Part shown: piece by piece, positions 1 through 64,000 of the stretch | Position numbering within the stretch: the first letter of the stretch is position 1 | Layout: the number at the start of each line of letters is the position of its first letter | Assembly: GCA_016935665.1 (NCBI GenBank) | Contig: JAFGQN010000174.1 | Coordinates: 1 to 64,000, forward strand | DNA: 64,000 nucleotides | Reading direction: 5' to 3' | Source: Deltaproteobacteria bacterium | GTDB taxonomy: Bacteria > Myxococcota_A > Polyangia > JAAYKL01 | The notes under the pieces: model-generated | The model's database searches: none | Seen by the model: only the letters and a program-made list of their open reading frames with translations | Told to the model about the DNA's origin: nothing | Translations under genes and position numbers: made by a program

Positions 1-40
1 TCTGCCGCCGCAACCAGTTTTCGGCCGGGGATAAACCCCG
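1..40 (+). repeat. Dispersed intergenic element, copy A
   Basis: TCTGCCGCC is followed after exactly 18 bases by GGGATAAACCC, a short hairpin with an ATAAA loop whose stem extends to CGGGG/CCCCG. The same architecture with the same 18-base spacing occurs at 35123-35165 and 55739-55781. The element may begin before the window. It lies just upstream of the J-domain gene. Function unknown; a REP-like or structured-RNA element is inferred. Confidence 0.5.
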
Positions 41-139
41 GGCCCTACATTATTTTGCTGCAGCGACGACTTTGCGATTGCCCTAGCGCCTTATGCCGAA
101 AAATTGCTTCCAATTATTCATCTCGCTAGTATTCGGACT

Positions 140-1153
140 ATGAGCAGGTCATACCTCATAGAGAGACGAGATCCCTGTGCGCCAGTATTGAAGCTGGGCA
201 GCATGCTGACGCAGGTTAGGCATCATGATGTCAATGGCGCCATTTCACTGGAAGCGGGCAGGGAGTCCCATCAGATCATTATCGCCAAAGGGAGCATTTG
301 CGAAGTGCGGGGCCCCGGTGGCATGGTGAAAGACGAACGGGCCACGGATGTGTTTGCCCTCAATCGACCACTGGTGACATTTGCGCCCCATGTGTTGGCG
401 CTATCGTCCCGCAGGATTCTGGACCCTGTGCATTTGCTCATCAGCGGCATGACGCGCAGTCAGGACCTGTTTGATCCGGTGTTGTTTAAAGATCGGGTGC
501 CTGTAACAGCTCTGAATATCGAATATGGTCAGTTGCTGGCGCTGCGCAAGCTGCCGTTTCTGGAGGAAGAAAAGGCGTTTTTCAGCCGGCTGCTGCATCC
601 CACGCCCGTTCCCATGATTTTGTGGAAGCGAGGTCTCTGCCCGTCCCATGCGGCGGCGCTGCTGACCACGTTGAATCTGCTGGGGGTATGGGCCACGGAC
701 TGGCGGCCGGGACACCTGCCCAGAATCCATCCCGCACAAAGGATTCTTAAACAGCTCGCCACGATCATCGATGATTATCAATTGCTCGGATTACCAAAGG
801 ATGCGTCCCCTGCCGATGTGGACAAAGCGTTTCGCCGGATTTCCTTCGAATTGCATCCCGACCGCAATCAGGGCCAGTCTCTTGAAATTCGCAGCGTTTG
901 CGACACCGCCTTTGGCGCCGTATCCGCGGCGTATCAACGGTTAAAACAACAACGCACGAGTCGACGCAAACGCCCGGTGGTGCATCGGGCCGCAGATACC
1001 CGTTTATGGCAGGATGCGCTCACGGCGGCGGAAACGGCGCTCATACAGGGCCAGGTGCAACTGGCGCGAAAACACGCTATCCGGGGTCTGTTGCTCAACC
1101 CGCCGGATTTTGCCAAAGCGCGATTCCAAACGCTTCTGCAACAGGCAGCATGA
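140..1153 (+). CDS. J-domain (DnaJ-like) protein with N-terminal regulatory-type domain
   Basis: This protein of about 337 residues carries a J domain at roughly residues 210-270, with the diagnostic HPD motif near residue 240 (LHPDRN). J domains stimulate the ATPase of Hsp70/DnaK. The N-terminal 200 residues resemble the DUF4388/PATAN-like domains of deltaproteobacterial regulators, but this is a weak resemblance. The C-terminal 60 residues (LWQDALTAAETALIQG and after) look like a helical TPR-type repeat. There is no Gly/Phe region or zinc finger, so it is a type-III J protein rather than DnaJ itself. ATG 140 is chosen; an in-frame TTG at 104 is possible and neither has a good ribosome site. 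The aldo/keto reductase gene follows 30 bases downstream. Client and pathway unknown. Confidence 0.75.
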   Translation: MSRSYLIERRDPCAPVLKLGSMLTQVRHHDVNGAISLEAGRESHQIIIAKGSICEVRGPGGMVKDERATDVFALNRPLVTFAPHVLALSSRRILDPVHLLISGMTRSQDLFDPVLFKDRVPVTALNIEYGQLLALRKLPFLEEEKAFFSRLLHPTPVPMILWKRGLCPSHAAALLTTLNLLGVWATDWRPGHLPRIHPAQRILKQLATIIDDYQLLGLPKDASPADVDKAFRRISFELHPDRNQGQSLEIRSVCDTAFGAVSAAYQRLKQQRTSRRKRPVVHRAADTRLWQDALTAAETALIQGQVQLARKHAIRGLLLNPPDFAKARFQTLLQQAA

Positions 1154-1183
1154 AGAAAAAATATCAGTAAGGAGAGTGTTTCG

Positions 1184-2329
1184 TTGCAGTATCGGAAATT
1201 TGGAAAAGACGGATGGAATGTTTCAGCACTGGGATTTGGCGCCATGCGGTTGCCAAACCTGAGAGATAATACGGTTGACACAAAAGCGGCTGTAGATGTG
1301 CTGCGTTACGGAATTGACCAAGGTATCAATTATATTGATACGGCGTATATCTATCACAACGGCGAGAGCGAATCCATTGTGGGCAGAGCGCTGAAAGACG
1401 GATATGGAAAAAAGGTGCGGGTGGCCGATAAATCGCCCTCGTTTATGGTGAATACCTCAAAGGATTTTGTGCGCATCCTGGATGAACAACTGGTGCGCCT
1501 GGGTCTCGAACATATCGACTACTACATGTTTCACGGTATTGGTCAGCGGTACTTTGATGACGTTATATTAAAGGAAGGACTCCTTTTGGAAATGGAAAAA
1601 GCCAGAGAGGCCGGCAAAATAGGTCATATCGGCTTTTCATTTCACGACAACACAACGGCGTTTAAACATATCATTGATGGATATGACGGCTTTGAGTTCT
1701 GCATGGTGCAGTATAACTACATGGATGTGAATCGACAGGCGGGCCAGGAGGGCTTCGACTACGCTGCTCAAAAAGGCGTTCCCATTATCGTAATGGAGCC
1801 GCTGCTGGGAGGACGTCTGGCCAATCCCCCCAAAGACGTGACAGCCATGATGGACGCGTTCCCAACACAGCGCTCCCCCGCCGCATGGTCTCTGTCCTGG
1901 ATATGGAATCATCCCGCTGTGGCCACAGTGCTCAGCGGCATGGCATCAAACGCGCAGGTGGAGGAAAACTGCCGCATTGCAAACGATGCAACACCCGGTC
2001 ATCTGACAGCTGAGGAGGAACAGTTCATTTCTTCAGTTCACTCCGTCTTTTCCAAACGCGCAGTCATTCCCTGCACCCGGTGTAACTATTGCAAACCCTG
2101 CCCTGAAGGCATTGACATCGGCTGGCTGCTGGAACTGTACAATGATGCCGAGATGTTCGATAACCTGACTGCCCCTCGATTTGCCTACAACAATTTTGTG
2201 CCACAGAATCACCGCGCCGACGCCTGTACCGCCTGCGGCGCCTGCGAAGACATTTGCCCACAGAAAATCGCTGTTTCCAAATGGATGCCAAAGGTGCACA
2301 GTGTTCTGGGACCTCAAACGCAGACGTGA
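1184..2329 (+). CDS. Aldo/keto reductase with C-terminal 2[4Fe-4S] ferredoxin domain
   Basis: This 381-residue cytosolic NAD(P)-type oxidoreductase has an aldo/keto reductase barrel with the expected Asp/Tyr (DTAYIYHNGE), Lys (ADKSP) and His (MFHGIG) catalytic positions. The last 90 residues carry two Cys clusters, CTRCNYCKPCP near residue 297 and CTACGACEDICP near residue 348, which bind iron-sulfur clusters in this subfamily. The start is a TTG at 1184 with AAGGAG about nine bases upstream, which is better than any nearby ATG. Such proteins are common in anaerobes and facultative bacteria; the physiological substrate is not known. It may share a transcript with the J-domain gene 30 bases upstream. 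Confidence 0.9.
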   Translation: MQYRKFGKDGWNVSALGFGAMRLPNLRDNTVDTKAAVDVLRYGIDQGINYIDTAYIYHNGESESIVGRALKDGYGKKVRVADKSPSFMVNTSKDFVRILDEQLVRLGLEHIDYYMFHGIGQRYFDDVILKEGLLLEMEKAREAGKIGHIGFSFHDNTTAFKHIIDGYDGFEFCMVQYNYMDVNRQAGQEGFDYAAQKGVPIIVMEPLLGGRLANPPKDVTAMMDAFPTQRSPAAWSLSWIWNHPAVATVLSGMASNAQVEENCRIANDATPGHLTAEEEQFISSVHSVFSKRAVIPCTRCNYCKPCPEGIDIGWLLELYNDAEMFDNLTAPRFAYNNFVPQNHRADACTACGACEDICPQKIAVSKWMPKVHSVLGPQTQT

Positions 2330-2569
2330 TATGGGTAAAGTTCGCGCTGTCTGATCAACGTGAACAACGATTATTCACTGTTGGTGTGCTGCCGGGCAAA
2401 GAGAATTTCCAGCAACCCATCGCGAATCAGACATGCACCCCGCCGTCATCTGGTCTACAGGAAAATGGTTATGTCGTTTTTTCAGGCAGGGCAGCGTCGC
2501 ACTATTTGTATTTTTGTTTTTTTTTGATGACTCATGTTACAACAAACCAAAGGAGCCTGGAGAATCATC

Positions 2570-3634
2570 ATGAACGAACATTTACAGGAATTGGCGGGTC
2601 GCACCATTGTCGCCGGATTCGATGGATTGGAACTGACGCCGTATCTGAAAAAAGAAATCGAGGCCGGTGAGTTGGGGGGTGTGATTCTGTTTTCACGCAA
2701 TATCACGTCTGTCGCCCAGGTGGCGGCGTTGTGCAGTGAGATAAAGGCACGAGCGCCCGAGGGAAAACGGCCCCTCATATGCATTGATCAGGAAGGCGGT
2801 CGGGTGGCGCGTATTAAAGAACCGCTTACCGTTTTACCCCCTGCCTTGACGCTTGCAGAAAAGCTGGACGCCAAACAGATGCTCCAAATAGGCAAGCTGG
2901 TGGGCCGGGAGTTGCGCGCGCTGGGCATCAGCTTGAATTTCGCGCCGGTATTTGACGTGAATACCAATCCCAACTCCCCCATTATTGGCGATCGGGCATT
3001 TGGCAATACCCCCAGGGACGTCATTTCATACGGACTGTCGTTTGCCAGGGGGCTTCGGGAAGGAGGCGTCTTCCCGTGTGCCAAGCATTTCCCAGGTCAC
3101 GGCGATGCCACGCTGGACAGCCATCTGGAACTGCCCACTGTTTTGCACGATGAACAGCGGCTGATGGAAATTGAAATTGAACCGTTTATCGCGTGGGCGC
3201 GTACCCGACTGGGCCCCATCATGACCGCTCATGTGCTGTACCCCGCGCTGGATCCCGAGTTCCCCGCCACCATGAGCAAAAAGATTTTAGGCACGCTGCT
3301 GCACAACCGACTGCATTTCGATGGCGCGGTGATTACGGACGACCTGGAGATGGGCGCCATTACCAGAGGCATGGGCACGCAAAAAGCCGCAGTGGCCACC
3401 ATTCGCGCCGGTGCATCGGGCATTCTGGTGTGCCACACCGAGGCGTTGCAACAGGACGTTAAAGCCGCTTTGATTCAGGAAGCCCGCATTAATCCCGATT
3501 TTGAAACCAAACTGCAAAAGGCAGTGGTCCGCATCGCCCCCCTCGCCTACCCCGTTGGACCGGATATTCCCTTCGAATGGATAAACAGCGACGCCCACCT
3601 CCAGTTGCGGGCAAGTGTTCCACTGAACGGGTGA
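2570..3634 (+). CDS. nagZ: Beta-N-acetylhexosaminidase, glycoside hydrolase family 3 (NagZ)
   Basis: NagZ removes N-acetylglucosamine from anhydro-muropeptides during peptidoglycan recycling in the cytoplasm. The 354-residue protein shows the NagZ signature KHFPGHGDATLDSH (from residue 172), which contains the His/Asp loop used as acid/base, and the nucleophile loop VITDDLEMGAI (Asp near residue 257). There is no signal peptide, as expected for a recycling enzyme. ATG 2570 is chosen because it precedes the conserved fold and has GGAG about nine bases upstream. Its 3' end is only seven bases from that of the convergent GH16 gene. Family assignment is secure; whether recycling products act as beta-lactamase inducers here cannot be told. 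Confidence 0.92.
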   Translation: MNEHLQELAGRTIVAGFDGLELTPYLKKEIEAGELGGVILFSRNITSVAQVAALCSEIKARAPEGKRPLICIDQEGGRVARIKEPLTVLPPALTLAEKLDAKQMLQIGKLVGRELRALGISLNFAPVFDVNTNPNSPIIGDRAFGNTPRDVISYGLSFARGLREGGVFPCAKHFPGHGDATLDSHLELPTVLHDEQRLMEIEIEPFIAWARTRLGPIMTAHVLYPALDPEFPATMSKKILGTLLHNRLHFDGAVITDDLEMGAITRGMGTQKAAVATIRAGASGILVCHTEALQQDVKAALIQEARINPDFETKLQKAVVRIAPLAYPVGPDIPFEWINSDAHLQLRASVPLNG

Positions 3635-3641
3635 AGAACGT

Positions 3642-5174
3642 TTATTCTTTCTGGAAGACGCGGACGTAGTCGACGACGTAGTGGGTGGGGAAGTAGGCGC
3701 TGGAGGCGTCGCCGCCGGCGGTGCCGCCGATGGCCAGGTTGACCAGGATATAGTGGGGCTGTCTGAAGGGGGCGAAACCGTCGGGATTGCGCATGTCGTC
3801 AATCCAGGTCTGATTCAGCTCATCGCCATCCAGCAGCAGGCGAATCTGTTCGTCATCCCACTCCATGCGCCAGATATGAAATTTGGCGTCCCAGTCATCC
3901 ACCCCCAAAGCGCTGATGGCTTTGAACGCGCCATCCCATTTGGCCACCCATCGTTCGTTGGTGCCACAGGCCACATTGGCGTGAATCCCGCCGTTGTAGT
4001 ATTCCATGATATCCACCTCACCATTGCTGGGCCACTCCTCTTTTTCCCCCAGGGTCCAAAACGCGGGCCACAGTCCCTCTTCGGCCACCAGCCGCGCCCG
4101 CATTTCAATAATGCCGTATTTAAACGTCTGTTTGGACATGGTGCGCAAACTGGATGACGTGTAGTCCCCCTCCGGCGCGGGCTCACGTCTCCCCTGGATA
4201 ATTAGAAATCCCGATTGGTTCCAGGCGTTGTCTTCCTGATAGTACTGCCACTCTTCGTTGCGCACATACCCCTTTTCAAACCCCCAATTGGCATTGTCGG
4301 GACGGCCGTCTTCATTAAATTCGTCGGACCAGGCCAGTTGGTAACCATCTGGAACCGAAATGGCATCGTCCCGCCCGGGGATACATGTGTTGAACGCCAC
4401 GTCGCGACAGCGAATTCGTGCATCTCCCCAGTCTGCGTGATCATTGCCATTATCGCCATCGTCTCCGGCGACAAGCTGCAATTCAGTCACATCTGAAATG
4501 TCCACCTCCACAGCCACCGGATCGTCGGAACCGCCTATGGCGTCGGTCTGGTGCAGCAGGGCGCCGTCTCCATAAACCGCGAACACCACCTTGCCTTTGG
4601 ATTTCATTTCTTCGTCTATTCCCACCTCGGCAATAAAGCTATCGCATTGTCCGTTGAGAATGTATCGCACGTCTGCTGGGGCATGGACGCCCAGACCCTT
4701 GCTGTACACTGAACCGGCAATAATCAGTGGCCCCCCATCCTTTTCGGCCTGCTCCCCATTGCTCAAATCCTTTTCCACGGGTCCCCATGCGTTGGTGGAT
4801 GCGGCGATTTCGCATAAATCGCTCAGGTACACCTCTTTGGAGAAAGGGCCAGTCCCTGCTGGTGGGCCGGTATCTGTATCCCCATCGCCATCCGAGTCGG
4901 TATCGCCATCTGTATCTGTATCGGTATCGCCATCGGTATCGGCATCACCATCCGTATCGGTATCGCTATCCGCATCGGCATCACCATCCGTATCGGTATC
5001 GCCGTCGACATCGGTGTCGCTATCCGCATCGGCATCGGCATCGGCATCCGTATCGGCATCGCCTATTCCACTGCTGTCGCTGAATTCCGCTGTCGATTCA
5101 TCGGTATTGTCCGATTTTCCACATGCTCCCACCAGCGGTATCAATAGAATCAAAAACAAGCGCCAGATTTTCAT
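3642..5174 (-). CDS. Secreted lipoprotein beta-glucanase: Asp/Thr linker, NPCBM-like domain, GH16 catalytic domain
   Basis: The 510-residue product has a lipoprotein signal ending LVGAC at Cys18. A low-complexity Asp/Thr/Ala/Gly linker covers roughly residues 37-105. An NPCBM-type carbohydrate-binding domain follows (WGPVEKDLSNG, YSKGLGVHAP) to about residue 265, and the C-terminal half is a GH16 jelly roll. The GH16 active-site motif EVDIMEY lies near residue 385 with both glutamates and the central Asp intact, so the enzyme should be catalytic. GH16 members of this kind usually cut beta-1,3- or mixed-linkage glucans such as laminarin. Location is predicted to be the outer membrane or cell surface. 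The linker DNA is an imperfect short tandem repeat. Confidence 0.9.
   Translation of the reverse strand: MKIWRLFLILLIPLVGACGKSDNTDESTAEFSDSSGIGDADTDADADADADSDTDVDGDTDTDGDADADSDTDTDGDADTDGDTDTDTDGDTDSDGDGDTDTGPPAGTGPFSKEVYLSDLCEIAASTNAWGPVEKDLSNGEQAEKDGGPLIIAGSVYSKGLGVHAPADVRYILNGQCDSFIAEVGIDEEMKSKGKVVFAVYGDGALLHQTDAIGGSDDPVAVEVDISDVTELQLVAGDDGDNGNDHADWGDARIRCRDVAFNTCIPGRDDAISVPDGYQLAWSDEFNEDGRPDNANWGFEKGYVRNEEWQYYQEDNAWNQSGFLIIQGRREPAPEGDYTSSSLRTMSKQTFKYGIIEMRARLVAEEGLWPAFWTLGEKEEWPSNGEVDIMEYYNGGIHANVACGTNERWVAKWDGAFKAISALGVDDWDAKFHIWRMEWDDEQIRLLLDGDELNQTWIDDMRNPDGFAPFRQPHYILVNLAIGGTAGGDASSAYFPTHYVVDYVRVFQKE
4864..5070. repeat. Short tandem repeats encoding the Asp/Thr/Gly/Ala linker
   Basis: Imperfect hexamer-based units (variants of CATCCGTATCGGTATCGC on the plus strand) run through this stretch. 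They encode alternating Asp with Thr, Gly, Ala or Ser in the GH16 lipoprotein linker. Unit number could vary by slippage, and in-frame changes would only alter linker length. Confidence 0.75.
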
Positions 5175-5334
5175 GTCAGTGCCTTCCGTCTCCCGGTATT
5201 TTCAACAGTACCGCAATTGCAGCGTTAGGTCTATGGGGACGTAACAATCGATGGGGGTAAACATCGCCCCACTGCTTTTTTGTGCTACCTTTTTCGATAC
5301 AGACATCTGCTTTCACTTAGTGAGGAGCGACAAC

Positions 5335-7491
5335 TTGACCAAACCCATCTGGTATTGCCCGATATGTTTTATTGAGGGAACCGACGAAGGCGTCACTCGG
5401 TGTCCGGAAGACGGAACACCGGTGGAACTGGTGTCCACGCGCGAAGCCAAATGGATTGGAAAGACCATCGATAAAAAATACAAAGTCGTTCGGTTTGTTG
5501 GGGCCGGCGGCATGGCAGACGTTTTCGAAGTGGAAAAGCTCACCACTCAGAAGCACCTGGCGCTGAAGCTGTTAAAATCCTCACTGAACCGCGATTCTCA
5601 ACTCAATAGCCGGTTCCGCCAGGAAGCCATGATGATTTCGCTGATAGCCCATCGAAATATCGTTGCCATGGAAGACTTTGGCGTGCTGGAGGACAACACC
5701 AGCTATATGGTTATGGAATTGTTGCATGGATACACAGTGGGTGACGCCTTGAAGATGGGGCCTATTCCAGCGGAAACAGCGTTTCGAATTATGCTGCAGG
5801 CATGTGAGGGAATGGCGGCTGCACACGAACGGGGTGTATTGCATCGGGATTTGAAACCCGAAAACATTTTTCTTCACAGCACCGGCGGTGATGGTCCTCC
5901 CGTTGTGAAAATTCTGGATTTGGGTATTGGCAAACTGTTTAATAATCGCACTGCGAGGGGATTGACCCTCAGTGGCATGGTGATTGGCACCCCGCAGTAT
6001 ATGTCCCCCGAACAGTGCAAGGGGCATGATGCGGGAGTGCCATCCGACATATACTCCCTTGGCATCGTTCTATATGAGATGCTTTTTGGATGCGCGCCGT
6101 TCGATGACGAGTCGCCGTTGTTAATCCTTCCCCGCCAAATCAGCGAGACACCCTATTGGGACGACGGATTGGCCACCAGGCAGCACATACCCGAGAACGC
6201 CAAACCAGTGATACTCAAGGCGCTGGCCAAGAATCCTGCCGAACGCCACGAAACCATGCTGGATTTGCAAAAAGATATTTCCGGTTTGCTCAGTCTCGTC
6301 CGCCGTGGGCCGCAGTACCGGTTTCCCAGTATTGAAAAAGTGCGGCGGACCGTTCGTCATTTGGAACACAAGAGTACGCCGTCGATGGTGCATTCCAGAA
6401 CCGAGCCGCTGATGCCCGTGCCGGATGCAGCCACAGAAGATACCGGTGAATCCCGGACCATCACGCTCGAGTTTACCAAAGGTGTATACTGGGTGGGCCG
6501 GCGTCATCACACGCAACTGGAGTGCAATCCGTATTTGAGGGTATTTACCGGAAAGGGCAACACAATTGCCATGCTCATCGATCCGGGACCTCCCAGGGAC
6601 CTGGACAGCATTACCAAAAATATCAGTAGCGTTATAGAATCCGTTGAAAATCTGAATTACATTTACATCAACCATCAGGACCCGGATGTGGCTGGCAATG
6701 CGGCGGAGCTTCAGCGCACAAATCCCCAGGTCCAGGTGATCTGCTCCGAGGATACGTGGCGTATGGCGCGTCATTACGGCCTTGATGCCAAACGCTATAT
6801 CTCCCTTGAGAGTATACCGGGACATCGTATTGGCTTCAGTACGGGACATCACATCTGTTTTATTCCCACTCCGTTCTGCCACGCCAGGGGCGCTGCCATG
6901 GTGTACGACCCCGACAGTCGAGTGCTGTTCTCCGGGGATTTGTTTGCAGGCGCCTCCGCCAGGGATGGATATTTTTTTAGCGATGACGACATTGATGGGA
7001 TTCAACTCTATCATCAGGTGTACATGCCCAGTGGCCGGGCGCTGCGGCGCGCACTGCAGAGAATCGCTGAGTTGAATCCGGCGCCCAGGGCCATCGCCCC
7101 TCAACATGGCAATATTATTTCACAAAAAAAGATTCCGGTCGTTATGGACGCGTTGCAGAAACTGCGGGTCGGAATGGATCTTATTGAATACAATGAGCAA
7201 AAACCGGAGATGCTGGCGCTGGCCAACGAAGTGATGCGCACCATTTCCAAAGTGGCCGGGCAAAAGGCGTCACGGGATTTAGCCACACGCCTGAAGCAGG
7301 ACCAGCATCTCAAAAGTCAATTCGAAATTCGGGACCCCGGAGAAATCGTTGCCTTTAAAATTGACAGTATCCGCGCCATTGAATCCCTGTTTCACTCTGC
7401 GGAAACCCTGGTATCCGAATCAAAGATTCCCGAACTGATGCTCACTTTCAATCTCATTCGTAAACGCATGCATCAGATGTACAAATCATAA
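5335..7491 (+). CDS. Hanks-type Ser/Thr protein kinase fused to a di-iron ODP/FprA-like metallo-beta-lactamase domain
   Basis: The 718-residue product begins with a Cys4 zinc-ribbon-like segment (CPIC then CPEDG, residues 7-30). A complete kinase domain follows: Gly loop GAGGMADVF at residue 56, catalytic HRDLKPEN at 170, and DLGIGK in place of DFG. After a short linker comes a metallo-beta-lactamase fold of the ODP (oxygen-binding di-iron) type: NHQDPD near residue 446, FCHARG near 514, SGDLFAG near 533 and PQHG near 589. A helical tail ends the protein. In FprA and ODP proteins these residues bind two irons that react with O2 or NO. I infer an oxygen- or NO-responsive kinase. TTG 5335 is chosen because GAGGAG lies seven bases upstream. 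It is followed by a TPR-PEGA gene and a lipoprotein gene. Confidence 0.85.
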   Translation: MTKPIWYCPICFIEGTDEGVTRCPEDGTPVELVSTREAKWIGKTIDKKYKVVRFVGAGGMADVFEVEKLTTQKHLALKLLKSSLNRDSQLNSRFRQEAMMISLIAHRNIVAMEDFGVLEDNTSYMVMELLHGYTVGDALKMGPIPAETAFRIMLQACEGMAAAHERGVLHRDLKPENIFLHSTGGDGPPVVKILDLGIGKLFNNRTARGLTLSGMVIGTPQYMSPEQCKGHDAGVPSDIYSLGIVLYEMLFGCAPFDDESPLLILPRQISETPYWDDGLATRQHIPENAKPVILKALAKNPAERHETMLDLQKDISGLLSLVRRGPQYRFPSIEKVRRTVRHLEHKSTPSMVHSRTEPLMPVPDAATEDTGESRTITLEFTKGVYWVGRRHHTQLECNPYLRVFTGKGNTIAMLIDPGPPRDLDSITKNISSVIESVENLNYIYINHQDPDVAGNAAELQRTNPQVQVICSEDTWRMARHYGLDAKRYISLESIPGHRIGFSTGHHICFIPTPFCHARGAAMVYDPDSRVLFSGDLFAGASARDGYFFSDDDIDGIQLYHQVYMPSGRALRRALQRIAELNPAPRAIAPQHGNIISQKKIPVVMDALQKLRVGMDLIEYNEQKPEMLALANEVMRTISKVAGQKASRDLATRLKQDQHLKSQFEIRDPGEIVAFKIDSIRAIESLFHSAETLVSESKIPELMLTFNLIRKRMHQMYKS

Positions 7492-7672
7492 ATCCATCGT
7501 GTTGTGCAGGGATGCGCATGCTTCCAAATCCTATTTTGTAGAAAATCGGAATTCATCGTATACTCGGTGACAGCGCGCGGACCGTAATTGGAATTGAATG
7601 ACCGCCGGCACCAGAGTGGGAATCCACCGGTGATGGCCTGGCGTTGTTCGCGGCGTGAAAAGGAATGGCACG

Positions 7673-8656
7673 ATGCATAACGGAAAGTGGATATTCATAT
7701 TGCTTACAGCCCTCTGTTTCCAAACCGCTTTGGCCCGGGCGGATGAGTCTGTGGCAGACCCCTCTAATGACGCCAGAACATTGTTCAATCGCGGAATTGA
7801 GGCATTTGAACAGAGGGATTTTGCGACTGCGGTAACCGCGTTCAGACAGGCGATGGCGCTGCGGCCGGGGTGGCGACTGTATTACAACATCGGTCAGTGC
7901 GAAGCTGCTCTCAAAAATTATGGAAAGGCACTGGACGCGTTTGAAAAGTATCTGGCAAAGGGCGGTGATGAAATTGATGCCGCGCGTCAGAACGATGTTA
8001 TGAACGAGATACAAATCCTCGCCAACAAGGTGGGAAAAATCGACGTGACCGCACCGGAAGGGGCCGATATCATTGTAGATGGCACCGTGGTGGGAACCGC
8101 ACCATTGCCTGGAAATGTGCCGTTGGCGGTGGGGACATCCCACGTTGTGAAAGCGGTGATTGATGGGGTCGAAACAGAGCACACCGTCAAGGTGGGGTTC
8201 GGTGAGGTGTTGACTGTGAATTTTCTGGAGTCTCCGGATAATGCTACAGCAACGCCGCCTTCACAAAACAAATCGGTGTCCAAATCCACTGTCCAGGATA
8301 CGCGAGTGTTGAAAAACAAACGGTTGAAAGTGGCCGGTTTCGTCACCGCGGGCGTTGGCGCTGCATTGCTCATCTCAGGCACTATCACTGGTATTGCCGC
8401 CGTTGGCGCCAGCAGGGATATTGACGCGGACTGCAAAAATCGCGTCTGTGAGCCGGACATGCATGAAACGGTGGACAAAAAGGACGCACTGGCGTTGACC
8501 ACTGATATTCTGATTCCAGCCGGGGTGGTGGCCACGACGCTGGGTGCGGTGTTTTTAGTGATTGCCAAAAAAAGACAAAAGGAACTGGCGAACGTCTCGT
8601 TGATGTCCCCCCGCATTTCAAAAGGGTTTGGCACCGGATTGGAATGGAGTTTTTAA
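7673..8656 (+). CDS. Exported TPR protein with PEGA domain and C-terminal membrane segments
   Basis: This 327-residue protein has a signal peptide cleaved near ARA/DE. Two or three TPR units follow (LFNRGIEAFEQRDF, LYYNIGQCEAALKNYG), then a PEGA domain (GKIDVTAPEGADIIVDG) of the type common in surface proteins of myxobacteria. Two hydrophobic stretches near the C terminus (VAGFVTAGVGAALLISGTI and ILIPAGVVATTLGAVFLVI) are probable membrane segments. ATG 7673 has AAGGA eight bases upstream and is preferred over GTG 7655. The next gene starts directly after its stop codon, so the two are cotranscribed. Its TPR half resembles that of the protein at 30741-31757. Exact role unknown; proximity to the sensor kinase suggests an envelope partner. 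Confidence 0.75.
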   Translation: MHNGKWIFILLTALCFQTALARADESVADPSNDARTLFNRGIEAFEQRDFATAVTAFRQAMALRPGWRLYYNIGQCEAALKNYGKALDAFEKYLAKGGDEIDAARQNDVMNEIQILANKVGKIDVTAPEGADIIVDGTVVGTAPLPGNVPLAVGTSHVVKAVIDGVETEHTVKVGFGEVLTVNFLESPDNATATPPSQNKSVSKSTVQDTRVLKNKRLKVAGFVTAGVGAALLISGTITGIAAVGASRDIDADCKNRVCEPDMHETVDKKDALALTTDILIPAGVVATTLGAVFLVIAKKRQKELANVSLMSPRISKGFGTGLEWSF

Positions 8657-9811
8657 ATGAAAATAAATATTTTTTACTGTTTCTTTTTAATCATTTTTGT
8701 CACCAGTGGGATTTTGGGATGCAGCGCTATTTTGGATGATGCGGAAAAAGGGGGCTGGGAGGATACTGTTTCTGAACACGAAACGGGTACAAATAACTCT
8801 GATGATACCGGTACCGGTGATAGTTCCACATTCTCTGACAGTGCGATTCAGGAAGGGGATTCGACACAGGATTCCGCATCCTCTGACACGGGCGAAGACA
8901 GTGCAACCGATACAGCAAGTGCGACAGAAATCGACACTGCCAGTACCGATGGCGACACTGAAAGCGCCTCGTCGGATTCCGGAAACGATACGGGAGATAC
9001 CGATTCGGACACGACCAGCGATACCGGCTCGGACGCAACCAATGATACCGATTCGGATACGACCAATGATACCGATTCGGATACGACCAACGATACCGGC
9101 TCGGATACAGAAATTGATACGGGGGAATGTGTCCCCGACACAGCACTTACTCATTGTTCCAATAACACACCGCAATATTGCGATATAGACGGATATTGGA
9201 CAGATCGTGCCAGTGGCGCCTGCAGCGGCAGCTTTCCCATATGTGAGAGTGGGAAATGTATCTGTGAGGAAGACACTTTGGAGTGTGTCAACAGCACCAC
9301 CCCTCGCCAGTGTATTTCTGGAAGCTGGGTGAATCAGGCGGCCTGTACCAATCCATCGCCTTTTTGCGGATCGACCGGGATGTGCATCTGCACAGAACTG
9401 TCGCAACAGGGCGAAGGCATAGACTGGGCAGCGGTTTCGGGACTTCAGCCGGAACCCACAGGTGGCTCGGTTCCGGATGGTGAATATGTGCTGATACAAT
9501 TAAATTATTATGGACCATCGTCTCAGGCAGTAGCGTATGGACACACCAAAACAATGCGATTGACGTATTTGAACCCCATATACCATTTCGAAATCTGGGA
9601 AAACACAACGAGTGCCGCCACTGGAAATCCGGTACAAACGGTTGCCGCCGGCAGCGCCATGTTTGACAGCAGTGCTGCAACAGCCGGTTTCACTTCTTCC
9701 TGTGGAGACTCAGTAAGCCGCGACTATGACTATTCTTACTCTGCCGGTGAATTAAAATTATATTCACTGTACCAGTCCACCCACATGGAATACATTTTTC
9801 AAAAACAGTGA
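8657..9811 (+). CDS. Lipoprotein with Asp/Ser/Thr-rich linker and Cys-rich domain
   Basis: The 384-residue product starts with a lipoprotein signal ending SGILGC. An extended Asp/Ser/Thr/Gly linker of about 130 residues follows, then a Cys-rich region with two similar units (HCSNNTPQYCDIDGYW and ECVNSTTPRQCISGSW, each followed by a CIC motif), and finally a beta-rich C-terminal domain of about 120 residues that I do not recognise. The ATG immediately follows the TAA of the PEGA gene, indicating translational coupling. Part of the linker is encoded by five 24-base tandem repeats. Predicted surface-exposed; function unknown. Confidence 0.75.
   Translation: MKINIFYCFFLIIFVTSGILGCSAILDDAEKGGWEDTVSEHETGTNNSDDTGTGDSSTFSDSAIQEGDSTQDSASSDTGEDSATDTASATEIDTASTDGDTESASSDSGNDTGDTDSDTTSDTGSDATNDTDSDTTNDTDSDTTNDTGSDTEIDTGECVPDTALTHCSNNTPQYCDIDGYWTDRASGACSGSFPICESGKCICEEDTLECVNSTTPRQCISGSWVNQAACTNPSPFCGSTGMCICTELSQQGEGIDWAAVSGLQPEPTGGSVPDGEYVLIQLNYYGPSSQAVAYGHTKTMRLTYLNPIYHFEIWENTTSAATGNPVQTVAAGSAMFDSSAATAGFTSSCGDSVSRDYDYSYSAGELKLYSLYQSTHMEYIFQKQ
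8996..9115 (+). repeat. Five 24-bp tandem repeats in a lipoprotein linker
   Basis: GATACCG starts at 8996, 9020, 9044, 9068 and 9092, an exact 24-base period. The units differ mainly at GATTCGG versus GGCTCGG and encode eight-residue Asp/Thr/Ser/Gly repeats. The reading frame is kept whatever the copy number, so length variation would be tolerated. Confidence 0.85.
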
Positions 9812-9825
9812 AAGATGTTTGGCCG

Positions 9826-11193
9826 CTAAAAGAAGGTTAATGAAACGCTGAAGAGTTTTTCAAGCTTTTTAACGGCTTCTTTTTCGGTGAACACGAATAC
9901 TCGGTCTTTGGGTTGGATTATGTCGTTACCGCCGGGGATAATGGCCTTGCCGTCGCGGATAAGAGCACCGATGATGGCGCTGTGGGGCACTTTGACATCT
10001 TTGAGGGGTTTGCCCACTACCTTTGCGGTTTCCAGCGCTTCAAATTCAATAATTTCCGCTTTGCCCGCCAGACCGTAAGGGGTGACGCTGTTCACCCTAC
10101 CCTGGCGCACATAATGCAGGATGGTCCCAATGGCCAGGGCCTGCGGTGATACCACGGCGTCCACTCCCGCAGCTTCGATGATGGGAATATAGCCGGTCTT
10201 GTTGGTGAGCGTGATAACCCGGTGGGCGCCCAGCCGCTTGGCGTTTAATGCCGCCATCACGTTGGCTTCCTCGTCTTTCAGCGCAGCCACAAACACATCG
10301 CAGTCGCGAATATTTTCTTCGAGCAACAGGTTTTCATCGGTGGGAAAGCCCTGCAGTACCAGAATGCGTTTTAGGGCCATGGCCAGTTCGTTGGCATGGG
10401 TGGGGTCCGATTCGATGAGTTTAATATTGGCCCGGGTGCCTTTATCCAGCTCTTTGGCCAGCGTGAATCCGATGCCGGTGCCACCGGCAATGGTGATGCG
10501 TTTGGCCGGCCGCCAGGGCATATCGAGCAGCTCTGCCAGCTGGGGCAAATCCGACGGAGCGATTACTGTGTACAGGACATCGCCGGCTTCAACCGTATCG
10601 TTGCCTTTGGGGACAATGCTCTCACCGCGACGAATGCGTGTGGTCACCAGCATTTTCAGCTCCGGCGCCATATTCCGTATGGCGGCGAAGCTTTTGTTGC
10701 ATACTTTCGCTCCAGTTGGTACGCGAACACCGACGAGTTGCAGTCCGTGACCCAGTTCGGCCACATCGGTGGCAATGGGCACCTGTAAAATGTCCATCAG
10801 ACGTTTCGCCGTGACCATCTCCGGGTTGATGGCGTGGGTGACGTGGAATCCATCCTCTCCCAACACGGCTTCGTCTTTTAAAAATGCGGTTTCCCGGATG
10901 CGCGCCACGCGAATGGCGTGGGGGGATTTCATGGCGCCAATGGAGCAGGCCACCATGTTCACTTCATCTGAGTTGGTCACCGCCACCAGCATGTCGGCAG
11001 AGGCGATGCCGGCGTCCAGCAGATTTTGCGGATTTGAGCCGGAACCGCAGATGGTTTGTATATCGAATTGTTCTCTGGCGGCCTGAAGATTGGCATCTGA
11101 ACTGTCAATGGCGACCACATCCGCATTCTCTCCCGAAAGGGCGCCTATGATGGCGTATCCCACCTGTCCGGTTCCAACGATTATTGCACGCAT
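9826..11193 (-). CDS. trkA: TrkA-type potassium uptake regulatory subunit (two RCK modules)
   Basis: The 455-residue cytosolic protein contains two RCK_N/RCK_C tandem modules. The first begins with the dinucleotide-binding motif GTGQVG (residues 7-12) and the second with AGGTGIG near residue 231. Each is followed by a smaller ligand-binding domain. TrkA gates the TrkH/KtrB-type potassium channel according to NAD(H) and adenine nucleotides. No TrkH gene lies nearby, so the membrane partner must be encoded elsewhere. It is the last gene of a minus-strand run (NtrC-type regulator, GAF protein, receiver, TrkA) with gaps of 88, 21 and 15 bases. Confidence 0.9.
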   Translation of the reverse strand: MRAIIVGTGQVGYAIIGALSGENADVVAIDSSDANLQAAREQFDIQTICGSGSNPQNLLDAGIASADMLVAVTNSDEVNMVACSIGAMKSPHAIRVARIRETAFLKDEAVLGEDGFHVTHAINPEMVTAKRLMDILQVPIATDVAELGHGLQLVGVRVPTGAKVCNKSFAAIRNMAPELKMLVTTRIRRGESIVPKGNDTVEAGDVLYTVIAPSDLPQLAELLDMPWRPAKRITIAGGTGIGFTLAKELDKGTRANIKLIESDPTHANELAMALKRILVLQGFPTDENLLLEENIRDCDVFVAALKDEEANVMAALNAKRLGAHRVITLTNKTGYIPIIEAAGVDAVVSPQALAIGTILHYVRQGRVNSVTPYGLAGKAEIIEFEALETAKVVGKPLKDVKVPHSAIIGALIRDGKAIIPGGNDIIQPKDRVFVFTEKEAVKKLEKLFSVSLTFF

Positions 11194-11208
11194 GGGGTAA
11201 AACGAGTC

Positions 11209-11586
11209 CTACTGTATTTTGAGAAGTTCTTTAACCTTGGAGATAACCTGAGGCGCCTGAATGGGTTTAGTGACATATTCATTGGCGCCCAACTGCAACG
11301 CACGCTGCCGATCTTCGGCCGCACCCTCTGTTGTGATAATCATAATCGGAACATCCTTGTGCACCGCATCGGTACGAATGCGCTTCACCAGTTTCAGTCC
11401 GTCCATGATGGGCATATTAATATCTGTAATCACCAAATCAAACTTGCCGCCAGCGAGTTTTTTCAACCCGTCCACACCGTCATCGGCTTCAACCACTTTG
11501 AGATTTCGAATTCGGCCGAGTGCGAACACGATTAATTGTCGCATCATTGGTGAATCTTCCACGATCAAACAAGTGTACTGTGCCAT
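11209..11586 (-). CDS. Stand-alone CheY-like response regulator receiver
   Basis: The 125-residue protein is a single receiver domain: acidic pair IVEDSP, phosphoacceptor Asp in VITDINMP, conserved Thr in IITTEGA and Lys in VTKPIQ. There is no output domain, so it acts through protein contacts as CheY does. It sits 15 bases upstream of trkA and 21 bases downstream of the GAF protein gene. No chemotaxis genes are adjacent, and the cognate kinase is not in this window. Confidence 0.92.
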   Translation of the reverse strand: MAQYTCLIVEDSPMMRQLIVFALGRIRNLKVVEADDGVDGLKKLAGGKFDLVITDINMPIMDGLKLVKRIRTDAVHKDVPIMIITTEGAAEDRQRALQLGANEYVTKPIQAPQVISKVKELLKIQ

Positions 11587-11607
11587 GTATTGGAGCCTCC
11601 GTTGCGC

Positions 11608-12444
11608 TCAAAGACTGTCGAAACAGTCCAAAGCAGCTGCCACACTTTCTGTACGGGCATAAAGTCCTGAACCGATAATAGCGGATGCTGCATGTCCTGC
11701 AAGCAATCTAAACAGCTCATAGTCCACATTTACAAATTTTTTCTTCTGTTCAAGCAACGAGTATATCGCAATCACCCCTATCACGTCACCGCCAAATATC
11801 AAAGGAATACATGCAATTGGAGATGATTCGTCCTCTGCTTTTTCCGGTTCCATAATAAATTGCACGGCGGTCGCGGCGGTTTCTCCCACCGGTCCGGCGT
11901 TCCATTCAATGGTTGTACCGGTTATTTCATCGCAGTGAAACGCGTGCACTGGACGCAACACCGGCTTGCCTTCTGTACCAAATCCCCTCAGAAAAATGCC
12001 AATGCTGCCCGCTCCCACAAACTGCATCAGCATTTGTTCAATCACACTGAATACCTGCGACGATTCCATGGTCACGTGCAATTGCGACGATGCCACGTAC
12101 AGGTTGGCCATCTGGTCCAGCTCCTGTTCCATTTCCACGTAGCGGTCCTCGTATGTTTTGTATTCACGTTTCACATCATCGGCAGACGCGCGAATCCGAA
12201 CGCGGTCTTCCTCGAGTGCCTGAATTTTCACCAACAGGTCCTTCACTGCATCATCCGAGGCCAGCTGACTGCGCAGCTGAATATTTTCATCGGATAGCTG
12301 CTGAATTCTGGACTTCATTCTCTGGGATTCCTGCAAAAGCTGTTCGGTGAACTCCGCCCCTTTTCGAAAAAAGGTTTCCAGGAATTCCTCGCTGCGTGCA
12401 CTGAAGTCAAAAACAGCATCCTCTGTACTTCGCTTAGTTTTCAT
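11608..12444 (-). CDS. Coiled-coil GAF-domain protein
   Basis: The 278-residue protein has a long coiled coil over about residues 25-115 (ESQRMKSRIQQLSDENIQL and onward), then a GAF-type sensory domain of about 150 residues (LHVTMESSQVFSVIEQML to FRLLAGHAASAI). It has neither catalytic nor DNA-binding domain. GAF domains bind cyclic nucleotides or other small ligands; the ligand here cannot be read from sequence. The gene stands between a sigma-54 activator and a CheY-like protein and probably serves the same signalling unit. Confidence 0.8.
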   Translation of the reverse strand: MKTKRSTEDAVFDFSARSEEFLETFFRKGAEFTEQLLQESQRMKSRIQQLSDENIQLRSQLASDDAVKDLLVKIQALEEDRVRIRASADDVKREYKTYEDRYVEMEQELDQMANLYVASSQLHVTMESSQVFSVIEQMLMQFVGAGSIGIFLRGFGTEGKPVLRPVHAFHCDEITGTTIEWNAGPVGETAATAVQFIMEPEKAEDESSPIACIPLIFGGDVIGVIAIYSLLEQKKKFVNVDYELFRLLAGHAASAIIGSGLYARTESVAAALDCFDSL

Positions 12445-12532
12445 TCATCTCTCCCACTGATAGCGTTTGCAACTTGTCCTGAATCGAAAATGTAGCATGC
12501 ACGAGGCACTGCGACAAATGCCACAGCGAATT

Positions 12533-13906
12533 TCAGTCCTGTTTTTTTAATCCAAGAGCTTTGATCTTCTTATGAAGATTGGTTCGTTCGATTTGTAAAT
12601 CCTGTGCAGCTTTGGAAATGTTCCAATTGTGTTCTTCGAGCATTTCCAGAACATATTTGCGCTCTGCTTCCTCCCGATATTGTTTGAGAGACGGTTTGTG
12701 TCCCTCAAATTTGGGCGCGCCGGGCGCGGGTTTGACACCGGCAATGGTTTCGGGAAGATCATCCAGGCCAATGGTGGCGCCGCTCATGATGACCAGACGT
12801 TCCGCCATGTTTTTGAGCTCGCGAACATTGCCGGGCCAGGCATATGCGCTCAGTTTGCGCAGGGTTTCTTCTTCTATCTGTTTTTTTGGATAACCGTTTT
12901 CTTCGCAGAAACGGTTAATGAACGTGTTGAGCATCACTGGAACATCTTCGAGACGCTTGCGCAGCGGTGGCGAATGGAGCGGCACCACATTCAGTCGGAA
13001 GTACAGGTCTTCGCGGAACGTACCAGTGGAAATAGCCGATTCCAGATCTTTGTTGGTGGCCGCCAGCACACGCACATCCACGTGGATATTTTTTTGTCCG
13101 CCCACCCGTGTAAGTTCGCCGGACTGCAGGACGCGAAGCACTTTCGCCTGGGCGCTCATGGTCATATCGCCAATTTCGTCGAGAAACAGCGTACCGCCAT
13201 CCGCCAGTTCAAACTGACCGGGTTTACGCCCGCGAGCGCCAGTGAACGCACCTTTCTCGTAACCAAATAATTCGCTCTCAATCAATTCACCGGGAATGGC
13301 CGCGCAGTTTACTTTAATAAATGGCTGATCGTGACGAGGCGACAAATCGTGCAGTGCTCTGGCAATGAGCTCTTTGCCGGTTCCCGATTCACCGGTAATC
13401 AGCACTCGGGACCTGGTGGGCGCCACCTTTTGAATCTGCGCGAACAGCGTTTTCATGATGGCGGCCTGCCCAATCATCTCGTGCTCCGAATTCACCTGAG
13501 CTTTCAGATTGCGCACCTGTTGGGCCAGTTGTCGCTGTTTGAGGCAATTGGCCACTCGGATGAGAATACTGTCGCGATCCAGCGGTTTTTCGAAAAAGTC
13601 AGTGGCGCCGCATTTCACTGTTTCCACCGCTTCTGCCAGAGATGCATGACCGGAAATCATGATAATGGGAATATCGGTGTAATCCGTATTTGAGTTGCGT
13701 ATTTTCGACAACGCTTCCACACCGGTCATGCCGGGCAATTTTATATCCAGGATAATCAGGTCAGCGCCTTCCCGGTCGAGGTATGTCAACCCCTCCTGCG
13801 CTGTGCCAAACGCGGCAACTTCATAGCCTTCCCCTTCGAGGACCAGACTGAGGGTTTTTCGAATATTTTTTTCGTCATCAATGACCAGAACTCTTGCCGC
13901 AACCAT
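12533..13906 (-). CDS. NtrC-family sigma-54-dependent response regulator
   Basis: The protein of about 457 residues has an N-terminal receiver (VIDDEKN; phospho-Asp in IILDIKLPG), a central AAA+ domain (Walker A GESGTGKE, the sigma-54 contact loop GAFTGA, Walker B FLDEIGDM) and a Fis-type HTH at the C terminus (WNISKAAQDLQIERTNLHKKI). All motifs needed to activate sigma-54 RNA polymerase are intact. ATG 13906 is chosen because AGAAGGGA lies just upstream and the receiver begins immediately after. It is the first gene of the run ending in trkA. No histidine kinase is adjacent. A sigma-54-like promoter is present before amtB at 60962, but no direct link is shown. Confidence 0.93.
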   Translation of the reverse strand: MVAARVLVIDDEKNIRKTLSLVLEGEGYEVAAFGTAQEGLTYLDREGADLIILDIKLPGMTGVEALSKIRNSNTDYTDIPIIMISGHASLAEAVETVKCGATDFFEKPLDRDSILIRVANCLKQRQLAQQVRNLKAQVNSEHEMIGQAAIMKTLFAQIQKVAPTRSRVLITGESGTGKELIARALHDLSPRHDQPFIKVNCAAIPGELIESELFGYEKGAFTGARGRKPGQFELADGGTLFLDEIGDMTMSAQAKVLRVLQSGELTRVGGQKNIHVDVRVLAATNKDLESAISTGTFREDLYFRLNVVPLHSPPLRKRLEDVPVMLNTFINRFCEENGYPKKQIEEETLRKLSAYAWPGNVRELKNMAERLVIMSGATIGLDDLPETIAGVKPAPGAPKFEGHKPSLKQYREEAERKYVLEMLEEHNWNISKAAQDLQIERTNLHKKIKALGLKKQD

Positions 13907-14011
13907 CAGAATCCCTTCTAATTTGTAATAGTAAATGTTTAAAGATCTTACTTTACGCTGCCCGGGTATTTTTCTCAATTATTGCGTGCTTTTTTTTCAT
14001 GGAGCGCAGTT

Positions 14012-14047
14012 GGCGCGAAATGCAGCGATTGCCGCCGCTGTTTCGCC
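14012..14047 (-). terminator. Two-part hairpin at the 3' end of the GGDEF gene
   Basis: GGCGCGAAA (14012-14020) pairs with TTTCGCC (14041-14047), with one bulged pair, and inside it CAGCG pairs with CGCTG. The structure overlaps the stop codon of the GGDEF gene. No U-tract follows on the minus strand, so it may be an RNA-stabilising hairpin or a weak terminator rather than a canonical Rho-independent one. Confidence 0.4.
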
Positions 14048-16281
14048 TAGCAGCCGCGGCGACGCTTGATTTTGCCCAGCATCTGGTCTGCATTTTCGAG
14101 CAGTTGACCAATTGAGAGGGATGATGTGTCGGTCTGATGGGTGTAGCCGATGGAGATGGAGAGCTGGTACGGCCGCAATTTTTTCTGGTTGAAGTCCAAA
14201 AAAGTGCTGTCAATGCGGTCCACAATGCCATCGCAATCCCGTTCATCCATCCCAACGGCGATAATGGTGAATTCATCGCCGCCAATGCGGGCAATGATGT
14301 CCTGGTCGCGAATGGAATTTTTCAGCAGTTCAGCAGTTTTCGAAATGGCGAAATCCCCCTCGGCGTGACCATAAGTGTCATTAATGGCTTTAAGACGGTT
14401 CATATCACCGTACATCATGGTCACCGATGAACAGGAGCGCTTGGCCTGACTGATGAGGTGGTTGCCCAGATATGTGAATCCCCGGCGGTTGTAGAGACCG
14501 GTCAATTCATCGCGCAGTGACATTTCCCGCAGTTCGTGCACCAGGTTGTGTCCGCGCAACGCATTCCCAATATGGATGCGCAGCTCTTCGTATACATAGT
14601 GTGGAAGCTCCAGGGCCCGCTGGAAAATGGCATATCCATACGTCCGACGCTCAAACACGATGGGAAAGAGCAAATGATTTTTACGGATGCCTGAATTCCA
14701 CACCTGCTCGGGTAAAATAGTGCGGGTGGGGAACTGAATGCTGTCGCCAATATCCACAAACGTTCCGTTTTCGTTGAAGGACAGCACCAGAGAGGAGTTG
14801 GCGGGAATCTCCAGCATATCGAGGTTGATCCCTTCCCGGTCGGTCCCAAAGAGCACCAGGTGACAGGCTTTGATACCGATATTGGGCAGATTTTCCTTAA
14901 GTACTTTTTTCACGCGATCGATGTCGAAAGCGGTAATCAGCGACAACATGATGTTGCGAATCAGGGCGCGGCTGTCGTCTTTGGCCAGCGCATCGCTCAG
15001 ATTCATGCGCAAGACAAAGTCGCTGGCAATCATCCGTGCCTGGTTGAAAATACCGTCCACCACCGGTGCAGATTCCGGCGAGCCCACAAACCCGCGCCAG
15101 CGGGCTGAGAAACTGGTGAGCACATCCTGCCACACTTCGGCGCCACCGCCGGCGGAGATGTGCTGCACAATACTGATGGTCAATAGTTCCAGGAAGCGAT
15201 TGGGGGTTTCATCATCGTCAGAAGACGCAATGTCCTGCTCCAGGGCCGCGATTAATTTTTCGGCCCAGTCGCTGGCCACCTTCGGCTGAAACTCTTTGTT
15301 GTCGTCGAGAATAAGACGAACACAGTGATCGATAAACTCTTTGCGACCGCTTTCAGCGTCTATGCGAATGGATGCGGTGATTTCGTTGATGAGTCGGGCG
15401 TCCACCAGATGCGAATGAATACAGCCACAACTCTGCCTGGGAATAAATTTGGTGGACACAAACACATCGTGCTTTATCTCGTGATCAGCTATGATCTTCA
15501 TCATGGTTTCGGTGGCGATTCGCCCAATGGCATACAGCGGCTGACTGATGGTGGTGAGCGATGGTACATGATTACGCGCTTCGGGAACATCGTCGAAACC
15601 GGCCACGCACACATCTCCCGGGACGCGAATGTGATGTTTGGAAAATTCGGCGATTACCCCAAGGGCTGTGGAATCATTGACGCACAGCACCGCATCCGGC
15701 AGAGAATCCATGGCCAGCATTTTACGAGCGGCTTCGCTTCCGGACTCTTTAATGAAGTGACCGGAAAAAATTAACGTGTCGTCCACCGACAGATGATTGG
15801 CGGCCAACTCCGACTTGAATGCGTGAAAACGCTGTTCGGATTCCGTATGGTTGATGAGGCCCTGAACAAAGGCAAAACTTTTGCAATTGTGTTCGTGAAT
15901 GAGATGCTGCACCGTTTTGCGAATGCCCAGCTCATTGTCGATGAGCACGGAGGGGATGCCTTCCACCTTTTGAGATATGCAAATCATGGGACAGTTATTG
16001 AGCGATTTACAAAACGAACTGAGTTCATCCGCGTTGAAATGGTCAGAGAATACACCGGTGTATATGATGAGTCCGTCCAGCTCCAGATGACGGGTTAACT
16101 CGCGGATGATATCATAGTGGGGTTCGAAAGTGGCCACTTTATTTTGGGATGTGGCAATGAACGTCAGTAAATCAATGTCATTTTCTTTGGCATAATCGGC
16201 GACACCGGGCCAGACAAGGGTCTGGCAATCGTCGTGGACTGCGGTAAAAATAGCAGCTATCAAAGGTCGCTTTCGGTTCAT
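14047..16281 (-). CDS. LacI-like ligand-binding domain fused to a diguanylate cyclase (GGDEF)
   Basis: The 744-residue protein begins with a periplasmic-binding-protein/LacI sugar-sensor fold (about residues 5-280; PDAVLCVNDSTALGVIAEF and VCVAGFDDVPEARN are typical) but has no HTH and no signal peptide, so it is a cytosolic sensor. A middle region of about 280 residues is unassigned. The C terminus is a GGDEF domain with LTGLYNRRGF, an intact GGDEF near residue 667 and the RxxD inhibitory site RDQD five residues before it. It should make cyclic di-GMP in response to a small ligand, probably a sugar-like compound. No EAL or HD-GYP domain is present. The gene stands alone, 140 bases upstream of the NtrC-type regulator. 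Confidence 0.9.
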   Translation of the reverse strand: MNRKRPLIAAIFTAVHDDCQTLVWPGVADYAKENDIDLLTFIATSQNKVATFEPHYDIIRELTRHLELDGLIIYTGVFSDHFNADELSSFCKSLNNCPMICISQKVEGIPSVLIDNELGIRKTVQHLIHEHNCKSFAFVQGLINHTESEQRFHAFKSELAANHLSVDDTLIFSGHFIKESGSEAARKMLAMDSLPDAVLCVNDSTALGVIAEFSKHHIRVPGDVCVAGFDDVPEARNHVPSLTTISQPLYAIGRIATETMMKIIADHEIKHDVFVSTKFIPRQSCGCIHSHLVDARLINEITASIRIDAESGRKEFIDHCVRLILDDNKEFQPKVASDWAEKLIAALEQDIASSDDDETPNRFLELLTISIVQHISAGGGAEVWQDVLTSFSARWRGFVGSPESAPVVDGIFNQARMIASDFVLRMNLSDALAKDDSRALIRNIMLSLITAFDIDRVKKVLKENLPNIGIKACHLVLFGTDREGINLDMLEIPANSSLVLSFNENGTFVDIGDSIQFPTRTILPEQVWNSGIRKNHLLFPIVFERRTYGYAIFQRALELPHYVYEELRIHIGNALRGHNLVHELREMSLRDELTGLYNRRGFTYLGNHLISQAKRSCSSVTMMYGDMNRLKAINDTYGHAEGDFAISKTAELLKNSIRDQDIIARIGGDEFTIIAVGMDERDCDGIVDRIDSTFLDFNQKKLRPYQLSISIGYTHQTDTSSLSIGQLLENADQMLGKIKRRRGC

Positions 16282-16705
16282 AATCCTATAGTCCGTTGGG
16301 CCAAAACGGTTGCCATATCACTTTAACACATACTATTCCATTGCTGTTGCAGTAAATTATAACGCTCCCCGGATTCTCACACGCCCGGTTCGCTCAAGAA
16401 AAAAAGTCCGTGGGAAATGGATAAATGCCCTTTTCCAAAAAAAGGCGACCAGTATGACAGGAAACCTGTGTTTTGCAACGGAATTGTATCGCAAATGACA
16501 CCCAACGGTTCCTCCAGGACCAGTTTCATGGACGGCCCTTTGAATTTTAGCACGATTCTCGGGTCGAGTATTTGTATGCGGCGCTCCCTTCGTGACCGGC
16601 TCCTTTGTTTTGGGAAAGGGAACGCACTTTAAGTAACATTGAGTTCGTTTTCAGTGAGTGGATATATCCTGGAAAATCGGTTCAAAAGAGAGGAAAGGCA
16701 GTGCC
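16282..16705. other. Intergenic region between divergent genes
   Basis: This 424-base stretch separates the minus-strand GGDEF gene from the plus-strand lipoprotein gene and must hold promoters for both. I looked for a GEMM-type cyclic di-GMP riboswitch and found no match to its conserved core. No convincing ORF, tRNA or strong hairpin was seen. Confidence 0.5.
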
Positions 16706-17389
16706 ATGGGGATTCAATCGTTTTTAGTTCAACATGTATTGGTGGCGGTTGCTGCGTTATTACTGGGAAGTGGTTGTGCGGTACACGTTTACAATTCTCC
16801 GGATATGCAGGATGGCAGAAGTCGCACACAGACCGCACGCACTATTTCCGTCACGCGGGATACAACGATAAATAATTATGAAAATTACCATTATGAAAAA
16901 AATGTGCGCCGCCCAACCGAAACGCACCATCAACACCAGTACAGAGACAGCCCCGAGCGAAGACCGTATCAAAACAGCTCCGCCCAAAATGACTTCAGGA
17001 AAAAAAAGCGTGACAGAAAAAAAAAGGAGCGCGTGGGAATGAACGATGGGAGAGCGCGTAAAGAAACGTTTCGAGAGAAAGACAGGTCCCGATTTAAAGA
17101 CAAAATCAGAAATAAAATGGCTCAGTCCTCAACTCAGGACAGGGACAAGGTGCGAACGGACAGAACCAAAAAGGAGCGGGACGCGAATCGTCAGAAAAAT
17201 CGACATCGGGTGGGAAAAGCGGATTCGTCTGAAAAGAATGGGAGATCCCGGTCAAAACCCTGTGGAGCTGATTTCAAGGGAAAAGTGAAAGAGAAAGGGA
17301 CGAAAATCTCACGACGTCCACCGGAAAAACCATGCGATAAAGAATTTACGCATGAATCACCGACCCGCGTTGCATCGAACAAAAAGTGA
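16706..17389 (+). CDS. Highly basic putative lipoprotein
   Basis: The 227-residue product has a signal ending LLLGSGC, a lipobox. The rest is very hydrophilic and dominated by Lys, Arg, Asp and Glu (DFRKKKRDRKKKERVG and similar runs), with no recognisable domain. ATG 16706 is chosen because GAGGAAAGG lies upstream. A strongly basic lipoprotein could bind lipopolysaccharide, nucleic acid or peptidoglycan, but this is only inference. The low-complexity sequence makes homology calls unreliable. Confidence 0.6.
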   Translation: MGIQSFLVQHVLVAVAALLLGSGCAVHVYNSPDMQDGRSRTQTARTISVTRDTTINNYENYHYEKNVRRPTETHHQHQYRDSPERRPYQNSSAQNDFRKKKRDRKKKERVGMNDGRARKETFREKDRSRFKDKIRNKMAQSSTQDRDKVRTDRTKKERDANRQKNRHRVGKADSSEKNGRSRSKPCGADFKGKVKEKGTKISRRPPEKPCDKEFTHESPTRVASNKK

Positions 17390-17413
17390 GTTTTATCGAT
17401 TCCAATTCCAAAA

Positions 17414-17432
17414 CAGGTGACCAGCTCACCTG
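17414..17432 (+). terminator. Perfect 7-bp dyad after the basic lipoprotein gene
   Basis: CAGGTGA-CCAGC-TCACCTG forms a perfect hairpin 25 bases after the stop codon. No T-run follows, so it could be an RNA hairpin at the transcript end or an operator for the gene starting at 17547. Confidence 0.35.
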
Positions 17433-17546
17433 GATTCCACACTGATTCCGCCGTTTGTTTCCAATACACATTGTGTTATACGGTGAGTTTGTATGCGAAA
17501 TATGCATTCGATTCGATATTATAAGAGAAATGAATGAGCAGGGATT

Positions 17547-18368
17547 ATGAAGAAACTGATTCCCCATAAAAAACATCTGCGTCAGTCCTGGGAAAAATAT
17601 GGCCTTATCGTGGTGGGCAATATTGTTTTTTTTGCACTGCTCTATTTCATTTCCTATCGCCCTCACAATGAGGAAAACCGCGCATCGGAATTTTTAAGCA
17701 TCGCGCAGCAGCAGGAAGCCGAGAATCATTACCATGCCGCCATGGTGCTGTATAATAAAGTGGTGACCGATTATAAGGAAACCCGTTCGGCCCAGACTGC
17801 CATGGCTCGAATCGACTACATGAAACGCCACCCCCCAAAAGAGCCTCCCAAAAAGGAGCCGGAAAAACTGACGCCGGTATTCGATATTGACAAGATGCTC
17901 GACCAGCAGCCGGCGGTGTACGTGGCCCGATTTCTGGCGGCCCATTACGACGATACCCCCACGCTGAAGCCCAAACTGCGTCAGGCCATTGCGGATTATT
18001 TGAAAATTGCAATTAATTACGAGGGAATTCTGCTCAAAACCCTTCGGGCGGAAAAAGAGTTTCAGCGCCCGGAATTTCAGGACGCGTTTTTTAAGGTGAA
18101 ACCCCGCTGTCAGATGAAGGCCGACTGGATATATGATGATTTTTTTATCAAGAATACGGGTATTTTCACCTGGCACAATGTGCGGGTGCAGGTGGCGGTC
18201 ACTCAGGGCGACAAGAAGGCCACCGCCGATGTACGCATTCCCAAACTGAGCGCCGGTCGAAGCTTCGAAGTGGTGAGTTTCAATGTGGATAAATCCGGTG
18301 GCGCCGCGATGTGCAGCGGGAAGGTGTACACCCGTGAAGGCACCGTAAAGTTTAAAAATCGCATTTAA
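17547..18368 (+). CDS. Inner-membrane-anchored TPR-like protein with C-terminal FxLYD-like domain
   Basis: The 273-residue protein has a basic N terminus followed by one membrane segment (YGLIVVGNIVFFALLYFI). A helical TPR-like unit (ASEFLSIAQQQEAENHYHAAMVLYNKVV) and a Pro/Lys-rich linker come next. The last 90 residues (WIYDDFFIKNTGIFTWHNVRVQV) resemble a beta-sandwich FxLYD-type domain. It is probably displayed in the periplasm. The arfB gene starts 25 bases downstream, so they may be cotranscribed. Function unknown. Confidence 0.7.
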   Translation: MKKLIPHKKHLRQSWEKYGLIVVGNIVFFALLYFISYRPHNEENRASEFLSIAQQQEAENHYHAAMVLYNKVVTDYKETRSAQTAMARIDYMKRHPPKEPPKKEPEKLTPVFDIDKMLDQQPAVYVARFLAAHYDDTPTLKPKLRQAIADYLKIAINYEGILLKTLRAEKEFQRPEFQDAFFKVKPRCQMKADWIYDDFFIKNTGIFTWHNVRVQVAVTQGDKKATADVRIPKLSAGRSFEVVSFNVDKSGGAAMCSGKVYTREGTVKFKNRI

Positions 18369-18393
18369 ATCGCAAGGAACGAAGAAGTATCAG

Positions 18394-18828
18394 GTGGAAA
18401 AAGATCTGTACATTCAGGACGACCTCATCATTCCCGGACGGGAACTGTGGGCCGTTGCCAGCTTGAGCGGCGGTCCGGGGGGACAACATGTGAACAAGGT
18501 CAGTTCGCGCATCACGCTGTACTGGCAGGTGGTTTCGTCGCAGGCGGTGAGCGATGTCCAACGCAGTCGCATTATGACCCGTCTGAAACATCGTATCTCG
18601 AGTGATGGCGTACTGCAAATATCGTCGGATACCCATCGCAGCCAGCATCGCAACCGGGAAGATGTCCGTGAAAAAATGGCGGAGATCGTTAAAAACGCCC
18701 TCAAAATCACCCCCCGGCGCATTGCCACAAAAACCACACTGGGCGCCAAACGCCGCCGTGTCGAAGCCAAGCGTCATCGCGCTCGAATTAAACAGATGCG
18801 TCAGGCGCCAGGCGGCGACAATGGGTGA
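18394..18828 (+). CDS. arfB: Peptidyl-tRNA hydrolase ArfB (RF-1 domain, ribosome rescue)
   Basis: The 144-residue protein is a class-I release-factor catalytic domain without codon-recognition domains. The GGQ motif is in SGGPGGQHVNK (residues 27-37), and the C-terminal tail is strongly basic (GAKRRRVEAKRHRARIK), as required for ArfB to enter the empty mRNA channel of stalled ribosomes. It hydrolyses peptidyl-tRNA when no stop codon is present. The start is a GTG at 18394 with AAGGAACGAAG upstream. It lies just before typA, another ribosome-associated GTPase gene. Confidence 0.9.
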   Translation: MEKDLYIQDDLIIPGRELWAVASLSGGPGGQHVNKVSSRITLYWQVVSSQAVSDVQRSRIMTRLKHRISSDGVLQISSDTHRSQHRNREDVREKMAEIVKNALKITPRRIATKTTLGAKRRRVEAKRHRARIKQMRQAPGGDNG

Positions 18829-18884
18829 TTTTTCGAAAGTCGAACCAGATTAACCACCGATTTCAATTGACGCGGGGCTTGTTT

Positions 18885-18931
18885 GGGCTAAAAGGGCAGT
18901 GCCTGATGGTGGGCTGGTTTTAGCCCCCAAT
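18885..18931 (+). promoter_or_regulatory. Long stem-loop between arfB and typA
   Basis: GGGCTAAAA (18885-18893) pairs perfectly with TTTTAGCCC (18918-18926) over nine bases around a 24-base loop. It is followed by CCAATTTTT and, 15-20 bases later, by the typA ribosome-binding site GGAG. It could terminate the arfB transcript or act as a leader structure for typA. Confidence 0.5.
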
Positions 18932-18959
18932 TTTTCGGTAGCTTTTGGAGAAATGAAAT

Positions 18960-20774
18960 TTGGAAAAGAAATATCGCGATAATGTACGTAATGTAGCTGT
19001 CATCGCTCATGTGGATCACGGAAAAACGACGCTGGTGGATTCCATGCTGCGTCAAAGCGGCCTTTTGGGGGACTCCACCGACAACGAACGCGTGCTGGAT
19101 AGCAACGATTTGGAGCGGGAGCGAGGCATCACCATTCTGGCGAAAAACACCTCTCTCGAATATAACGGAACAACCGTTAATATTCTGGATACCCCGGGCC
19201 ACCACGATTTTGGCGGCGAAGTGGAACGCACTCTGATTATGGCCGACGGCGTGATGCTGCTTGTGGATGCGGCAGAGGGGCCGCTGCCGCAGACGCGTTT
19301 TGTTTTGAAAAAAGCGATGCGACTGAATCTGCCGGTGATTGTGGCCATTAACAAAATCGATCGCAAGGACGCCCGCTGCGAAGAGGTGCTTGATGAGGTG
19401 TACGATCTCTTTATAGAGGTGGGGGAAGACGAAGCCAACATTGATTTCCCGGTGCTGTACACCGATGGCCGCGCCGGGGTGGCCCACAACGAACTGGACG
19501 ACGGGTCCACAGACCTGAGACCGCTGTTCGATGCCATTGTGGCCACGGTTCCGCCCCCGGAGGATACCCGCGATCAATCCATGATTCTCCAGGTGAACAA
19601 TCTGGACTGGGACAATTTTGTGGGGCGCATCGTGGTGGGGCGTGTCATCCAGGGCACCATCCGCGCCGGCCAGGAAGTGTTTGTTAAAGGCAAGGAAGGC
19701 AAGGTGGTATCCGGCAAAATAATGCGTTTGTATATGGCCAACGAGCTGGGCCGGGTTGAAATCAAACAGGCGGTGTCCGGCGACATCATTTCGATGGCGG
19801 GTGTGGAAGACGTCACTATCGGCGATACCATTGTGGCCGATCGCGAGACGCCGGCGATGGAGCGTATCGAAGTGGACGAGCCCACCATGGCCATGAACTT
19901 CTGCGTCAACACCGGACCGTTCGCGGGCAAGGACGGTCAGTACGTGACCAGTCGCAATCTGCGCGATCGACTGCTGCGCGAAGCCATGATGAATGTGGCC
20001 ATTCGCGTGGAGATGACCAACTCCACCGAAATTTTTCGCGTTATCGGTCGCGGGGAATTGCAAATGGGCATTCTGGTGGAAACCATGCGGCGGGAAGGCT
20101 ACGAACTGATGCTGTCCCGGCCGGAAGTGGTGACGCGGGAAATTGACGGCAAGGTTCATGAGCCCGAAGAGCGCCTGCGCATCGATTGCGACGAACAATA
20201 CATGGGCGCGGTCACCCAGATGCTGGGGGAGCGGCGGGCCAAAATGCTGGACATGAATATTGAATCGGGGCGCTGTACCCTGATTTATCTGATTCCCACG
20301 CGGGGACTCATCGGGTTGCATTCGCGTTTTCTCACTGAAACCCGCGGCGCGGGCGTCATGAATTCCACCTTTAACGACTGGATTCCCAAACAGGGCGAGA
20401 TGCCCGGGCGGGCCACCGGAGCGCTGGTGAGTGATCGACAGGGAACGGCCACCGGATATGCGCTCTTTGGACTGCAGCCCAGAGGTATTCTTTTCATCGA
20501 TCCGGGAACGTCGGTGTTCGAGGGTATGGTTATCGGCGAAACCCCCAACGGCCGGGAACTCAATGTGAACTGCACCAGAGAGAAAAAACTCACCAATATC
20601 CGCGCTTCCGGCAAGGATGATGCTATTTTACTCAGTCCCCCCAAAAAAATGAGTCTGGAGCAGGCCATCGAATTCATTGGCGACGATGAGCTGATTGAGG
20701 TGACCCCCAAAACCCTTCGATTACGCAAAAGAATTTTGTCCGCCTCCCAGCGTCAGCGCTTCAACGCCAAATAG
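18960..20774 (+). CDS. typA: Ribosome-associated GTPase TypA/BipA
   Basis: The 604-residue translational GTPase has all G motifs: [10 protein letters not shown] (G1), RGITI (G2 region), [10 protein letters not shown] (G3) and NKIDRKDA (G4). The EF-G-like domains II, III and V and the TypA-specific C-terminal domain complete the expected length. TypA binds the 70S ribosome and supports assembly and stress or low-temperature growth. The start is TTG 18960 with GGAG nine bases upstream; the ATG at 18953 is out of frame. It lies downstream of arfB. Confidence 0.95.
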
Positions 20775-20995
20775 AGTCCGAGGCAAATCCCCGGCCGCTC
20801 AATCGACCCGTCGGCAGATAAACCACTTTTCTAGAATATTTTTACAGTTTTTGTGATTTTACGATCCTCCCGTGTTTCGGTTTTACCAATGGTGACATAC
20901 GGGGGAAAACCTTGTAGAATTTGCGGTAATAATGATTGAGCCAATGCGATGACCAAATGATCAGATAATGTGATGAACAAACGCGAATTATCCCA

Positions 20996-21766
20996 ATGAT
21001 TATTAAGAACGAGCAATCCGAACGATTTTTTGATCCCCGCTCCCTCATCCGGGTGGTGGAATTGCCCGAAGGGACGCGTTCTTTGAACGTGGTGACCCGT
21101 GTCCTTTTTTCGAGGGGAGAATGGGCATACGATCCTCTGTGGCGCTACGTCCGCGCTGTGGACAGCAGCGTTCACAAGGGACAGGGGGCAGCTGTGCGGA
21201 TTGGCGATTACTACATGGGGCTGCGCGGTCCCAATCGAATTCCGGCCTTTGCAGATTTTAAAAAGGAAACGCTGTTTATTGGCCGTAAACTGGTGATTCC
21301 CTTCAATTCCATACGCGGTATCATGGCGGGTCACGGCATGCTTCCCTGGCGCCGGATACCGGTTTTTGTGCTGATGGTGCGGGTGGATGGCTTTGACTCC
21401 TATCTTCCCATTCATCAATGCCTGGTGGATCCATCGGTGGTGGATTTGGCGGATTTTCTGTCGAGCCACATGCACGTTCCATTGGGGATCGCCTCCAATC
21501 CGCTGCAATTTCTGATACATCCGGGCAGTGCAGTAATGATGCACTCCCAGGGCGAAACGCCTCTGTACGAAATCCGCGGATTGCTGACCACTCGGGGGCC
21601 CAACGGTCGCACGCGCATCAAAATAATGTGTGGCAGCGGCGCCAAAACCATCATCGACAAGGAAGACCCCAATGGGTGGGTGGAAAACTGGGGCATCGTG
21701 GCCGACGATCTGGTGAGCATCGTGGCCAGGCGCACAAAATCCCGCTACGGTCAGTTAGACTATTGA
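20996..21766 (+). CDS. Protein of unknown function, 256 residues
   Basis: No family recognised. The protein has no signal peptide or clear membrane segment, is mixed alpha/beta, and has a hydrophobic middle (VFVLMVRVDGFDSYLPIHQ). A Gly-rich stretch near the C terminus (IKIMCGSGAKTIIDKEDPN) could be a binding loop. Codon use matches its neighbours and the frame is uninterrupted, so it is probably a real gene. The ATG at 20996 has no strong ribosome site, so the start is uncertain. The HAD phosphatase gene follows after 73 bases. Confidence 0.6.
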   Translation: MIIKNEQSERFFDPRSLIRVVELPEGTRSLNVVTRVLFSRGEWAYDPLWRYVRAVDSSVHKGQGAAVRIGDYYMGLRGPNRIPAFADFKKETLFIGRKLVIPFNSIRGIMAGHGMLPWRRIPVFVLMVRVDGFDSYLPIHQCLVDPSVVDLADFLSSHMHVPLGIASNPLQFLIHPGSAVMMHSQGETPLYEIRGLLTTRGPNGRTRIKIMCGSGAKTIIDKEDPNGWVENWGIVADDLVSIVARRTKSRYGQLDY

Positions 21767-21839
21767 TGAACGGACCTGTTGAGAGGGCAAATCGCCGCTG
21801 GCAGGTTTACACCGAACATTTCGATGTTACGTTGCATTA

Positions 21840-22325
21840 ATGACCGCTACCGAAAAATATATTCTGTTTCTGGATTTGGACGGGGTGCTGGTGGATTTCG
21901 AAAAAGGTATAATCGATCTCTTTGGAAAATCGCCCGAATTGCTTTCTCCCCGCTATATGTGGCCCAGACTGGCAAAAACACCGCATTTTTACGATACGCT
22001 GGGCTGGATGCCGGACGGCGAGATACTCTGGCGCTTTTGTCAGCCCCATCAGCCTGTCATCCTGACGGGAATGCCTGTTGGGAAATGGGCGGAACCGCAA
22101 AAACGCAGCTGGTGTGCCCGCGAGTTGGGAAAGCACATCGAGGTGATCACCTGTTTATCCAGTCAGAAGCCTGAAAGAGCCGCCGCGTACGATCCGGCGC
22201 GGACTCCGGTTCTGGTGGACGACAGAGAAAGACTGCGCGGGCCCCTTGAGGATCTGGGAGGGGTGTTTATCCACCATCGCGATGCGCAGCGTTCCATTGC
22301 GGCCCTGCAGGAACTGGGGTTCTAA
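21840..22325 (+). CDS. HAD-superfamily 5'-nucleotidase-like phosphatase
   Basis: The 161-residue protein begins with the HAD nucleophile motif DLDGVLVDFEKG, where the first Asp forms the phosphoenzyme and the second is the acid/base. Motif II is ILTGMP and the acidic motif IV is LVDD. Size and layout match the NT5C-like deoxyribonucleotidase group, which has no large cap domain. The substrate is likely a small phosphomonoester or nucleotide; which one is not shown. It converges with the Cys-repeat gene, whose stop lies 26 bases away. Confidence 0.75.
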   Translation: MTATEKYILFLDLDGVLVDFEKGIIDLFGKSPELLSPRYMWPRLAKTPHFYDTLGWMPDGEILWRFCQPHQPVILTGMPVGKWAEPQKRSWCARELGKHIEVITCLSSQKPERAAAYDPARTPVLVDDRERLRGPLEDLGGVFIHHRDAQRSIAALQELGF

Positions 22326-22351
22326 CGCATGGCGAATGTTGGCCAATTATT

Positions 22352-23407
22352 TCAGAAAAGAAGCTGAAGCAGAGATTGGCTTTGAGTTTTTGCACCCATG
22401 GTGCAGGCAAACAGATTCTCACTGCCGTTTGATTCCGCGTCGTTGCTGCTGGTGGCATTCTGGGCGGTTTGCTCCACGTTTCTGGGAACGATGATACTGT
22501 CGTTTACGGTGTTTGCAGTGTCGCCTGAGATATTGATGGTCGGGCCTGTGGCGACGGCAGTACCGGTATCTCCTGCGTCTATGGTGTCCCTCTGCGAATC
22601 CGTGTCCATATTGCTGGTGGCGGAATCCAGTGCTGAATCGGGTTCCGCCGTGTCCGTGTCAACGGGGGACTGCGAATCGGTTTCAGTTAAATCTGAACCC
22701 GTATCGACATTGCCTGAATCCGTGTCGGCAACAACAGTATCGCTGTCACCTATCCCTGGCAGGACGCAGATGGCATTGTTTTCCGGATCCACCACATGGC
22801 TGGCATCACAGTGTGCGTCGTAGCAGATATCTGACTGTTCACTGCCACAGTCGCTGTCGAAACTACCACAACCGCAGTCGCAATATCCGTCGCTCATCAG
22901 ACCCGGGGCACACACCCATCCCTCCAGCGCGGGGTCGGCTCCGGGCAGGTAGCAATTCCAATTGTCATTATAACCGGGATACGAGACAATCGCGTCGGGA
23001 TCCTCCTTATCGTAACACAGTTCATCCTGACAACTGTTTACGCTGGAATTGGTGCAATCCGCGTCCAATGCACCACAACCGCAGTCGCAATAATCCCCAT
23101 CGCCGTACCAGTAGGAACCACAAATCCAGCCGTCCGGCAGAGCGTCGTCCTGGCCAAATGGAATGCACTGGCTGTTATCGAGATATCCGGGAAATTCATC
23201 ATCCTCACACCAGTCATTCTCGCAAACAGTGGCGCTTAAACTGTAGCAGTCTTCGTCCAGTGCACCGCAGCCGCAATCACATTTGCTGTTGCCAAAGTCC
23301 TTATCCGGACACAACCAACCGAGCGGCGCGTTGGCCGACAGAGTCGCAGTACCGGTGCATATAAGCGTCACAAAAACGGTAACACTTCCAAAGTGGTGAA
23401 ATTTCAT
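22352..23407 (-). CDS. Secreted protein with three CDCGCG Cys-rich repeats and Ser/Thr/Asp-rich tail
   Basis: The 351-residue protein has an N-terminal signal (FGSVTVFVTLICTGTATLSA) and three repeats of 55-65 residues. Each repeat carries the core CDCGCG followed by xxDxDC (GALDEDC, GALDADC, GSFDSDC) and starts with GW-x-C. The second half is Asp/Ser/Thr rich (DTDTAEPDSALDSATSN). ATG 23407 is chosen because AAGGAAG precedes it and the signal starts there. The conserved Cys pattern suggests disulfide-stabilised modules at the cell surface. I have seen such modules mainly in deltaproteobacterial secreted proteins; their function is not known. Confidence 0.75.
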   Translation of the reverse strand: MKFHHFGSVTVFVTLICTGTATLSANAPLGWLCPDKDFGNSKCDCGCGALDEDCYSLSATVCENDWCEDDEFPGYLDNSQCIPFGQDDALPDGWICGSYWYGDGDYCDCGCGALDADCTNSSVNSCQDELCYDKEDPDAIVSYPGYNDNWNCYLPGADPALEGWVCAPGLMSDGYCDCGCGSFDSDCGSEQSDICYDAHCDASHVVDPENNAICVLPGIGDSDTVVADTDSGNVDTGSDLTETDSQSPVDTDTAEPDSALDSATSNMDTDSQRDTIDAGDTGTAVATGPTINISGDTANTVNDSIIVPRNVEQTAQNATSSNDAESNGSENLFACTMGAKTQSQSLLQLLF

Positions 23408-23686
23408 TAATGGCTTCCTTGCAATCCGTGTTTTGCCAGTCATCCGCTCCAAAACCGCGACGCAACATCGACGCAAAAATCAACTTGCGCCAACTATCGC
23501 ATTGAGAGCCAATCCCCGGTCAGACAATTATTGTTTATTGATAATTACCATAAAAATAAACCTGGAAAAGAAAAGACGATGCAAAAAGCGGTTGGTCACA
23601 GGCGTTGCGTCCCAGTAACGGCCGTGAAAGCTGGAGCTTCGGAAACCTGTGGAAAATACACGGGAGAATGAAGGAGGAGGTCCGGG

Positions 23687-24103
23687 TTATTTCAAACCTT
23701 CGAAAGCGAAGTCGTAGGCTTTGGCTTTGAGGACTTCACTTTCTTCAAATTTTCGTTTGAGTTCGCCGCTTTTCTTTTCGGTGGCCCGCAGCGTGGCGGC
23801 GTGGATGAATTTCAGGGGCAGTGGACTGGCAGCCAAAAGAATCCCTTCCCAGATGAACGTGCCGGCAGCACCCGCCATTTGTCCGGCAGTAATCCGACGA
23901 TTCAGGATGATGGATTTGACATCGTTTTTTTTAACATACGCGTTTAGGGTTTGCAGCAGCTGGGCCACATCTTTTTGAGTGGGGTTTTTGCCCAGTTCCA
24001 ATTTGCTGAATGATTCATCTACAAACGAATGGTCCTTTTTCGTGCCCGTCAGCGTTACGATGTTGGCAACGTTTCCTTTTAAAAATATCCCTGTCACTGC
24101 CAT
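23687..24103 (-). CDS. Conserved protein, DUF3010-like
   Basis: The 138-residue cytosolic protein resembles the DUF3010 group (VTGIFLKGNVANIVTLTG at the start; IILNRRITAGQMAGAAGTF in the middle), a small RNase-H-like fold family of unknown function. GGGAGA lies a few bases before ATG 24103. The next gene on this strand is the DUF2288-like gene, which ends 97 bases upstream. The family call is moderate and rests on motif layout only. Confidence 0.6.
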   Translation of the reverse strand: MAVTGIFLKGNVANIVTLTGTKKDHSFVDESFSKLELGKNPTQKDVAQLLQTLNAYVKKNDVKSIILNRRITAGQMAGAAGTFIWEGILLAASPLPLKFIHAATLRATEKKSGELKRKFEESEVLKAKAYDFAFEGLK

Positions 24104-24200
24104 TTTTATCTCCCGTATTTTTCCGGTTGTATGGTTTCGGATTCAAGGCGCCGTTCCATCGCCGCGGCACCATTTTTCCGTTGTTGGTATGGCGCCCCGT

Positions 24201-24524
24201 TCACGTGGGTTGGCTGCTCACCTTCTGCACCAGCACAAAGGGAGATACCACCGATGCCCGCACGATGGCGTTGCTGTCAAACCATTCCTGCGCGGTGTGG
24301 TCGGGCATCAGTTGCATCAGTCTGCGTTGCATCAGATCGTCCACCAGTTCTTTGTTGTCCTTTGAGATTTGAAACGCCACTTCCGCCAGGTTGAGCTGCG
24401 GATGCACGGCAATCACTTTGCCTTTGGCATAAAAAACGGCCAAATCTTTCCATGCAATTGTTTCGGTATCGAGACGTATGCGTTCGTGCAATTCCAAATC
24501 TGCCTGTGACGGTGTGTCAGTCAT
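24201..24524 (-). CDS. DUF2288-like protein
   Basis: The 107-residue protein has the layout of DUF2288: an ETIAWKDLAVFYAKGKVIAV beginning, then VAFQISKDNKELVDDLMQR, and a final VVSPFVLVQ motif that is near-diagnostic. It is a small soluble protein of unknown function. ATG 24524 is chosen because the family begins about there; the frame stays open far upstream across the divergent ADP-ribosylglycohydrolase gene, which is not coding on this strand. No strong ribosome site precedes the ATG. Confidence 0.7.
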   Translation of the reverse strand: MTDTPSQADLELHERIRLDTETIAWKDLAVFYAKGKVIAVHPQLNLAEVAFQISKDNKELVDDLMQRRLMQLMPDHTAQEWFDSNAIVRASVVSPFVLVQKVSSQPT

Positions 24525-24623
24525 GGCCGTTGCATAACCCAAAAAGCGATAGAACGCCAGTTTGACGTCTTTTTTTGATTTGCTGTCACCGCGTCCCTTG
24601 CGAAATTCGGGGGTGAACTTATC

Positions 24624-25496
24624 GTGTGCTTTATGGACCCGTTCATCAAAATAATTACAGAAGGGGCGCTGGTGGCGGATGCATACTGTCTGGGCGCCCA
24701 TTGGATATACGACGAAACAGCGCTTCGGAATCTGGATATGGACTGGCAAATACTGAACGACCCCAGAGGCCAATGGCATCCCAACCGAAAAGCGGGGCAA
24801 TTTACCCACTACGGCGATCAGTTGAAACTGCTGGTGGAATATGTATCGGAAAATGAACAGTTTCATCTGAGCAGCTACGCTAAAAAGTGGTTTTTTTACA
24901 TGCGCGAATACGACGGATACATCGACGGCGCCACTCGCAATACTCTGGAGAATATGCGCGCCAGGAGTCCCCTGCCCTGTGGCTTTGGGTCGGAGGATTT
25001 GTCTGTGGTCGGCCGCATTGGACCACTGCTTCAGTTTGGCGACACGGAGCCCCGATTCCTTGAAATTGTGGATTTGTTTACGCGGACCACCCACTTCACC
25101 GAAATCACCCGGGCCTGCGCCTGTTTTTGTGCCCAGCTGATTTGGCGCCTTCGGGAGGGAACGACGCTTGATGACGCTCTGGCAGATTCGGTTGCCCAGT
25201 CCCCGACATGGATTCAGGAGATGGTGCGCAACGTGCAAAGTGCTCTCAACGATGCACCGGTTGACGCCATTTTGCGCTTTGGACCCGATTGCAACGCCAG
25301 AAAGGCAATGCCGGGCGCACTGTATCTGCTGTTGCGATATCGGTCGGACTACAAAACCGCCATGATTGAAAATGCCAAAGCCGGCGGCGACTCCGCGGCC
25401 CGGGGCATGGTGTCGGGAATGCTCATGGCGGCCGCATTCGGACCGGAGATTATTCCCGATAATTGGCGACAGGGACTGCAATGGAATGTGAACTGA
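24624..25496 (+). CDS. ADP-ribosylglycohydrolase family protein
   Basis: The 290-residue protein fits the ADP-ribosyl-glycohydrolase (DraG/ARH) all-helical fold: GALVADAYCLGAHWIYDE at the N terminus, where the Gly/Asp positions are typical, and AGGDSAARGMVSGMLMAAAFG near the C terminus, matching the GGD(T/S)D-like metal loop. The second acidic residue of that loop is Ala rather than Asp, so metal binding and activity need checking. GTG 24624 has GGGGGTG eight bases upstream; ATG 24633 is the alternative. No ADP-ribosyltransferase gene is nearby. It is divergent from the DUF2288-like gene. Confidence 0.75.
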   Translation: MCFMDPFIKIITEGALVADAYCLGAHWIYDETALRNLDMDWQILNDPRGQWHPNRKAGQFTHYGDQLKLLVEYVSENEQFHLSSYAKKWFFYMREYDGYIDGATRNTLENMRARSPLPCGFGSEDLSVVGRIGPLLQFGDTEPRFLEIVDLFTRTTHFTEITRACACFCAQLIWRLREGTTLDDALADSVAQSPTWIQEMVRNVQSALNDAPVDAILRFGPDCNARKAMPGALYLLLRYRSDYKTAMIENAKAGGDSAARGMVSGMLMAAAFGPEIIPDNWRQGLQWNVN

Positions 25497-25548
25497 CAAC
25501 GAACAGAGGGATGGTACGATGGACGACACCAGCGGATAATTGTCTGAT

Positions 25549-26112
25549 TTATTTATCGAATGGTTTGTCGGATTTCAGTTGTTCGTAGAGGGGCACTTCC
25601 ACTTCACCAGGCGAGCGCAAAATGGGCTTCATGAAAAAAATATTGTTGGGAATCTGGGTCAGTAGATTCCCATCGCTTTTAAGGGTGGTGAACATGAAAT
25701 TGATGTCCACCACTTCGCCTTTGACGGCTTCTCCTGGGACATCCACCTGGTCGCCAATTCGAAACGGGCGATAAATCAGTATGAGCAATGTGCAAAACAC
25801 GTTGGACAATATGCTCCATCCCGCCACAAATCCAATGGCGATGGCCGCCACGATGGTCAATACTGCGGACCATACATTTTCGAGCACTCCTGCCTGCTGC
25901 AAAATCAGCAGGACCGCCACAATAATAAAGGTCCATCGAAGGAGCAACTGCAGTGTGGTGGCCAATGGGGCCGCCAGTTTGCCCTTTTTGAGCATCAGAT
26001 TCAGACCCCTTTTGGCAATGGCAAAAAGGAACAGCGAAACGGCGACCACCGCCAGAATCGACGCCACAGACGCCCAGCTGTTGGTGATGAATTCCACGAT
26101 AGTTTCGCGCAT
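25549..26112 (-). CDS. Short MscS-family mechanosensitive channel
   Basis: The 187-residue inner-membrane protein has three hydrophobic segments (ASILAVVAVSLFLFAIA; LLLRWTFIIVAVLLIL; VLTIVAAIAIGFVAG) followed by the MscS pore/beta domain (YRPFRIGDQVDVPGEAVKGE, then VDINFMFTTLKSDGNLLTQIPN). It stops soon after the beta domain and lacks the large C-terminal cage of E. coli MscS. Such short channels release solutes on hypo-osmotic shock. ATG 26112 is chosen for AAGGAG eight to nine bases upstream; the signal for membrane insertion begins soon after. Confidence 0.88.
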   Translation of the reverse strand: MRETIVEFITNSWASVASILAVVAVSLFLFAIAKRGLNLMLKKGKLAAPLATTLQLLLRWTFIIVAVLLILQQAGVLENVWSAVLTIVAAIAIGFVAGWSILSNVFCTLLILIYRPFRIGDQVDVPGEAVKGEVVDINFMFTTLKSDGNLLTQIPNNIFFMKPILRSPGEVEVPLYEQLKSDKPFDK

Positions 26113-26318
26113 TTTGCAATCTCCTTGCCCGGGCCAGGCGCCCAACGTTTTTCTAAAACCACCTCTTCGGTGCAATCAGGTTGATTGAGAGAACTGTTAA
26201 TGTTTACTCACTGAATGGTGTGTTGTCCCGTAACAATGGAAATTTTAATCCATGTCGGGCAGGGTTCAGCGAGTTTGGTCGATGACTGTTGAAAAGATTT
26301 GATGATGGGATGAAATTC

Positions 26319-27473
26319 CTATTCCACTGAAATGACGGCATCGCAGGGACATTTCACCGATGCCGTCACCTCGCCGGATTTGATGGCCTCGCAAGCGGTC
26401 CCCAGCAATTCAATCTGCGTTGCGGAATTGACGCGCCAGCCGTTGGCGTCGCCCATGGTCAAAGCAGTGGTTTGTCCCGCGGATTCATATGCAACAGCGC
26501 AATCTCCTTCTTTACCCGCAACCATTTCCCCATCTAAATCCATCACACAGCTGCGAACGCCGTTAATAATGGTGTCGAATGCATCGGCCAGTCCCTGGGC
26601 GTCTGTGGCTTCCCACCATGGGGCGTCGGGCTCGCCATCGGCCACACCCTGACCGGCGTTGGCCATTCGTTGCATGTGCGAAGGCGTGGTGTCCCCACCC
26701 ACACTGATGACAAACGTGGTGATGCCGTGGGTTGCATATGCGTCGGCCACTGCCGCTTCCGCCTTCGCCTGCGTGGCGGCGGAATGATCGTCTGCGTCGG
26801 CACAGGTATCCGGATCCCCATCGGTGGCCAGTACAATCACTTTAGGTCCGGGGTCTGTAACGGTTGCCAGTGTCGCTGCCACTGCCTGAATGCTTTCGGT
26901 GGTGGGCGTGTCAATGCTGAGTCCAGCGTCATCGTAGGGGGTGAAAATGGCACTGTAATTATCCAGCGCGGGGTCCACATTGATGAGAATGGGGCATTCA
27001 TCCGGTACAATACCACCACCTTCACTGGAATACAGGGAGAGTCCAAAGCGCACATCGGATTGCAGTTGTTTTACCAGTCCGCTGTCCGGATTGATAAGGG
27101 CCTCTTTCACCACATCCCAGCGCTGGGGATCACCCTGCTGTGGAAACGGCTGATCCATGCTGCCGGAGCGATCGATTAAAAGGACTACCGTGGGGATTTG
27201 CGAGGTGAAGTCCACGTCGGCGCTGCCGCAGGTTTCCTCGCTTTCGGAATCGGTGGCGGAACCGCTATGAGTGGCGGTGTCCCCGAATGTGGCCGTATCG
27301 CCAGGGGTAAAGCTATCGGAATCGCCTCCGGATGAATCGGTGGACCCACTGATGGAATCCCCGTTGCTGTCCGTGCCTTCACCGTTGTCGTTGTTCACAT
27401 CGTCGCCGCATGCTGTTGCAAGGAGCAGTGACAGGAAAATAACGAAAGGGATTATTTTGATTGTGTCAGCCAT
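26319..27473 (-). CDS. Lipoprotein with von Willebrand factor A domain
   Basis: The 384-residue product has a lipobox (LLLATAC), a Ser/Thr/Asp-rich linker of about 70 residues, and a vWA domain starting TVVLLIDRSGSMDQPF, which contains the complete MIDAS metal site (DxSxS). ATDGDPDTCAD carries the later MIDAS Asp. The C-terminal domain has paired Cys residues (FDTIINGVRSCVMD, CEAIKSGEVTASVKCPC). ATG 27473 has AGAGG upstream. Surface vWA lipoproteins with Asp-rich linkers are frequent in Myxococcota; most have no known ligand. Confidence 0.82.
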   Translation of the reverse strand: MADTIKIIPFVIFLSLLLATACGDDVNNDNGEGTDSNGDSISGSTDSSGGDSDSFTPGDTATFGDTATHSGSATDSESEETCGSADVDFTSQIPTVVLLIDRSGSMDQPFPQQGDPQRWDVVKEALINPDSGLVKQLQSDVRFGLSLYSSEGGGIVPDECPILINVDPALDNYSAIFTPYDDAGLSIDTPTTESIQAVAATLATVTDPGPKVIVLATDGDPDTCADADDHSAATQAKAEAAVADAYATHGITTFVISVGGDTTPSHMQRMANAGQGVADGEPDAPWWEATDAQGLADAFDTIINGVRSCVMDLDGEMVAGKEGDCAVAYESAGQTTALTMGDANGWRVNSATQIELLGTACEAIKSGEVTASVKCPCDAVISVE

Positions 27474-27772
27474 GTTGCCTCTTTTCTGTTTTGCTAAAGG
27501 TAGCGCGTTAAATAAAATCAAATGGTTAAGGCCGCCATTGCTTAACAATGACCCGAACGCATCTCATTTTTTAAAATTGATGCATCGTTAATATAACATG
27601 TAAACCTGGTTTGCCACATTCGTCGCCGCCTTCTTATTTTGATGCAAAACAGCGGGATAATCTCGAAAATATTTCCTGGTATCCAATTTTTATTTTCCCA
27701 TCGCGCTGCCATATGTTATGGAAGTTTTTCCCGTCAATCAGCCTGGTCACCTACATGGAGCTGTGTATATAG

Positions 27773-29389
27773 ATGTTTGAAACTCTTCAAAAAGGATTCA
27801 GCAAAGCCCGTCAACGCCTTCGCGGAGAAGTCGAAATTGATGAGTCGGTTATTGATGCATCCCTGAGAGATATTCGGTTGTCCCTGCTCGAAGCGGACGT
27901 GGATCTCAAACTGACGCGAAGTTTTCTCGACCGCGTCAAGGAGAAGGCGCTGGGCGAGGTCATTCAGATCTCCGCCAAATCCAAAAGCGGCAAACGGGTT
28001 CGCATTTCCGCGGCGGATGCCTTTGTAAAGATTTGTCAGGACGAACTGACCGCCATGATGGGTCCGGTCAACACCGAACTGGAGATGGCCAGCGGCAATG
28101 TTCCCACCGGTGTCATGATGGTGGGGCTGAACGGTGTGGGTAAAACAACCACCACTGGCAAGCTGGCAAATCTGCTGAAGAAAAAAGGCCATAAACCGCT
28201 GCTTTGCGCGGCCGACATTTATCGCCCGGCGGCTATTGAGCAGTTGCAGGTGCTGGCGGGGCGTCTCGATGTGCCGGTGTATGCTGATTTTAACAGCAAA
28301 GACGCTGTGGGCATCTGTAAGGCGGCCATGACAGAAGCCCGTATTCGCAATTGCGATATTGTGCTTTTCGATACAGCGGGCCGACAGACTGTTGATGACA
28401 CGTTGATGACCGAGCTGCAGGACATTAAGGCGGCGGTCAAACCCAAAAATATCTTCCTGGTGGCCGATGCGATGATTGGTCAGGACGCAGTTATCACCGC
28501 ACGCGAGTTTCATCAGCGACTGACCCTCTCCGGAGTGGTGCTGACCAAACTGGACGGTGATGCCCGCGGTGGCGCCGCCATCTCCATTAAAGAAGCCACG
28601 GGCGCTCCCATTAAATTCCTGGGTATGGGCGAGGGTATGGACAAACTCGAAGAGTTCCGTCCCGACGGTCTCGCCTCCCGAATTCTGGGTATGGGTGATG
28701 TGGTGGGTCTGGTGAAGGATTTCGAGCAGGTGGTGGATTCGGACAAAGCCGAAAAAGATGCCGAGCGCATGCTTAAAGGCAAGTTCACCATGATGGATTT
28801 TCTCGACCAGATGCAGATGATCAAAAAGATGGGGTCCCTGTCCGAACTCATGGAAAAACTGCCCTTCTTCCAGGATGGCATGCCGGACGAAGTGAAAAAC
28901 ATGGACGGCTCAGAGCTGGTCAAAATTGAGTCCATCATCCACTCCATGACCAGGAAGGAGCGCATCGATGTGAGTCTGTTTGACAAACAGCCAACGCGGG
29001 TGGAACGTGTGGCCAAAGGGTGCGGGCGTACGGTGAAAGATGTGCAGAGCCTGCTGGAGCGCTTCAAGGGAGTGCGCGACATGATGGGGGCCATTGGCAA
29101 ACAGGCGGGGTTGCTATCTAAAATTCCCGGGATGAAGCAAATGGCCATGGCCAAACAGATGAAAAATGCCATGGCCGGCGGTGGAATGCCGGGAATGCCG
29201 GGAATGCCAGGAATGCCGGGGATGCCAGGACTACCGGGGATGGGTGATTTTTCAGAGGAGATGCTCCAGGCCGCGGTGGCCGGAAGCCCCGGGGTTCGAA
29301 AGTCACAGAGCGGTAAAGAGAAGTCTCGAAATAAACAAAAACGGAAAAGCGCAAAACAGGCGCGAAAAAAAGGCCGTAAAAAAAGGTAA
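27773..29389 (+). CDS. ffh: Signal recognition particle protein Ffh (SRP54)
   Basis: The 538-residue GTPase has the N domain, the G domain (GLNGVGKTTTTGKLA, DTAGRQ, TKLDGDARGG) and the Met-rich M domain that binds 4.5S RNA and signal sequences (MKQMAMAKQMKNAM). It targets membrane proteins co-translationally to SecYEG via FtsY. The length exceeds the usual 450-480 residues because of a tail of repeated Gly-Met-Pro triplets followed by a very basic end (KSAKQARKKGRKKR). No 4.5S RNA gene was recognised in the flanks. Confidence 0.96.
   Translation: MFETLQKGFSKARQRLRGEVEIDESVIDASLRDIRLSLLEADVDLKLTRSFLDRVKEKALGEVIQISAKSKSGKRVRISAADAFVKICQDELTAMMGPVNTELEMASGNVPTGVMMVGLNGVGKTTTTGKLANLLKKKGHKPLLCAADIYRPAAIEQLQVLAGRLDVPVYADFNSKDAVGICKAAMTEARIRNCDIVLFDTAGRQTVDDTLMTELQDIKAAVKPKNIFLVADAMIGQDAVITAREFHQRLTLSGVVLTKLDGDARGGAAISIKEATGAPIKFLGMGEGMDKLEEFRPDGLASRILGMGDVVGLVKDFEQVVDSDKAEKDAERMLKGKFTMMDFLDQMQMIKKMGSLSELMEKLPFFQDGMPDEVKNMDGSELVKIESIIHSMTRKERIDVSLFDKQPTRVERVAKGCGRTVKDVQSLLERFKGVRDMMGAIGKQAGLLSKIPGMKQMAMAKQMKNAMAGGGMPGMPGMPGMPGMPGLPGMGDFSEEMLQAAVAGSPGVRKSQSGKEKSRNKQKRKSAKQARKKGRKKR
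29183..29236 (+). repeat. Six 9-bp repeats encoding Gly-Met-Pro in the Ffh tail
   Basis: Units GGAATGCCG, with minor variants, are repeated from 29183 at a nine-base period and encode a GMPGMP run after the M domain. Copy number changes would remain in frame. Confidence 0.85.
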
Positions 29390-29431
29390 TATGTTGCAAA
29401 CCGGGCAACCGGATTTGTCGGGGAGGCGAAC

Positions 29432-30658
29432 ATGTGTAGACAATTTTTGATTGGTATTCTGATTTCAATCCTGGCGACTGCCTGCGGCGGGGCTGAGGAA
29501 AGCAAGGACGAGAAGAAACTCCAGCTGGATAAAAAAACAACCCTGCCCATGGTCGACGGTTCAGCGTTTCTTGTGACAGGTACTCCCAGTGATATGAAAC
29601 GCATGGATGCGAACTTTGAGAACAAGGCAATGTTGTTGGGGTACACGGTGAATGCGGACGCCGCCGCACCGGGTCAGGTGATCACGGTGAACTGGTTCTG
29701 GAAATCCCTCAAAGCCATTGATGGATCCTGGGAATATTTTACCCATTTGCTTGATGAGGATGGGATGCTGGTAAAAAGTGTCAATTCCGAAGGGCCCATG
29801 CGCTCCAAATACAAGCCGCATATGTGGAAACCCGGTGAAATCATGAAGGATTCCGAACGGATTACCATACCGGCCGACTGGGACTCCAAGTCAATGGAGT
29901 TGCGCACCGGGTTATGGCAGGGCCCTGAGCGAATGCGCGTCATCAAAGGTCCGGTGGACGATGAGAATCGAGCCCGGGGACCGGTCATCAGCATTTCCGC
30001 CAATGCGCCGCAACCGGTTGCGCCGAGTTCCGCGACTCTGGATGTGCCATTCACCGCAAAGGCTCCCAAAATTGACGGAAAAATCGATGACGCTCAGTGG
30101 GCAGATGCCGCAGGGCTGACTCGATTCGTCAGTACACTGAATGGACGTCCGGTGCGTGGCAACACTGACGTGAAACTTTTATGGGGCGAGCAGTATTTGT
30201 ATGTGGCCATGACGGCCGATGACAATGAGCTCATCAGCCCATACACCAATCCCGATGACGATGTCTGGATGGCGGATGCCCTTGATATTTTTCTACAGCC
30301 CATGTTGGACGGACCATATTACGAGTTGCAAATCAGTCCCAATGGTATCGTTTTTGATGCGCACTATGTTGAGTATCGCAAAGCAGATGTATCATGGACC
30401 AGCAATGCGCAGGTGGCGGTTTCGGTGAAGGGAACTGTGAACGATACGGCTGAACCCACGGATACTGGGTGGACGCTGGAGGCGGCCATTCCCATGGCGA
30501 ATATTTTGCCGGGGGATTTGGCAGACAGCGCCATTCGCGCTAATTTCTTTCGGGTGGATAAAATGTCCCAGATGACCGAATACAGCGCCTGGTCTGCGCC
30601 GATGCGGGGTGATTTTCATGCCCAGGATCGTTTTGGGCGGTTAAATCTGAAAAAGTAG
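29432..30658 (+). CDS. Lipoprotein with C-terminal CBM9-like carbohydrate-binding domain
   Basis: The 408-residue lipoprotein has a signal ending ILATACG. The first half (residues about 30-190) looks beta-rich and unassigned (WKSLKAIDGSWEYFTHLLDEDG). The second half fits the CBM9 / DOMON-like fold: PKIDGKIDDAQWADA, then VKLLWGEQYLYVAMTADDNEL and DALDIFLQP, ending with GWTLEAAIPM. CBM9 domains bind sugars or act as substrate-recognition modules. GGGGAGG precedes ATG 29432. It follows ffh by 42 bases but is unlikely to share its function. Confidence 0.78.
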   Translation: MCRQFLIGILISILATACGGAEESKDEKKLQLDKKTTLPMVDGSAFLVTGTPSDMKRMDANFENKAMLLGYTVNADAAAPGQVITVNWFWKSLKAIDGSWEYFTHLLDEDGMLVKSVNSEGPMRSKYKPHMWKPGEIMKDSERITIPADWDSKSMELRTGLWQGPERMRVIKGPVDDENRARGPVISISANAPQPVAPSSATLDVPFTAKAPKIDGKIDDAQWADAAGLTRFVSTLNGRPVRGNTDVKLLWGEQYLYVAMTADDNELISPYTNPDDDVWMADALDIFLQPMLDGPYYELQISPNGIVFDAHYVEYRKADVSWTSNAQVAVSVKGTVNDTAEPTDTGWTLEAAIPMANILPGDLADSAIRANFFRVDKMSQMTEYSAWSAPMRGDFHAQDRFGRLNLKK

Positions 30659-30740
30659 CGCTATATTTTATCGACCTCAAACTGGCCATTTCAACAGGAG
30701 TCGTCCCTTTGCGTCACACTCCAACCGAGGAATAACTGAT

Positions 30741-31757
30741 ATGCTATCGACATTCTGCAGATTGTCTCTACTGGCAGCATTTTGTATTTTTCTCGCTACC
30801 GTTGTAGCGATACCGGGGTATGGGCAGACGGCCCCCGCCGAAACCTCAATGAGTGACGCGGAAAAGGCAGAGGCGCTTTCGCATTTTCAAAAGGGACAGG
30901 CGCGATTTGACAGCGGAGAGTATCTCCTGGCGGTGGAGCACTTTAAAAAAGCATACGACATAACGCGGTCACCGGAGATTTTGTACAACATCGCCATGTG
31001 CTATGAAGCGCAGCAGGAGAATGAACAGGCGGTGGCCTATTATAATCAATACCTACAAACATCGAGTGGTGACGATGCCGCAGACGTGAAGAAGAAAATC
31101 AAGGCGCTGGGGGGAGCCGTGGGGAGCTCGAGTACAGCTGTTGCAGACACCAACGGCGACGGGAAAAACGGGCAAATGGATGAAGACGACGGGGACGGAG
31201 CGAAAACGGATGACAGGAAACGGATCGACCATTTTGATTTGGAGCTGGACATGGGTCCCGGCTTTGTGCTGCTTACTCCGGATACCGGAATTGATGTGGC
31301 TGGCGGCGATCCTGAGAAACGAAATTATTTTTCCATTGATGTGCTGGCCCACTTTTTTCTCAACGACTGGTTTGCCATCACCGGTGGAGTGTTGATCGGT
31401 GCCTATATCGAAGGTGACGAAAGATATGTTTCAAAAGACCCCAAAAGTCATCTGGGGCTGGCGATTGGCGTCGGCATGACAAAAAAAGTTCAGGAGAGAG
31501 TTTCTCTTTTCACCAACCTTCTGGCGGCGCCCAGTGCCATCTGGCGAAAGAGTGTCTCCCGCAGGGCTGCCTGGTTTGCGTTTGATGTGCGTTTTGGCGC
31601 CAAAATCCGGTTGACCGACAAGTGGCAGCTGGACCTGATGGCGGTGGCAGAGGGGGGACCGGCGATGGTTATCAAACCCAACAGCACAGAAGATTGGGAT
31701 ACCGGTCTGCTGGTATCGGTGGGGCCGCGGCTGGGGATCACCTGGTCGGCACAGTAA
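30741..31757 (+). CDS. Exported TPR protein with C-terminal barrel-like domain
   Basis: The 338-residue protein has a signal peptide (LSLLAAFCIFLATVVAIPGYGQ). Two TPR units (FQKGQARFDSGEYLLAVEHF, EILYNIAMCYEAQQENEQAV) are followed by an acidic linker (DEDDGDGAKTDD) and about 170 residues of alternating hydrophobic strands typical of an outer-membrane barrel (GPGFVLLTPDTGIDVAGG to LVSVGPRLGITWSAQ). The TPR half resembles that of the PEGA protein at 7673-8656. GAGG lies upstream of the ATG. folK starts one base after its stop codon, so they are probably cotranscribed despite unrelated roles. Confidence 0.7.
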   Translation: MLSTFCRLSLLAAFCIFLATVVAIPGYGQTAPAETSMSDAEKAEALSHFQKGQARFDSGEYLLAVEHFKKAYDITRSPEILYNIAMCYEAQQENEQAVAYYNQYLQTSSGDDAADVKKKIKALGGAVGSSSTAVADTNGDGKNGQMDEDDGDGAKTDDRKRIDHFDLELDMGPGFVLLTPDTGIDVAGGDPEKRNYFSIDVLAHFFLNDWFAITGGVLIGAYIEGDERYVSKDPKSHLGLAIGVGMTKKVQERVSLFTNLLAAPSAIWRKSVSRRAAWFAFDVRFGAKIRLTDKWQLDLMAVAEGGPAMVIKPNSTEDWDTGLLVSVGPRLGITWSAQ

Positions 31758-31758
31758 G

Positions 31759-32238
31759 ATGACGCAACCGGCATCTGCATTCAATGAAACGGTGTATATC
31801 GGTCTCGGCTCGAACCTTGGAGACCGGAAAGCACATCTGGCGCGTGCGGTCTCATTTTTGAAACAATCTCATCGCATTCGTGTGGACGCGGTGTCATCGT
31901 GGATAGAGACGGATCCCTGGGGCAATACCCGGCAGGGGTCGTTTCTCAATGGGGCGCTGCAGCTGGTCACATCCCATTCGCCGCTGAGTTTACTGGCCTA
32001 TTTAAAAGAAGGCGAATTGCGTTTGGGACGAACGCCATCCGAACATTGGGGCCCCAGGGTCATCGACATGGACATTCTTCTGTTCGGAGAACGTATTATT
32101 AATGATACCGAATTAACTGTTCCCCATGTGCATCTGCGCAGCCGCGCATTTGTTCTCGCACCGTTGCTGGAACTCAATCCCAGTCTGCACCATCCGGAGT
32201 GCCATACGCCGCTTCGGGATTTTCTAATGAAATTGTGA
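31759..32238 (+). CDS. folK: 2-amino-4-hydroxy-6-hydroxymethyldihydropteridine pyrophosphokinase (FolK)
   Basis: The 159-residue enzyme transfers pyrophosphate from ATP to the pterin in folate biosynthesis. Signature segments are YIGLGSNLGDRKAHL at the N terminus, the substrate-binding WIETDPWGNTRQGSFLNGAL, and the metal/ATP motif GPRVIDMDILLFG. All catalytic positions appear intact. It overlaps no gene; the ATG follows the stop of the upstream TPR/barrel gene by one base. Confidence 0.93.
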   Translation: MTQPASAFNETVYIGLGSNLGDRKAHLARAVSFLKQSHRIRVDAVSSWIETDPWGNTRQGSFLNGALQLVTSHSPLSLLAYLKEGELRLGRTPSEHWGPRVIDMDILLFGERIINDTELTVPHVHLRSRAFVLAPLLELNPSLHHPECHTPLRDFLMKL

Positions 32239-32398
32239 ACTTCTCTCAAGGAGTGCATTTATGCATGCGCGTTCCTGAAAGACAATGCAGGGGCTGACCC
32301 GTTTGTCCGTCCAGAACCATTCGAGGAATAGAGACATTTTCCCTGAAACAGTGAAACAGTGGCGGCAGTATTACATTGATACCTAAAACCGGAAATTA

Positions 32399-32965
32399 CT
32401 ATTTCACGCGTTCGATAAAGCGGCCGTCCCGGGTGTCCACCTTGATTTTTACGCCGTTCTCGAGGTAGGGGGGCACCTGAACCACCAGACCGGTTTCCAG
32501 GGTGGCGGGTTTCAGTTGGGCCTGAGCGGTGGCGCCTTTCAGGTTGGGCGTGGTATCCACAACTTCGAGTTCCACGGTGCTGGGCAATTCAATGCTAACC
32601 ACTTCGCCGTTGTACAGCATGGAGCGCATGCGCATCCCGTCCAGCATGTAGCCCGACAGTTCACCCACGACTTCTTCCGTGAGTGAAAACTGGTCATAGG
32701 ATTCCTCGTCCATGAAATGATATTCGCTGCCGTCACTGTAGAGGTACTGGATTTCGCGCTTTTCACAATCGGCTTCGGCCAGCATCTCACCACCTCGCCA
32801 GGATTTTTTCAGCACGGCGCCGGTAATCAGATTTTTAACTTTGGCTTTGGTCAGTGTACTGGCCCCCCGTGCCGATGGCGCCTGAAAGGACACCTCGGTC
32901 ACCAGCCAGGGTGCGCCGTCGAGCTCAAGAATATATCCACGTTTTAAGTTGCTTGAATTTATCAT
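32399..32965 (-). CDS. yeiP: Elongation factor P-like protein of the EfpL/YeiP subfamily
   Basis: The 188-residue protein has the three EF-P beta-barrel domains. The loop that reaches the peptidyl-transferase centre reads QAPSARGASTLTK, with Arg33 at the tip. This matches E. coli YeiP/EfpL (SPTARGAATLYK type) rather than EF-P proper, whose loop is PGKGQAF with a modifiable Lys34. EfpL eases translation of polyproline and related stalling motifs without lysine modification. ATG 32965 has AGAAGGA upstream. No epmA/epmB or earP gene is nearby, which is consistent. It is divergent from the endonuclease/exonuclease/phosphatase gene. Confidence 0.88.
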   Translation of the reverse strand: MINSSNLKRGYILELDGAPWLVTEVSFQAPSARGASTLTKAKVKNLITGAVLKKSWRGGEMLAEADCEKREIQYLYSDGSEYHFMDEESYDQFSLTEEVVGELSGYMLDGMRMRSMLYNGEVVSIELPSTVELEVVDTTPNLKGATAQAQLKPATLETGLVVQVPPYLENGVKIKVDTRDGRFIERVK

Positions 32966-33173
32966 TTCAATCCTTCTGTTTGGGGGTAGCCCCCCTTCCT
33001 TTCCCTGGGCAATGTATAGCCCTATCCATTGGATATTGTCAATCCTGGTCATTGGGGCATTGGGGGGTGATTTGGAATGGCATCAAAAAGGAACCAGTGG
33101 CGGGCGTCGCCTTTTCTCTTCCCAGGAGGATACAGCGTTGGTACTATTCGGCACCCATTTCGAGGAGATGAAA

Positions 33174-34142
33174 ATGCAGTGTCGAATCACTTCATACAAT
33201 ATCGAAAACATGCGCCAGCTTTTCAGAAAAAATCGGTTTACCGATGATACGGCGGACAGAGGGAATGCGGCGGCCACCACTCTTGGGAAAATTGAGCCCC
33301 ATATTGCCGGCATTGTGGAAGCGAGCGATCGCGGGGGAGACCACGAGTTCTTTTTACAGCATCCAGCGTTGCAGAAATTGAATCTCAAGGTGGCCCAAAG
33401 CACTCACCGACGGGGCAAGCAGGACCTGGTGATGTACTATCGCGACCCCTTCGAAGTGGTATCGGTGGACACCCATTACGCATTTTATGATCCGTGGATT
33501 GAAGATATTGACAACGATTCCATTAAGGAGCAGCTGTCATTTGAACGAAAACCGCTGGAGGTGCTTTTCAGAAACAGGCACACCGGCAAGGCGCTTTTAG
33601 TTATCCTGGTGTCGTTTAAATCCAAGGGCGTCTTTTTAACCACGGACATTCATCAGTACGAACATCTGGCGCTGGCCAATCGAAAGAAGCTGTACGGTCA
33701 GGCTAAAAAGGTGCGTGAGCGAGTGGATACGCTGCTGGAAGAAAACGTGGAGACGCCGGTGGTGATTATGGGAGATCTGAATGATGAACCCGGATTTGAC
33801 CACTTTGAAAAACTGCTGGGAGCAAGTGCGGTGGAAACCATCACCGGCAACATTTACTATCCCCATCGTATCTTTCACAACACTTTGTGGCACTACATGG
33901 AAACGGGCCGCGAGAAGGATTTGTGGACCACAGAGTTCCCCGACAGAATTGTGGCCAATTTCAGCATGCATCGGGCATGGCTGGATCACATTTTTGTTTC
34001 ACCGGGAATGCTCCTTGAAAACAGTGAGTTTCGATATATTAGCAATTCGGGCGCCATCGCAAAAAAAGATGCGGCAGCCACGTTGGCCTCTGACCATTTT
34101 CCGATTTACTGCGATGTTGAAGTGCCGGTGCCGCTACCATAG
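33174..34142 (+). CDS. Endonuclease/exonuclease/phosphatase-family protein
   Basis: The 322-residue protein shows the EEP metallohydrolase motifs: SYNIENM with the conserved Asn, GIVEASDRGG with the metal-binding Glu, VIMGDLNDEP with Asp and Asn, and ASDHFPI with the final Asp-His. No signal peptide is seen. These enzymes cleave phosphodiester bonds in DNA, lipids or nucleotides, and the substrate cannot be assigned. ATG 33174 is preferred because GAGGAG lies six bases upstream; in the ATG at 33168 that motif would abut the start. A hairpin follows the gene. Confidence 0.85.
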   Translation: MQCRITSYNIENMRQLFRKNRFTDDTADRGNAAATTLGKIEPHIAGIVEASDRGGDHEFFLQHPALQKLNLKVAQSTHRRGKQDLVMYYRDPFEVVSVDTHYAFYDPWIEDIDNDSIKEQLSFERKPLEVLFRNRHTGKALLVILVSFKSKGVFLTTDIHQYEHLALANRKKLYGQAKKVRERVDTLLEENVETPVVIMGDLNDEPGFDHFEKLLGASAVETITGNIYYPHRIFHNTLWHYMETGREKDLWTTEFPDRIVANFSMHRAWLDHIFVSPGMLLENSEFRYISNSGAIAKKDAAATLASDHFPIYCDVEVPVPLP

Positions 34143-34155
34143 GGATTGTATTTTT

Positions 34156-34179
34156 CAGGTGAAAAAAAATTTTCCCCTG
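34156..34179 (+). terminator. Hairpin after the EEP-family gene
   Basis: CAGG-t-GAAAA and TTTTC-c-CCTG form a stem separated by four A residues, 14 bases after the stop codon. There is no long T-run afterwards, so termination is plausible but not certain. Confidence 0.4.
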
Positions 34180-34311
34180 TACCGGAGTTCTGCCACCGTT
34201 AATAAATGCGCAATATTTAATAAGGTTGAAATTGCAGTATTTATGTGTTGATATCCAGAGTTCAGTGCGAATGAAAACTGAAGTTGCATCTTTCAAAAAA
34301 GGAGTGTTCTC

Positions 34312-35058
34312 ATGAAAAAAACAACCCTGATGTTGCTGGTGCTCTTGCCATTGCTGGTATCCGGTTGGTGTGTCAATGCCCAAACCGGGGAGATGTACGC
34401 AGATGCGGAAACAACGGTTGCTCCCCCTGTCGATGCCAACCCTGGTATTAAGTCGAAAAATATCATCGGCGCCCAGCTTCTTCTGGGAGGTGCGGGAGTG
34501 GCGGAGGATTGGGGGGATACAGCGGACTTTGTAAACGACGACGAGCTCCGCGCGCGTTTTGCCGGCGGATTGGGTTTTTTCTTTCGGAGGTCATTAACCA
34601 GTTTAATTTCGTTAAATGTTGGGTTGGAATTACTGGGCAAAGGTTACAAAGCCGAATACACTCAGGGCAATGGCGACAATGCGGTTGATATTGTTGAAAA
34701 GGCGCGGCTTCGATATTTGGAAATTCCGTTGGGTGCGCGTGTGAACCTGCATAATTTTTCGTTCGGTTTGGATTTGGTGGCCTGCATCGCATTGATGGGA
34801 GAATATAAACGCGAAACGGACGATCTGGTAGTGGAAGTGCACTTTACGGATGCAGATTGGGACAATATCCAGCGGTTCAATATTGCACCGAGATTATCCG
34901 CTGGATATGTGATTGCCGTGGGCCAGGTCAACCTCGTACCAGGACTGATGTGGGAATTTGACCTGCTCAATAATACCAAAGGGGACCTGGCAGATGCCGA
35001 TGTGAAACTGCGTTTCATCAATCTGATGCTCACTGTGGGTGTGGAATACGGTCTCTAA
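34312..35058 (+). CDS. Probable outer-membrane beta-barrel protein
   Basis: The 248-residue protein has a signal peptide (MLLVLLPLLVSGWCVNAQ) and a beta-rich body with alternating hydrophobic residues (SLISLNVGLELLGKGYKAEY, LEIPLGARVNLHNFSFGLDL) that ends in VGVEYGL, much like PorT-type small outer-membrane proteins. AAAGGAG lies before ATG 34312. No catalytic motif. Function unknown. Confidence 0.72.
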   Translation: MKKTTLMLLVLLPLLVSGWCVNAQTGEMYADAETTVAPPVDANPGIKSKNIIGAQLLLGGAGVAEDWGDTADFVNDDELRARFAGGLGFFFRRSLTSLISLNVGLELLGKGYKAEYTQGNGDNAVDIVEKARLRYLEIPLGARVNLHNFSFGLDLVACIALMGEYKRETDDLVVEVHFTDADWDNIQRFNIAPRLSAGYVIAVGQVNLVPGLMWEFDLLNNTKGDLADADVKLRFINLMLTVGVEYGL

Positions 35059-35115
35059 ATTCGTTTTGTGTCCCAACCCCCCCCTTTGCCAAAAAGCATA
35101 ATGAAAAAATTGCAG

Positions 35116-35136
35116 GGCGGCCGTTTATCTGCCGCC
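35116..35136 (+). terminator. GC-rich hairpin at a dispersed element
   Basis: GGCGGC, loop CGTTTATCT, GCCGCC make a strong stem 57 bases after the barrel gene and partly overlap the start of dispersed element B. It could act as a terminator of the barrel gene transcript. No T-run follows. Confidence 0.35.
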
Positions 35137-35165
35137 GAGTCCAGCAAGCGACCTGGCATAAAGCC
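35123..35165 (+). repeat. Dispersed intergenic element, copy B
   Basis: GTTTATCTGCCGCC is followed after 18 bases by GGCATAAAGCC, a small hairpin with an ATAAA loop. The same layout and spacing are found at 55739-55781 and, with a longer stem, at 1-38. It lies between convergent genes. Confidence 0.55.
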
Positions 35166-35254
35166 CAATTCCGGAATTTCGGGAGAAATCTGCCTGGCTT
35201 TGCGGTTGTGCCGCTGTCCTGCCAGGGCTGAACTCTCCAACCTGCGTCGCGTGT

Positions 35255-35851
35255 TTATTCTTCGAGTTCGTCGGACAGGTAATTTAAAATCACTTCGTCG
35301 AGGGACTTGTCGCTGATGAGGCTTTCCCCAAAGGAGCCGTTGGAATCGGGGGTGTCAAAAATGGAGATTCCCCTGGATGAGGCCGGAGACCTGCCGTCAC
35401 TCTGGGTGGTCATGCTGGCTGGTGCAACGGCGGCCACCACTTTGGCGCTGTCGGCGTCGGCTGTGGGACCATTGTCTCCCCCCTGAACCGTGAATCCACC
35501 TTTTGGGCTGGGTTTCACAGGTCTGGTTTTCATACCGGACGAATGATCGAGCGCATGCCCGAGTATTTTCTCCGCAATTTCGTCGTGCGCACCGTCGCGC
35601 AGTTCGACGAACATGGCCTTGTGCTGGTCTTTCATGAGCTGGCGGACGATGTCTTCCCATCCATCATTTGCGAGATGATCCGCGTATGATGTTTTCTTTG
35701 AAGACAGAATGGTACCTTCGGTGAACAGGTGCGTAATCACGTGCGGATGATCAACGCCGGAATCCTCTGTCTGAATATGAAACAGGTGTCCCCCGTGACG
35801 CACGTTCGTGTTATAGCCCAGAAGTGGTGAATTTGTTTTGACTTTTCCCAT
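35255..35851 (-). CDS. Conserved protein with GYNTNVRHGG N-terminal motif, function unknown
   Basis: The 198-residue cytosolic protein starts GYNTNVRHGGHLFHIQTEDS, continues with HVITHLFTEGTILSSKK and a helical region, then a Pro/Ser/Ala-rich linker of about 70 residues and a short acidic tail (LDEVILNYLSDELEE). The N-terminal domain resembles an uncharacterised domain I have seen in myxobacterial proteins, but no function is known to me. No strong ribosome site precedes ATG 35851. It stands alone on the minus strand beside the large 35903-38497 gene. Confidence 0.6.
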   Translation of the reverse strand: MGKVKTNSPLLGYNTNVRHGGHLFHIQTEDSGVDHPHVITHLFTEGTILSSKKTSYADHLANDGWEDIVRQLMKDQHKAMFVELRDGAHDEIAEKILGHALDHSSGMKTRPVKPSPKGGFTVQGGDNGPTADADSAKVVAAVAPASMTTQSDGRSPASSRGISIFDTPDSNGSFGESLISDKSLDEVILNYLSDELEE

Positions 35852-35902
35852 AGTGACTTACTTGCAAAGATATGTTAGCATAAATAATTGGCCTCGCCTA
35901 GA

Positions 35903-38497
35903 TTATCTGGTCTCCCCCGGTGTAAAAAAATCTTTCAACCGTGTACCGAATGACATTCTGGCCCGAGCGTTGAAACGCAGCGCCGTCAAAGACAGATCTC
36001 GGCTGTTTTGGGGGTTTCCTTTAATATCTGTCATTTTTCCATTGCTGCGCACCAGAATGCGGCTCATGTCATCGTTGAACGATATGGCCTGCAAAATTCC
36101 CATGGCCTTCAGTTTTTCAGCAATGGCATAACCATTCCCCCGGGCGATGAATATCCAGTTGTTTTTGATGGCAAGAACAATCCCACTCGTATGACCATTA
36201 GACGCTTCGGACACCTCTTCGGACACCTCGCCATTTCGAATGAACCAGTTGCCCTGTATGGCTGAGCGAGTTCGGATTTGTTCCGGCGACCATGGGGCAA
36301 TATGCAGGGCGCCTGTATCGTCGTCTGCATACAGAGTGGCTTTATCGCGCCTGAGGGATGCGACCACCGTTCCCTGAGTCATTTGGCCGCGATTGCTGGA
36401 CCATTTTCCAAGCATCGCTTCGGCAACCATATGTGTATCGTCAGGTGCAGAGTCGTTCACCGTATCCACCTCTCCAACAATATCGGTGGGTATGGCGCCT
36501 GATAGCAAATGGGGCTGTACCGCTCGGGTATCGATAGCCAGCATTGAGACACCGGAATCCTCCTGTCTAAATACAGATGGCAGAAACGCCGGCGCGGGTT
36601 GGGTGATGTGTTCGGCGGACCAACCGTTTTTTCCGCCAATGGGAGGCGGAGATGTGTCTCGCAGAGTCATGTAAAAGAAATCCTTGGGGGCGCCGTGGAC
36701 GTATCGGTCCGGCCAGAAGCGAATGTCTCGAATCAGCTTTTCGTATTTAAACCTGGGCAGCATATCTTCGCCCCGATATTCCATCTGAAATGCCACCAGA
36801 GAGGTGTGGAACGGGTTCATATCCAGATGAATTCCGTATGAACACTCGGCGGCGCGCATGGCAATCCCCAGGGTTTCAGCGGTTAAATCATCTCCCCAGG
36901 CGTAGACCATGATGCCGTCATCCCGCATGCACAGCCCCGAACGGACGGTGTTCATCTGTGTAATATCGCTGCCCAGAGTGAACCCCCACAGATAGCGTTT
37001 TCGGGGATTGACCACGCCGTTTTCCAGTAGCGGATCCATGTTTTGCCGGAAAGACACCATGGCGTCGGGAATGGGGGTCTCTTTGGGCCAGGACCCCAGC
37101 GCGATGCGTCCCTGATCGTCCGTTGCCACAGTGGCGGCGTCATCTTTGGGCGGTAGCAGCACGGTACGATCCGCCATCATGCCGTACTCGCCGTGTATGG
37201 TTTTGAACGCGCCGTTAAACACCAGGGCGACGCGTTCGACGGTATGTTTGTCCCGTGGCAGTTGCCCTGTCCCCACTTCGCCGGTGGTGGAAATGGGATC
37301 CTCATGCCCCCCCACCATGTTGAGTTCCAGCTGCCGTGTATCGATGGCGTACAGTTTTACATGCGTATACGGCCGTCTGATGTCGCTTCGAATATAGGTT
37401 TTGTACACCGACGATGGTGCATTGGGGAGTGTTTTCATGAATTCGGGATTCGCTGGTATCCACTCGCCTTCGCCACTTTTCTTTCGGCCAAATACCGGGG
37501 CCTCCAGCTCTTTGGGAGGCCAGTCGAGCTGATTATAATCGCCCACCTCTGTGCCTTGGGGCAAATCAATTTTGACAGTTCTGGATGCGGCAACGAACGC
37601 TTCGGGGGTGTCCTGGCCTTCGTCGCCGGAGATGGAGTACTTCCACTGGTTTAGCTGGTCTTTCATGGCGAAAAATCGCCCTTCGGCCCATTCAATGGGA
37701 CCGGGCCCAATCCAGCTGAGTTCCCGCACAGAGTCCACCATCCAGAGGATGGGGCGTTTGGGCAGCCGCACTTCCTTCAGAATCTGTACGTCCTCGCTGC
37801 CGGTGCCGGCGGTCATTTCATTCAGTTTCACCTTTGCGCTGTGAGCAGTCTTTTTGCTGTCTATCCACTGCAGGTTCAGCGCGAGTGAATCGGGTTGCCC
37901 CGACAGTTTGAACTGTGCGCTTTTACCCGGGCTGACAAAGCGAATGGTGGTTTTTCCAATGCCGTTGAATCGGCCGGTTTTCTGAAAATCAGTGATGCGT
38001 CCCAGGAGACGTTGCAGGGCCGACCACGACCCATCGGTTGGCCGCGGAGCGCCGTTGAGGTCAAAAACCGTCAACGAACGAACCTGTCCGAGCACCCGGG
38101 TCATGACCCCAATGTGTTTGTGCCGAACCTCAAACTGAAAATCATCTCCGGCATCCGATCGGGTCAGGTTGATGGGGGTGGAGACCTCCAGCAGTTTTTC
38201 ATTGGGCGTCAATTTGATTTGCGCCAGAAACAAATCGGCATTTTTTTCGCCTTTGGCGCTGGCCAAAAACGCCACATCGGAAAAACCGGTGGCGGATTTC
38301 AAACCGCGGATGTCCATCTGGTCAATCCATTTAATGGAGTCGGCGTGCACCTTTAGCCCGGTGGCCTCGGATAACTGTCGGTGAAGCGGTCCACTGCCTC
38401 CCCAAATGCATGTGAACAACCCGTAAATAAGTGCAATCGCTGTAACAACGATAATCGCGACAAGACGAGACTTTATGTAGACTTTAAACGATTTCAT
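35903..38497 (-). CDS. Large membrane-anchored protein with phosphodiester-glycosidase-like (NAGPA) domain
   Basis: The 864-residue protein has one N-terminal membrane segment (LVAIIVVTAIALIYGLFTC) and is otherwise predicted to be extracytoplasmic. Around residues 460-610 it resembles the NAGPA domain: a run ending YLWGFTLGSD, then SGLCMRDDGIMVYAWGDDL, AETLGIAMRAAECSYGI and HLDMNPFHTS. In classical members the last part reads LDGGGSS; here the Gly-rich motif is replaced by LDMNPFHTS, so activity is doubtful. The rest is unassigned. Its start lies 11 bases after the stop of the TPR gene at 38508-39446, so the two are probably cotranscribed. Confidence 0.6.
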   Translation of the reverse strand: MKSFKVYIKSRLVAIIVVTAIALIYGLFTCIWGGSGPLHRQLSEATGLKVHADSIKWIDQMDIRGLKSATGFSDVAFLASAKGEKNADLFLAQIKLTPNEKLLEVSTPINLTRSDAGDDFQFEVRHKHIGVMTRVLGQVRSLTVFDLNGAPRPTDGSWSALQRLLGRITDFQKTGRFNGIGKTTIRFVSPGKSAQFKLSGQPDSLALNLQWIDSKKTAHSAKVKLNEMTAGTGSEDVQILKEVRLPKRPILWMVDSVRELSWIGPGPIEWAEGRFFAMKDQLNQWKYSISGDEGQDTPEAFVAASRTVKIDLPQGTEVGDYNQLDWPPKELEAPVFGRKKSGEGEWIPANPEFMKTLPNAPSSVYKTYIRSDIRRPYTHVKLYAIDTRQLELNMVGGHEDPISTTGEVGTGQLPRDKHTVERVALVFNGAFKTIHGEYGMMADRTVLLPPKDDAATVATDDQGRIALGSWPKETPIPDAMVSFRQNMDPLLENGVVNPRKRYLWGFTLGSDITQMNTVRSGLCMRDDGIMVYAWGDDLTAETLGIAMRAAECSYGIHLDMNPFHTSLVAFQMEYRGEDMLPRFKYEKLIRDIRFWPDRYVHGAPKDFFYMTLRDTSPPPIGGKNGWSAEHITQPAPAFLPSVFRQEDSGVSMLAIDTRAVQPHLLSGAIPTDIVGEVDTVNDSAPDDTHMVAEAMLGKWSSNRGQMTQGTVVASLRRDKATLYADDDTGALHIAPWSPEQIRTRSAIQGNWFIRNGEVSEEVSEASNGHTSGIVLAIKNNWIFIARGNGYAIAEKLKAMGILQAISFNDDMSRILVRSNGKMTDIKGNPQNSRDLSLTALRFNARARMSFGTRLKDFFTPGETR

Positions 38498-38507
38498 GAG
38501 TAGATGT

Positions 38508-39446
38508 TCAGAAAAATCCGACTGCGCCCACACCACCGCCCAGGGAATCGAGCCAGGGCGTCAACAGGGCCTGCGGCGTGTTCTTTTTCTTTTTCCTGCG
38601 GAGGTTTTGGGGGACCTCCGATTCATCCACCTTTTTCCAGGTGACGGTTACGGGTTTGAAGTGAATCATTGAATCTATGATGCCTGCCAGTGTCATGAGT
38701 CCCAGGGCGCCCACCAGAAGACGGTTTGAAGTTCGATAGATTCTTTCCTCTTTTTCGTAGTTCTCGATGACGCTGGAGGAGTAGATAATGGTGGTGGACT
38801 TGTGCCTGAGATTTTCGTGAAGTGCATAGGTTATAATGCAAGCGCTGGTCAGCAGCAGTTCTCCGGACAGAAATACGATACCCTTGATGCGGTGACCGTT
38901 TTGAAACTGTCCGGCCCCCAGTGGCATCACCGATACCAGTCTGGAATGCCATTTTTCCTTGCGTTCCACATACACAATGGTTCGCAATCGATCAATTTCT
39001 TCGAGACGACGTTTTTCTTCGGCACGTTTTCGCGCCTCTTCGGCCCGGGCCTCCGCTTTGGCAATCTTCTCCAGCTCCAAAGAGTGTTCGCGCTTCACTG
39101 CGGTGAAAAAATCCACCACATCGATGGGAAATACCAGCGGGTCCAGCTTAAAGTCGGGTTCCAGATTGAGCAGGTTTAAAAACTGTTGCTCCGCATTCTT
39201 CTCATCGGATAAAAAGATGTAGCACACCCCCAGGTACTTGTACGTTTCAATGAGAAGCGCCTCGTTGTCGAGCCCGCTATCAATCATGGCCGAAAATCGG
39301 GACGCCGCTTCCCGATAGTCGCCGGTGTCAAACGCATTCCTGGCGTTGGTAAACGCAACCATCGCGTCCTGCGCGCGGACAGGCACGCTTTGCATTACAA
39401 TGAATAAAGCCGTAACTGCGTATATGTATTGGACAGATTGTTTCAC
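38508..39446 (-). CDS. Exported TPR/coiled-coil protein with membrane segments
   Basis: The 312-residue protein has an N-terminal signal (YIYAVTALFIVMQSVPVRAQ), a TPR-like section (NARNAFDTGDYREAASRF, YKYLGVCYIFLSDEKNAEQQFLNL), and a charged coiled coil (AKAEARAEEARKRAEEKRR). Two hydrophobic segments follow (GIVFLSGELLLTSACIITYA and LLVGALGLMTLAGIIDS) before a basic tail. Size and plan resemble other deltaproteobacterial TPR proteins encoded beside Ser/Thr kinases. It lies 45 bases downstream of the kinase gene at 39492-41459, on the same strand. Confidence 0.68.
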   Translation of the reverse strand: MKQSVQYIYAVTALFIVMQSVPVRAQDAMVAFTNARNAFDTGDYREAASRFSAMIDSGLDNEALLIETYKYLGVCYIFLSDEKNAEQQFLNLLNLEPDFKLDPLVFPIDVVDFFTAVKREHSLELEKIAKAEARAEEARKRAEEKRRLEEIDRLRTIVYVERKEKWHSRLVSVMPLGAGQFQNGHRIKGIVFLSGELLLTSACIITYALHENLRHKSTTIIYSSSVIENYEKEERIYRTSNRLLVGALGLMTLAGIIDSMIHFKPVTVTWKKVDESEVPQNLRRKKKKNTPQALLTPWLDSLGGGVGAVGFF

Positions 39447-39491
39447 AACTAATCAGTACCTTTTCAACTGTGAAAAACAAAGCACCAAAAA

Positions 39492-41459
39492 TCAGTGTTG
39501 TTCCTTTTCCAATTGAACAACAGTTTCTGTTGTTTTTCCAGCACTCACAGATACCAGCTTTTCTATGGGATGGTAACCCCTGGCGCTCAATAAAATGCGA
39601 AATTGGCTGCTGGGGCCTTTGCGTATATCCAACTCAATGGGCTCGTTGGTTTGCCCTTTGAAGCGTCCATTGATGGCCACATCCGCCGCCACATTGGAAC
39701 GGACAATCAATGTGGCCGGTTTCCACTTGAGGCGCGCCGGTACCGTGAGGGGCGTTTCCGACGGGGTGACGACGATGGTTTGCGTCGAGGGTTCGAGGCG
39801 GTCATCAAGGGGCACGAATTGAATAGTATGCGTTCCCACGGTCAGATTTCGTGATCTATCGGTGGCTTTGAAAACAAATTTCTGCGTTTCATCAATAACG
39901 ATTTCCACACTCATTGGAATGGGATTAAAGACAACCTGACGTTCCACGGCCATTTCGGGTTGTGGCAAGCGGATCTTTCGTTTGTGGTCATTTCCATTAG
40001 TTGCCGAAGTGTCTGCAATAATCACCCGGGGCGAGTTGTCGGGCATATCCGAATCCCGCTCAACAATGATTACCTTTTTTTCGGTGGCGGCATCCGTGGC
40101 GGTGTCATTCACGGTGTCACCGCCGTTGCTCAGAGATGTTTTGTCGGTTTCGCCGCTGGTATCGGCGCCGGCGATATCTCCGGTTTTATCGGATTCAGTG
40201 CTATCGGAAAAGTCTTTACTGCCAATGGACGCACTATCCCCAACGGTGGAAAGATTATCGCCCAGGTCCAGTGGCTGGACGGATGACGTGTTTTGGGCGG
40301 GGTAGCTGTATCGATAGAGAATGATGCCGGCGACAATGGCCAGGATGGCGAATGCGACGGCCGCGGCTCCCCCCACCCGCTCGATATTCCGACGAAAACG
40401 CCGTCTTCGGGACAGCACGTTGACAGCGTAAAGGGCGGTATCATTGGATGGTTCAATGGCCAGTACCCGGTTAAGGTGATTCATGGCCTCGGGCAGTTGC
40501 TTGCTTTTCTGTGCATCCTTACCCATTTTGAGTGTTCGGGCGACCACATCGGCGAGATGCGCTTCTTCCCATTCCACGGGCTTCTGGACGTAGGCTTTCT
40601 GCTGTTTGTCGGAATCTTCAATCCCCATTTGCAACAGGATTTCGTCCAGTTCGGCGATGGCTTCCGATGCGGAGGCGTATCGGCGCTCGGGCTGCTGCTG
40701 CAGGCACTTTACAATAACGGAGGAGACGGGGTGTCCGATGGACGGATTTACGCTTAACGGATGGTCGTAGTAGCCCTCCACCACGCGTTTGATGATCTGA
40801 TGGGGATTATTGCCCACAAAAGGAGGCTGACCCACAACCATCTCGTACAGAATGGTGCCCACGGAAAATATATCGGCCCGAACGTCCACAGAGGGACTCT
40901 CAATGTGTTCCGGGGACATGTATGTGGGCGAACCGAGAATCTGCCCCGTGGCGGTCATTTGCCCGATGCCGGCCAGAAAGGCGATACCGAAATCTGACAA
41001 CTGGATTTTGCCCTCTTTGCCAATGAGGATGTTTTCGGGCTTCACATCCCGGTGAATAATGCCTTCGGCATGGGCGATATGCAGTGCGATGAAAATCTGC
41101 CGGGCCACCAAAGCGGCCCCTTCCGCCATGAGCGCGTGATTTGGATGCTGGTTGAGAAAATCCCGAAGGGTAAAGCCCTCAACGAGTTCCATTACAATAA
41201 ATGCTTCCCCCGTTTCCGCTTCGGAATAGTCGTAGATTTCAACGATGGAGGGATGATGCAGGCGCGCCACCGATCGGGCCTCCCGCTCAAAACGGGCTCT
41301 GGCCTCCTCGTGGGTGATAAGATGCGGATGCAGCACTTTCACAGCCACTTCCCGCTTTAAAGTCGAGTCATAGCCGCGATACACAGTGGCCATGCCACCG
41401 CGTCCGATCTCCTCCCGAAGCTCATATCGCCCCAGGGTTTTTATCTTCTCTTGCGTCAT
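39492..41459 (-). CDS. Hanks-type Ser/Thr protein kinase with PEGA-like extracellular domain
   Basis: The 655-residue membrane protein has a complete kinase domain (GRGGMATVYRG, VAVKVL, HRDVKPENIL, SDFGIAF, SPTYMSPEH) in the first 280 residues. A TPR-like stretch, a membrane segment (VAFAILAIVAGIILYRY near residue 385), a Ser/Thr/Asp-rich linker and a PEGA-like beta domain (TLIVRSNVAADVAINGRFKG) follow, so the C terminus faces outside the cytoplasm. It probably senses an envelope signal and phosphorylates cytosolic targets. The giant TPR gene runs divergently from it. Confidence 0.9.
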   Translation of the reverse strand: MTQEKIKTLGRYELREEIGRGGMATVYRGYDSTLKREVAVKVLHPHLITHEEARARFEREARSVARLHHPSIVEIYDYSEAETGEAFIVMELVEGFTLRDFLNQHPNHALMAEGAALVARQIFIALHIAHAEGIIHRDVKPENILIGKEGKIQLSDFGIAFLAGIGQMTATGQILGSPTYMSPEHIESPSVDVRADIFSVGTILYEMVVGQPPFVGNNPHQIIKRVVEGYYDHPLSVNPSIGHPVSSVIVKCLQQQPERRYASASEAIAELDEILLQMGIEDSDKQQKAYVQKPVEWEEAHLADVVARTLKMGKDAQKSKQLPEAMNHLNRVLAIEPSNDTALYAVNVLSRRRRFRRNIERVGGAAAVAFAILAIVAGIILYRYSYPAQNTSSVQPLDLGDNLSTVGDSASIGSKDFSDSTESDKTGDIAGADTSGETDKTSLSNGGDTVNDTATDAATEKKVIIVERDSDMPDNSPRVIIADTSATNGNDHKRKIRLPQPEMAVERQVVFNPIPMSVEIVIDETQKFVFKATDRSRNLTVGTHTIQFVPLDDRLEPSTQTIVVTPSETPLTVPARLKWKPATLIVRSNVAADVAINGRFKGQTNEPIELDIRKGPSSQFRILLSARGYHPIEKLVSVSAGKTTETVVQLEKEQH

Positions 41460-41753
41460 TGGTGTATTGCACCCCGTTTTTTTCCGGCCAGACTATATAT
41501 ACTTCCAATGTCCACGGCAATGGGTTTCGTGTCAGAGGAAGGTGGGATACTGTGTCGGTGTTCAGTTCTGCTGTACAAAATACAGTTGTTGCCTTTTTTA
41601 AAATGTACTTATAGACTTACTCGACATAGTATGTGGTTTCAGTTCCAGCAAGATCTGGTATGTAAGACAGGCTTTGATAAACGAGTACCGTTTCAGTCAA
41701 CCGTTTTAACTCCGTCGTTACAGGCGGCGATTGGTAAGGTAAGGGCAAGCCAT
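41460..41753. other. Divergent promoter region between kinase and giant TPR gene
   Basis: The 294-base spacer must hold both promoters. It is open in one frame with the giant gene but is T-rich at 41584-41600 and lacks the codon pattern and TPR layout of the downstream protein, so it is treated as non-coding. No hairpin or operator was identified. Confidence 0.45.
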
Positions 41754-44700
41754 ATGAAAGAACGCATCAAGTCTCTCGTTGCTTCACTCGAACACAACCC
41801 CGCTAACAAAGAAGTATTCTCGGAATTGGAAGAAATCGTTACCGGAGACAATTTGCCGGACGATATATCTGAAGTCGAGGAAGAACTGAGTGAGGGGGTG
41901 CAGCGTCTGCTAAAGGCGGGCCGTCACCTGGCCGCGAGCGATTTGATTGAGATTCAGTGTGTTATCTGCAGTGACGAGCAAAAAGAAGCTGAATTGCTTC
42001 TGCTGCAGGCCAGGATTATGGACGAGGAACTGTTTGAGCAGGAACAGGCCCTGTCCAGGCTGGAACGCGTGGCGGAAATTTTGCCCAACGATGAGGACAT
42101 TCAGGAAAAAGTGACGCTGATACGTGCCGAACGGTCGCGTTACCGCGAAATCGTTGCCACATTCAAGGAGCAGGCGGAGGCGGCCACGGATTCGTCACTA
42201 AAGGCTCATATGCTTTATAGCGCCGCGGAGCGACTGTACAAGAACGAACCCGACAGTGACGAAATTTTACCCCTGCTGAACAGCGCCATCGAAGAAGATG
42301 GAACCCATCAGAAAGCCGCCAGATTGCTGGAGCGTATTTACGAGGCGCAGGAAGACTGGAAGGCGCTGGGCGAACTGTATCTGACGCTGGCGTCAAAGCG
42401 AAAAGGGAAAAACGAAAGACTGCAAATGTATCTGGCGGCCGGTTACACGTTTGCTCATCGGTTGGATGACAAGGAAGAGGCGGTGCGCTGCTTCGCCGAG
42501 GTGCTCGATTATCAGCCAGGACACCCCTCGGCACTTAAGTTTCTCGTGAAATACTATGAAGAGCGCGAAGACTGGGACCATCTGGTGGCTGTATACGAAG
42601 ATACGCTGCACGGCAAGCTGGAAGCCGAAGACGAAATCGCCGCCTGTATGCAGGTGGGCATGGTTCACTGGAAATATCGTGAAGACCTTGCCGCCGCGGA
42701 AAAATATTTCAGACGCTTGTCCAAGTTGGCGCCTGCGCATCCGGGCATGCTGGATTTTTATCGCAATTACTCTACTCATACGCAGAACAAGGTTCTGTTG
42801 CTCAAGGTGCTGGAGAGCGCCATGCGCAGCACGGGTTCCAAAGAAATGAAAGAGGGTCTGATTCGGGAAATCGCGCAGCTTTCTGAAGATGCGGGGAACG
42901 TCGAAAAAGCCATTGACTCCTGGAAAAAGGTATTGCGGCGAGAGCCCGACAATCTGGAAGCCAGGGAGCAGCTGAAAAATCTCTATCGCCAGTCCGGCAA
43001 GTGGAACAATCTGGTGGATATTCTGAAATCAGAATTGGAAGAAGTAGCCGATGACGATGTGGATGGCAAAGTGGCCAAGTACGAACAGATGGCGGAGATT
43101 TATCGGGATGAACTGTCGCTGGAGATGATGGTTATAAAGGTGTATCACTCCATTTTGGAACTGGCGCCCGACAACCTGAATGCGTTGGAAAATCTCATCA
43201 ATGCGTTTGAGAGCGCCGGCCGTTGGAACGATTTAATCAAGGTATTGACGAAACGGGTTCAGATTACAGAGGACGCACATGAAAAAATCGCGCTGCTGAA
43301 TCGCATTGCCAATTTGTGGGTGGGTCAGTTCAACAATTTCAATAAAGCGGTGGAGCCACTGGAGCAGATTCTCGCTCTCGATTCTGAAAATGCCGAAGCG
43401 ATTCGCAAGTTAAAGGAAATTTACGAAAAGAGACGTTCCTGGAAGCCGTTAATGGGTCTGTTGGAACGGGAGCTGGAGTTGGCGTCCGAAGCGGAGAGGT
43501 CGGCGGTACTCAGGGAAATGGCCGAAACAGCACAGGATAGGTTGAACGATGCCGACCGCGCCATTGCGCTGTGGTGGGAGCTTTACGAAACGGGCACGGA
43601 TACCGCCGAGGTGCTTTCCATCCTGGAGAAATTGACGGAACGGAAAAAGGACTGGGCCGGTGTGGCGCGGGTTTTGGACATTCGCATCAACACCAGCGAC
43701 GACACAGACGAAAAGATTCAGTTGCTCACCAAACTGGGCACCATTTATAAAGATCGCGCCAAAGAAACCGCTGATGCGGCAGATGCGTGGAAACGACTGC
43801 TGGCGCTGGACCCCAAAAATCCAAAGGCGCTGCGCTCCCTCAAGGAAGCCTACCAGGAATCTGAGGATTGGGATGCTTTGGAAGAATTGTTTACCGAAGC
43901 CGAAGACTTTGAAACGCTGGTGGAGGTGTTCGGCATTGCAGCCGATCGCACAAAAGATTCTGAAACCAAAGTGGCCCTGTCATTCAGATGCGCCGAAATC
44001 TACGACGAAAAAATTCAGCAGCCCGATCGCGCTGTTCGCCATTACGAGCGGGTGCTGTCGGTGGAGCCGAAAAACATGCGCGCGGCCAACGCGCTGATTC
44101 CCATTTATGAACGCGCCGAAAAATGGAGCCGTCTGTTTGGTGTTTTGGAATTGACTCTGGAAGACATTGACAACAAGGATGATCGCATCACCCGAATGGA
44201 CGAACTTCGGGAACTGGCCGCCAATAAAATGAACAATCGCGAAATGGCGTTTCAATGGGCGGTGAAAGCGTTTGAAGAAAAGCCCTCTAAAAAAACCATA
44301 CGCGATAATCTGGAAGCCGCTGCGGAGCAGGCACACGCGTTCGATCGACTGGTGGATATATACAAACACAATCTGGGTGCATTCAAAGGCAAGAAGCGCG
44401 CACAGATGGAAAAACATATCGCAGCATTGTCCCTCGATAAGCTGGGCAATGTGGAAGATGCCATTGCGCAATATAAGGCGGTACTGAAAGACAACCCGCA
44501 GGACGAAAATACATTGCTGGCGTTGGACGCCATCTATCGGTCCACGGGCAAGTGGTCTGAGCTTGAGAAAATTTTTGAGATCCGCATTGAAAACGCCGAT
44601 GACGACGAGACCAAACGAAATCTGATTGTTGAAATGGCGCGGATGTACGAAGAAGCCATGGATGATCCGATTCGGGCCGCCGCCAGATATCGCACGGTCC

Positions 44701-47700
44701 TCGAAATTGACTCAGGTGATACTGAAGCGCTGGAGGCGCTGGAACGCATATTCCATATTTCAGAGCGCTTTGGCGATTTGGCCGAGATTTTGGAGACCCG
44801 CAAGAACATGCTGGTGGCCGGAGAAGATCTGTGGCGCGAAAAGGCGTTTCAACTGGCAAAGGTTCTGGATGACCATTTGCATGAAAAAGGCCGTGCGGTC
44901 ACTATTTATCAGGAGATTCTGTCCGCCACGCCTCAGGATCCCGAGGCCATTGGCTGCCTGGATAAATTCCTGCGTGACCCGGATCACCAATTCGATGTGG
45001 CTCGTATTCTGGAGCCCCATCTGGTGGAAATGGAAGACTGGAAGCGTCTGGCCTGGGCACTCTCCATCCTGATTGAAAATACCAAATCATTGTTTGAGCG
45101 TGTCGCCCTCAATATTCGGCTCGCGGATATTTATTCCATGAAGCTCGATGATGAGCGTCTGGCGTTTGAAACCATTGGCGTGGCGCTTAACGAGCAACCC
45201 AATGACCCTGAACTATGGGACAAAATCACTGGTTACGGAACCACACTGGGGCTGAAGGACGAGCTGGGCAGGCGTTTGCAGGACGTGTATGACAGCGACA
45301 AAATTGAAGATCACATGAAGTTGAGGCTGGCACAGAAGCTGGCGGCATTTTACGATGAGGAAATTGGAGAACCCGAAGTTTCGGAGCGATTCCATGTATT
45401 GATACTTAACGAAATCCCCGATGCGGTAGAGTCTTTCAATGCGCTGGAACAATTATACACGTCAGAGGAAAAATGGGACGAACTGCTGGCATTGTACCAC
45501 ACCGCAAAGGAACGAAATTCGTACACGGGTGGGTACCTGGAACTGCTGGTGAAGATTTGCTTTGTGGTCTACGAGGTCAAGCATGACGTGGCCGCATCCA
45601 TCGTGGCGTATAATGATGTACTTGAAGTCGATGGCGAAAATACCGAAGCGATTTCGGCCCTTGTTAATCTGTACGAAGAGGCAGAGCAATGGGAGAATCT
45701 GATTCACATCCTGCACACGCAGCTGCAGACCGCAAGCGACAGTGTGGCAGTGGCCATCCGATACCGAATCGGGGAAATATCCGAGCAGAAACTGCAGCAT
45801 TATGAGGATGCCATCCTTTATTACGAGCAGGTGATTGAAGCTGACCCGGAGAACATGAAGACGCAAAAAGCGTTGGAGCGACTGCTCGAAATCGATGAGA
45901 TGAAATTACGGGCGGCACAACTGCTGTCGGTGAATTACGAACATCAGGGCGCTGCGCAGCCATTGGCCAATGTACTGATGATTATGCTGGAAGATGAGGA
46001 AATAGCGGTGGCGGAGCGCGTGGATATTCTGCTGAAGGTGGCGGGTATTCGCGAGCGGCGTCTGAGTGATGCTGCGGGGGCATTTAGTGCCCTGAGTTCC
46101 GCGTTGCGGGAAGAACCCGACAACGAAAACGTATTCAACGAACTGGCGCGTCTGGCAGTGGAGCGGGATTTCAACGAAAACTTCTGTCATCTGCTCGAAG
46201 ACATCGCCAAAGATCTGGACGATCACCTGTTGATTCCCAAATTTCGTCTGGCCATCGCCAGAACGTATGAAGAGCAGATCGGCGATTTGGAGAAAGCGCA
46301 ACAGGCATATACAGCGTTGCTCATGTTTGAGCCTGAGAACGCCGAAACCTCCATGCCCGCCATTAAGGCGTTGGATGCCATTTTAGCCCGGGAAGAAAAT
46401 TATCGCGAACTGCTGAAGGTGCTGCGCATTAAAGTGGGCCTGATGAATACGCCGGATGAGCAGAAATCGGTATTGCACCGCATGGCGCAGATTGAAGAGA
46501 CGATGCTCGACAATGCCGCCAATGCCATCGCTCTTTTCAAGGAAATACTTGACGTGGATGACACCGATATTTCCGCCATGAGTGGTTTGGAGCGACTCTA
46601 TACTCTGGAGGAGAATTGGACAGAGTTGATTTCCGTGTTGCGTCATCGTGCCACTTACGAAGACGACGTGATGCAGCGACGGGATTTGCTGATTCGAGTG
46701 GCGGGACTGTTTGAGTACAAACTGGAAGATGCGAAAGACGCCATTGACGCCTATACTCAGACCAACGACGAGACCGGTCCCAATATGACCGCTCTGACGG
46801 CGCTGGAAAGATTGTATACACAAACCGAAAAATGGAATGACCTTTACGACTGCTATCAGATGCAACTGCCACTGCTGGAAGATGATAGAGAAAAAGTGGA
46901 GTTGTACTACAAGATTGGGTGTGTTCAGAAAGACTATCTGCATGAGCCTGAGGATGCGGTGGTGCAATACGGAATGGCGCTGGAGATTGATTCGTTGCAC
47001 ACCGATACCCGTGACGCGTTGGAACAGCTTCTGGACAGCCGAGCCAAAAGCGAAGCCATTGATCTGTTGAAACCCATCGCCGAAAGCGAAGGCAACCACA
47101 CTCAATTGGTGAAATACACGCTGATTCAAGCTGAGACAGCAGACGACCCCATGGAAAAATCCGAATTTTATGCGCAGGCAGCGGAAATTTCCGAGGTAGG
47201 TCTCGACCGGATTGGAGAGGCATTTGAGCTGTATTGCAAAGCAGTGCGGTTCGGTGCATCGAGTGGGGAGTTGAGCAACCTGATGGATAACGTGGAACGT
47301 CTGATGGGTGCCGTGGAAGGACATCAGGCCGTGGTAACTCTGTTTCGCGAAGTGGCGCCGGACATCCTGGATTCGGATTTGCAGACCCGATGTCATCTGC
47401 AGGTGGCGGAGTTGTCGTACCGCATGTTGAATGATGTGGAAACCGCCAGAGAGTACTACCTGAAAATCATGGACGCCAACGCCGAGAATGAACAGGCATT
47501 GAATGCGCTGGAGGAAATTTATCAGGCAGGCGAGGAATATCTGGAACTGTTTGAAATATATCGTCAGAAAGTTCAGAACATTTACGACGAGGGTCTGCGA
47601 CGGGAAATTTTGTTTAAACAGGCAAAAGTATGCGAGGAAAAACTGGACGATGTCTCTGGTGCGGTTCAGACATATGAGACGATTCTCGAAACCGATATGC

Positions 47701-50700
47701 TCAATAAAGACGCCGTCTCAGCGCTGGAAAGACTGTACCCGCAGGAAGAACGCTGGGCGGATCTGGTGGAATTGCTGGAGCGACGCAGGGAAAATGAACC
47801 GGGCAACCGCGTGATGCTGGCGCATCAGTTGGGCGGTTTGATTCACGATAAACTGGGCGATGAAGAACACGCGTTTTCAATGTTCGCCGAAGCGTTGAAT
47901 GACAATCCGGATTTTGTTCCCACCATTTCGCTGTTGGAATCGTATATGAAAGACGAAGATCAACGCAGTCGGGTGGCGGAATTGCTGGAGCCAGTGTACT
48001 CGCACCAGGGCAATTGGGAAAAACTGGCCGGTGTGCTGGATGCACAGCTGGAAGCCAGCGATGACGTGATGACTCGCAAAGAGTTGCTGCGTCGCATTGG
48101 CACCGTTTACGAGGAGCAACTGGGCAACCTGGAAAAAGCCTTTGAGACGTTTGCCCGATTGTTCCGCGAAGAGCCTGAAGACTCTGATTCCAAAGATCTG
48201 CTGATTCGTCTCGCCGGGGTGCTTGAAAATTGGGAGAGGTTTGCAGAGGTGCTGGCGGAGGTGCTGGAGGATGTGGTGGGAGACACGCCGGAAACGGCAG
48301 AGTTGTCTTATTTACTGGGTGATTTATACGAAAACCGAATGGGTGAACTGGTTAAGGCCCGGGATGCGTACAAGCGCGTGATGGCCTTCGATCCGGATGA
48401 TGAGCGGGCCTTCGATGCAGTGGAGCGAGTGTTGTTGGCGACGTCCAACTGGGACGAATTGCTCATGTTGTATCGAAACGCGTCGGAAGCCGCGGTGGAT
48501 TTGGATGAGCAGAAGAGTTTCCTTTTTAAAATGGCCGAGATACGGGAGGAATCCCTCGCCGACAAAGATGCGGCGATCGAATTGTATCGCGAGGTTCTGG
48601 AGTTGGATGACAGGGATGAGCGCACCATCGACGCCCTGGATCGGTTGTACTACCAGACACAGCGATTTGGCGACCTTGCGGATCATTTCCGCGGTCAGAT
48701 TGATTTGGCGGAAGGCACTGGTCAACGCAATGCGTTGCGCCGGGAACTGGCTAAAATCATGGAGGAAAACCTGGAAGATGCCAGCGCGGCGGTGGATTTG
48801 TACGAAGAAGCCATTGCAGAGCCAGAAGGCGATCCCGGGTCGGTTTCCCAGCTGGAGCGTCTGATATTAAATGAAGACTTGCGGGAGCGAATTGCTGATA
48901 TTCTGGAACCGGTGTATCGGGAGACAGATGAGTGGAAGAAGCTGGTGGTTATTTTACAGACACAGGTGGGATATCTGGACGCCCCCGGGGACAAGGTGGA
49001 AAAACTGCGGGAAATCGCACTGCTTCACGAAACCAGAGGGCAGAATTACCTGCTGGCATTTGAAGCGCTGACCGGTGCGTTCAAGGCCGATCCACAGGAT
49101 CGCACCGCGTATGACGAGATGTGCCGACTGGTGGAGGGTATCGAAAACTGGGAAGATTTTGCCGCTGGCATCGCCGCTGCCGTTGTTGATGTTTACGACC
49201 TCGATTTTAAAAAGGAATTGCTGCTGCGGTTGGGCGCCACTTACGATCTTCAGCTGGATATGCCGCGCAAAGCGATTGATTCCTACAAAAACGTTCTGGA
49301 AATCGACGAAACCGATGCTGAGGCGCTCAATGCGCTGGAAGGTCTGTACAATCTGGTGGGCGATTGGAAAAGCCTCGTGGCCGTTTTGGGCAGAAAGGCG
49401 GAATTCGCGGCAGACCCCGATAACCAGTGCGATTTGCTGAGAGCCAAGGGCGCCATTCAGGAAGACCTTATGAACGACATCGACGGCGCCATTACCACGT
49501 ATGTGGCAGCACTGGAGGCCAACCCCGCATCCCTTGACGCCATCCTCGCGCTTGAGAGATTGTACGAGAGTAAAACGAAGTGGACCGATTTGGTGGAAGT
49601 GCGACGGCAGCATCTGGAATTGCTTACAGATGTGGCCGAACGCAAGGAAATCGCATCATCGATGGCCGCGCTTTATGAGACCAGGCTGGCCGATACGTTT
49701 GAGGCCATTTCCACGTGGCGGCTGATTCTGGAAGACAACCCGGATGATATGGATGCCATTTTGGCGCTGGATAGGCTGTTCACCAGAGAGGCCAACTTCG
49801 ATGAGCTGCTGGAGAACCTCCGGCGGCAAAAGGAGCTGGCGGTGGACCAGTCGGCATGGGTGGATCTTACCTTGCGTATTGCGGATTTGCAGCGGGAGGA
49901 ATTGAGTGATTTGGATGGATCCATCGACAGTTATCGCGATATTCTGGCGCAACAACCCACCCACAGGGACGCCATTTCGCGTCTGGAAGCGCTGGCAAAG
50001 GATGAGACCGTTCGCATGAATGCCATCGAAGTTCTGGAGCCTCTGCATCGGGAAGCGGGCCGGTTCGATCGATTGGTGGACATCATTGAATTGAAGTTGG
50101 AAGTGCTGGACGATCCCGCCTCCCGCCTGGAAACGCTGCTCGATTTGGCGGAGATTCACATGTCTGGCCGCAGTGTTCCCAAAGATTCGTTTGCCACCTA
50201 TGTGCGCGCGCTTAAAGAAGACCCATCTCGCATGGAGACGGTATATGTCCTGGAGCAGATTGCGTCAGCGGAGGATATGTATCGGGAACTGGCCCAGGTG
50301 TACGAGTCGGTGACTGCGGATGTCTACGATCCTGCGGCGGAAAAAGCCATTTTGTTGAAGCTGGGTGAAATCAAAGAAGTCCAGATGGGGGACCGTTTGG
50401 GGGCCATTGATGCGTATCGTCGCATTTTTGACAATGGTGATACCTCTGAAGAGGTGCTGACCGCGCTGGATAGACTGTATGAACGAGAAGAAAAATGGAC
50501 CGAATTGGATGAAATTCTGGAACAGGAAATTCAGGTGGCATCCGATATAGATGATATTAATCGTCTGAAACTGCGCCAGGGTCGTATCAAGGAAGAGCAA
50601 TTTGAAGACCATGCGGCAGCCATTATGGTTTACCGGGATGTGGTGGAAGCGTCAGCGGACAACGATGAAGCGGTGAATGCGCTGGAAGCCATGCTCAAAT

Positions 50701-52937
50701 ACGACGAATGTGTTCTCGATGTGTCGGAGATACTGAAGCCGGCGTACGAAATGCGGGGTGAACAGCACAAAATTGCCAGATTGCTGGAGAGCAAGCTGGC
50801 AATCGCCGATGATGACATGGAAAAAGTCGATTTGTATCGCGAACTGTCGGTGCATCATGAACAGGTGGTTCACGACTCGGGCGCTGCATTCGATGTCATG
50901 GGCAAGGCTTTTGCGCTGATGCCGGACGATCCCGAACTGATGACTGAAATTGAGCGTCTGGCCGAAGTGACCGGCAGCTGGGGTGCTTTGGTGGATCTGT
51001 CCGAAAAAGCAGTGGCCGAATCTTCCATTGAGGCGGACGCGAAAATATCGGTGGGACTGAAAATCGCTGAGTGGGCATACCATCAGGTGGGCGACCTGCG
51101 GAAAGCCGAAGCGTTGTATCAGAAAGTGCTGGAGCAGGACCCGGAGCATCACGAGGCCCTGCATGCATTGGTGGAACTGCTGCGCTCCCTGGGCCGTTTC
51201 AAGGATCTGTTGCCCGTATTGCAGAAACAGGCGGATATTTCATACGATTTCAATCAGAAAAAAGAAATTCTGGTACGGGCCGCCAAAATCTGTCAGCTCG
51301 AACTGAATGACCTCGATGGCGCGGTGGCGTACTATCGACAGGTGCTCGAAAACGACGAGTCCGATTTGGAAACGCTGGATGCGCTGATTGAACTGAATGA
51401 AGAAACAGAGGATTTCGATCAGTTGGTTGACCTGTTTCTGTCACGGGCATCATTCACCGCGGATGCCACAGATGGCAACCGATTCCGACATCGGGCTGCG
51501 GCGTTGTTTACAGGACCGCTGAATGCCATGAGCCGGGGAATTGATGTATATCGGGAAATACTTGATATGGAACCGGCGGATATGCAGGCCATCGGGGCGT
51601 TGGTGGCCGCATTTGAAGCGTCGGAACAATGGAATGACTTGCAGGAGATTTACCAGCATCGTCTAGATATATCCTCAGATGAAGATACCCGCATCGAGGT
51701 TATTCGGTTGCTTGCGAAACTGAGCGAGAGCAAACTTGACGAGCTTGACGACGCTGCAGAGCGATGGAGTGAAATTACCATGTCGCGTCCGGATGATGAT
51801 GAGGCGCTCACGGCTCTGGAACGAATTTATACCAAACAGGAACGGTGGCAGGATTTGGTTGATTTGTTTGAAACAAAGGCCAATGCTGCCATTGATCGCG
51901 GAGATGGCGACGAGGAACTTAAACTCCTTGTTCGAATTGGTGAAATTTTGCAGAGCCGGCTCGACGACACCATGCGCGCAACTGAGATCTACGAGCGTGT
52001 TCTGGAACGGGATCCGAACCATACACGCGCATTGAGCGCGTTGGCCAAATTGTATGAAGCGGATGGTGATTGGGACAAAGTGGCCGAAGTGCTGCAGCGT
52101 GCAGCGGAATCCGGTGGTGGTGGTGAAGACGCCGCCGAGGTTCATTATCGTATTGCGGTGTTGAATGAGCAGCATCGGGATGATCACGCCGCCGCATTGG
52201 AGTCGTTGCAGACCGCGGTTTCGCTATTTCCACAGCATATTCCGGCCAACCAGCGGCTGGCGGAAATCTGCAGAGAAAAACAGGATTATCAGGGATTGCT
52301 TGACGCTCTGCTCAGGCACGAAATGGCTTTAACAGATGACAAGGAAAAATTTGATAAACTGATGGAAATCGCAGAAGTACAGGCGGACCAACTGGAAGAT
52401 GCCACCGGATCGGTGGATACCCTGGAAAAAGCGTATGCGCTGGATCAGACCAATCTGGATGTACTGCTGCTGTTGTCGGAGGCCTATATTGATGCGGGGC
52501 GCAGTGCCGATGCAATTCCAGTTATCGAAAACCTGATTGACGCCGAAACCGACGGTGGTCGCAAGCGTTCCAAAAAGGCGGCTGTATATCACCAGAAACT
52601 GGCGAAGGCATTGATGGCTCAGGGAGATGGAGACAGAGCGCTGGAACATTTGGAAGCCGCCTACAAGATGGACATTTCCAATATTGAGGTATTGGTCACA
52701 CTTGGAAAGCTGCACTACGAGCGTGACGATCTCGACAAAGCCGTAAAGCTGTTTCGGGCGTTGCTGCTGCAACGATTTGACAAGGCGGCGGGGCTTACCA
52801 AGGCCGATATTTACTACTATGTTGGCGACATTCAACTCAAACAGGGCGACCCCAAAAAAGCCAAAGGCATGTTCCGTCGCGGTCTCGATGAGAATCCGGA
52901 CCACGAGGGATGCAAAGAAGGCGTTGAAAAATGCTGA
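41754..52937 (+). CDS. Giant cytosolic TPR protein (3,727 residues)
   Basis: The protein is almost entirely tandem TPR-like helical hairpins. A two-hairpin module of about 72-75 residues recurs on the order of 45-50 times. Its consensus is roughly ALxALERLYxxxExWxELVxVLxxR, then a linker with LLxxxAxxxExxLxDxxxAIxxYxxVLExDPxxxEA. No signal peptide, membrane segment, catalytic motif or Cys cluster is seen, so it should form a long flexible acidic solenoid and act as a scaffold. ATG 41754 is chosen because the TPR architecture begins there and AAGGG lies about eight bases upstream; upstream in-frame sequence looks non-coding. It starts divergently from a Ser/Thr kinase gene and is followed after 54 bases by a DUF374 gene. 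Confidence 0.88.
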   Translation: MKERIKSLVASLEHNPANKEVFSELEEIVTGDNLPDDISEVEEELSEGVQRLLKAGRHLAASDLIEIQCVICSDEQKEAELLLLQARIMDEELFEQEQALSRLERVAEILPNDEDIQEKVTLIRAERSRYREIVATFKEQAEAATDSSLKAHMLYSAAERLYKNEPDSDEILPLLNSAIEEDGTHQKAARLLERIYEAQEDWKALGELYLTLASKRKGKNERLQMYLAAGYTFAHRLDDKEEAVRCFAEVLDYQPGHPSALKFLVKYYEEREDWDHLVAVYEDTLHGKLEAEDEIAACMQVGMVHWKYREDLAAAEKYFRRLSKLAPAHPGMLDFYRNYSTHTQNKVLLLKVLESAMRSTGSKEMKEGLIREIAQLSEDAGNVEKAIDSWKKVLRREPDNLEAREQLKNLYRQSGKWNNLVDILKSELEEVADDDVDGKVAKYEQMAEIYRDELSLEMMVIKVYHSILELAPDNLNALENLINAFESAGRWNDLIKVLTKRVQITEDAHEKIALLNRIANLWVGQFNNFNKAVEPLEQILALDSENAEAIRKLKEIYEKRRSWKPLMGLLERELELASEAERSAVLREMAETAQDRLNDADRAIALWWELYETGTDTAEVLSILEKLTERKKDWAGVARVLDIRINTSDDTDEKIQLLTKLGTIYKDRAKETADAADAWKRLLALDPKNPKALRSLKEAYQESEDWDALEELFTEAEDFETLVEVFGIAADRTKDSETKVALSFRCAEIYDEKIQQPDRAVRHYERVLSVEPKNMRAANALIPIYERAEKWSRLFGVLELTLEDIDNKDDRITRMDELRELAANKMNNREMAFQWAVKAFEEKPSKKTIRDNLEAAAEQAHAFDRLVDIYKHNLGAFKGKKRAQMEKHIAALSLDKLGNVEDAIAQYKAVLKDNPQDENTLLALDAIYRSTGKWSELEKIFEIRIENADDDETKRNLIVEMARMYEEAMDDPIRAAARYRTVLEIDSGDTEALEALERIFHISERFGDLAEILETRKNMLVAGEDLWREKAFQLAKVLDDHLHEKGRAVTIYQEILSATPQDPEAIGCLDKFLRDPDHQFDVARILEPHLVEMEDWKRLAWALSILIENTKSLFERVALNIRLADIYSMKLDDERLAFETIGVALNEQPNDPELWDKITGYGTTLGLKDELGRRLQDVYDSDKIEDHMKLRLAQKLAAFYDEEIGEPEVSERFHVLILNEIPDAVESFNALEQLYTSEEKWDELLALYHTAKERNSYTGGYLELLVKICFVVYEVKHDVAASIVAYNDVLEVDGENTEAISALVNLYEEAEQWENLIHILHTQLQTASDSVAVAIRYRIGEISEQKLQHYEDAILYYEQVIEADPENMKTQKALERLLEIDEMKLRAAQLLSVNYEHQGAAQPLANVLMIMLEDEEIAVAERVDILLKVAGIRERRLSDAAGAFSALSSALREEPDNENVFNELARLAVERDFNENFCHLLEDIAKDLDDHLLIPKFRLAIARTYEEQIGDLEKAQQAYTALLMFEPENAETSMPAIKALDAILAREENYRELLKVLRIKVGLMNTPDEQKSVLHRMAQIEETMLDNAANAIALFKEILDVDDTDISAMSGLERLYTLEENWTELISVLRHRATYEDDVMQRRDLLIRVAGLFEYKLEDAKDAIDAYTQTNDETGPNMTALTALERLYTQTEKWNDLYDCYQMQLPLLEDDREKVELYYKIGCVQKDYLHEPEDAVVQYGMALEIDSLHTDTRDALEQLLDSRAKSEAIDLLKPIAESEGNHTQLVKYTLIQAETADDPMEKSEFYAQAAEISEVGLDRIGEAFELYCKAVRFGASSGELSNLMDNVERLMGAVEGHQAVVTLFREVAPDILDSDLQTRCHLQVAELSYRMLNDVETAREYYLKIMDANAENEQALNALEEIYQAGEEYLELFEIYRQKVQNIYDEGLRREILFKQAKVCEEKLDDVSGAVQTYETILETDMLNKDAVSALERLYPQEERWADLVELLERRRENEPGNRVMLAHQLGGLIHDKLGDEEHAFSMFAEALNDNPDFVPTISLLESYMKDEDQRSRVAELLEPVYSHQGNWEKLAGVLDAQLEASDDVMTRKELLRRIGTVYEEQLGNLEKAFETFARLFREEPEDSDSKDLLIRLAGVLENWERFAEVLAEVLEDVVGDTPETAELSYLLGDLYENRMGELVKARDAYKRVMAFDPDDERAFDAVERVLLATSNWDELLMLYRNASEAAVDLDEQKSFLFKMAEIREESLADKDAAIELYREVLELDDRDERTIDALDRLYYQTQRFGDLADHFRGQIDLAEGTGQRNALRRELAKIMEENLEDASAAVDLYEEAIAEPEGDPGSVSQLERLILNEDLRERIADILEPVYRETDEWKKLVVILQTQVGYLDAPGDKVEKLREIALLHETRGQNYLLAFEALTGAFKADPQDRTAYDEMCRLVEGIENWEDFAAGIAAAVVDVYDLDFKKELLLRLGATYDLQLDMPRKAIDSYKNVLEIDETDAEALNALEGLYNLVGDWKSLVAVLGRKAEFAADPDNQCDLLRAKGAIQEDLMNDIDGAITTYVAALEANPASLDAILALERLYESKTKWTDLVEVRRQHLELLTDVAERKEIASSMAALYETRLADTFEAISTWRLILEDNPDDMDAILALDRLFTREANFDELLENLRRQKELAVDQSAWVDLTLRIADLQREELSDLDGSIDSYRDILAQQPTHRDAISRLEALAKDETVRMNAIEVLEPLHREAGRFDRLVDIIELKLEVLDDPASRLETLLDLAEIHMSGRSVPKDSFATYVRALKEDPSRMETVYVLEQIASAEDMYRELAQVYESVTADVYDPAAEKAILLKLGEIKEVQMGDRLGAIDAYRRIFDNGDTSEEVLTALDRLYEREEKWTELDEILEQEIQVASDIDDINRLKLRQGRIKEEQFEDHAAAIMVYRDVVEASADNDEAVNALEAMLKYDECVLDVSEILKPAYEMRGEQHKIARLLESKLAIADDDMEKVDLYRELSVHHEQVVHDSGAAFDVMGKAFALMPDDPELMTEIERLAEVTGSWGALVDLSEKAVAESSIEADAKISVGLKIAEWAYHQVGDLRKAEALYQKVLEQDPEHHEALHALVELLRSLGRFKDLLPVLQKQADISYDFNQKKEILVRAAKICQLELNDLDGAVAYYRQVLENDESDLETLDALIELNEETEDFDQLVDLFLSRASFTADATDGNRFRHRAAALFTGPLNAMSRGIDVYREILDMEPADMQAIGALVAAFEASEQWNDLQEIYQHRLDISSDEDTRIEVIRLLAKLSESKLDELDDAAERWSEITMSRPDDDEALTALERIYTKQERWQDLVDLFETKANAAIDRGDGDEELKLLVRIGEILQSRLDDTMRATEIYERVLERDPNHTRALSALAKLYEADGDWDKVAEVLQRAAESGGGGEDAAEVHYRIAVLNEQHRDDHAAALESLQTAVSLFPQHIPANQRLAEICREKQDYQGLLDALLRHEMALTDDKEKFDKLMEIAEVQADQLEDATGSVDTLEKAYALDQTNLDVLLLLSEAYIDAGRSADAIPVIENLIDAETDGGRKRSKKAAVYHQKLAKALMAQGDGDRALEHLEAAYKMDISNIEVLVTLGKLHYERDDLDKAVKLFRALLLQRFDKAAGLTKADIYYYVGDIQLKQGDPKKAKGMFRRGLDENPDHEGCKEGVEKC

Positions 52938-52991
52938 CACACACAGTTACTTGAGCCGGGTTCCCCCTTCTTATTAAAGGCGACAACCGTC

Positions 52992-53624
52992 GTGCACTTC
53001 ACCAGGAAAAACCGTCTTAAGAAAATCCAAATATCCGTTCTGGCCTGGTTGGCCACCTTTGTGATTCGTATTTTGCGTTGGACCTGGCGCGTGCAAATCG
53101 AACACCTGATGCCGTTGCCACGAAACGAGCATATCGTATTTTGTTTCTGGCATGGTTCCCAGGCAGCCATGTTGGCATACCACCATTTCAAACCCATCGC
53201 TGTTTTGTCATCGCTGTCGCAGGATGGCACACTGCAGGCAAAAATTCTGGCGCGTCTGGGCTATACTGTTTGTCGAGGTTCTTCCAGTCGCGGCGGCGGT
53301 GCGGGGCTAAAGGCCATGATTCGATGTATCAAAAAAGATAATTGCGATGGCGCATTTACTGTAGATGGGCCGAGAGGACCATATCACACGGCCAAACCCG
53401 GTGCATTGGCGGCCGCCAGACAAAGCAACGCCCTCCTGGTTCCGGCGGTTTCGTTTGCGACGCAGGCATGGATTTTTAGAAAAGCATGGGACAAGTACAC
53501 GTTGCCCAAACCGTTTTCGCGGGTAATCATTCGCACGGGAAATATTATGTCCCCCGATGATTTGGATACCCGGCTATTGACGGCCGCGCTGAATGAATTG
53601 AATTTTCTGAATCCTGAATCCTGA
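52992..53624 (+). CDS. DUF374 lysophospholipid-acyltransferase-like membrane protein
   Basis: The 210-residue protein fits DUF374, a group related to lipid A/phospholipid acyltransferases: HIVFCFWHGSQAAML, SSLSQDGTLQAKILARLG, CRGSSSRGGGAGLKAM and VDGPRGPYHTAKPGALAAA. The N terminus has a membrane-associating helix (ISVLAWLATFVIRILRW). The GTG start at 52992 has AAGG about ten bases upstream. It follows the giant TPR gene by 54 bases. It probably modifies an envelope lipid; the acceptor is unknown. Confidence 0.83.
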   Translation: MHFTRKNRLKKIQISVLAWLATFVIRILRWTWRVQIEHLMPLPRNEHIVFCFWHGSQAAMLAYHHFKPIAVLSSLSQDGTLQAKILARLGYTVCRGSSSRGGGAGLKAMIRCIKKDNCDGAFTVDGPRGPYHTAKPGALAAARQSNALLVPAVSFATQAWIFRKAWDKYTLPKPFSRVIIRTGNIMSPDDLDTRLLTAALNELNFLNPES

Positions 53625-54030
53625 AGCCGGATAGCACTCCTCTTCCACTGTTTCCAGGGCGCGCGCACGAAGACATCCCTTATCCCTCCAAAAAGGGAGC
53701 CGCCTGCGGGTAGATTTTCACTTTTGATGACTCGGATAGCAGGCGTGTCGGCAGGAGTGGATATCAGTGTCAAATCGAGACATATCCTTTCCCAATTTCG
53801 GATATATCGTTTTTGATATTTCGCTTTAAAACATCTGTTATTTGTTCATAATTTTGATGGGTGTCTGTTCTGCCCGAGAATCCGTTCTTTTTTTCTCCGA
53901 TTTTGCGTTTTAAATGGGCTGTTTTTTTCCGACTGTGTACTGGCGTGATTGAAGGGTAAATAAGTCATCCCTTTTTTGCAAATGAACCTGCACCAGAAAC
54001 GAGGATAGAGGGCGGGAGATTCAGCAAGAC
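53625..54030. other. Intergenic region
   Basis: This 406-base stretch has no convincing gene. A weak CTCC/GGAG hairpin occurs at about 53677-53691 and could end the DUF374 transcript. The second half is AT-rich and probably contains the promoter for the small ORF/FecR-like pair. Confidence 0.45.
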
Positions 54031-54270
54031 ATGGCGAAATCATTGCGATTAAAAAGAGTAAATGTTGATATGTATATCCATCTGGAGCGGATGAATGCCC
54101 TGCAACTGGGGGACACTGATGGGGTGTTTGTGTTTCACCGGCGGTCTGGCAAGAGTACCGGTGGATTGATTTGGCCGTTGACGCGCCTGCAACCAGTGCG
54201 AGAAGTGTTCGTTGATCAGGATAGTGTTGCGATGGCCAATCCGGAGGAACAAAACCATGTCGGCGAATGA
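54031..54270 (+). CDS. Small protein of unknown function (79 residues), coupled to FecR-like gene
   Basis: A 79-residue ORF whose end overlaps the start of the FecR-like gene by 14 bases, an arrangement typical of translational coupling. GGCGGGAG precedes the ATG at 12 bases. The sequence (LRLKRVNVDMYIHLERMN, FVFHRRSGKSTGGLIWPL) does not match any family I know and does not look like an ECF sigma factor. It may be a chance ORF; only the coupling and ribosome site support it. Confidence 0.45.
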   Translation: MAKSLRLKRVNVDMYIHLERMNALQLGDTDGVFVFHRRSGKSTGGLIWPLTRLQPVREVFVDQDSVAMANPEEQNHVGE

Positions 54271-55606
54271 TGCCAGTTTTATCGCTCTGATGGGGCAGGT
54301 ACAGCGGGAGATTGGATCCGGTGCAGAAGACTCCATGATGGTACGCCACGAGCAGATGTTCATCAACGCGTTAATGGCACGCAACAGGGAGCGGCTCCGG
54401 CAGCGTTGGCTGGTGGTGTCCACCGCGTTGGCGGTGCTAACCGTCATAACCGTTTTTTTGGCGCTTCTGTGTCAATCGCCAACCCAGTTGAACTATAGAA
54501 CTACAAATGTGCAAATGTCTTCCACATCTGCGGACTGGTTGTTGGCGCCATCCGACGGAGAGGGGCTGATACGTTTTGAGCAGGGATCCCAGTTTCGTTT
54601 GAGCAGTCGCTCGTCAGTGCAAATGATGTCTCATTCCAGTGATCTGGTGCAACTGGCACTGATATCCGGGAAAATGCATGCGCGGGTGATTGGAAATGGA
54701 AAGACACAATGGAAAATCAATGCGGGACCTTTTGTGTTATCGGTTTCGGGGACGGCTTTTTCGGTGATTTGGAAAGCCGACCGAAGTATTATCGCGGTAG
54801 AAGTTGAAAAGGGGCCGGTGTTGGTTCAGGGGGCGCTGTTGTCCGAACACGGTATCGAATTACAGGGGGGAAACGCAGTTTGGGTGGACGCCCAGAATGG
54901 TACCGTGAAAATGTCTCCCAAAATATTATCTCTGGATGCAGTGCATCACGCGTCCATCCAATTGGAGCCGATAGATGTGTATCAGGTCGATGTTTTTAAT
55001 AGTCGGCTGCGAATGTCCGATAAAAGGGATACTGTCGTTGATGCGCCAGTGCTGTTGAACAGCGAGGCAAACAACGACAGATTAGTGATACGGAGAACAC
55101 CGGATGGCGATGCAGTTGGGGCAATGAGCCCAATACCGGAGTGGCTGCTTGCGTATCGGAGAGAGAATTACAGCGAGGCATTGTTGCGGGCTCGTGCGAC
55201 AGGTGTGGACGAAATAATGGAGGAATCATCGGCGGACCAGTTGTGGTGTCTGGCGGAAACGGCCAGACAACTGGGAGAAGCACAGCTGCAGCAACAGGTG
55301 TTGGAGCGAATCAGACAGCGTTTCCCAGAATCAGATAAGTCCAAAGTGGCGGCATACATGCTGGGCCACATACTGCTGGCACATCCCCATGAAAAGGGTC
55401 TGGCAGCCAGATGGTTTAAAATGTATTTGCAGGAGGCGTCACGGGGGAAAATGCGACAGGAGGCATATCGCAGTTTGATGACGGCCTACTGGGAATCTGG
55501 TCAAATGGTTCGTGCCAGGGATACTGCGGAGCAATATTTGGATGAGTATCCAAATGGTCTCTATGCGTTTCGGGCGTTGGAATTAACGGGATTATTTGAC
55601 AATTAG
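54257..55606 (+). CDS. FecR-like membrane protein with C-terminal TPR-like domain
   Basis: The 449-residue protein has a short cytosolic N terminus, one membrane segment (WLVVSTALAVLTVITVFLALL) and a FecR domain (LVQLALISGKMHARVIG, FVLSVSGTAFSVIWKAD, VEVEKGPVLV). The C-terminal 150 residues are helical and TPR-like (AYMLGHILLAHPHEKGLAA). FecR proteins normally control an ECF sigma factor encoded next to them; no sigma gene is present here. ATG 54257 has GGAGG upstream. A stand-alone FecR-like protein may instead take part in an envelope complex. Confidence 0.82.
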   Translation: MSANDASFIALMGQVQREIGSGAEDSMMVRHEQMFINALMARNRERLRQRWLVVSTALAVLTVITVFLALLCQSPTQLNYRTTNVQMSSTSADWLLAPSDGEGLIRFEQGSQFRLSSRSSVQMMSHSSDLVQLALISGKMHARVIGNGKTQWKINAGPFVLSVSGTAFSVIWKADRSIIAVEVEKGPVLVQGALLSEHGIELQGGNAVWVDAQNGTVKMSPKILSLDAVHHASIQLEPIDVYQVDVFNSRLRMSDKRDTVVDAPVLLNSEANNDRLVIRRTPDGDAVGAMSPIPEWLLAYRRENYSEALLRARATGVDEIMEESSADQLWCLAETARQLGEAQLQQQVLERIRQRFPESDKSKVAAYMLGHILLAHPHEKGLAARWFKMYLQEASRGKMRQEAYRSLMTAYWESGQMVRARDTAEQYLDEYPNGLYAFRALELTGLFDN

Positions 55607-56111
55607 CGCCTGACGTTCGCGTATGGGTCGGGTTGTACCTCACGTGTTTCAACGAAGATACCTGTCGTAACGGCTGTAACCCCACCAGAATCTCCGGTTC
55701 AGCAATGAATCAATAAAATTTGTACAGAAGAGCGGTAAGTTTATTTGCCGCCATATTCTGACGGCAGCCGGGCATAAAGCCAGTTTTATATGGGTGACAT
55801 AAATATTGCTGTTTGCTCCTATCTCTTTATACTGGTATGAATGGTTATGTTTTTTTGGTTTTTCGTTTCATCGAATATCTTTCTATTCCCTCGACATTTG
55901 GGTTTCCCGCATCGTTAATAGATGAATAAAAATGCATTTGGGGCTTGAATTGTTTTTCCCAGAGACATAGGAGTGCCACTTAAAACGGCTACCCAATAAT
56001 GGGTAATCGGATGAAATTGCGAATTGACGTTTGCATCTGGACAATCTGCAACTAAACAATAGCACACTGTACCTCGACGATAGGTGCACGCGTCGCTGAA
56101 AGGGCAATTCG
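55607..56111. other. Intergenic region containing dispersed element C
   Basis: The 505-base spacer between the FecR-like and EIIA-CBS genes contains dispersed element C at 55739. The rest is AT-rich, with no supported ORF. The region just before 56112 (with AAGGG) serves the EIIA-CBS gene. Confidence 0.5.
55739..55781 (+). repeat. Dispersed intergenic element, copy C
   Basis: GTTTATTTGCCGCC is followed after exactly 18 bases by GGCATAAAGCC. It differs from copy B at one position in the 5' arm, while the 18-base spacer is unrelated in sequence, which points to conservation of both arms and of spacing. Confidence 0.55.
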
Positions 56112-57008
56112 ATGAAACTTAGCAGTCTGCTGGATAGTGCGTTTATTTTGCCACAGGCCCAAGTGAAGACCAAAGAAGAAGCCATTGATTTAATTCTGCA
56201 CCGTTTTTCACAGTATTTTCAGACGGGAACAACCTTGCAGGCAGTCAAACAGGCCATCCTTGACCGCGAAGCTCAGGGGGGCACGGTTCTGGATAAAGGA
56301 TTGGCCATTCCTCATGCGAGACTTGAAAGTTTCAATGATTTCTTTGTTGGAATTGTGATTCCAAAAGCGCCAATTACGGATGATTCCAACTTGCCGGTGA
56401 AATGCGTAATTATGTTTCTGACGGCAAAAACCGGATCGGCGATTTATTTGCAGACACTTTCCAGTTTTATAAGCCTGGTCAAAGACGACGAACGATACGA
56501 ACGGTTTCTAAAGAGCCATTCTTCAGATGAAGTGCTTGAAATTCTGGACACCATAGAAGTACAGAAGGAATTGTCTGTTCGGGACATCATGTCTACAAAT
56601 ATCGTGTCTGTCACACCGCATACAACGGTGAGAGAACTGGTAGATATTTTGTTTGAACACAAAATCAGCTATGTACCGGTGTTGGATTCAAGTGGTGCGC
56701 TGCTCGGGGAAATCACAATGAATGACCTGCTCAAGGCGGGACTGCCTCATTATGCCATTAAAATTGGAAATCTTGATTTCCTGAATCATTTCCAGCCGTT
56801 TGAAACGCTGCTGGCCAATGAAAATTCGATTCATGTCGAAACCATTATGAGAAAAGTATCCGTCTCTTTGACACCTAAAACGTCCATGATAGAAACCGCC
56901 CTTGAAATGGCCAAAAACAACCGTAGACACCTGCCTGTCGTGGAGCAGAACATTCTGAAAGGAATTGTCAGCTTCATGGATATTCTGAGTAAAGTACTGC
57001 GATTTTAA
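56112..57008 (+). CDS. PTS EIIA-type domain fused to two CBS domains
   Basis: The 298-residue cytosolic protein begins with a PTS EIIA type-2 (fructose/nitrogen class) domain with the phosphorylatable His68 in LAIPHARLE. Two CBS domains follow (VRDIMSTNIVSVTPHTTVREL near residue 160; VETIMRKVSVSLTPKTSMIE near 240), which usually bind adenine nucleotides. There is no transmembrane or EIIB part, so a regulatory rather than transport role is inferred. AAGGG precedes the ATG. The antiporter-like gene starts 22 bases later, so the two are one transcription unit. Confidence 0.9.
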   Translation: MKLSSLLDSAFILPQAQVKTKEEAIDLILHRFSQYFQTGTTLQAVKQAILDREAQGGTVLDKGLAIPHARLESFNDFFVGIVIPKAPITDDSNLPVKCVIMFLTAKTGSAIYLQTLSSFISLVKDDERYERFLKSHSSDEVLEILDTIEVQKELSVRDIMSTNIVSVTPHTTVRELVDILFEHKISYVPVLDSSGALLGEITMNDLLKAGLPHYAIKIGNLDFLNHFQPFETLLANENSIHVETIMRKVSVSLTPKTSMIETALEMAKNNRRHLPVVEQNILKGIVSFMDILSKVLRF

Positions 57009-57030
57009 AACAACAGGAAAGAAAAACACA

Positions 57031-58305
57031 ATGCAGTTACTATTTGTGGCAGCGATCTTTATTATCGCTTTCATCATTATCACTTTTGAGTGGTTCAATA
57101 AAACCACCGTTGTTCTCGCTGGCGCTGTGCTCTACATCGCAACGGGGATTATTGACCAGGATCATGCTTTTGCAGCTGTTGACTGGAACGTCATCTTTTT
57201 GCTGGTGGGTATGATGATTATCGTGGGAATCACGAGAGGATCGGGACTTTTTCAATACGTCGCCATCAAGGCGGCCAAATCCGTCAAAGGCGATCCCATC
57301 AGGATTTTAATATTGTTGTCTATAATCACTGCGGTTTTTTCCGCATTGCTGGACAATGTGACTACCGTTTTGATTATTACTCCAATCAGTATTCTTATCG
57401 CGGTGGAACTTGGGCTTTCTCCCATCCCGTTTGTGGTCAGCAATGCCATCGCGTCCAATATTGGCGGGACTGCAACGCTCATCGGGGACCCGCCCAACAT
57501 TCTCATTGGCAGTGCGACCAATCTCAGTTTTATGGATTTCGTAGTGAATGCATCTCCGGCAGTGCTTATCACCATGGTTGTGTACTGCGTGGTATTTTAT
57601 CTCATGTTCCGCAAATCATTGCGCGTTAGCCGTGAATTGCGAGCTCGAATTATGGATTTCGATGAGAAAAAAGCGCTGAAAGATAAAGGCCTGCTGATAA
57701 AAAGTCTGTCGATTATCAGTTTGACCATTCTCGGCTTTTCGCTTCATGGCGTGCTGCATGTGGAGCCTGCAACCGTTGCGCTCGGCGGCGCCGCATTGCT
57801 CATGCTTTTAACCGGAGAACACGAAGTCGATAAGTTTTTCCATGAAGTTGAATGGAGCACCATTTTCTTTTTTATTGGCCTGTTCGTTATGGTGGATGGG
57901 CTTGTGGCGATGGGCGCCATCGAAATTCTGGCCAAAAAAGCGCTGGCCATTACCGGGGGAGATATCCGCAGTACATCCATTTTGCTTATTTGGATCTCCG
58001 GTGTATTTTCCGCTTTTGTAGACAATATTCCGTATGTGGCCACAATGATTCCAATGGTCCAGCATATGGGTCAACAACTGGGTGCAGATGCGATTATGCC
58101 GTTATGGTGGAGCCTTTCTCTCGGCGCCTGTTTTGGCGGCAACGGGACGCTTATCGGTGCTTCGGCCAACGTGGTTAGTGCCGGCATTGCCGGTAAGAGT
58201 GGGTTTAAAATTTCATTTTTAACTTTTACCAAATACGGTGCATTTATTACGTTCCTGTCGCTTCTCATTGCGACAGTGTATATTTACCTTCGATATTTGA
58301 TTTGA
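57031..58305 (+). CDS. NhaD/ArsB-superfamily ion transporter
   Basis: The 424-residue inner-membrane protein has about 11 hydrophobic segments and the hallmark loops of the ion-transporter superfamily: SALLDNVTTVLIITPI near residue 110, GGTATLIGDPPNILIGSA near 150, and a symmetric second half (AFVDNIPYVATMIPM, GGNGTLIGASANVVSAG). This group includes NhaD Na+/H+ antiporters, ArsB and the melanosomal P protein; which ion moves is not evident. AGGAAAG lies before ATG 57031. It follows the EIIA-CBS gene by 22 bases, which suggests nucleotide- or phosphotransfer-dependent regulation. Confidence 0.88.
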   Translation: MQLLFVAAIFIIAFIIITFEWFNKTTVVLAGAVLYIATGIIDQDHAFAAVDWNVIFLLVGMMIIVGITRGSGLFQYVAIKAAKSVKGDPIRILILLSIITAVFSALLDNVTTVLIITPISILIAVELGLSPIPFVVSNAIASNIGGTATLIGDPPNILIGSATNLSFMDFVVNASPAVLITMVVYCVVFYLMFRKSLRVSRELRARIMDFDEKKALKDKGLLIKSLSIISLTILGFSLHGVLHVEPATVALGGAALLMLLTGEHEVDKFFHEVEWSTIFFFIGLFVMVDGLVAMGAIEILAKKALAITGGDIRSTSILLIWISGVFSAFVDNIPYVATMIPMVQHMGQQLGADAIMPLWWSLSLGACFGGNGTLIGASANVVSAGIAGKSGFKISFLTFTKYGAFITFLSLLIATVYIYLRYLI

Positions 58306-58352
58306 CGATTCAGTGTTGTGACGAGCGAGTTTTGGGCAGAAGGAGTGGTTTC

Positions 58353-58422
58353 GAACCGTCACTTCATATGTAATAACGGGCGATATTTGTTCGGTTCATA
58401 TTTCGCCACTAAGCTACGGTTC
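58353..58422. ncRNA. Nested inverted repeats, possibly a structured RNA or 3' end
   Basis: GAACCGT (58353-58359) pairs with ACGGTTC (58416-58422), and inside it GGCGATAT (58379-58386) pairs with ATATTTCGCC (58398-58407, one bulge). Total length is 70 bases. On the minus strand the text AGCTTAGTGG next to a 7-bp closing stem looks tRNA-like, but no T-arm or anticodon arm can be formed. It immediately follows the 44-residue membrane peptide gene on the minus strand and may be its 3' structure. Confidence 0.4.
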
Positions 58423-58556
58423 TAGAACAATCCGTGCAGAATTCCAATTACCAGGACTTTCGCGACGATGAAAGCGCTGACCGTAATGGCGGCGAGTTGC
58501 TCAAAGCGACTGTTACTGGGAATTAGCCGGCTTTTTTTGGCAATTTGTTTTGACAT
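58422..58556 (-). CDS. Small single-span membrane protein (44 residues)
   Basis: A 44-residue ORF too short for most gene finders. It starts ATG at 58556 with a perfect GGAGG ribosome site eight bases upstream, and encodes a basic N terminus (MSKQIAKKSRLIPSNSRFEQ) followed by one hydrophobic helix (LAAITVSAFIVAKVLVIGIL) and ends HGLF, TAG. This charge pattern suits an inner-membrane peptide with N-in topology. It is convergent with the transporter gene. Function unknown; it may be a small membrane regulator or toxin-like peptide. Confidence 0.65.
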   Translation of the reverse strand: MSKQIAKKSRLIPSNSRFEQLAAITVSAFIVAKVLVIGILHGLF

Positions 58557-58718
58557 GGTTTTAACCTCCGTAAGCGCAACTGAACAGATATAGGCCATTC
58601 AGATGCAGCTGTCGAAATGTTGCAAACGGTGTCGCGCGCAACAGTGATTCTTTTCCTGCAAGACAGATTAACAGCAGACCCCTCAGGGTATCTCAGTTGG
58701 TTCAGCCTGCTGTTCACT

Positions 58719-58735
58719 GCCTGATAACGTCAGGC
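58719..58735 (-). terminator. Hairpin at the end of the 109-residue ORF
   Basis: GCCTGA, loop TAACG, TCAGGC form a perfect 6-bp stem overlapping the stop codon of the minus-strand ORF at 58730-59059. No T-run follows, so termination is only suggested. Confidence 0.3.
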
Positions 58736-59059
58736 GAGTGTCGATTTTGGAGGACGTTCCAGATCAAAAATGAGTTGAATGCCGGTATTGTTTGTGTCCC
58801 AATTAGAGAGATCTATTGTTCTCAGGAATGGGAGAGTCGGCAGAAAATGGGTGTGTAAAACACAAAACTCAAAATCGTTTTCGGATTCCGAGGGGGTGTT
58901 TACTGGCAGTTGAGATGGAATTGCGGCCGTTGCCATTCGGATGCCGGGACCACCATTTGAGTTATCGATGGTTGATTGGGGCGATGACAGGAGGAAGGCA
59001 AAAACACCAACCATATACACTATTAATATCCAATAGCGATATGTCATGCTGAGTTTCAT
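58730..59059 (-). CDS. Small exported or membrane-anchored protein of unknown function
   Basis: The 109-residue ORF starts at ATG 59059 and has a hydrophobic N-terminal segment (YWILIVYMVGVFAFLLS) followed by a polar region ending LERPPKSTLA. No family is recognised. The ribosome site is weak (GGGG before the ATG). It may be a small periplasmic protein or a chance ORF. It lies upstream of the 44-residue membrane peptide gene on the same strand, with a 173-base gap. Confidence 0.4.
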   Translation of the reverse strand: MKLSMTYRYWILIVYMVGVFAFLLSSPQSTIDNSNGGPGIRMATAAIPSQLPVNTPSESENDFEFCVLHTHFLPTLPFLRTIDLSNWDTNNTGIQLIFDLERPPKSTLA

Positions 59060-59517
59060 TTTACCCCAATTCCCTTTCGTGTACGGCAAATGCCCGGTTA
59101 AAGAATTGCAGCACTGCGTAATTCTATCCTAACATAAATCTAACGACAAAAGTGCGAATTTTTCAATATACATTATTTTGAAACAAAAAAAAGTGGAATT
59201 TTCTTTTTTTTTTTAAAGCGTTCAAAATCAGCAGAATAACGATTCGCCCAGGACAGAATGTTCGTTTTAAACTATTGGGCCACCTGGAGAACGACCAGTG
59301 AGTGTGCTTCAGAATCCATGGCCCAGTCATTTTGCAGGTCAGGCGCATATCGGAATCGGCGAGAACAATACGAGTTAGTCGAAATATTCGACCAGGGATG
59401 TTTTGATTTCATTAAAAACATCTGCAATAGGCTTGTATATTGACCTTGACGACAACCCGGGTGTGCAATAGAGTATTGTGTATTCAATGGTATTACCCAG
59501 ACAGAAGGAAGATTGCC
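59060..59517. other. Intergenic region, AT-rich
   Basis: This 458-base stretch separates a minus-strand ORF from the plus-strand ribbon-helix-helix gene. A run of eight A bases (from 59184) and a run of T bases (59205-59214) flank GTGGAATTTTC, a weak A/T stem that could terminate transcription in either direction. No supported gene. Confidence 0.45.
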
Positions 59518-59724
59518 ATGAGCAAAAGTGACAAGCGTAAACAGAGTTTATACTTTCCCGAAAAGATGCTGAATGAAATTGCTGCTGAAGCTACAAGACA
59601 GGATCGCTCTCTTTCATGGATAGTGCAAAAGGCATGGAAAATTGCCAAAACCGAGATTTCGAAATATCCATCTGTGAATGAGCCCAGTGATGATGACGAC
59701 GAAAGCGAAATGGAAGCTGAATAG
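59518..59724 (+). CDS. Small ribbon-helix-helix-like protein
   Basis: The 68-residue protein begins KRKQSLYFPEKMLNEI, then AEATRQDRSLSWIVQKAWKIA, a ribbon strand followed by two helices as in ribbon-helix-helix DNA-binding proteins. It ends with an acidic tail (DDDDESEMEAE). I associate near-identical short proteins with Myxococcales (TIGR04563-like), from memory. ATG 59518 has AGAAGGAAG upstream, and the in-frame codons before it lack protein-like content. It could be a transcription regulator or an antitoxin, but no toxin gene is adjacent. Confidence 0.75.
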   Translation: MSKSDKRKQSLYFPEKMLNEIAAEATRQDRSLSWIVQKAWKIAKTEISKYPSVNEPSDDDDESEMEAE

Positions 59725-59731
59725 GTGAGAC

Positions 59732-60613
59732 TTGGCCCCATCGTGGAGAAATGGCATTGCCATTGGTGTCGACGATACCCGCCTTTTTTATGAAACCTGT
59801 TCCAAAGGCGTACCACTGGTTCTGTGCGATGGTCTTTTTTGCAATGGCCACGTGTGGAAATATTTCATCTCCAGATTTTGCGATACCAATCAGCTGATCC
59901 ATTGGCATTATCCCGGTCATGGAAAATCTGCATCCCCGAAATCCACTGCCGATTTATCCATCCGACGTTTGGGTCAGGACCTGTGTCGAGTTCTCGATGC
60001 AGTGCAGTTGGATTCGGCGGTTCTGGTGGGTCATAGTTTAGGTGTACAGGTTTCGCTTGAAACCGCGTATCGATTTCCAGATAGGGTCAACGGTCTGATA
60101 CTTATTTGTGGCGCGCCGGGAAAAGTGGTGCAGACGTTTCACGACAGCCGCCTGATGGAGGCGATTTTGCCGTTGCTGGGTATGGGAACGCGATTCGTTC
60201 CAAGGCAACTTTCGTCGCTATGGCGTATAATGCCGGTGAATCTCATTGTCAATCTGGTGAAGCAAAGCGACGAGATTGCCCGTCGGCTCATAAATATGGA
60301 AGATCTCAAACCCTATTTTGAGGGAATGGTACAAACCGATATTAACATTGCCACTCGAATTCTTGAGCAGGCCAATTACCACGATATGCTTCCAAATCTT
60401 CATGAAATAGTCGCACCCACCCTGGTTATTGCTGGTAACAAAGATCGATTTACACCCAGCTATCGCTCCAGGGAAATGGCCGAAAAACTTCCAAATGCCG
60501 TTTTGCGTATTTCTGAAGAAGGCACCCATTCATTGCCTCTGGAGCAGCCCGATTTGGTGAATCTGGCCATCGCCCGGTTTCTTGAGGAGCTGCAAATCGA
60601 CCAGCGTTTATAA
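59732..60613 (+). CDS. Alpha/beta-hydrolase fold protein
   Basis: The 293-residue enzyme has an alpha/beta-hydrolase core with nucleophile elbow GHSLGVQ (Ser near residue 105), the acid in VIAGNKDRFTP and the general base His in EEGTHSLPLEQP. HYPGHGKSA matches the usual oxyanion-region segment. No signal peptide. The substrate is not evident; esterases, haloalkane dehalogenases and lactonases all share this plan. The start is a TTG at 59732 preceded by AGGTGAG, eight bases after the ribbon-helix-helix gene stop, so they may be cotranscribed. Confidence 0.85.
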   Translation: MAPSWRNGIAIGVDDTRLFYETCSKGVPLVLCDGLFCNGHVWKYFISRFCDTNQLIHWHYPGHGKSASPKSTADLSIRRLGQDLCRVLDAVQLDSAVLVGHSLGVQVSLETAYRFPDRVNGLILICGAPGKVVQTFHDSRLMEAILPLLGMGTRFVPRQLSSLWRIMPVNLIVNLVKQSDEIARRLINMEDLKPYFEGMVQTDINIATRILEQANYHDMLPNLHEIVAPTLVIAGNKDRFTPSYRSREMAEKLPNAVLRISEEGTHSLPLEQPDLVNLAIARFLEELQIDQRL

Positions 60614-60870
60614 ATTATTCCGCTTATAGACGTTCTGCTTAAGACGAGAGCGCTTAGACACGCCGAGCCCAAAAAAAGTAACATTGCGCATGCAGCAAGG
60701 GAATGCAAGCCAGATGTTTCAGGCAGAACGATGCGCGATGATAAGTACATCCTTAGTTTTAAGCGTCCAGGTGTTTTGTTACATCGCCCGTAGAGTAACT
60801 GCTTCTTTGATGTAATTGTGAAAAAAATGACACAATTTTGTTCTACATTTTAGTGGAAACACACTTTTGT

Positions 60871-60917
60871 GTTACATTCGAATGGATGCAAAATGGAATG
60901 ATGTTCCCCAATGTAAC
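60871..60917. promoter_or_regulatory. Inverted GTTACATT/AATGTAAC repeats, possible operator
   Basis: GTTACATT (60871-60878) and AATGTAAC (60910-60917) are exact reverse complements with centres 39 bases apart. Further GTTACAT-type copies lie at 60778 and, reversed, at 60677. Such phased sites are typical of an upstream activator. They lie 45-90 bases before the sigma-54-like promoter. Confidence 0.5.
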
Positions 60918-60961
60918 GAAAATCGGGCGATTTCGTTGCTCTGACGAGTGGCTCGGGAAGT

Positions 60962-60977
60962 TGGTATCAGTATTGCT
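60962..60977 (+). promoter_or_regulatory. Sigma-54 (-24/-12) promoter of amtB
   Basis: TGGTATCAGTATTGCT matches the sigma-54 consensus TGGCACRNNNNTTGCW with correct GG-to-GC spacing and only three mismatches, all outside the invariant bases. It is 157 bases upstream of the amtB ATG, in line with nitrogen-regulated transcription by an NtrC-type activator. Confidence 0.6.
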
Positions 60978-61133
60978 AGTTGGGGCGAGTCGATGTCGAT
61001 GCTCGGTATCTTTCCGGAACGCTGGCGATAGTTGTACGGCAGCAAACGTTTCGGACGAGGAATTTGAGCGATTCAATAATGTGATCTGCCCTGGGTGGGA
61101 TTGATTGACGCAGGAATAATGAGGAAAGGAACT

Positions 61134-62477
61134 ATGAATATCTTGAACACACTATCCAACAAAAAGTTATCTGGTTTGAACAGGCTATGGGCTCTGGCCG
61201 GCGTCCTTGTGCTGCTTGTTCCGGAATTTGCACACGCCGATACCGCAGAGTTGCCAGTGGATACAGGAACGACAGCCTGGATGCTGATTTCAACGGCGCT
61301 TGTGCTTTTGATGGTTCCTGGTTTGGCCATGTTTTATGGCGGACTGGTGCGTACTAAAAACGTTATCGGCACCATGATGCACAGCTTCGCTGCCATGGCC
61401 ATCGTGGGTGTGCTTTGGGTTGTGGTGGGCTATGCCATGGCCTTTGGGCCCGGAACCGGTTGGGCCGGTTGGGACTGGGATTTTTTCCTTTTAAGAGGAA
61501 TTGAATCCAAGTTGATGGAAATCGACGTAAACGGCGAAGCCAGAGCCATTCCGTGGCTGGTATTTGCCATGTTCCAGGGAAAGTTCGCCATTATCACACC
61601 TGCGCTGATTTCGGGCGCCTTTGCCGAGCGCGTGAGTTTCAAGGCATATTGTATATTCATCGCGCTGTGGTCGTTGCTGGTGTATGTTCCTTTGTGCCAC
61701 TGGGTATGGTCTGCAGACGGATTCCTAACCGGTAAAGCCATCGATTTCGCGGGCGGTACCGTTATTCACATTTCGGCCGGTATCGCCGGATTGGTCTCCG
61801 CCATTTATCTGGGCGCCCGACGCGGATACCCCAAAACCGCCATGCATCCCAGCAACCTGGTGATGACCATGATGGGTGCGGGTCTGCTGTGGGTGGGTTG
61901 GTTCGGTTTCAACGCCGGTTCTTCGGTGGCCAGTGGTCTTCAAACGGCTCAGGCGCTTACCGTGACACAGGTGGCGGCGGCAGCCGGCGCGTTCTCATGG
62001 ATTCTGATTGAGGCCATTCATCACAAAAAAGCCACTTCGCTGGGTTTGGTATCCGGCATCCTGGCCGGCCTGGTCGCCATTACCCCGGCAGCCGGTGATG
62101 TAACCGTGGTTGGCGCACTTGCCCTTGGATTCATCGCATCCATCATTTGTTATCTGGCGATTATCCTCAAAGGAAAACTTGGCTACGACGACAGCCTCGA
62201 CGTTTTTGGCATTCATGGCGTGGCCGGTATCGTTGGCGCCATCGGTCTCACATTTTTCCTGCGCGCGGCGGAAGGACGTCCCGAGTTCGGCACACAATTG
62301 TGGTACCAGACGGAGGGCGTGCTCGTATCGCTGGGATACGCCGGTGTGGTATCGTTCATCCTCGTGTTTGTGATAGACAAACTGTTCAAGTTCCGACTGA
62401 CGGACGCAGAGGAAATGGCCGGTATGGACCACACAGTTCACGCGGAGCATGCCTATGGTATGCTGAACCTGGATTGA
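61134..62477 (+). CDS. amtB: Ammonium transporter AmtB
   Basis: The 447-residue inner-membrane protein has a cleavable signal peptide (VLVLLVPEFAHA) and 11 predicted membrane segments of the Amt family. Recognisable pieces are AMFYGGLVRTKNV, the pore-His segment VPLCHWVWS, MMGAGLLWVGWFGFNAGS, and the second pore His in FGIHGVAGIVGAIG. It conducts ammonium. ATG 61134 has GAGGAAAGGA upstream. The PII gene follows 36 bases later in the usual amtB-glnK order, here transcribed amtB first, under a sigma-54-like promoter. Confidence 0.95.
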   Translation: MNILNTLSNKKLSGLNRLWALAGVLVLLVPEFAHADTAELPVDTGTTAWMLISTALVLLMVPGLAMFYGGLVRTKNVIGTMMHSFAAMAIVGVLWVVVGYAMAFGPGTGWAGWDWDFFLLRGIESKLMEIDVNGEARAIPWLVFAMFQGKFAIITPALISGAFAERVSFKAYCIFIALWSLLVYVPLCHWVWSADGFLTGKAIDFAGGTVIHISAGIAGLVSAIYLGARRGYPKTAMHPSNLVMTMMGAGLLWVGWFGFNAGSSVASGLQTAQALTVTQVAAAAGAFSWILIEAIHHKKATSLGLVSGILAGLVAITPAAGDVTVVGALALGFIASIICYLAIILKGKLGYDDSLDVFGIHGVAGIVGAIGLTFFLRAAEGRPEFGTQLWYQTEGVLVSLGYAGVVSFILVFVIDKLFKFRLTDAEEMAGMDHTVHAEHAYGMLNLD

Positions 62478-62513
62478 TAACCAACCGATTTCGATTTGGA
62501 GGAAATAAACGAT

Positions 62514-62861
62514 ATGAAATTAGTCATCGCAGTTATACAGCCCGATATGTTGAACCAGGTGCGTGAAGCCCTGGTGGAGGCAGAGATTACACGCATCACT
62601 GTCAGCCGGTGCACTGGACGCGGTAAGGCCACAGATGAAGAACTGGTTTATCGCGGCCAGGTGGTCCCCCCGACACTGATTCCCAAAGTGCGTCTGGACA
62701 TTGCGTGTAACGACGATTTTGTGGACATCTGTGTTAAAACCATCATGAAAGCCGCCAAACACGGCAAGAATGGCGAGATTGGCGACGGAAAAATTTTCGT
62801 GGTGCCACTGGAGCAGGTGTACCGCATCCGCACCGAAGAGTCCGGCTCAGACGCCATATAA
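62514..62861 (+). CDS. PII-family nitrogen regulator with atypical T- and B-loops
   Basis: The 115-residue protein has the PII fold and ends with the usual GDGKIFV and RIRTEE segments. Aligned by position with E. coli GlnB, residue 39 is Ala (normally Gln39, a 2-oxoglutarate/Mg ligand) and residue 51 is Val (normally Tyr51, the uridylylation site), while Tyr46 of YRG is kept. Between PKV and GDGK there are 33 residues instead of 30, so the B-loop around the ATP phosphates is longer (KHGKNGEIGDGK). GGAGG lies before ATG 62514. As amtB partner it would normally be GlnK and block AmtB, but ligand control is probably altered. Confidence 0.9.
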   Translation: MKLVIAVIQPDMLNQVREALVEAEITRITVSRCTGRGKATDEELVYRGQVVPPTLIPKVRLDIACNDDFVDICVKTIMKAAKHGKNGEIGDGKIFVVPLEQVYRIRTEESGSDAI

Positions 62862-63101
62862 TTTTCATTCCCAATGGTCGCTTTTCATTGCGCCCTTCTA
62901 AAATAAATATCGACCTGGCCAGTTGACGAACCTTCAATTGTGATGGTCCGCCTGGTCATTGCTGGATTTAATCGCACATTGAATATTGATATTGGTATTC
63001 TTTTATCAACCGCTTTTGTTGTATCAAAAAAAATACTTAAACCCGACAACCAGGTGAAGTGTGAAACGATAAAGGCGTGATGTCTCGTTGAGGGTGGCGG
63101 A

Positions 63102-64000
63102 CTACTGCATCAAAATGGAATATTTCTGAGTGAACTCATTTACATAGCGGGTTTCCAGTTCGTACCAGTTGGCTTGCGCGCCAAGGCGGTGCAGAACGCT
63201 CATGAGCCCAAAGCGAATGCGATAGAGGAATGTGAATTCGCCTGGGAAAGCCACTTTCATCAACTGCTGTTTCTTTTTAAACATCTCCTTCATTTCGATG
63301 CGACTGGAGAGGTCCACCGGGCAGATGTCATCTTTGAGCATGGGACCGTAAAAGGAGCGTAAAAAGCCGCGTATCGAATCGTAATCATACGGTTTATCGG
63401 CGCGGACGATTTTGAGTCGCAGCAGTGCATTGTGCAGCGCCGGTTGGGTATCCTCGTGGACTGCCAGCGTCAAATGGGCCAGGGAGGCCACAAAGGAGGG
63501 TTCAAACTGCCGGGTGCAGCCGTGGTCGAGCATGGCCATGCGACCGTCCTCACAAAACAGGTAGTTGCCGGGATGGGGGTCGCAGTTGTACATGCAATGC
63601 CGAAACAAAGAGCCCAGGTAAAACTCGAAAAGCGCCTCGCCAATGCGATTGCGCGTCTCCTTAGGGGGATTGGATTCCAGAAAGTCATCGAATGATCGGC
63701 CATCGACCCATTCCGTCGTCAGCACACGGGTCGCGCAATACTCGGAAAGGACGTCGGGGACAAACAGAATGGGATGCTGCCGGTACAACTGAGCAAAACT
63801 GTTTTGGCAATGCGCCTCGTGCACGTAATTGCATTCCTCCAAAAAGCGACCTCTGGCTTCCTTCACGTAATCATCGACCCGCGCGTTGGGATAAAACAGA
63901 GAGGCTATTTTGGTGCCGGCGGACGCTGGGCCAAAATCGCTTTCGATGGCCTTGTGCATCTCGGGATACTGTACTTTAACCGCTACTACCCTCCCCGCCA
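63102..64000 (-). CDS. UbiB/ABC1-family kinase-like protein (partial, 5' end beyond window)
   Basis: Only the C-terminal 299 residues are visible; the frame is open to the window edge, where VAVKVQYPE (the kinase-like Lys motif) is still readable, so the gene begins outside. It has the family motifs CDPHPGNYLF and AMLDHGCTRQF, equivalent to the DPHPGN and DFG regions of UbiB/AarF proteins. Family members support ubiquinone or other quinone biosynthesis and have ATPase-type activity. The ATG at 63959 is internal. Confidence 0.85.
   Translation of the reverse strand, partial: AGRVVAVKVQYPEMHKAIESDFGPASAGTKIASLFYPNARVDDYVKEARGRFLEECNYVHEAHCQNSFAQLYRQHPILFVPDVLSEYCATRVLTTEWVDGRSFDDFLESNPPKETRNRIGEALFEFYLGSLFRHCMYNCDPHPGNYLFCEDGRMAMLDHGCTRQFEPSFVASLAHLTLAVHEDTQPALHNALLRLKIVRADKPYDYDSIRGFLRSFYGPMLKDDICPVDLSSRIEMKEMFKKKQQLMKVAFPGEFTFLYRIRFGLMSVLHRLGAQANWYELETRYVNEFTQKYSILMQ

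Follow-up and report, generated by a model that had tools for sequence, protein, structure and literature searches.

The oxygen-binding di-iron protein (ODP) binds iron and oxygen directly and interacts with its receptors in a conformation-dependent manner (PMC6978683). The characterised ODPs of Treponema (6qnm, 6r9n) and Thermotoga maritima (6qrq, 6qwo) are stand-alone proteins of ~255 residues, and the Treponema protein acts on a cytoplasmic chemoreceptor and CheA. In the T. maritima ODP, an unusual glutamine ligand at a PQHG-type motif replaces the third histidine of motif 2 (PMC7785958). As PMC7319448 relates the work of Muok et al. 2019, one group of ODPs is fused to signal-transduction domains and serves as the input module of the fused protein, as we propose here. 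The ODP as a sensor and its fusion to signalling domains (PMC7319448) are already known. The flavodiiron proteins (FprA, ROO, flavorubredoxin) have a related di-iron metallo-β-lactamase (MBL) fold, together with a flavodoxin domain and an HxExDH iron motif.

Myxococcota carry many Hanks-type kinases, and to our knowledge the signals that switch them are largely unknown. On a check that was not exhaustive, we know of no characterised case in which a non-haem di-iron gas sensor is part of a bacterial Ser/Thr kinase. The protein described here is encoded within a 64,000-nucleotide stretch of myxococcotal DNA (the window). It shares with the PknB-like kinases of this phylum a complete kinase domain but differs from them in its sensor, a predicted metal-binding domain. 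That domain has the fold and the HQDPDV, His, Asp and PQHG motifs of the Treponema and Thermotoga ODPs; unlike them, it is covalently linked to a Ser/Thr kinase and followed by a 106-residue C-terminal extension. No published kinase–ODP fusion was found in the literature searched, which covered few of the subscription journals. What looks new is that the output is a Ser/Thr kinase, that this output recurs and that one relative lacks the ligands.

Domain architecture of the kinase–ODP protein

The fusion gene is a single unbroken open reading frame that begins with TTG and ends with TAA (Table 1). The TTG is a credible start, given the GAGGAG sequence that precedes it. Orthologues in two related genomes align with the window protein across the kinase, the ODP domain and the C-terminal tail, and the presence of such full-length orthologues in other genomes indicates that the architecture did not arise by chance.

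Table 1. Features of the fusion gene and its upstream neighbour (window coordinates; residues refer to the fusion protein)
Feature	Coordinates	Strand	Basis
Secreted NPCBM/GH16 protein, upstream neighbour	3642-5174	-	Asp/Thr/Ser-rich tandem linker precedes NPCBM and GH16
Putative ribosome-binding site, GAGGAG	5322-5327	+	Read from sequence; 7 bases 5' of TTG
Kinase–ODP fusion protein, 718 aa	5335-7491	+	Open frame; full-length orthologues, 62% and 50% identity
N-terminal ribbon, residues 8-26, CPIC...CPED	5356-5412	+	Sequence and orthologues; C8, C11, C23 and conserved Asp26
Hanks-type Ser/Thr kinase, residues 49-306	5479-6252	+	PF00069 E 1.5e-46, 159 bits; catalytic residues present
Predicted disordered kinase–ODP linker, residues 344-373	6364-6453	+	pLDDT <50 in full-length model
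ODP domain (oxygen-binding di-iron protein family), residues 395-592	6517-7110	+	PF19583 E 6.6e-51
Predicted metal ligands H447, D449, D451 (HQDPD)	6673-6687	+	H447 and D451 in 40/41 relatives; D449 in 41/41
Predicted metal ligand H516 (FCHARG)	6880-6882	+	41/41
Predicted bridging ligand D535 (SGDLF)	6937-6939	+	40/41
Q590 and H591 of PQHG	7102-7107	+	Q590 39/41, H591 41/41
C-terminal extension, residues 613-718 (106 residues)	7171-7488	+	Alignments A2, A4; helices and β-hairpin

The N-terminal half bears out the earlier note's description of a complete Hanks kinase. The catalytic set comprises Lys78 of the VAIK motif, αC Glu97, the HRD motif at residues 170–172 (catalytic D172), Asn177 and Asp195, which lies in a DLG sequence at the DFG position. 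By these residues and the strong Pkinase profile match the kinase is complete, and phosphorylation of Ser or Thr is predicted. All 24 alignment rows spanning the kinase keep these residues, apart from a cysteine in place of the HRD arginine in four. These four kinase–ODP relatives (L037, L039, L057 and L066) carry HCD and would be non-RD kinases, in which the window protein differs from them. No PASTA repeat, transmembrane segment or other usual sensor part was found in the window kinase protein.

Upstream of the kinase lies a short cysteine-containing ribbon that had been described as a Cys4 ribbon. Only three cysteines are present, with Asp26 at the fourth position, and the orthologues are alike in this respect; the motif is therefore Cys3-Asp, rather than a zinc ribbon with four cysteines in two CxxC-like knuckles. 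The C-x2-C...C-x2-D pattern also occurs in the nearest full-length relatives of the window kinase lineage (L036–L039), and none of the Pfam zinc-ribbon families matches the segment. In a full-length model (pTM 0.54) the kinase and ODP domains are joined by a disordered linker, so that a fixed contact between them is not predicted.

The C-terminal domain matches the ODP family over the entire profile (positions 1–194 of 194), with a score of 173.4 bits against a curated cut-off of 27.2. In a single-sequence search of the PDB, the T. maritima ODP (4e-22) and the T. denticola ODP (2.5e-21) scored above every flavodiiron protein, and a search with the family profile gave 6e-46 and 4e-41 for the same two proteins. 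The structures matched, by sequence as well as by predicted fold, are 6qrq/6qwo from T. maritima and 6qnm/6r9n. An AlphaFold2 model of the ODP domain plus tail has a mean pLDDT of 94, and ODP chains fill the first eight places among its Foldseek matches, with TM-scores normalised by target of 0.81–0.84; the peroxy di-iron form 6r9n is one of them. Against the Treponema and Thermotoga ODP structures as a set, the TM-scores by target are 0.78–0.84.

The motifs NHQDPD, FCHARG, SGDLFAG and PQHG noted earlier are all present in this domain. The first reads HQDPDV, where flavodiiron proteins have HxExDH and zinc MBL hydrolases have HxHxDH. No flavodoxin match was found, and the stretch that follows the ODP domain matches no Pfam family. 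Profile, ligand set and predicted fold thus agree in placing a kinase and an ODP-type di-iron domain on one reading frame, as had been suggested; membership of the FprA/flavodiiron family, also suggested, is not supported, in view of the HxDxDV and Gln-His ligands and the missing flavodoxin domain. On sequence and modelled fold, we assign the C-terminal domain as an ODP, neither an FprA nor a hydrolase.

The C-terminal extension is common to the stand-alone and kinase-fused ODPs of the window clade. It is lacking from the more distant ODPs of the class that are fused to methyl-accepting chemotaxis (MCP) or GGDEF domains (L138–L140). In these proteins, unlike the window protein, the ODP domain is N-terminal, and they match only the first 240–280 positions of a 343-position ODP-plus-tail profile.

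Predicted metal ligands and their conservation

The ligand pattern of the ODP family (H-x-D-x-D-V, His, Asp and the motif-5 Gln-His pair) is complete in the window protein, in the form of H447, D449, D451, H516, D535, Q590 and H591. All six His/Asp positions are intact in 40 of 41 aligned ODP sequences. The sole exception is a fusion from a genome of the same family as the window genome (G010), in which H447D, D451V, D535S and Q590R replacements are found while the remaining fold and tail still align; the contig that carries it stops inside the kinase. The loss of four ligands from a domain that has kept its fold and tail indicates that the domain can be retained without the metal site, and the G010 protein is either a regulator that works without metal or a sensor in decay.

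We observed two other departures from the ligand pattern. An ODP–PAS–MCP fusion (L138, 1851-4613, + strand) has HQAPEV and PQQG in its ODP motifs; its metal site looks degenerate, and its chemoreceptor part is intact. In genome G472, a second, diverged ODP gene encoding ~400 residues (L099, 81-1280, - strand) has histidine in place of the motif-5 glutamine and lies directly 3' of a kinase–ODP fusion gene on the same strand.

Distribution of the fusion and its kinase lineages

The earlier note had taken the combination of domains to be unfamiliar. A survey of the class with the ODP-plus-tail profile shows that it is not unique: strong matches (E <1e-95) occur in 28 of 318 genomes and comprise 21 fusions, among them the window protein, one fusion truncated where its contig stops, and six stand-alone ODPs. 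Ten more genomes with a match came from a sample of the phylum beyond the class; eight of them have fusions, so the kinase–ODP pairing recurs across Myxococcota. Among named records, relatives occur for example in a groundwater MAG of the Myxococcales, a Polyangiaceae MAG and Myxococcota MAGs. In the same collection, scanned with two short peptide patterns that will miss divergent relatives, one stand-alone ODP, from a Calditrichota MAG, shares the tail but does not belong to Myxococcota. A single-sequence scan of the genome contig collection returned no relatives, and an alignment-based scan of it returned 15 loci, of which 11 are ODP relatives and four are kinases only. The fusion is also present in large-genome relatives of other families and so need not be tied to anaerobes.

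A tree of 73 kinase domains, which included close non-ODP kinases from the same genomes, places the fused kinases in four positions. Lineage A contains the window protein and its relatives in three families and clusters with kinases from the same class that carry no ODP; lineage B is a large-genome family (f11), lineage C is another family of the phylum and lineage D is a single locus (L040) that lies beside a non-ODP kinase of that locus. In approximately unbiased (AU) tests, a single clade of all fused kinases was rejected (p-AU 2e-48), as was the union of A with B (p-AU 6.6e-4). It follows that the pairing arose, or the kinase was exchanged, more than once. The unions of A with C, B with C, A with D and C with D were not rejected, and with four of the pairings surviving we do not claim four independent fusions. 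The kinase tree and AU tests point to at least two kinase lineages joined to one ODP clade, or to a swap of the kinase. The ODP tree was left out of the count of fusions; two of its rows, L042 (cut by a contig end) and L099, had been wrongly labelled as stand-alone.

ODP domains of the window clade are also encoded next to kinases. Hyalangium versicolor and a Myxococcaceae MAG each encode the ODP as a separate gene, with a Ser/Thr kinase gene immediately downstream. In another genome (G158) a protoglobin–HisKA–HATPase gene comes after a stand-alone ODP gene on the same strand, its start codon ~80 bases past the ODP stop. Six other stand-alone ODPs of the window clade have no kinase within the flanks examined. 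Among the more distant ODPs of the class, two are fused to MCP and one to GGDEF domains. Recurrent coupling to kinases, the split gene pair, the protoglobin neighbour and the MCP and GGDEF fusions together mark the ODP as an interchangeable input module. The G158 locus (L082; 5223-6395 and 6461-8332, both - strand) continues beyond the protoglobin histidine kinase with a response-regulator hybrid kinase, and it places two different types of gas sensor side by side.

A candidate oxygen- and iron-responsive kinase

In the window protein both domains are intact, and the conserved ODP ligands are all present. The ODP domain and Ser/Thr kinases have been coupled repeatedly, either fused, in more than one lineage of kinases, or encoded side by side. 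We consider it probable that the window protein is a soluble, one-protein Ser/Thr sensor kinase that responds to O2 and Fe(II). By analogy with the characterised ODPs, the domain would hold two irons in its MBL fold and would switch, according to the supply of Fe(II) and O2, from an apo or reduced state to a peroxo adduct with O2 and back. The change would be passed on through the surface of the ODP domain and the C-terminal extension, probably by altered dimer geometry, and would raise or lower the activity of the N-terminal kinase. Coupling through dimerisation or through the conserved extension is our guess, and the direction of the effect, the dimer-based mechanism and the substrates are pure conjecture. 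Zinc can also occupy an MBL fold, and a crystal structure of the T. maritima ODP with zinc exists (6qwo), which counts against iron as the metal we infer.

The idea of a one-protein kinase responsive to O2 or NO had been raised from the sequence of the window alone. Its O2/Fe(II) half gains comparative support from the recurrent fusion, the split operon form and the ODPs fused to MCP and GGDEF domains; its NO half does not. More broadly, we lean slightly towards a picture in which soluble Ser/Thr kinases gated by a di-iron O2/Fe(II) sensor are widespread in Myxococcota and were assembled there more than once from different kinase lineages, with one lineage having reverted to a metal-free regulator.

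The alternative that fares best is that the ODP domain reports iron sufficiency or redox state, with the kinase reading the metal-loaded against the apo form and O2 merely oxidising the site. The title of Muok et al. 2019, as cited in PMC7666581, PMC7319448 and PMC9665402, calls ODP an Fe(II) and oxygen sensor, and structures have been solved separately for its apo, zinc and peroxo forms. The single point that separates the two readings is the G158 locus, where the protoglobin histidine kinase that follows the ODP gene belongs to a haem gas-sensor class and so points to a gas; we regard the iron or redox reading as unlikely.

That the protein senses NO is very unlikely. Flavodiiron proteins, which have a related fold, reduce NO, and NO reductases are among the PDB matches of the domain. 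The ligand set is nevertheless that of an ODP and not of a flavodiiron protein, the flavodoxin domain is absent, no NO-linked gene adjoins the fusion gene, and the RIC (YtfE-like) gene of the host lies beside a canonical flavodiiron protein, elsewhere than the fusion gene. Nothing in these data favours NO over O2 or Fe(II).

Still less likely is a role for the ODP domain as a docking or dimerisation platform only, with the metal site as a remnant. The G010 protein, which retains the domain after losing four ligands, and the conservation of the C-terminal extension with or without a fused kinase would fit such a role, but a remnant would show wider decay than the one exception observed among the 41 sequences. 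Least likely of all is that the kinase is joined to an MBL hydrolase of the di-zinc type: the broad Lactamase_B profile does match (2.5e-8), but with 34 bits to the 173 of the ODP profile, and the HQDPDV motif with Q590 is the di-iron ODP set, in keeping with the ODPs found as best matches to the predicted fold.

The setting of the gene offers no clue of its own. Downstream lie genes for a TPR protein and for a protein without a family match, the neighbouring genes of the G002 orthologue differ from those of the window gene, and none of the immediate neighbours of the window fusion gene is oxygen-related. Promoter and terminator scans at the fusion gene gave background-level results. The linker repeat of the upstream NPCBM/GH16 gene produces long spurious Ser-Val reading frames on the opposite strand. 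Elsewhere in the window we observed an apparent fusion of a LacI-type sugar-binding (periplasmic-binding-like) domain to a GGDEF-like C-terminus, judged by eye (14047-16281, - strand), and an aldo/keto reductase with a fused C-terminal 4Fe-4S ferredoxin-like domain (1184-2329, + strand).

In the host genome, which is 95% complete, no match was found for haem-copper oxidase subunit I; cytochrome bd subunit I matched once, weakly, and the [FeFe]-hydrogenase large subunit five times. On other contigs it encodes two true flavodiiron proteins, with HAEKDH and HSEMDH motifs; as read from translations, a RIC (YtfE)-like gene neighbours one and a ferritin-like gene the other. The missing haem-copper oxidase, the hydrogenase matches and the flavodiiron proteins fit an oxygen-sensitive lifestyle, and the gene content suggests that the organism lives anaerobically or by fermentation and would profit from sensing O2.

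The window protein names a candidate signal for a Myxococcota kinase, O2 or Fe(II), and its family supplies natural tests in the intact fusions, the split operon form and the ligand-less relative. If the proposed function is correct, the role of ODPs would widen from chemotaxis to Ser/Thr phosphorylation, and a single gas sensor would serve MCP, GGDEF and Ser/Thr kinase outputs within one bacterial class. The fusion would then give these bacteria a way to convert oxygen or iron status into protein phosphorylation.
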